The position numbers and the translations under genes are program-made. Below the pieces are notes generated by a model, which did no database searches, was not told the DNA's origin, and saw nothing but the letters and a program-made list of their open reading frames with translations. A DNA stretch of 24,667 bases from a virus, in IMG/VR virus record IMGVR_UViG_3300009790_000065, positions 1 to 24,667 of that record, one strand, 5' to 3'. The stretch's first letter is position 1; the number at the start of each line of letters is the position of its first letter. Below, one piece after another: positions 1-24,667 of the stretch.

Positions 1-2367
1 AGAAGCACCCGTGTATGTACCTCGGTTCGCTCCTGACATAACTGCTTCAGGTAGTTGTGCCAATGTATTTGAAATCTCTGCTTGAGTAGATGCTAGATTT
101 TGCATCATCGCTGTTGTTGCCCCGTCACCACTTCCCATCATCGCTCCTGCTTGCATCAAAGCATCAGTAGTTTCAGTCTTCATAACTTTATTCATCGCTG
201 ACAAATCTTTGATAGCATTAGTATATTCTGGACGAGCAAACATCTGTGCTGCTTGTAGAAAAAGTTTGGCTGAGTTTTCAGCCAGGACTATCTCATTGGC
301 ATGTAGGATAGCAGGTACCTGATCACTCTTTACTGATTGTACCAGACCACCTGATCTCATTTCTGTTGGCTTCATGTCCAAAAGAACACCCAACATGCTA
401 GATTTGAAATCCATAAGATATGCCTTAGCACCATGATCAGATATCTTATAGCTAGTATCTCGGGTGATTCCTTTGAAGAAATCTAAACTGGTCATCGAAT
501 CAATCATTTTACCAAACGGATTTGGGAATGTTAGACTCGCAGTAACTGCTTCTATATCAAATGTGAAGAATTCGCCAACCCATTTCTTAACCTTATCAAT
601 CATAGCCTTGAGTGAGTCTCCTATCAATGCACCAAAGTCAAATGCCTTAAACTCTAAATCTAAACCTTCTTTACCTTTCTTCGAATCTTTATACTGCTTA
701 CTTAAACCTTGGAACGATGCTATGGCAGGTTTGAGCCAGTCGGGTATAAGTGCTGACCAGTTAAACTCAAACTCCTCACCACTCGCCTTTGCCTTCTTTC
801 TTTCATATAATATACGATATAATCCTGTGGGCATAATCATTTTTGCCCACCATTTCATACTCATGAGATTCTTCATGGTGAACTCTTGTTTACCTTCTTC
901 GGTTACCTCGACTTTAGTATCCGTCATTAGTTGTACGAGAAACTTGGGTAACAGTTTTTTCCACCATTCTTTATCCCAGTTTGACTTCACTTCTTTGGTT
1001 CCTGCCGCATCTATTGCTAAAATATCTTGTATAAACTTCGGTAACAGGTGTTTCCATTCAAACTTATCCTTTCCTGCCTCGTATTCTCCCTTGAAGAACT
1101 TGAACAGAAACTGTGGCAGTGGCAAGAAGTCATACCAATTCTGAAACTTATCTCCCTTGGCTATCTCTTTCTTTGCTCCTCTGATGTAATCTTGCATAAA
1201 CTCAGGGAATAGATTATACCACTTAAACTCAGGGACATCTATCTTGAGAAAGGTTCCATCAAATAGTTTCTTAAGATTGGGTGGCCAGAAATCATCGAGA
1301 GTGAATGTCATATTCTTTAACCAGTCTGGTGCCAATGCTTCTATTAGATTTCCGATTGGTTCAATAACGAGAGATTGCCATTTGTCAGCAAACCAGTTTC
1401 CAAGAGAATCAAATCCTTCAGCCAGTTTCTTACCTCCGACCCAACCAAGCACTGCACCAAGAGCAGCTCCTATCAAGCCACCGACTATAGGTCCAATGGG
1501 AGGAAGAAATAAACCAGCAGTCGCCCCGATACCTGCCCACTTACCAGCATTCTTAAATGCATTTAGAATACCTCCAGCACCATCTCCAGCAAAAAATCCT
1601 CCTAGGAAACCTGAGAGTTTTGTTACTCCCCAGTTCTCTGAGTTAGTCCATCCTGATATACCATCTGCGATTGCCTCAGCTATTCCAAGAACAGCACCAG
1701 CGAGTGGTATCATTCTTACCGCACCTTTTGCGGCACCCTTTACACCTTCCTTGAGAGCAGTCGGAAGAGCAGCAGATACTGCTTTCCAACCTGCTGTGAC
1801 AGCAGCCAATATGCCACCAGCTATTGTTGCTCCTAGACCTTTCAATCCTGCTACAACACCTTTCATAACATCGCCTGCTTTGAATGATTTGCCCGCATCC
1901 TTGAATAAATCTAAACCTTTTTGCTGAACTTTATTCTTCGCTTGCCGATCCTCAGCATTCAATCTCATTTCTTTTCGGTCTTCGTACCTCTTCCATAGAC
2001 CATAGTATTTGGATTGCTCACCCAACATTTTGGCAAAGAGACCGTATTTCTTTTTCTCCCCCTCTGCTAACTCTTTGTCTCTTTTCGTGGTACGAAAACG
2101 CAGTCTCTTTTCTTCTTCTTTCTTATCTTTCTTTTCCTCTTCAGCTACTTTGGTTACTGTCTCAGCTATCTGTTGAGTACCTTTGAATACGGAACGATTT
2201 GACTGGATCAGATTAGCAACCATACCCGTGAGTTTGGCAGTGCTTGCTTTCTGTTCATTAACGACACGATTTATGTTAAGATTGAGTTGCGTTAGTCCAC
2301 CTCTCAACTTCTTACCATTCTCTTTGTTAATATTTGCTATTTCTTTTAATATTGCTTCTTCAGCCAT
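1..2367 (-). CDS. Tail tape-measure protein (3' end beyond window)
   Basis: The frame is open without a stop from an ATG at 2367 to the window edge, giving 789 residues of an incomplete protein. A GGAG ribosome site lies just upstream. Residues about 1-140 are charged and probably coiled coil. Residues about 276-310 are Gly/Ala-rich and hydrophobic, as in the membrane-active parts of tape measures. Residues about 345-600 hold spaced Trp-centred repeats. Near residues 680-700 there is a Gly-Gly followed by VPAILHANEIVL, which resembles the 'GG...VPAmLtpGEfVi' element common in tape-measure C-termini. Such proteins set tail length, fill the tube and are ejected first. The gene lies directly after the gp26/gp51-like chaperone gene, the classic position for a tape measure. 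It would be the functional equivalent of T4 gp29, although I see no direct sequence match to gp29. An alternative is another large internal tail protein. The family call is fairly sure. Confidence 0.78.
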   Translation of the reverse strand, partial: MAEEAILKEIANINKENGKKLRGGLTQLNLNINRVVNEQKASTAKLTGMVANLIQSNRSVFKGTQQIAETVTKVAEEEKKDKKEEEKRLRFRTTKRDKELAEGEKKKYGLFAKMLGEQSKYYGLWKRYEDRKEMRLNAEDRQAKNKVQQKGLDLFKDAGKSFKAGDVMKGVVAGLKGLGATIAGGILAAVTAGWKAVSAALPTALKEGVKGAAKGAVRMIPLAGAVLGIAEAIADGISGWTNSENWGVTKLSGFLGGFFAGDGAGGILNAFKNAGKWAGIGATAGLFLPPIGPIVGGLIGAALGAVLGWVGGKKLAEGFDSLGNWFADKWQSLVIEPIGNLIEALAPDWLKNMTFTLDDFWPPNLKKLFDGTFLKIDVPEFKWYNLFPEFMQDYIRGAKKEIAKGDKFQNWYDFLPLPQFLFKFFKGEYEAGKDKFEWKHLLPKFIQDILAIDAAGTKEVKSNWDKEWWKKLLPKFLVQLMTDTKVEVTEEGKQEFTMKNLMSMKWWAKMIMPTGLYRILYERKKAKASGEEFEFNWSALIPDWLKPAIASFQGLSKQYKDSKKGKEGLDLEFKAFDFGALIGDSLKAMIDKVKKWVGEFFTFDIEAVTASLTFPNPFGKMIDSMTSLDFFKGITRDTSYKISDHGAKAYLMDFKSSMLGVLLDMKPTEMRSGGLVQSVKSDQVPAILHANEIVLAENSAKLFLQAAQMFARPEYTNAIKDLSAMNKVMKTETTDALMQAGAMMGSGDGATTAMMQNLASTQAEISNTLAQLPEAVMSGANRGTYTGAS

Positions 2368-2376
2368 ATATCTCCG

Positions 2377-2580
2377 TTAACCGAAAAGATCCCCTTCGGC
2401 ACCCTGTTGTTGTCTTTTCTCTTGTTCAATAGCATCCATAATTTGAAAAGATAATATTTGCCTCTCCCAAGGTACCATGTTTAATAGATCCTCAATAGTG
2501 TACTTGTGGTATCTATGTAACGCAAAGTTAGTTCGAAAGTGATTCTCTAGACTATCATGCGAGAGGCATATCAGAAAAAA
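2377..2580 (-). CDS. 51: gp51-like -1 frameshift extension of gp26
   Basis: After the slippery site the -1 frame reads 65 codons, from CTG at 2573 down to TAA at 2379-2377. It contains HRYHKYTIEDLLNMVPWERQ and a Gln/Glu-rich helical end. The 'H..yt.edll.mvPWER' pattern matches the short gp51-like ORFs of marine T4-like phages, and resembles the second half (T part) of frameshifted tail assembly chaperones. There is no ATG, GTG or TTG between the preceding in-frame stop and the ATG at 2478, which would leave only 33 residues and cut the motif. Translation as a gp26-gp51 fusion of about 303 residues (2377-3287 with one slip) is therefore the simplest reading. The tape-measure ATG follows 9 bases after the stop. 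Independent start at the internal ATG or a non-standard start remains possible. That the frame is coding is likely; the frameshift is inferred. Confidence 0.72.
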   Translation of the reverse strand, partial: FFLICLSHDSLENHFRTNFALHRYHKYTIEDLLNMVPWERQILSFQIMDAIEQEKRQQQGAEGDLFG

Positions 2581-3287
2581 GATTGTAGTCCTCGAACCTC
2601 TTGTTCAAAAGGTTGCCCGCAAGTCTTACACTTCGGAACCTTTATAGTATGCTTGACCGTGGGCATATCCTCAAAGAAAGTCTGTATTTTCATAAACTGT
2701 TCTGAGTTCATTGAGTTAATGAAATCGTCAAGTTCCTTATCGTCTATCTTACTTCTCTCGTGAACCTCACCGTCCTTCGTGTAGATGCTGTCAATACATG
2801 ACTTTATCATAAGGAATGATGATTCTTGAATTTCCTCTTCTTCTATGTTCGCGAACTGATCCATCATTTCTAGTGTAGGATATTTCATCTTGACACCTAC
2901 ATTATCATCCAGCATTATTTCATCCTTGATATCATCATTCATGTGAACTTTGACTTCCCTTAGGTTTAGTTTAACGGGAGTCCGTTCACATTCTGGACTA
3001 CCAGGATGTTCCATCAAAAGATCTACACTCTGTCCTACCGATTCAGATCTGAGTTGTAGAAAGATGTATTCTATATCAAATGAAGGCAAGGCATCTAAGT
3101 CCATCTCCTTACCTTGAATACAATTTCCCAATACCTGTTTAAGAGCAGGTATCATGGCTCCAGGAGAATCCTGTGCCTGTAATAATATTTTCTCTTCTGA
3201 TACCAGAAAAGGTCTCAGAGTGAGTTTGTCGCCAGTCGAGGGTTGCCGTACCTCAAAGTTTCTGACCGATAACTGTGGTAATGCCAT
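2571..3287 (-). CDS. 26: gp26-like baseplate hub assembly protein (zero-frame product)
   Basis: This encodes 238 residues from an ATG at 3287, with an AAAGGA ribosome site just upstream. It resembles the T4 gp26 / T4_baseplate family of marine T4-like phages: an N-terminal beta-rich start (PSTGDKLTLRPFLVSEEKIL), a middle region of the type 'LPSFDIEYIFLQLRSESVG', and a C-terminal CKTCG (Cys220, Cys223), half of a zinc-ribbon-like motif. The family acts in assembly of the baseplate hub rather than as a main tube or wedge part. T4 gp26 is about 208 residues, so the size fits. The last two codons are TTT TTC inside a T TTT TTC slippery heptamer that touches the TGA stop, so some ribosomes probably continue in the -1 frame into the gp51-like extension. 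The gene sits between gp54 and the tape measure, which supports a role as tape-measure or hub chaperone. Confidence 0.82.
   Translation of the reverse strand: MALPQLSVRNFEVRQPSTGDKLTLRPFLVSEEKILLQAQDSPGAMIPALKQVLGNCIQGKEMDLDALPSFDIEYIFLQLRSESVGQSVDLLMEHPGSPECERTPVKLNLREVKVHMNDDIKDEIMLDDNVGVKMKYPTLEMMDQFANIEEEEIQESSFLMIKSCIDSIYTKDGEVHERSKIDDKELDDFINSMNSEQFMKIQTFFEDMPTVKHTIKVPKCKTCGQPFEQEVRGLQSFF
2574..2580 (-). promoter_or_regulatory. Candidate -1 ribosomal frameshift slippery heptamer T TTT TTC
   Basis: On the minus strand the gp26 codons end TCT TTT TTC TGA. The third base of TCT plus TTT TTC gives the X XXY YYZ heptamer T TTT TTC in exactly the phase needed for a -1 slip. The zero-frame stop codon follows at once, which is known to favour slipping. 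After the slip the frame runs into the gp51-like sequence. A weak 4-bp stem (ATGC/GCAT with a 5-base loop) begins about 3 bases past the stop. I see no strong pseudoknot by eye. Confidence 0.65.
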
Positions 3288-3307
3288 TCAATCCTTTCAT
3301 AATATTC

Positions 3308-3976
3308 CTATGTTGTTACCTCATTAGATACTCCTGTTGAATCTAACCATTGTGGATCCCATCGGGCATCTTCGAACTTAGTAATAGCAAATGTTACTGG
3401 TAGTTTTAATACGTCTCCACTAGAACCAGTATCCAACGAAACCTCTCCCATGGTCTTTGGGAAACATCCTTTGAATGTGATTCTAACAGGTCTCTTCCCT
3501 GCTAAGTTGCTGTGTTTTGGTTGAGCAACTGCTCTTATATCTGGAACGACTGTTGATACGTGGATGTCGCATGAATATTCATCGTAGTATCCTACGAATG
3601 CTGTTTTAGGATTTACAACCATATTCATCCAAGCATTCATAAAGTTCCATATATTCATCGCAAGAACACTATTGTCCATCGCGAAGGTGATTGCTAGATC
3701 ACTGTATTGTAAGTTGTATCCTACAGGTTTCGGTACATTCTGTGTAAATATCTCTTTTGTGATCAGTCCCTTTGTAGGAAGTGATGCTGTCTGTGCCTGT
3801 AATCCTATGCCAGTTGGTTCTAATCCTTTTGCTATATCAAGGAGTCTTTGCCCCTTTCTTTGCACACCTTTCTTAGGATTCGCATTTATATCCAAATAAA
3901 CTTGGAATAGATGTGCTCTGGCAAATCCATTCCTCTGGTCAAAGTGACTAATAAAAGCATCTACATCTGTCGTCAT
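3308..3976 (-). CDS. 54: gp54-like baseplate/tail-tube initiator
   Basis: This encodes 222 residues. The order of elements matches T4 gp54: an N-terminal 'FISHFDQRNGFARAHLFQVYLD' type segment (split here as residues 8-20 and 20-29), a 'TASLPTKGL' loop near 63-71, a central beta-strand and helix 'ITFAMDNSVLAMNIWNFMN' near 96-114, then FKGCFPKTMGEVSLD near 168-182, followed by LPVTFAITKF near 192-201. The last part parallels the 'FTGCVP...TVTFAY' end of gp54 and of tail-tube gp19 proteins, which share a fold. gp54 sits on the hub together with gp48 and gives the first ring on which the tube grows. T4 gp54 is about 320 residues, so this one is short, mainly between the first strand and the loop. 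The ATG overlaps the stop of the gene upstream (ATGA at 3976-3973) and has AAAGGAT before it. An alternative is another tail-tube paralogue. Confidence 0.75.
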   Translation of the reverse strand: MTTDVDAFISHFDQRNGFARAHLFQVYLDINANPKKGVQRKGQRLLDIAKGLEPTGIGLQAQTASLPTKGLITKEIFTQNVPKPVGYNLQYSDLAITFAMDNSVLAMNIWNFMNAWMNMVVNPKTAFVGYYDEYSCDIHVSTVVPDIRAVAQPKHSNLAGKRPVRITFKGCFPKTMGEVSLDTGSSGDVLKLPVTFAITKFEDARWDPQWLDSTGVSNEVTT

Positions 3977-4644
3977 GCCATCATCCTTTTAGAGTCTTTG
4001 TAAACCTGCTCAGCAGATGCCCCTTGGAATCTTGCTACAGGCATAAATATTGCTACGTCCCATTCATCTGCTGGGACTTGTACTGCCATTTTCACTCTAT
4101 TAATAAGGTACTTTTTCACAGCAGGTTTCACTTCCCTTATCTTAGATAACTGTTTCCAGTTCAGTCTAAGGAAGGTATTCGAATCGTTTTCTTTTCCGTT
4201 TCTATATCTGTTTAACTGATCCATAAGATTTGCTCTCATATAAGGAGACAAATAATGGAGGTTCAATCCTATCATATGTGGTGGATTAAAGTCAAAAAAG
4301 ATAGTCAACGGAAACCTGTCCCAGTACGGCAGAGTATCTTTATACTTAGCATCGTACTCAAAGAAAAACATTTTACCGTAGACGACCTTTCTGCTGGTCA
4401 TCTTTGCTCTGTCGTAACCACCTCTTCGAAATATATCTTGAGGTTTTATTCCTTTTAGACCACTCCCTTTTACGCCTGCTCTTGTAGCATTATACGATTG
4501 CCTAGCGAGATCCTTGCCTTGTTGGATCTTGGATTTGAACCAGTTCGTTGCCTTAGTCTTAAGATTCTCAGCACGACCTGTTCTCAGAGCATCTTTGAAT
4601 TTATCCAGTAAAGATTCTTTGAGGTCTTGTCTTTGTGTAGCCAT
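3973..4644 (-). CDS. Unrecognised late virion-associated protein
   Basis: This encodes 223 residues and I cannot name the family. Residues 1-85 are basic, Lys/Arg-rich and probably helical. From about residue 87 there is a compact domain with VVYGKMFFFEYDAKYKD, TLPYWDRFPLTIFF, NPPHMIGLNLHYLSP and then MRANLMDQLNRY, a pattern I associate with an uncharacterised protein of marine T4-like phages. There is no signal peptide or membrane segment, and no obvious catalytic motif. Its ATG at 4644 overlaps the last base of gp4, and its stop overlaps the start of gp54, so the three genes are tightly coupled in translation. This suggests a role in head completion or in baseplate/tube assembly. In T4 the neighbour of gp4 is gp2 (DNA end protector). 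I see no evidence strong enough to call this gp2. Confidence 0.8.
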   Translation of the reverse strand: MATQRQDLKESLLDKFKDALRTGRAENLKTKATNWFKSKIQQGKDLARQSYNATRAGVKGSGLKGIKPQDIFRRGGYDRAKMTSRKVVYGKMFFFEYDAKYKDTLPYWDRFPLTIFFDFNPPHMIGLNLHYLSPYMRANLMDQLNRYRNGKENDSNTFLRLNWKQLSKIREVKPAVKKYLINRVKMAVQVPADEWDVAIFMPVARFQGASAEQVYKDSKRMMA

Positions 4645-5075
4645 TAAATCTTAAGTCCAAGTGTTTTATTTAAATCTTTTTCAGTCCAAATACGCCAGTT
4701 CAACCCTGCCCGATCACAAAAGTCCTTAGCTGCTGTCCACTTTGCTTCATTCGTTTTCCACCTCGCCTGTTCCTTGAAGAACCTCTTATGCTTAGCATTG
4801 GTGGGAGGTTTGGTTTGTGAGGCAGGTTTTATCTCTACCAGCCACTTCGACCCATCTGTTAGTTCGAAGTAGAGGTCAGGGTAATATTTATGAATACCCC
4901 CTCGCCAGTCAGTGTAAGGAATCTTTATCTCTTCACTGGCCCAGAACTTTACATTCTTTTGATCCTCAAGAAACTGAAATGTCCTCAGTTCCCATCTGGA
5001 TCTGTACACGACATTGCGATAGTTACCCAGGTATTTCTCTGGTTTCTTGACTTTATACTTTCCACGCATAGCCAC
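4644..5075 (-). CDS. 4: gp4 head-completion protein (PD-(D/E)XK-type nuclease)
   Basis: This encodes 143 residues, close to T4 gp4 (about 150). The match is strong over the whole length: RGKYKVKKPEKYLGNY at the start, VVYRSRWELR (Glu29), WASEEIKIPY, YYPDLYFEL (Asp67), WLVEIKPASQTKPP (Glu81, Lys83) and the C-terminal WRIWTEKDL. Glu29, Asp67 and Glu81-Ile-Lys83 form a complete PD-(D/E)XK nuclease set. gp4 is needed to complete the DNA-filled head so that a tail can join, and T4 gp4 has been shown to be a nuclease. The first start is GTG at 5075, and an in-frame ATG lies two codons later at 5069. No good ribosome site precedes either, and the CTAAATA box ends only 4 bases before the GTG, so the mRNA may have almost no leader. 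It is the first gene of the minus-strand operon. Confidence 0.92.
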   Translation of the reverse strand: MAMRGKYKVKKPEKYLGNYRNVVYRSRWELRTFQFLEDQKNVKFWASEEIKIPYTDWRGGIHKYYPDLYFELTDGSKWLVEIKPASQTKPPTNAKHKRFFKEQARWKTNEAKWTAAKDFCDRAGLNWRIWTEKDLNKTLGLKI

Positions 5076-5079
5076 AGTA

Positions 5080-5098
5080 TATTTAGGTTACCTAAATA
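5080..5098. promoter_or_regulatory. Palindromic divergent late-promoter candidate
   Basis: The intergenic space between the divergent gp4 and gp48 genes contains a perfect 9-bp inverted repeat, TATTTAGGT-T-ACCTAAATA. Each strand carries CTAAATA, differing in its first bases from the T4 late promoter TATAAATA (marine T4-like phages use related NATAAATA boxes). On the plus strand the box ends 21 bases before the gp48 ATG, leaving room for a short leader with AAAGGA. On the minus strand it ends 4 bases before the GTG of gp4. Two opposite late promoters fused in one palindrome is the most natural reading. An operator is the alternative. Confidence 0.6.
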
Positions 5099-5119
5099 AG
5101 GGCAGAGAAAGGACTTTAT

Positions 5120-5962
5120 ATGGCGACTATTAATTTGACTTGGCCAGATTCATTAGGCGATCAGAAACAAGGTCAACCGAACTACATTCTTTTTACTGCT
5201 AGGAAGAGATTATACACAGGCAGAGAAAATGAACTTGGTACTGTTGCCTTGCCGATACCTATTGGTGCGTTGGCTAGTACATACAAAGCAAATTATGAAA
5301 ATGCTGCTCTTGGAATCATGGGAGGCATTGCTGCTGGTGCGGCAAACAGAGCATCGGGAGCTAATCTTGCCGACTATTCCAAGAATCTGACAAGTGAATT
5401 ATTGAACTCTGGGAAGAATGCAGGGAAGGACGCATCGGCTGAGCAAGTCGCAGAGACTGCTCTTGCCGCACTTCCTGGAGGTGGTGCTCTTGCGAAGTTT
5501 AAGAATAATGTTCTTGGTACGATGAAAAATCCATATCAGTTTGTTACGTATTCTGGTCCCGAGTTCAGATCGTTTGCTATGAACTGGACGATGATACCAA
5601 CCAGCGAGGGCGAAGCATTAACTATTCATAAGATTACCAAGTTCTTCAAGAAGCATGTTTTGCCTAGGAGAGGAGATACAGCATCGACCTTCTTTGAGAT
5701 GCCTCCTACGATGGAAGTTGAAATGAAGATCCATGCTGAAGGGAAGTCGACTGCTATTAATCTGAAAGATGGTAGAGATGCAAGTGGACGAGTGCATAGA
5801 TTTGCTCGATGTGTTTTGACGAATACCGAAGTTGATTTCAATGGAATGGGTGCTCTTGTTCCGACCTTTTATCACGATGGTTATCCTACAGCAACCAAAC
5901 TCACGATTGGATTGCAGGAGACCGAACTCATAACAGCAGATATGGTAGATAAAGGATTCTAA
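5120..5962 (+). CDS. 48: gp48-like baseplate tail-tube cap
   Basis: This encodes 280 residues from an ATG at 5120 with AAAGGA about 8 bases upstream. Residues 137-180 contain NPYQFVTYSGPEFRSFAMNW and then TMIPTSEGEALTIHKITKFF, the hallmark of gp48 proteins ('NP....f.gv.pRsF.f.w...P.s..Ea..i..ii..fr'). The C-terminal third has beta-strands (FEMPPTMEVEMKI, CVLTNTEVDFN) and ends in a strand pattern typical of the tube fold (TKLTIGLQETELIT). gp48 binds the hub with gp54 and starts the tail tube. T4 gp48 is about 364 residues. Residues 50-130 are Ala/Gly-rich (IMGGIAAGAANRASGAN), perhaps a flexible insertion. Unlike T4, where 29-48-54 are adjacent, gp48 here is divergent from gp54. Confidence 0.82.
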   Translation: MATINLTWPDSLGDQKQGQPNYILFTARKRLYTGRENELGTVALPIPIGALASTYKANYENAALGIMGGIAAGAANRASGANLADYSKNLTSELLNSGKNAGKDASAEQVAETALAALPGGGALAKFKNNVLGTMKNPYQFVTYSGPEFRSFAMNWTMIPTSEGEALTIHKITKFFKKHVLPRRGDTASTFFEMPPTMEVEMKIHAEGKSTAINLKDGRDASGRVHRFARCVLTNTEVDFNGMGALVPTFYHDGYPTATKLTIGLQETELITADMVDKGF

Positions 5963-6522
5963 TGGCTACAGCACCTCCTAAACCACAGGTACCTACAACG
6001 AAATATTTTGCTAACTTTCCGGCAGTCCAATTTGACATGCTTAAGAATGGGAAGTTTAAGCAGGTCCCAGATCTAACCTCAACTGCTAAGTTTCGTGGTG
6101 ATGCCCTTGATTTGGTCAGACAATATCAACCCTATCGGATTCCTGATGGGGAGCGACCTGACATCACATCCCACAAACTTTATGATGATGTAAGATATGT
6201 TTGGGTTATTATGTTTGTGAATAATATACAAAACATCTACACGGACTGGCCCAAATCAGATTCGATTATGAACGAGAGACTGTACAGGAAATATGGTAGT
6301 CCTGCCAATGCGCAGGCACTCATACACCACTATGAGGATGATCGTGGTAACGAGATAGATAGAGCGAAGTACATACAGGATACGGATACAAATAAAATCG
6401 TTACAGCATTTGATTATGAGATCAATCTCAACGAAGCAAAGAGGGATATTACAGTTCCTCAGCCAGTTTATTTACCCAGTCTACTCAAAGAATTACAAAC
6501 AGTTTTCAATAGTCCCGTATAA
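5962..6522 (+). CDS. 53: gp53 baseplate wedge protein
   Basis: This encodes 186 residues (T4 gp53 is about 196). The start YFANFPAVQFDM, then DLVRQYQPYRIPDGERPDIT near 50-69 and HKLYDDVRYVWVIMFVNN near 71-88, followed by DWPKSDSIMNERL, is the gp53 signature: a LysM-like fold whose 'i.dGERPD..s.klYgd..yyWv..l.N' core clips wedges together around the hub. The C-terminal helix (VYLPSLLKELQTVF) also fits. Its ATG overlaps the gp48 stop (TAATG), so the two are translationally coupled. The adjacent gene order gp53 then hub/spike recalls T4 (4-53-5). Confidence 0.9.
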   Translation: MATAPPKPQVPTTKYFANFPAVQFDMLKNGKFKQVPDLTSTAKFRGDALDLVRQYQPYRIPDGERPDITSHKLYDDVRYVWVIMFVNNIQNIYTDWPKSDSIMNERLYRKYGSPANAQALIHHYEDDRGNEIDRAKYIQDTDTNKIVTAFDYEINLNEAKRDITVPQPVYLPSLLKELQTVFNSPV

Positions 6523-8120
6523 TGGCCCAACAGCAGAAACCTATAACTCCAGGCGACTTTCGTATAACCGAATGTTCCATCCAAACCTTTGGTGGACAGA
6601 TATACGATATAAATGACAAATGGGTTCAAGTAGACATATTTGAATCTATCTATTCTCCAAGTCTAGAGTTAATACTTACAATACAGGATGGTGTTGGGAT
6701 GCTTGAGACTCTTCCCATTATTGGAGAAGAGAAAATATTTATGACTATGTATACTGGCTCAGATCCTACCCGAGCCACTCGCATGATTTTCCATACGTAC
6801 AAGATAGAGGAAATAAAAGATACTGCGATGTCTGCCTCTACTTACAGGATTAGATGCTGTAGTCCAGAATCTGTTTTGAATACCAGACTGAGAGTCTATA
6901 ACTCATATGGACCTTTGCCTTATTCTGAAATGGCAAAGCAGATATATCAAGAATATTTTACCCTTGAGCTAAACAAAAGTCTATCTCCAGTTTACAAGAA
7001 AAATTTCAACATAGAGGATACGAAGGGTGGGTATGTAATAGCATTCCCAGGCATGAATCCTTTTGATGCTCTTTCTATGATCGCCCGAAGATCTATTACA
7101 CGAGTAGATAATACCATTCCTGGATCCCTTTTCTTTTTCTGGGAGACTCTACATGGGCACTATTTCAGAAGTGTAGAGACTATTATGAAGAGATATCAGG
7201 AGCATGTTGAGGATGGTCTCCTTGATGATATTCCGAAGTTTTTGGTCAGACCGAAAAATCTTCAGGATCCTGATAATCCAAACTCTGGCAGAAACGAAAA
7301 GGATTTCTTTACCATAGATCACTTCGAGCATGAGAACTATTTTGACACTCTCAAAAATATGCAGGAGGGGATGTACTCACGTAAACTGATCGGTCATAAT
7401 TTGATTGACATGGTAGTGGAACAGCATGAGTACTTCTATGATAGAGACGGATATTCACAGGGGCATCTCAAGAAGGATAGCATTCTTGCTTCGTCTGCGT
7501 CAATGGGACTCGCACCTTCTGGAGCAGAGAAAAAAGGTGCACAACATAATAAGTTTTCGCATGTAGAATATTTCCCTTTGAACGGGTCAGCATTCTATAA
7601 CAACGCAGGTAAGTGGAAGTTGAACAGAGGTTCGCAGATAGAACAACTACAATCTATGGTTCTAAATGTTACCATACCAGGAGACGATAGAGTAGAGGCA
7701 GGTACCTGTCTAACATTAGAACTGCCTTCTAGAGTTCCCCGTACACCGACCAACAAAGAGGTACTGAGATCGGGTGGATTTCTGGTTACAAGAGTACAAC
7801 ATAACTTTCGAGGTGGCGACTATAAAATGGTTCTCGAGGTTGTCAAGGATTCATACGAAGTCGAACTAAACAAAATCATTACAGTTCCAAATCATATGCA
7901 ACAACTTCACCCTGTCACATTGAAACCTCTTTCGGCAGGTGAGTCGTTTACACCAAAGAGTGTTCCAGGTAGAGCAAAAGATTCTGCTAGCGAGGACAGT
8001 GATACGGATCCAGATTTTTATGCTGTTTATTCTAATGTCGGTAAAAATGATCCAGTGCCAACTGGCCCAAGAGTTCCCGAAAAAGTTTCTTCTGACCAGA
8101 GAATACAGGAGACTCTATGA
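6522..8120 (+). CDS. 27: gp27-like baseplate hub protein
   Basis: This encodes 532 residues. The N-terminal part (residues 12-57: FRITECSIQTFGGQIYDIN, then FESIYSPSLELILTIQDG) is the first tube-like domain of gp27/gpD-type hubs. YRIRCCSPESVLN near 108-120 and AFPGMNPFDALSMIARRS near 174-191 are the family's second and third blocks. GGFLVTRVQHNFRGGDYKMV near residues 423-442 is the closing strand pair also seen in VgrG hubs. A trimer of gp27 forms the torus that joins the tube (through gp54/gp48) to the gp5 spike. T4 gp27 is 391 residues, so this one carries about 80 extra residues after residue 455. They are rich in Pro, Ser and Asp and probably disordered (for example residues 478-532). The stop overlaps the ATG of the spike gene (ATGA), so the two are coupled. 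Confidence 0.82.
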   Translation: MAQQQKPITPGDFRITECSIQTFGGQIYDINDKWVQVDIFESIYSPSLELILTIQDGVGMLETLPIIGEEKIFMTMYTGSDPTRATRMIFHTYKIEEIKDTAMSASTYRIRCCSPESVLNTRLRVYNSYGPLPYSEMAKQIYQEYFTLELNKSLSPVYKKNFNIEDTKGGYVIAFPGMNPFDALSMIARRSITRVDNTIPGSLFFFWETLHGHYFRSVETIMKRYQEHVEDGLLDDIPKFLVRPKNLQDPDNPNSGRNEKDFFTIDHFEHENYFDTLKNMQEGMYSRKLIGHNLIDMVVEQHEYFYDRDGYSQGHLKKDSILASSASMGLAPSGAEKKGAQHNKFSHVEYFPLNGSAFYNNAGKWKLNRGSQIEQLQSMVLNVTIPGDDRVEAGTCLTLELPSRVPRTPTNKEVLRSGGFLVTRVQHNFRGGDYKMVLEVVKDSYEVELNKIITVPNHMQQLHPVTLKPLSAGESFTPKSVPGRAKDSASEDSDTDPDFYAVYSNVGKNDPVPTGPRVPEKVSSDQRIQETL

Positions 8121-10063
8121 TGTATCCTGAATGGAAATGGTGGGTTGGTGTTGTTGAGAATCGTCACGATCCCTTAAAAATAGGTCGTTGTCAGGTTCGT
8201 ATAATGAGTTATCACTCTCCAGACCTGAGGAAGATGCCAACTGAAATGCTACCTTGGGCAGTTCCAATGACACCGATTAACTCTGCTTCACAAACAGGAG
8301 TAGGATGGTCACCGACAGGTCCAGTAGAAGGAACTCACGTCGTAGGATTTTTTAGAGATGGTGAGGATGGTCAGGAACCTGTGATGATGGGTACACTTCC
8401 TGGAGTACCAAAGAAGGGTGGTGATAAAGCAGGAGGTCCGTTCAAGGATAATCGTTGGAGAAATACTCAATCGATGTACGAACTTGGTGGGGAGAATGGT
8501 GCCTTCGCTAAGAATATTAAAACAGGAATGCCTGACATCGAGGGATCAATACCTCGTCGTCCAGGGTCGTTTGTCTTTACACAAAAAGGACAACAGGTAG
8601 ATGCTACAGCATCCGTTGTGACTTTGAATAATACTTTCAAACTCTGGGAACTTGATCCAACTCCTTATCCAAGTAAACGTCTGATACAGATGCCGACAAC
8701 TCCAAGGACTGCCTTGGGTTACGATGATCTAAGAGGAGCACATGGGTTTGCCCAAGATGAGTTTGAACCGACTAAGTTATCTGATGCGGCAAACGTAGAA
8801 AAGTCACAGGTCTATATTAGAGAAGGTGGTAGAAAAGTTATTGGACAGTTTGAGCTGGCGAGATCACAAAGTCAGATGGGAAAGAAACTTCCTAACAGTT
8901 TCCAGGAACCACCTCAGTTTTACAAGGCACGTTACCCTTATAATCATGTAATCGAAACTGAATCGGGTCACTTAGTTGAGAGGGATGATACACCACAGGC
9001 AGAGAGACTTCTGTGGCAACATAGAACAGGTACCTTCACTGAGTTTGGTCCAACAGGCATTCGAATAGAACGGACACATGCTGATCGATTCGATACGACA
9101 ATCGGAAACTCGCACGAAGGAGTAGTTGGTTTTAAGGCAATAACGGGTTCAGGTATTCATCTGAATGCCACTGGTTCTGAGATTGTATTAAAAGGTTCAG
9201 GATCTTCTGAGATTAATTTTGAGACTGCCTCAGGAAATATGAATATCAATCTTGGTGGTTTCCATGTCGAGAATAATAAAGGGACACTCTTTATGTCAGG
9301 ATCTTTCTTCGGAACGATTGCTGATATGTATTCCATGGGTGGGCCAAACGGATCTTTGTTATGGTCTGCTGTGCCTGATCCTGAGGATCCCAAAAACAAT
9401 ATGGGTAAACTGGCTATCAAGACTCGAGCAGTTGAGTTTACAGGTGCTTCCGATATTTCAGGAGCATCCTCAGGAAATATCAACTGGTCACCGAAGGGTG
9501 GATTTTTAGTAAAGGGTGGTTACAGTAAGGAGTTCTATACAAATGAGTTTATAGGCAACAACAGAACTCCTGGGACTGACTGGAATGCGAAAGAGATTGA
9601 GGCGATGATGGGTAACATCGTTCTCAAAGTAAACACAGGTAATCCGAAACTCGGTGCGATTGAGTTTATCGTGAAACCTGCTCCGATTCCAGATATGGTT
9701 GATATGCCTACGAATCTAAACGGATTAACATTTTTCAAACTGAATCCTGTAGCGACTCAGTCGATTATGATGCAGACTCCTACGTTTATTGATACGACTG
9801 CTACGATAGCTACCTTTCATAAAACAGGGTTAGCGATTCTCGACTACGGAGCACTGTCAATGATAAAATCAAAACTGATGTTGCTGGATTCAAAGTTAAC
9901 ATTCATCGGTGGAGTCGGTGCTTCGCCTGCAGTACTTGGCGATCAGTTTGCCACGGAGTATGCGGCACACTTACACCTGTCACCAGCAGGACCGACTGGA
10001 CCACCTACGACAGCAGCTAAAGTTATGACACTGTTGTCTAAAAAAGTTATTTTCGGAGGATAA
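8117..10063 (+). CDS. 5: gp5-like central spike protein without lysozyme domain
   Basis: This encodes 648 residues, starting MMYPEWKWW. Residues 8-100 are the OB-fold (WVGVVENRHDPLKIGRCQVR, LPWAVPMTPINSAS, GTHVVGFFRDGEDGQEPVMMG), as in gp5 and VgrG. Residues 280-335 hold the HVIETESGHLVERDD ... LLWQHRTGTFTEFGPTGIRI block that leads into the triple beta-helix, and residues 340-600 are repetitive strands rich in Gly, Asn and Ser. Near the end, HLHLSP (His618, His620) and GPTGPP recall the H-x-H apex of other phage spikes. T4 gp5 has a lysozyme domain between OB-fold and helix. Here residues 100-280 show no lysozyme Glu/Asp/Thr pattern that I can see, as in many marine T4-like phages. The trimeric spike pierces the outer membrane. 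It lies right after the hub gene. Confidence 0.82.
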   Translation: MMYPEWKWWVGVVENRHDPLKIGRCQVRIMSYHSPDLRKMPTEMLPWAVPMTPINSASQTGVGWSPTGPVEGTHVVGFFRDGEDGQEPVMMGTLPGVPKKGGDKAGGPFKDNRWRNTQSMYELGGENGAFAKNIKTGMPDIEGSIPRRPGSFVFTQKGQQVDATASVVTLNNTFKLWELDPTPYPSKRLIQMPTTPRTALGYDDLRGAHGFAQDEFEPTKLSDAANVEKSQVYIREGGRKVIGQFELARSQSQMGKKLPNSFQEPPQFYKARYPYNHVIETESGHLVERDDTPQAERLLWQHRTGTFTEFGPTGIRIERTHADRFDTTIGNSHEGVVGFKAITGSGIHLNATGSEIVLKGSGSSEINFETASGNMNINLGGFHVENNKGTLFMSGSFFGTIADMYSMGGPNGSLLWSAVPDPEDPKNNMGKLAIKTRAVEFTGASDISGASSGNINWSPKGGFLVKGGYSKEFYTNEFIGNNRTPGTDWNAKEIEAMMGNIVLKVNTGNPKLGAIEFIVKPAPIPDMVDMPTNLNGLTFFKLNPVATQSIMMQTPTFIDTTATIATFHKTGLAILDYGALSMIKSKLMLLDSKLTFIGGVGASPAVLGDQFATEYAAHLHLSPAGPTGPPTTAAKVMTLLSKKVIFGG

Positions 10064-10539
10064 TGGCTTTAGTACCGAGTTCTTTTCAAGCAGGATTAGC
10101 ACCATTGAACGCACCATCAGCATCGGGAGCATTGACAGCCCAAACGATTATGATGGCATTTCAAACTTACGCTCTTGCGGCACAGAACTCGATGGGATTG
10201 CCTACATTGGTTATGCCTGGATTTTCTGGAGGTCTTTCTTCACTCCAGGGATCGATGGCGACACCAGTTCCTTCGGGTGCTATATTTGCTTTGAACTTAG
10301 CAACTGCTATAAATACTGCGTGGATGTCTTTGCAGACACAGTTTCAGACTGCTCCTGTAGTAGCGAATATGGCATCATTACAACAGTCACTTAATCCAGT
10401 ATGTGCTGTTCCTGTACCTTCTGGACAGCAGTTTATTATGGGATTGGTGCAAGCAGTACATACATATTGTATGACATCAACAATAACAGGGGTGATCCCA
10501 GGATCTCCTCCAATACCATTCACAGGACCTCCGATTTAA
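10063..10539 (+). CDS. Small protein with three internal repeats, next to the spike
   Basis: This encodes 158 residues that I do not recognise. The ATG overlaps the spike gene stop (TAATG), with GGAGGA right before it. The protein is rich in Ala, Pro, Ser and Gln, nearly free of charge, and has no signal peptide. It is built of three repeats starting at residues 21, 71 and 120: each begins Ser-Gly and, ten residues after the Gly, has Ala-[Phe/Ile/Val]-[Gln/Asn/His]-Thr (for example AFQTY, AINTAW, AVHTYC). Repeats 2 and 3 are preceded by PVP. Spacing is 50 and 49 residues. The helix in each repeat is amphipathic. A spike-tip, spike chaperone or trimer adaptor role is inferred from position and from the threefold internal repeat. 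It does not look like a PAAR protein. Function is unproven. Confidence 0.85.
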   Translation: MALVPSSFQAGLAPLNAPSASGALTAQTIMMAFQTYALAAQNSMGLPTLVMPGFSGGLSSLQGSMATPVPSGAIFALNLATAINTAWMSLQTQFQTAPVVANMASLQQSLNPVCAVPVPSGQQFIMGLVQAVHTYCMTSTITGVIPGSPPIPFTGPPI

Positions 10540-10541
10540 TT

Positions 10542-13500
10542 ATGGGTGCGATAAAAACAGAAAAAGCAAAAGAAGCAGACCAGGCACTGATTGATGCTCC
10601 ATCAAATGCAGTAGCAACACGAACTCGTTTACTTAACGAAATCGAGGCGATGCGTGAACTTATGATGGATCCGGATGAAGATGGTTACAAGTACACTACA
10701 GGGCGAGCACTTATGCACCCTGGGTCAAACTATGCTGGAAACTTACACGATACAGGAAAAAGGATCGGTCAACTGAACTGTATTTTTAAGGGATACGATC
10801 CAGATCACTTGATGAATTTTGAGTTGGGTGCTTTCAATGATTTCCAAGATGCACCTGATGTCTATGCTTCTACTGTAGAGCAACTTACAGTGATGGTTGT
10901 TTCATTAGATGGAACAGAAGAAGTTCCTATGAGCAACGTAGTCGGTTCTTTTCATATGGTTGGAGCAAATCAAGTCTCGAACTACATCGGCGATTATTAT
11001 CTTGTACAAAACTACGATACACAAGAACTCTATAATATTGACGACGATGTTGGCGTATATGTTTCACCTGCTCCTTACATACCACAAAATGTAATCAATG
11101 GAGAAATCGCTGTCAAACCTGAAGATGGAGATTATCTTGCTCCGACCGATGCTAGTGATACTAGATTTGATTTTAGAATATCAAATAATGGAGTAACGGT
11201 AACCGATATCTATGAACCAGAACTTATACATAACATCAAGGTAAACTCTGTATCCAACGATGTTTCTTTCATTGTTTCTGAGACTCTATTAAGTGGTGAT
11301 AAGACGATGGAACTCGATACCTTATCTACTGTCAATACAACTACTATGTCAGTAGATATTGTATGTACGAATCAGATAGAAAGAGGGAATACAGGATTTG
11401 ATGTTTCTGATAAGGTCCAAGGATTATCCTCAGGTGCTTTCGGTTATGTTGGATCCGTGAATACATCATTCCGATGGACAATGACACAGAATAGTGTTAT
11501 TCTTACTGACAACCTCGTTTCTACGATTGAAGGATTTGAACAGGATGCGTTGAGTCAGAAATACGGAACGATGAATTTGGTTAGTTATACTGCCGCAAAC
11601 GGAGACTCATTTCCAGCACGAATAACTTTACACCATCAACTAAGAGAAGGTGTGGCAAATACCAGAGATGGGCAAGTCTATGTTTCTCCTTCAGCAAATA
11701 TGGCTACGCTCGCTCCACCTTCCTTCGGCAAAACTTTGCCTCTTAGGAGATGGAGGGATCACGATGACGATAATCCTGCGCATACAACTGGTTTATTGGC
11801 AATCATAACTGCCAGAGGTCTACAGATGAACTTAGATTGGTTCGTTGCTAATAATAGACATGAGGGTGGCCAAGATCCTCAACTCATTACCAAGTTGAAT
11901 AATGATGAGTTCGTTCCTTACATAGGATGGGCAGCAAATACTGATTACGATATCGTCAAAGCATCAAGACCATCGGAATATCAATCGAGTGCCGCAAATA
12001 ATGGAAGTGGTGGGGTACAGTATTCGACATCTAGAAGTACAATCAGACCAAGTGAAAACTATCCGAATATAGAGGCAAATCCTTTTTCTCCTGCGAGTGT
12101 AAACGATATGCCAGCAGATAGTGCTCCATATCAAGGAAAATATGTACATTGGGATGATTCCTATAACAGTGGTCAAGGAGCAGTCGCATACGCAGTACAT
12201 TCTGAACTTAGATGGAGGTATCAACCTAATCCATTTCTATTAGACTATGATAGAAACGATGCTGGAAATGCTACTCTTAACCCAGCACAACTTCCAGGGT
12301 ATTATAGTGGTCATACTCCAGGAGTCAACAAGCAACTCGATATTGAAACTATCAGAGATATGGAAGCACCCGATGCTATGAAGGCAGGATTCGCTAGACT
12401 GACTGGTCAAGAATATGATGGATATTCAAGTAATACAGGTGGATTCAGATGGAATACAGACGGAGATGTTCCTACAGGTGCCTCAGCATCATTGGCGTGG
12501 ACAACTCCTGGTACGAATACTTATAGTGTCCCTTCTTGGACCAGGGATGCCATCGCTGGAGGTGGCTCACCGACAGGTGGAGCAGGAGTTTCTTTTCCAA
12601 TGCCTGACGGAAATGGAAACTTCAATACTTACAACGGACTGATAGCAAATCAGGCAAATACGACTTCGCCTTCTTATCCATTTTCATCGGGAACACACTA
12701 TGAGCCAGGTACGTATTACATTAAGCAAAATAATCAATATGGTCCAAGAATCTATAAGTTGACTGGGACATATGTTCAAAATACGACTGTTCATACTGTT
12801 GCTGCTAACGTATTTCTAGGTATCTCAGGATCAACTACAACTTACTACAATCATCATATTGTATTTGATGCTGAAGAATATCAGAATGAAGTTAATTTAT
12901 TGGGAAGAGTTTTTGACAGTAATGATTTTTATGCCTATGTTGACGTAATGAAACAAAGGATGATAGCGATTCACAGTTATCAATCGACACCCTCTCCTGG
13001 AGTTACCAAATATCATACTTATGCTGATGGGAACTGGGATCTTTATTTTGGTGATACTCCAAATCAAAGTTTAGGATATTCTAATAACAAACCAGGTCTC
13101 GTAATCTATACAACTGGCAATAATGCTGGTAACCAGGCAATCGATCGCGATTCAGCAACTTGGGATTTGGTATTGGATAATATTGAAGTTTGTCGGGAGT
13201 TCAGAAATGAATACTTGGCACAAATGAATAACTTCACAAACTCGAATAGTGAGAAAAATGGATTTACCTTTAATTTCACTTACGATACAAATACATTATA
13301 TTTAGCGATTAAAAATACTGCTGATGCCCTTATACAATGGAAGGCGACTTTCGAGGAAAGGATGGGTTACCCCAGTGCGAACCAGGATTCTGGAGGACAT
13401 GGTAACTCTAAAGGCAGTGGATATTCAAAAGAACTATGGGAATTTATTGATGTTCTCGTAGGAGATACTATTGGACCCTTAAAGAAAGCATCAAATGCGA

Positions 13501-13571
13501 TTCTCAATCTCGACCTCCTCTACGACGATGTCGTCAGGAACAGAAAAAAATACAGGGTATTCTCCTCTTAA
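10542..13571 (+). CDS. Unrecognised 1009-aa structural protein
   Basis: I choose the ATG at 10542 (MGAIKTEKAKEADQALIDAP), two bases after the upstream stop. An open extension back to 10401 would overlap the 158-aa gene by 139 bases in another frame and reads as out-of-frame noise. The ribosome site at 10542 is weak, suggesting coupling to the upstream gene. Residues 1-45 are helical. Residues 90-330 are beta-rich (VYASTVEQLTVMVVSLDG, YIGDYYLVQNYDT). Residues 480-760 are rich in Asn, Gly, Ser, Tyr and Pro, as in fibre or spike-like surface proteins. The C-terminal 150 residues are mostly helical (CREFRNEYLAQMNNF, LWEFIDVLVGDTIGPLKKAS). Two Cys only. It lies in the baseplate operon between spike and wedge genes, so it is probably a baseplate periphery or host-contact protein. 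I recognise no named family. Confidence 0.8.
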   Translation: MGAIKTEKAKEADQALIDAPSNAVATRTRLLNEIEAMRELMMDPDEDGYKYTTGRALMHPGSNYAGNLHDTGKRIGQLNCIFKGYDPDHLMNFELGAFNDFQDAPDVYASTVEQLTVMVVSLDGTEEVPMSNVVGSFHMVGANQVSNYIGDYYLVQNYDTQELYNIDDDVGVYVSPAPYIPQNVINGEIAVKPEDGDYLAPTDASDTRFDFRISNNGVTVTDIYEPELIHNIKVNSVSNDVSFIVSETLLSGDKTMELDTLSTVNTTTMSVDIVCTNQIERGNTGFDVSDKVQGLSSGAFGYVGSVNTSFRWTMTQNSVILTDNLVSTIEGFEQDALSQKYGTMNLVSYTAANGDSFPARITLHHQLREGVANTRDGQVYVSPSANMATLAPPSFGKTLPLRRWRDHDDDNPAHTTGLLAIITARGLQMNLDWFVANNRHEGGQDPQLITKLNNDEFVPYIGWAANTDYDIVKASRPSEYQSSAANNGSGGVQYSTSRSTIRPSENYPNIEANPFSPASVNDMPADSAPYQGKYVHWDDSYNSGQGAVAYAVHSELRWRYQPNPFLLDYDRNDAGNATLNPAQLPGYYSGHTPGVNKQLDIETIRDMEAPDAMKAGFARLTGQEYDGYSSNTGGFRWNTDGDVPTGASASLAWTTPGTNTYSVPSWTRDAIAGGGSPTGGAGVSFPMPDGNGNFNTYNGLIANQANTTSPSYPFSSGTHYEPGTYYIKQNNQYGPRIYKLTGTYVQNTTVHTVAANVFLGISGSTTTYYNHHIVFDAEEYQNEVNLLGRVFDSNDFYAYVDVMKQRMIAIHSYQSTPSPGVTKYHTYADGNWDLYFGDTPNQSLGYSNNKPGLVIYTTGNNAGNQAIDRDSATWDLVLDNIEVCREFRNEYLAQMNNFTNSNSEKNGFTFNFTYDTNTLYLAIKNTADALIQWKATFEERMGYPSANQDSGGHGNSKGSGYSKELWEFIDVLVGDTIGPLKKASNAILNLDLLYDDVVRNRKKYRVFSS

Positions 13572-13752
13572 GGATCAACCTATACCTGATGAGTTGAAGC
13601 AAGAGAAACCATTTACTGATAATAAATGGATTCATCCTGAACATTGGAAAATGCATTCCGAGTCTGCTGAACTCCTTCAAGAGATGGTAGATGATATACA
13701 AGGAAGTATTTCTGAATTAGAAAAACTAAAAGAGAAAGTAACGAGTGGCTGA
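13528..13752 (+). CDS. Small acidic helical protein, unknown
   Basis: This encodes 74 residues starting MSSGTEKNTGYSPLKD. The first 44 bases overlap the end of the 1009-aa gene, and the stop overlaps the GTG of the next gene. A longer form from an ATG at 13495 (85 residues) is possible, but its first residues are Ser/Thr-rich and look like out-of-frame reading. Neither start has a clear ribosome site. The C-terminal half (HSESAELLQEMVDDIQ, SISELEKLKEKV) is a strongly amphipathic, acidic helix, probably a coiled coil. The N-terminal half has a Pro-rich link and WIHPEHWKM. Its position and close coupling to both large neighbours suggest a small adaptor or chaperone for one of them, which is inference only. 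Confidence 0.65.
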   Translation: MSSGTEKNTGYSPLKDQPIPDELKQEKPFTDNKWIHPEHWKMHSESAELLQEMVDDIQGSISELEKLKEKVTSG

Positions 13753-16700
13753 TGATAAATGGAGTAGTCTAACTTTTGCGACCAATAACACTTCGGCGAT
13801 CAAAGGATTCTTATCCGATATTGATGGCTGTATAAAGGTCGTAAAACAGTTAGCTCAACTCGCACAATCGAACGTAGCATTCCTACAACTTCTCCTGACA
13901 GGATTGGCAAATCCTTTTTTCATTGCCATCCAAGTTTTATGTCAGGCGATTGAGGACTATGTAAACTCTCTTTTCAATGTGGGTATCTATTATATGATTG
14001 TCCACTCTGGAAATACTGATCTCGAAAGAGTTGCTAAGTTTAAAGAAACTGCTAAGTTCAAATATCCTGGTCAGCTCTTACAAGATGTCATGTCAATCGA
14101 AGATACTTCGGTCGCTTATGAGATGTTACAAATGGCAATGCGTATTAACTCTGCTCTTCCAGATTCACAAAAGGTAAGAGATGCTGAGAGGATCCGTCGA
14201 CCCGATTACATTTCAGGTCAGTTCCTTAAACCATACGAAATATCTGCTAAGGAGTACGTCTCAAATATTGGTATTAGGACTGCTCAGAAGTTGAGTCCTG
14301 CTGAGAAAAAGAATATAGCACTTAGATACATTTACAATGGCATCAAAGATGATGTTTTTATCGTCAAAGCATTTGTAAAGAAGTATGGATCTAAGGCTAA
14401 AGCGATCATCGCAGAACGTGAAGGCAAATCAGACTTAGGAAATATTACAGAGGACGAAGGTATAAATGACGGAGTCCTGGGAACTACTGCTCGAGCCACT
14501 GAGTTTTTATTCGATTCAGGATTGGCATACGTTGGTAGAAAAGCAGAGGCACTTGGACTTACACAGTTATCTCCTGGAGACGTACTCGATGCTATGGGAT
14601 CTGCCTTAAACGACAAAGGTGATTTCAATAGGCCAGGAGCACCTCTTTTTGAACTTCATACCTCAGAAGACAAAGAGGGTAGAAAAGAAGAAAGAATAAA
14701 AAATCCACAGAACTATTATTTTGCTAAGTCACAGCAGGCACAACTCGGTGCGATTCTTAATAATACTGCCGCAACAAATAAGGGTGCTGTAAAAGCAAAA
14801 CTAGATGCTATCAATGCTTCTATCGGACAACTCGAGGGGAATACTGAAACAGTCTATGGCGAGTTAGGAAAACCTAAGAGAGATAAGTTCGGTCGACCGA
14901 AACTCTTTGGTTACAATGCTGGATCGACTGCTGGAACTCCTTTCAAGGGAAGTGATTTTGGTTTCTTCAAATCAGTCCCTTACGAACAGTCGCTTGACCA
15001 GGAACTTGATAGTGGATTTTCAAAATATTCAGGTGCCATCTTTTATGTTGGTGCCGCAACAATAGATTCTATACCTACTGGAACTCTTGAACTTCTTGGT
15101 AGAGTCTTTAACGGATTCGATAAGTATTTTTCAGATCTTGTTTCACGTATCAATATGGCATTCGGTGAGCATACAAAACAAAGATCTATTCACTTGAGAA
15201 ATGTTTGTCAGGTCGTCGCATCGAAACCAACTTCGGCAGCAGCAGAATCAAATCCTTTCTTTCCAAAAAGCAAAGTAGATGAGACCTTTTTCAAAATCGA
15301 GGATGGTACTATTCTTATTGGAGAAACAAGTAAGAATACAGTCATAGTAATAAAGAACGAGAGAACAGAAAAAGAAGATATTATAGCAGTCGACGATAGA
15401 GGGAATGTATACAATCCTTATTCGACTCTTACTGCTACGATGGATAAAAATAAATCTATGATTTCTCAGGATGTTGTGGGAGCATTCGGGACACCTACGG
15501 GAGATCCTTCGCCACCCGATATTACCTTCTCACAAGATTTGTCATCAAGTTATTCTGCTCAAAGATTAAGAATAATGCCTTATACAAATGCTCAAGGCAA
15601 AGGGAAATACGAACCGATCGAAGGATTACCTTTCCAGCCAGGAGAGTTAGTTTATGTTGCTATTGAAGATGGATCTGGGACTATAGATATCAATAGAGAA
15701 GTAGTCGGAGCAGATATTAAATCTTGTGTCCTTGGAACTTTCAATACTGAACTTGGTGAGTTTGGTGAATATGAGTTTCCACCTTCTATCGCTCCAGATT
15801 TTGCCCCGAAAATAACAGCAGCTGAGTTCTTCCCCGATTTTGCTTTCGCAGTACGGAACACAATACTGGGATTTACGCAGTTCCTTCGGGGTCTCGCAAA
15901 AGGTGGTGCCAATGCCCTATCTGAAATCGTGCAGTTACTTGACGATGTTATTCAGTTTCTCAAAGATTTAGAAGCAGGTATCGTTAGATTTTTAGTTTGG
16001 TTACAGTCGCTGGCACAGTTGGCTGACTCTGGAATCTATGCCGTAACCTTCTCTGCCAACGGAAAGGCAGGACTACAGAAAAAGTTAGATGAGCTAAAGA
16101 CGGCAGACGGAGCACCTCCTGGGCACTTAAAATATTCTTTCGCTGTTCTGTTATTAGGAGCAGAAAGTGACTTCAATGCTTTCCTTAATTTCTTGAACAC
16201 AAACCAAGCATTCAAGAATTTTGATAATGCTAGAAAACTATATGGTGGACTTCTAGAGCAATCGTTGAAAGGATTTGAGGAAGATGTTAAAGATCAGTTA
16301 GCAGAAACTCTACGAAGAGGTAGACACTTTCAGAGCATGTTCCAAGAGGATACTGAAAGAAATAGTGATCTGAACAAAGATCTTGCTGTTTACCCAGACC
16401 AGCAAAGAGATGGATTATTGACTAGAGTGGATACCAGTGCTGGTGGAACTGATAAGTTCGATAATGGTGGTAGAGGTAAAGAGGGAAGTGGTGGATTTGT
16501 TGCCGAGTCTGATGCTGAGAATGCTCTACTGAATGCTCAGCAAGCAATGAGAGATGCGAATGGTGGTCTAACAAATAATATCCTCGATGCTTCTTTGTTT
16601 GGTTTCGATACAAATCAAATGAGAGATCAAGCAAATAAGTTGAAGTTCTTTTGGAGATTCGATGTTGAAAGACTGACAGCGACTGAAGAAAGATCGATGA

Positions 16701-18397
16701 ATATTGTAGGATACAGACTCTATTGGGCTAGGTCGGAACAAGACGAGTTTGAGAATATTTCATATCAAAGGGTTCAAGAGATCCATACTTTCGTTGGTAA
16801 TGGTTCTGATTTCGTGATAGGAGTTGACCAAACTATTCCACTTACCGTAGAAGTACCAGTCGGTGCCAATGAGATACCGAAAGGTACAACACATGTTCTT
16901 CTCTGCACAACAGCAACTGTTATTAGTAAACTCGGAAATCAAACTTATGGTGGTCTCATTGAATCTGATGTTTTCCATGCTATCCCTATCAGTACAACAC
17001 TTCCAATCCAACCAGAAGTAATCGTGGATGAGACTGTTTCTTCCGTTTCGTTGGGAGAACTTTTTATTACCAATCTAACCTTTACCATTGACAACAGAGA
17101 TAATACGGGAACTGATGGTACTTCCACTGTTCTTGGATACAGAGTATTTTTCGGAGATTCAGATCTCAAAGATATCACGACTGCTCCTTTCCGTAGTTAC
17201 GTTCTCCCTGCTGAAGGAGGGATTATGAATATAGTTCTTGAGAATGTTGAACTATCTGAAGAATATCTTGGGAAGATTGAGAATCTATTGGTATATGCTG
17301 AGAATCAAAATGGTTTATCTCCTGTTGTGCATTACAATCTAGGTAAGATTACAGCACCGAGAGTTGGGGCGACTGGTGGGAACTTCCAGGATTCGCAACC
17401 AGACAGATATACGATTGGTGGAGATCTGAAGATAGATAGAGGAGTCGGACACGTCTCGCAGTTTGGTATCGATGATGTATATAAGGTTTTCTTAGGCCAG
17501 TACAATCTAGCAACGAATACAGTTTCTGTTGTTGGTAGCCAAATAGGTTCCGATGTGAACTATCGAAACATAGATCAGAATGGCCAACTAACTGCCACGA
17601 TTCCAACCATGACATTGGATAAATCGACCTCTCATTTTATGATCTTCACAGCGAGAGATAAACAAAACATTCCTGGTCAAAAAGTTATTCAACGTGGTTC
17701 CTTCAATATGGCGATAAATGATAACGGATATTTCCCACGATTCGCACCTGAAGCATTAGGATTCATCGATGAGGATAAAGTTGCCGATTCTATCTCAGGT
17801 ACATTTGAGATTACTCCTGCTATAGATGAATCTTTTATTGATAACTACGCCATCTATTTTGGAACAGATGATTTCACCCGTGTCGATACTACAGGTAGAC
17901 GAAGTAATGCTCAGGGATTTATAGGAGCGATTACAATCGGAACGACTACTAGATTAGAAATGGAGGAGACTGTTCATGGTGTGAAGTCAGGTGAGTTGAT
18001 AACCTTCACTGGTGTCGGAGGCACAACAGAACTAAATAATAATGATTATTTTGCTCAGGTAGATTCTGCCAATGCGCACTTTATTAATCTTTTCACAGAT
18101 GCTGGACTTTCAGTCCCATTGGATTCTTCTACCTTCACTGCCCACGTAGCGAACACAGGGATAATCAATCATGGAGTTAGTTCAATATCCGATGATGACC
18201 TGGCCGAAGTCAGTCGTCCAGTCACATCTGTTGCCATTCCAGATCAAGCTATCTATTATATGGCATTTTCTAAGAACGGAGCAGGAGAAAGTCGATCCTT
18301 CGCAGTATTAGAAATAACCGATCCGGCATATCCACCTAAGTCAGGTGAGATTATCCTTATAGAAAAGAATAAACCTAAGGTCGTAGAAGTAACCTAA
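13745..18397 (+). CDS. 1550-aa multidomain virion protein with Fn3-like repeats
   Basis: Start is GTG at 13745 (MADDKWSSLTF), after AGAGAAAG. Residues 44-87 are hydrophobic helices (FLQLLLTGLANPFFIAIQVL then a stretch ending GIYYMIVHSG). A related pattern recurs near 735-790 (IVRFLVWLQSL ... GIYAVTFSANGKAGLQKKL), suggesting duplication. Residues 95-720 are mixed and unrecognised. From about residue 965 to the end there are four Fn3-like beta modules, each with a Gly/Asn/Val-Tyr-[Arg/Ala/Lys]-[hydrophobic]-[Tyr/Phe] strand (VGYRLYWA, LGYRVFFGD, DDVYKVFLGQ, DNYAIYFGTDD) and a matching later strand (LLVYAENQNGLS, FMIFTARDKQNIPG, YYMAFSKNGAGES). Residues about 1395-1473 in the last module are an E1_FCCH-like insertion. 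A baseplate periphery or receptor-contact role is inferred. No family name is certain. Its stop codon lies inside a CTAAATA box. Confidence 0.82.
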   Translation: MADDKWSSLTFATNNTSAIKGFLSDIDGCIKVVKQLAQLAQSNVAFLQLLLTGLANPFFIAIQVLCQAIEDYVNSLFNVGIYYMIVHSGNTDLERVAKFKETAKFKYPGQLLQDVMSIEDTSVAYEMLQMAMRINSALPDSQKVRDAERIRRPDYISGQFLKPYEISAKEYVSNIGIRTAQKLSPAEKKNIALRYIYNGIKDDVFIVKAFVKKYGSKAKAIIAEREGKSDLGNITEDEGINDGVLGTTARATEFLFDSGLAYVGRKAEALGLTQLSPGDVLDAMGSALNDKGDFNRPGAPLFELHTSEDKEGRKEERIKNPQNYYFAKSQQAQLGAILNNTAATNKGAVKAKLDAINASIGQLEGNTETVYGELGKPKRDKFGRPKLFGYNAGSTAGTPFKGSDFGFFKSVPYEQSLDQELDSGFSKYSGAIFYVGAATIDSIPTGTLELLGRVFNGFDKYFSDLVSRINMAFGEHTKQRSIHLRNVCQVVASKPTSAAAESNPFFPKSKVDETFFKIEDGTILIGETSKNTVIVIKNERTEKEDIIAVDDRGNVYNPYSTLTATMDKNKSMISQDVVGAFGTPTGDPSPPDITFSQDLSSSYSAQRLRIMPYTNAQGKGKYEPIEGLPFQPGELVYVAIEDGSGTIDINREVVGADIKSCVLGTFNTELGEFGEYEFPPSIAPDFAPKITAAEFFPDFAFAVRNTILGFTQFLRGLAKGGANALSEIVQLLDDVIQFLKDLEAGIVRFLVWLQSLAQLADSGIYAVTFSANGKAGLQKKLDELKTADGAPPGHLKYSFAVLLLGAESDFNAFLNFLNTNQAFKNFDNARKLYGGLLEQSLKGFEEDVKDQLAETLRRGRHFQSMFQEDTERNSDLNKDLAVYPDQQRDGLLTRVDTSAGGTDKFDNGGRGKEGSGGFVAESDAENALLNAQQAMRDANGGLTNNILDASLFGFDTNQMRDQANKLKFFWRFDVERLTATEERSMNIVGYRLYWARSEQDEFENISYQRVQEIHTFVGNGSDFVIGVDQTIPLTVEVPVGANEIPKGTTHVLLCTTATVISKLGNQTYGGLIESDVFHAIPISTTLPIQPEVIVDETVSSVSLGELFITNLTFTIDNRDNTGTDGTSTVLGYRVFFGDSDLKDITTAPFRSYVLPAEGGIMNIVLENVELSEEYLGKIENLLVYAENQNGLSPVVHYNLGKITAPRVGATGGNFQDSQPDRYTIGGDLKIDRGVGHVSQFGIDDVYKVFLGQYNLATNTVSVVGSQIGSDVNYRNIDQNGQLTATIPTMTLDKSTSHFMIFTARDKQNIPGQKVIQRGSFNMAINDNGYFPRFAPEALGFIDEDKVADSISGTFEITPAIDESFIDNYAIYFGTDDFTRVDTTGRRSNAQGFIGAITIGTTTRLEMEETVHGVKSGELITFTGVGGTTELNNNDYFAQVDSANAHFINLFTDAGLSVPLDSSTFTAHVANTGIINHGVSSISDDDLAEVSRPVTSVAIPDQAIYYMAFSKNGAGESRSFAVLEITDPAYPPKSGEIILIEKNKPKVVEVT

Positions 18398-18402
18398 ATA
18401 AG
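18392..18402 (+). promoter_or_regulatory. Late-promoter-like box before gp25
   Basis: ACCTAAATAAG here is identical over 11 bases to the plus-strand half of the divergent element at 5090-5100. It overlaps the stop codon of the 1550-aa gene, and the gp25 ATG starts 5 bases after the TAAATA A (18400). If it works like a T4 late box, the transcript would begin at or near the ATG. Identity and location support a promoter; a chance match is not excluded. Confidence 0.4.
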
Positions 18403-18404
18403 AC

Positions 18405-18800
18405 ATGGCAACACCTATACCTAAAACTTATTCGGATATCAGTCTCTCCATGAAGAGAAATCCTGTTACTAAGGATTTGGATGAGATTACGAACGAACAG
18501 GCAGTACAAGCATCCATATTAAATATTCTGGCAACTGGACCTTACGAGAGACTCTTTAGACCTGACCTTGGAGCTGGTCTGAAAGAAATGCTTTTTGAGC
18601 CAATGACAGAGCTGACTACTGCTCGAATGATTAATAAAATAAGGTCGGCCATCGAAACACAAGAACCTCGGGTTCTCATCGAAGATATCCGAGTTACTAT
18701 GAATGAAGAAAAACAACTTTATGATATATTTGTTATATGCACTATAAAAGACACTAAGCAAGAAGTTGAAATAACACAGACCTTGCAGAAAGGTAGATAA
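18405..18800 (+). CDS. 25: gp25 baseplate wedge protein
   Basis: This encodes 131 residues, nearly the size of T4 gp25 (132). The GPW/gp25 family pattern is complete: YSDISLSMKRNPVTKDL, then QASILNILATGPYERLFRPD near 36-54 with LGAGLKEMLFEP, and the conserved Glu-Pro-Arg at residues 87-89 (TQEPRVLIEDI) followed by paired strands. gp25 is a lysozyme-like folded structural protein without enzyme activity. It joins the gp6/gp53 wedge core and starts sheath polymerisation. Its stop overlaps the gp6 ATG (TAATG), the conserved 25-6 pairing found in most contractile systems. Confidence 0.93.
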   Translation: MATPIPKTYSDISLSMKRNPVTKDLDEITNEQAVQASILNILATGPYERLFRPDLGAGLKEMLFEPMTELTTARMINKIRSAIETQEPRVLIEDIRVTMNEEKQLYDIFVICTIKDTKQEVEITQTLQKGR

Positions 18801-20674
18801 TGGCAGTCAATACTGCCCTTCAGGTTTCTGATCTAGATTTCGATAATATTAAGTCGAATCTGATGCAGTTTATCAAATCAAAAAATGAGTTCGCAGATTT
18901 TGATTTCGAGGGGTCAAACCTCAATCTGATGGCAGACATGCTGGCCTATAATACCTTTTATAATGCATATTACGTCAACCAACTTGCAAACGAATCTTTC
19001 CTGCAATCTGCTCAGTTAAGAAACAACGTCGTTTCAAAAGCAAAGACAGTCGGATACACACCTCGGTCTACCATCGCACCGATGGCTATTATTAATATTC
19101 AGGTAATCCCAGATACACCGACAGCAGATCCTCTGATACTTGAAGAATACACCGAGTTTCAGACACAGGTAAATGGCGAAACTTATTTCTACGTAACGAC
19201 AGAGGCAATCACAATCAAGCCAAGTAGAACTGGTGATTATTTTGCGAACAATGTGCAGATCCGTGAAGGAACTCCTATTCGCCATTCTTACGTAAACGAT
19301 GAGACGAATCCTGACCAACAGTTCTTAGTAAAGAATATCACAGCAGATGTTACGACTCTTGATGTTGTTATTCAATCAAGTCAGTTAGATGAGACTTCTA
19401 CCACTTGGTATCTAGCCAATAATGTAACAGAGATTTTTGGCACCTCAAACGTCTACTATCTCGACGAGGTCGATGGAGCAAGATTTGAGGTTACTTTTGG
19501 AAACGGAACTCTGGGTAGGAGACTTGAAGACGGAAATCTTGTACTTCTCGACTACATCTCCACAAACGGAGAGGCATCTAATAAAGCATTTGATTTCGTC
19601 CCGACAGGCACAGTCGCTGGACAGTCAGAAGCGATTATTACGACTATACAAGCAGCAAGTGGAGGTAAAGCAAGAGAGTCAGTTGCAGAAATAAAATACA
19701 ATGCTCCTAAGTTTTTTGCGGCACAGGGTAGATGTGTTACATTAGAAGACTACTTAGCATACACAAGAGTCCTTGTGCAGAACTTAGATTCACTGACAGG
19801 ATGGGGTGGTGAGGATAATGATCCTCCAAGATATGGTGATGTTTTCATCGCTGTCAAACCTCAGAATCGAGCATTCTATTCCTACGTCGAAAAACAAAAT
19901 ATAAGAATGCAGTTATCAGAGAGAAATCTGGTAGCGATACGAATAAATGTTATTGATCCTGACTATACATTTATTGAACTTACAATAGACATCTACTACA
20001 AACCTGATGCTACACCAACACCACAAGAAATCATAGCACAGAATGTAGCAAACTACATAAAGAATTTCAGTAAGGGTGAACTCCTTACATTTGATAGAGT
20101 TTTCAGATATTCGAGTCTGATCGCTGACATCGACAAAAATGATGTATCGATCAGAAACAATCTGACATCGGTAAGACTAAGGAAAACATTTATACCTTCT
20201 ATCGTTTCGGAAAACAACCTCGATCTGAAAACTAATAATGCTTTATATTTACCGAACGAATCATATGTCGGCACGTTGACCTCAACAAAATTCTCTCACG
20301 AAAACGATGCTGGTTCCGAGGTGGCTAACTGCCAGTTCGAGGATCTTCATCTAGGAAATACGGTACAAGGTAGACTGAGAGTTATTCATGTCGACAAAAA
20401 TACCTTAGCCAAGACGATTGTAAAATCTAATGTTGGCAAAGTGCATTATGATACGGGTAAAATTGAAATACAAGGTTTTAGACCTCTTTCTTTTGATAAT
20501 GATAAACTCGATGTCTTTGTTCGCCCTGCGATTAGTGACATAACGCCAGTTCGTGATCAGATCCTTGCCATTCTTGATGAGGATATAAAAATAACTATGC
20601 ATGCGGTTGTAGATAGGGATGGTAACGATCCTACCCGTAATCTACAGTCTGTATCATCGTCACAATCAGTTTAG
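18800..20674 (+). CDS. 6: gp6 baseplate wedge protein (Baseplate_J-like)
   Basis: This encodes 624 residues (T4 gp6 is 660). The N-terminal block FDFEGSNLNLMADMLAYNTF ... NESFLQSAQLRNNVVSKAK ... GYTPRS (residues 34-90) is diagnostic of gp6. Near residues 227-260 is FEVTFGNGTLGRRLEDGN, the 'FGdG..G..l..G' element of Baseplate_J proteins. Near 290-315 is IKYNAPKFFAAQGRCVTLED, the 'AP..f..q.RaVt..DY' element. gp6 dimers make the continuous ring of the wedges that opens when the tail contracts. It follows gp25 with a 1-base overlap. The last residues are Ser/Gln-rich. No anomalies. Confidence 0.93.
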   Translation: MAVNTALQVSDLDFDNIKSNLMQFIKSKNEFADFDFEGSNLNLMADMLAYNTFYNAYYVNQLANESFLQSAQLRNNVVSKAKTVGYTPRSTIAPMAIINIQVIPDTPTADPLILEEYTEFQTQVNGETYFYVTTEAITIKPSRTGDYFANNVQIREGTPIRHSYVNDETNPDQQFLVKNITADVTTLDVVIQSSQLDETSTTWYLANNVTEIFGTSNVYYLDEVDGARFEVTFGNGTLGRRLEDGNLVLLDYISTNGEASNKAFDFVPTGTVAGQSEAIITTIQAASGGKARESVAEIKYNAPKFFAAQGRCVTLEDYLAYTRVLVQNLDSLTGWGGEDNDPPRYGDVFIAVKPQNRAFYSYVEKQNIRMQLSERNLVAIRINVIDPDYTFIELTIDIYYKPDATPTPQEIIAQNVANYIKNFSKGELLTFDRVFRYSSLIADIDKNDVSIRNNLTSVRLRKTFIPSIVSENNLDLKTNNALYLPNESYVGTLTSTKFSHENDAGSEVANCQFEDLHLGNTVQGRLRVIHVDKNTLAKTIVKSNVGKVHYDTGKIEIQGFRPLSFDNDKLDVFVRPAISDITPVRDQILAILDEDIKITMHAVVDRDGNDPTRNLQSVSSSQSV

Positions 20675-20686
20675 GGAAGATAGAGT

Positions 20687-23600
20687 GTGCCAGGATTACT
20701 TCACGACGTAGATGTTTCTGCTCAGATAAAAGAGCAACTGCCCGAATATATTAGGGCAGATCAAAGTCAAAATTTCCAAGCATTTTTAGAGGCATACTAC
20801 GAGTGGTTAGAACTCGTACGTATAGATCTAGACCGAGACGTATCTGAACTTTTTTACGTTGACCAGATCGTTTATGGCGAAAGGTCTGCTGCACAAGCAA
20901 CCATCAAATCCGTCATAAACAATGGTAGAACGATTTATGTTCAATACATCTCCCGTCAGAAGATGCTCTATGATGAGCGAATCTTCACAGAGGGTTTATC
21001 TTGGGACGATCTCGTCGAAGAACATAAAGATCGATTTGACTTAGAGTTCTGGTCCAAGTCCCCAGGTGATGACTACACTGCTGGCATAACAGACGTACAC
21101 TACAATGCTATTCTTGCCGCATCCTACATGATGGATCTGCAGGATGTAGATACCACTGACCTTCCATACTTCCAAGAGACATATCGCGATACCTTGATGG
21201 CCAACTTCCCAGAGTTGGAGGAGAAGAGGTATGTAAACGAACGGCAACTTGCCAAAATGATTCGTACCTTTAACAATCGTAAAGGTGTCGATAAAACTCT
21301 CAAGTGGTTATTCAAGTTAGTCTATGGTGAAGATTCTGAGGTATTCTTTCCGGGCACTCTTCTACTTCGTGCTTCGGATGGACGTTGGAATCAGCCAATC
21401 GTTACCTTTCTTGCTGGTATCCCACAAGGATTTACATTAAGCGATTTCGTCGGAATGAGAATCCGAGGTAAACAGTCGGGGATTGAGGCATTAGTAATCA
21501 ACTCATATAAAAACCAAGTAAAGAATAAAGAAGTCAACGTTCTCGAGTTGGCAGGTCTACCAGACTGGGTCGACGAGACTCAGCCAGGGATCCCAGGCAA
21601 TCCTACTATAAATGACTTTATCGTTGGCGAGAAAATCGAAGTACTGCCTGCGACTTTCATTGAAGCAGAAGATTTCTCAACAAGAAGAGAAGCAGACCTC
21701 ACGGCAGAGATTCGTGGTGGTGTAAAAGAAGTTGAAATCTATGCTGCTGGTTCACACTACAAACCTGGCCAAGTCGTTACCTTTGAGAGTGCTGGAGGTG
21801 TAACTTCAACTGCTCAAATCTTAAGAACATCAAATAATTTTGCCATCGACTTCATGGGAGTCGTCAAGCAGGGGACGGGTTACCAAGTCGGTGATGAGGT
21901 AGAAGTTTTCCCTGCCTTCACGGGTGGTAGAAACGAACAAGCAATCGTTGGTGAGTTAGCTGACGAATATTTGATGTATCACTCTTATCAGCAGATATAT
22001 CCTTACATTGGTTTCAATCTTAATGCCAACTCTATTTTCCAATACAATACTCGTGAGGCAGTAAATACAGCACTGTATTTTACGATTACCTTACCTCAAG
22101 TATTTTCAAATGGCGAGGCACTTTATCAGAACGGAACTCCATATCCTGACTATCCGATTGTTACGGGGCAAAATATTACTTTCACTCACTCGGGTGGAAC
22201 TGAGAATGCTAAGGTTATAGCCCAGGAAGATGGCAAAAATTCTATGTTCCGTTTGAGAATGTATGATACTGCGCATGCTGATCCTACTGGTAACAAATCA
22301 CTTCACCCAATCCATACCATCAACTCTTTTACATTAGAAGATGGTACGGTTCTTGATAGAGTCGATGATACTATCCATGGTGGTAGTGTAACAGCGAATG
22401 TTCAGTTTAAGGATATGGTTATTGAAGATGCCATTGTTTATACTAATGAAGTTTTTGGTGGCATCCAGTCAATCGAAATCCTTTCTACGGGTGTGGATTT
22501 CTTTGACCTTCCTGCGGCAACTGTAAAGGGTCGTTCAAATACTGCTGTTTATCCTACTTGGACTGCTAATACAGAAGAGGAAGTTGACTACGGTGGTGAC
22601 GGGGGTAAGTACACGATTTCTGCATACAATACGATGCAGATTACCACTGACGAGTCGACATTAAACTTTGCCAATGGCTGGAGTAAAACTGATCCAACGT
22701 ATCCGATATCCAGGGTTGCCGCAATGGAAGCAGTCCGAACTGCTTCAGTCGCTGGTGGTAAGAAGACATTTGTACATGGCCTAGCAGCATTTGGTGAAAT
22801 CAGAGCAGAACTTGTCGGTGTTTTAGACCTTGCTTCTATCTCATACTTTGTACAGGAAGATTATTTCGAGGCAAGTGAGGATGACTTTTACTTCTTAATG
22901 GAGGACGATCCAGATGATGAAGATCGTATGCTCGCAGAGGGTGACTCCATTGTTGTCAAAGTACTCTTCGAAGAAGATGTTGCTGATCCATTCTTACCAA
23001 ACCAAACTCTACAAGTCAAAGATGAGGATGGTGTTCTGCTTGCTACCTTTGACGGTATTCTGATTGAGGATTTCATTAAGCAGGGTACAGATGGTGTGAT
23101 TAGTGTTCCATACCTGGCAACAAACTCTATCTTTCAGATGCTGGTACAGGATCCTGGTTCAGACTTTAGCCAGGACTTTTTACCAGATTCTGATGTACGA
23201 ACTTTCGGTGGTCTCAATGCCAATCTTATTCCGATTCTTTCTGGTACTATTACATATCAGGGTGAATGGAAGGGTTACAATGGTATGCTTTCCTCTCCAC
23301 AAGTTATTCAGGACTCATATTATTGGCAGGACTTTTCATATAGTGTAAGATCTGGTTTCGAGATATCAGTTTATCGCGATCTCGTAAAACGTCTACTTCA
23401 CGTAGCAGGTGAGCAGTTGTTCGGTGAGATGATTATCACCATGAACGTCAATGCTCAGTTGTACTCGGGTGGGGACTACGGGGGCAAATACGATAACAAC
23501 TATCTCATCGACGAAAACTCTCATACGAACGGACCATTCGGTGGTCCTTTTATGGATCGACCTTTCTTTACATTGGAAAGAGAGTTCCTGTTCACTTCGG

Positions 23601-24667
23601 CAAATGGACAAGTTGCTCCTTATGCAATTTCCCCATGGCAGGCAAATACTGAAGACCAGTATGCTGACATGGACGGGCGACTTTACGACATACAAATTAA
23701 TCATGAGCCAATACCACATGACGGGTTATTTTATGCCAATGGTGCACCTGTAACTTGGGTTGTAACTCCAGGAAAAACTTACAACAATCCTACTCTCAAT
23801 GAGCAAATGGATCGGTTTATAACTGAGACTGCTGTTCTTCGACCAGAGGGTTTATTGATGGAAGACCAGTTCCAGACATCTGGACCTGATTATATTTTTG
23901 CTGAGTTTTCTGATGCAGTCGCTTTCAAACAGTTTATGCATGGTGCAAGAGTTGATTGGAAAGAGTTCCGTTACCTCAGAGACTTGGGTGAGATTGTTTG
24001 GATTGACCAGTCTCTCAATGACATAAGAGGTGGTTACTATTACCAAGTCCCAGATGATACGGCAGAAGGTGCGTACTATAGAGTAGACCTCGAAGGAAAT
24101 AATTTACTGACAGAAGTCGAGAAGTTTAATCTCATTACAGAAGATTCTGCTCAAGACATGACATTTGCTGCTACGACATACACGGGTACCACAGCAAATA
24201 GTGTTACAATCGTAGCAACACAAACTAACTCCTCAGACTTAGTCGTAGAGGGTGGTGATTTTGATTTGAATCCTGCTACGGGTATAAGAGTCGGGCAGAA
24301 GTTCCAGATTGAGTTTGACGGGTTCGAACCACAGTTTCAACATAGTGGATATAGTTTTTCAGTCGATGATGGTATCGATGAATTAAATGTTGCTGTTGAA
24401 CCATCATACGAAGAGTTACGTGGACAGACATTAAGTCCATCATTGTTTACGCCAAACTCAGGTACACAAGGACAGTTTACTTGGTCTTTTGGTAACTCCT
24501 CTCAGATTCACTTTATGAATAATACTGAGGCAGGGAGAATGGGATTCTCTCATTCCTGGGTCAATCAACCTGTCACTCTTGAACTTGAAGGCATCGGTAC
24601 AGGTATAGTTCATGTTACAGGTGTAAGTGGTGTTCTTTACAATATCGTAAGTACAACTATTGCATTC
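20687..24667 (+). CDS. Very large baseplate/tail-periphery protein after gp6 (3' end beyond window)
   Basis: The frame is open from GTG at 20687 (AGGGAAG ribosome site about 8 bases upstream) to the window edge: 1327 residues, incomplete. Residues 12-45 (KEQLPEYIRADQSQNFQAFL, EAYYEWLE) are the N-terminal signature of a large structural protein found behind gp6 in marine T4-like phages. Residues about 180-240 (ERQLAKMIRTFNNRKGVDKT ... LFKLVYGEDSEVFFPGTLLL ... SDGRW) are its second part. From about 345 there are repeated 'GxxYxxGxxV' beta modules (AAGSHYKPGQVVTF, KQGTGYQVGDEVEV). Residues about 724-748 are a strongly acidic patch (EDYFEASEDDFYFLMEDDPD). By position it may replace T4 gp7 or gp10 in the outer wedge. 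That is inference, since no direct match to T4 gp7 is seen. Confidence 0.83.
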   Translation, partial: MPGLLHDVDVSAQIKEQLPEYIRADQSQNFQAFLEAYYEWLELVRIDLDRDVSELFYVDQIVYGERSAAQATIKSVINNGRTIYVQYISRQKMLYDERIFTEGLSWDDLVEEHKDRFDLEFWSKSPGDDYTAGITDVHYNAILAASYMMDLQDVDTTDLPYFQETYRDTLMANFPELEEKRYVNERQLAKMIRTFNNRKGVDKTLKWLFKLVYGEDSEVFFPGTLLLRASDGRWNQPIVTFLAGIPQGFTLSDFVGMRIRGKQSGIEALVINSYKNQVKNKEVNVLELAGLPDWVDETQPGIPGNPTINDFIVGEKIEVLPATFIEAEDFSTRREADLTAEIRGGVKEVEIYAAGSHYKPGQVVTFESAGGVTSTAQILRTSNNFAIDFMGVVKQGTGYQVGDEVEVFPAFTGGRNEQAIVGELADEYLMYHSYQQIYPYIGFNLNANSIFQYNTREAVNTALYFTITLPQVFSNGEALYQNGTPYPDYPIVTGQNITFTHSGGTENAKVIAQEDGKNSMFRLRMYDTAHADPTGNKSLHPIHTINSFTLEDGTVLDRVDDTIHGGSVTANVQFKDMVIEDAIVYTNEVFGGIQSIEILSTGVDFFDLPAATVKGRSNTAVYPTWTANTEEEVDYGGDGGKYTISAYNTMQITTDESTLNFANGWSKTDPTYPISRVAAMEAVRTASVAGGKKTFVHGLAAFGEIRAELVGVLDLASISYFVQEDYFEASEDDFYFLMEDDPDDEDRMLAEGDSIVVKVLFEEDVADPFLPNQTLQVKDEDGVLLATFDGILIEDFIKQGTDGVISVPYLATNSIFQMLVQDPGSDFSQDFLPDSDVRTFGGLNANLIPILSGTITYQGEWKGYNGMLSSPQVIQDSYYWQDFSYSVRSGFEISVYRDLVKRLLHVAGEQLFGEMIITMNVNAQLYSGGDYGGKYDNNYLIDENSHTNGPFGGPFMDRPFFTLEREFLFTSANGQVAPYAISPWQANTEDQYADMDGRLYDIQINHEPIPHDGLFYANGAPVTWVVTPGKTYNNPTLNEQMDRFITETAVLRPEGLLMEDQFQTSGPDYIFAEFSDAVAFKQFMHGARVDWKEFRYLRDLGEIVWIDQSLNDIRGGYYYQVPDDTAEGAYYRVDLEGNNLLTEVEKFNLITEDSAQDMTFAATTYTGTTANSVTIVATQTNSSDLVVEGGDFDLNPATGIRVGQKFQIEFDGFEPQFQHSGYSFSVDDGIDELNVAVEPSYEELRGQTLSPSLFTPNSGTQGQFTWSFGNSSQIHFMNNTEAGRMGFSHSWVNQPVTLELEGIGTGIVHVTGVSGVLYNIVSTTIAF

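Follow-up and report, generated by a model that had tools for sequence, protein, structure and literature searches.

Introduction

In phage lambda, the tail assembly chaperone is made in two forms, a short gpG and a long gpGT that arises by -1 frameshifting when the stop near the end of the gene is bypassed; the G part binds the tape measure protein, whereas recruitment of the tail tube protein falls to the T part (PMC5009743). This G-T frameshifting has been described as conserved in long-tailed phages 'except T4' (Atkins et al. 2016, PMC5009743). In T4 itself, gp51 is an essential protein of hub assembly whose function has been described as unknown and which is absent from the final particle (PMC3004832). 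The tail assembly chaperones of T4-like phages were later the subject of a dedicated study (Vladimirov, Gautam and Davidson, Virology 2022, 566:9-15, PMID 34826709). In papers that cite it, that study is credited with a solution in which some T4-like phages have a short gene and a long fusion gene (the PRFect paper, PMC10885494) and with poly-T -1 signals in T4-like TAC-N genes (the Adele paper, PMC12846349).

Here we analyse a locus of this kind in an uncultured T4-like phage, represented by the IMG/VR virus record IMGVR_UViG_3300009790_000065. The whole stretch of 24,667 bases is called the window below. The 2022 study, which reportedly refers to genes 26 and 51 by name and describes frameshifting as conserved in several groups of T4-like phages, concerns the same phage group; as far as is known, the present uncultured phage is not named there.

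The gp26/gp51 locus

A first, sequence-only reading of the window had proposed that a gp26-like gene is joined to a gp51-like domain by a probable programmed -1 frameshift. The features that bear on this proposal are as follows.

3308..3976, minus strand: gene just upstream of gp26 with similarity to tail tube genes (phrog_45, tail tube, E=3.4e-30)
2571..3287, minus strand: gp26-like gene, short form (TAC-N, the equivalent of lambda gpG), 238 aa, stop TGA at 2573-2571
2589..2593, minus strand: GAGGA, a possible stimulator of Shine-Dalgarno type that lies 8 nt before the heptamer
2574..2580, minus strand: -1 slippery heptamer T_TTT_TTC in the zero-frame phase, abutting the gp26 stop
2377..2580, minus strand: gp51 domain in the -1 frame (TAC-C, the equivalent of lambda gpT), FF plus 65 codons, TAA at 2379-2377
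2377..3287, minus strand: predicted long form of 303 aa, in which -1 frameshifting would fuse gp26 to gp51 (joined translation; T4 gp51 has these two domains in a single frame)
1..2367, minus strand: long ORF, probable tape measure gene, with its ATG at 2367 and running off the window end

The gp26 protein matches PF12322 (T4_baseplate) with E=1.5e-56 and 192 bits, the curated cut-off being 24.5, and phrog_150 with E=1.1e-59. The 3' end of its gene reads GGA CTA CAA TCT TTT TTC TGA, which gives the protein end ...GLQSFF, and the heptamer at 2580-2574 abuts the TGA at 2573-2571 in the very phase that had been claimed for it. The open stretch of the -1 frame begins at 2604 and ends with the TAA at 2377; its translation is FFLICLSHDSLENHFRTNFALHRYHKYTIEDLLNMVPWERQILSFQIMDAIEQEKRQQQGAEGDLFG. 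Profile matches of this segment are to phrog_634 (gp51, baseplate hub assembly catalyst), with E=2.7e-19, and to the C-terminal end of phrog_150. The earlier description of it as a gp51-like frame of 65 codons with a PWER motif and a start-less beginning was accurate: after the slip-site FF, the first ATG, GTG or TTG is the Met of 'NMVPWER', codon 34 after the slip.

The gp51 stop was also said to lie 9 bases before the ATG of the tape measure gene. The 9 nt gap to the ATG at 2367 is correct, and the identity of the gene is probable. The ORF contains Ala/Gly-rich hydrophobic stretches and has weak matches only, to phrogs of unknown function; because these matches are weak and carry no function, we infer from its position and from the Ala/Gly-rich stretches that it is probably the tape measure gene. 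The gene order in the window is then tail tube, gp26/gp51 and likely tape measure.

T4-like morphogenesis genes are found near gp26 at 3973-5075 on the minus strand and at 5120-8120 and 18405-18800 on the plus strand. The matches there comprise the DNA end protector (gp2), head closure (gp4), the tail tube cap (gp48), a wedge protein (gp53), a tail protein and a wedge subunit (gp25-like). The genes around gp26/gp51 are an ordinary T4-like morphogenesis block.

An AlphaFold2 model of gp26 has a pLDDT of 94. A fold search of the PDB with this model gave no significant match. The HK97 tail assembly chaperone 2ob9 came 11th among about 350,000 chains (E=1.6, TM 0.37 on the target), and the likeness of the modelled fold to it is suggestive only. 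In the BFVD, the same kind of search returned only gp26-like proteins of other phages and uncharacterised relatives, and a sequence search of solved structures with gp26 and gp51 profiles found no relatives.

Conservation of the slippery heptamer

In IMG/VR, relatives were retrieved by gp26 patterns, independently of the slippery site: a scan with gp26 alone returned 22 loci and one with a gp26 alignment 80 loci, to which GenBank reference phages were added. The conservation set consisted of 112 loci in which the gp26 end could be read, and the non-redundant set of 90 genes with <85% identity. T_TTT_TTY (once TTA) occurs in the same phase in 108 of the 112 loci (T_TTT_TTC in 86, T_TTT_TTT in 21 and T_TTT_TTA in 1), either directly at the gp26 stop or 1 or 3 codons before it, and in all 108 of these gp51 is encoded by the -1 frame. 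Both the heptamer and the -1 overlap are hence conserved in T4-like relatives, which is the check that the sequence-only reading had proposed. The carriers include Pelagibacter phage HTVC008M, Methylophilales phage Melnitz, Prochlorococcus phages P-SSM2, P-SSM4 and P-HM1, Aeromonas phage avDM12-TAAL, Stenotrophomonas phage Mendera and Vibrio phage D491s, and by inspection the same arrangement is present in Synechococcus phage ACG-2014e, Stenotrophomonas phage DLP_6 and Acinetobacter phage SH-Ab 15599. The four exceptions are T4, PP01, Vibrio phage D495 and Klebsiella phage UPM 2146.

In the non-redundant set, XXT TTT is found at the FF dipeptide in 90 of 90 loci. Under the genes' own codon usage this corresponds to log10 P = -34.9, and for 20 sequences with <45% identity to log10 P = -9.7, where both values treat the sequences as independent, which relatives are not. 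Other FF dipeptides in the same genes are encoded by T_TTT_TTT in only 3 of 88 cases and by T_TTT_TTC in none of the 88. The second Phe codon of the heptamer is TTC in 72 of 90 loci, even though these genes use TTT twice as often as TTC; TTT is used in this place mostly where the stop comes directly after.

As the T homopolymer sits in a metagenomic contig, a sequencing or assembly error could in principle have split one continuous gene in two, and an error in the six-T run had been named from the outset as one way in which the proposal might fail, the lack of a conserved slippery site being another. However, the split recurs in 108 loci, including those of the cultured and fully sequenced P-SSM2, P-SSM4, HTVC008M and Melnitz, and gp26 stops at three different distances from the T run. 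The site is conserved, and the comparison across independent genomes refutes an error, the probability of which we consider negligible. Judged by these comparisons, the slip site is the product of neither chance nor faulty sequencing.

Elements flanking the slippery site

In most relatives, GAGGG or GAAGGG is found 8-10 nt before the heptamer; the GAGGA of the window is a weaker version. At the protein level this site is a conserved Glu-Gly. Its Glu codon is GAG in 53 of 73 cases against a background of 29% (P=2e-14), and where Glu is encoded by GAA, the Gly codon is GGG in 12 of 20 cases against 7.6% (P=2e-9). After thinning to 60-45% identity, the GAG test gives P=0.004-0.025, whereas the GGG-after-GAA test loses its support (1 of 8 at 60% identity). 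Because P falls from 2e-14 to 0.004-0.025 on thinning, we consider the evidence that this Shine-Dalgarno (SD)-like element is under codon-level selection in the relatives to be moderate.

This element also bears on the possibility that RNA polymerase, and not the ribosome, slips on the T run, so that part of the mRNAs would be in the -1 frame. The T runs are 6-8 long, reaching 8 in some relatives such as HTVC008M and the locus L004. Runs of 6-7 are, however, short for efficient transcriptional slippage. Moreover, in most cases a C comes after T6, and the phase is always the one required for tandem tRNA slippage, a phase that transcriptional slippage does not need, and an SD-like element speaks for the ribosome rather than RNA polymerase. 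Transcriptional slippage is therefore a very unlikely source of the -1 product.

Downstream of the heptamer, 60-nt folding windows across the relatives show an excess of folding at and just after the site (mean z -1.4 ± 0.15), with strong hairpins in some lineages (P-SSM2-like). In the window's clade there is no convincing downstream hairpin, the folding energy being about -3 to -6 kcal/mol over 50 nt. The stem or pseudoknot that the sequence-only reading had suggested looking for after the site was not borne out in the window either, where folding of 40-100 nt past the site gave no convincing structure of either type.

In E. coli dnaX, an SD-like sequence precedes the slippery heptamer and a hairpin follows it. 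The sites described here share with that layout an SD-like element some 8-10 nt before a homopolymeric heptamer and, in some relatives, the downstream hairpin. They differ from it in having a T run in place of the A run of dnaX and, in the window's clade, in the lack of a clear hairpin.

The gp51 domain

In the window's clade, substitutions in the -1 frame fall 203 times at the third codon position, 101 times at the first and 63 times at the second, and the frame is free of stops, which are present in the other two frames. Across 44 sequences of the domain, H8, L11, F19, P37, E39 and R40 are conserved, and protein conservation begins directly past FF. This pattern indicates that the gp51 -1 frame is under selection at the protein level.

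Such a frame might still belong to a separate gene 51 that is translated by re-initiation or coupling at a start of its own past the gp26 stop, which is how cyanophage annotations draw it. In P-SSM2, P-HM1, P-SSM4, HTVC008M and others, the annotated gp51 starts at an ATG past the gp26 stop, in 41 of 90 loci the first ATG is found 5 codons past the slip, and some Vibrio phages of an Ackermannviridae-like type have a gp26 stop that shares bases with an ATG (TAATG). However, no ATG, GTG or TTG is found up to three codons past the slip in 73 of 90 genomes, the earliest in the window being codon 34, and the conserved residues already begin just past FF. A start-less slip region combined with conservation directly after the slip is evidence against an independently started gp51. 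Furthermore, a separate start leaves XXT TTT TTY in 90 of 90 loci unexplained, and the SD-like element, about 25 nt from the commonest ATG, should be too far from it for initiation, given the usual spacing. Taken together, we regard separate initiation of gp51 as highly improbable and frameshifting as the better account of this frame. Relatives with a gp51 start of their own had been named as counter-evidence; near-slip starts turned out to occur in a minority, and in most relatives the starts lie too far inside the domain. For the window, a start at codon 34 is rejected, as its product would lack the first half of the domain, which is conserved.

The GenBank records of Vi01, UPM 2146, phiMAM1 and ACG-2014e leave the gp51 domain without any annotation, and those of P-SSM2, P-HM1 and HTVC008M annotate gp51 from an internal ATG, so that its conserved start is cut off. 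Among the GenBank records sampled, none has gp26/gp51 annotated as a joined gene. In one T4-like IMG/VR contig (L124, 3001-3746), the gp51 frame ends early and tblastn similarity continues to the end; the long-form gene of this contig is broken or misassembled.

T4 and the Ackermannviridae variants

T4 genes 26 and 51 are separate, as had been noted, and are divergent neighbours; the end of gene 26 is without a slippery heptamer. T4 gp26 matches the gp26 family end to end. T4 gp51, in turn, matches the same family (PF12322, E=3.9e-52) with its residues 1-201 and phrog_634 (E=1.2e-23) with residues 147-246, and phrog_150 covers its whole length. By these profile matches, T4 gp51 is the long form, a paralogue of gp26 to which the same C-terminal domain is attached, and T4 gp26 is the short form. 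T4 therefore encodes the two forms as paralogues. The window phage and T4 would thus have the same pair of proteins, which T4 makes from two genes and the window phage from one gene with a slip site. PP01 has gp26 and gp51 as two separate genes, like T4. A role of T4 gp51 as a long-form chaperone fits its absence from the final particle (PMC3004832).

The other two exceptions, Vibrio D495 and Klebsiella UPM 2146, are Ackermannviridae-type phages. In the Ackermannviridae and the Vibrio D495 group (loci L035, L126-L131 and L031), the gp51-like -1 frame is kept and the canonical heptamer is missing. The sites before the stop are ATTTTCATT, GTTTTCATC, GTTTTTCGC, CTTTTTCGC, CTTTTCAAG and GCTTTCATG, and in several of these loci the gp26 stop overlaps an ATG (TAATG).

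It is conceivable, and we offer it as a tentative proposal to which we give slightly less than an even chance, that the T4-like frameshift is a dnaX-like composite, in which a codon-selected SD-like element 8-10 nt before T_TTT_TTC is combined with a hairpin that varies with lineage. The Ackermannviridae, whose -1 gp51 frame may be served by N_TTT_TC-like sites or by TAATG coupling instead of the heptamer, would then occupy the middle of a graded series that runs from frameshifting, through weaker slippage or coupling, to the two genes of T4.

Discussion

The locus is very probably one gene that yields a tail assembly chaperone in two forms by -1 frameshifting. This reading is supported, and the programmed frameshift proposed at first strongly so, because the heptamer phase and the start-less gp51 frame are conserved in 108 loci, because of the gene order and because T4 has a gp26 plus gp51 protein in one frame. 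Most ribosomes would end at the gp26 stop and release the short form. A minority would slip back by one base on T_TTT_TTC, where both Phe tRNAs could re-pair to TTT TTT, bypass the stop and append the gp51 domain, so that the long form has 303 aa. If the system works like lambda G/GT, many copies of the short form and few of the long one may coat the tape measure protein, whose probable gene comes next; as in lambda, the gp26 part common to both forms would bind this protein, the added gp51 domain would recruit the tube protein encoded just upstream, and both forms would depart before the tail is complete. In this scheme, we infer the actual slippage, its rate and the binding partners of the two forms.

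The likeness to lambda consists in a short form and a -1 long form, with a stop bypassed near the end of the gene, and in a gene order that would be the same as V-G/GT-H, the tape measure gene being assigned here by position. The slippery site is a different one, the tail is contractile, the short form has 238 aa, and the two systems are likened by layout. The comparison with the G/GT layout made in the sequence-only reading would hold for the gene order, but its statement that the long form recruits the tape measure was imprecise, as in lambda it is the G part that binds the tape measure and the T part that recruits the tube protein (PMC5009743).

The link between T4 hub assembly proteins and frameshifted chaperones, drawn in that reading, is supported by our results but had been made before. 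According to the papers that cite it, the study of Vladimirov et al. 2022 had already covered the tail assembly chaperones of T4-like phages, their poly-T sites and the solution with two genes; the present frameshift is therefore not new in kind, and this locus is a further case. What may be new is the breadth of the comparison, the SD-like element with its codon test, the variants in the Ackermannviridae and the dependence of the hairpin on the lineage. The main conclusion has been published before, and our analysis extends it by breadth and by codon-level evidence for a stimulator.

In public cyanophage annotations, gp51 would accordingly have been given the wrong start codon or been missed as a gene. 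More generally, gp26 and gp51, the long-puzzling hub proteins of T4, would gain a clear role as the short and long tail assembly chaperones, and one function in one phage lineage would be encoded in two ways, by ribosomal frameshifting or by two paralogous genes.
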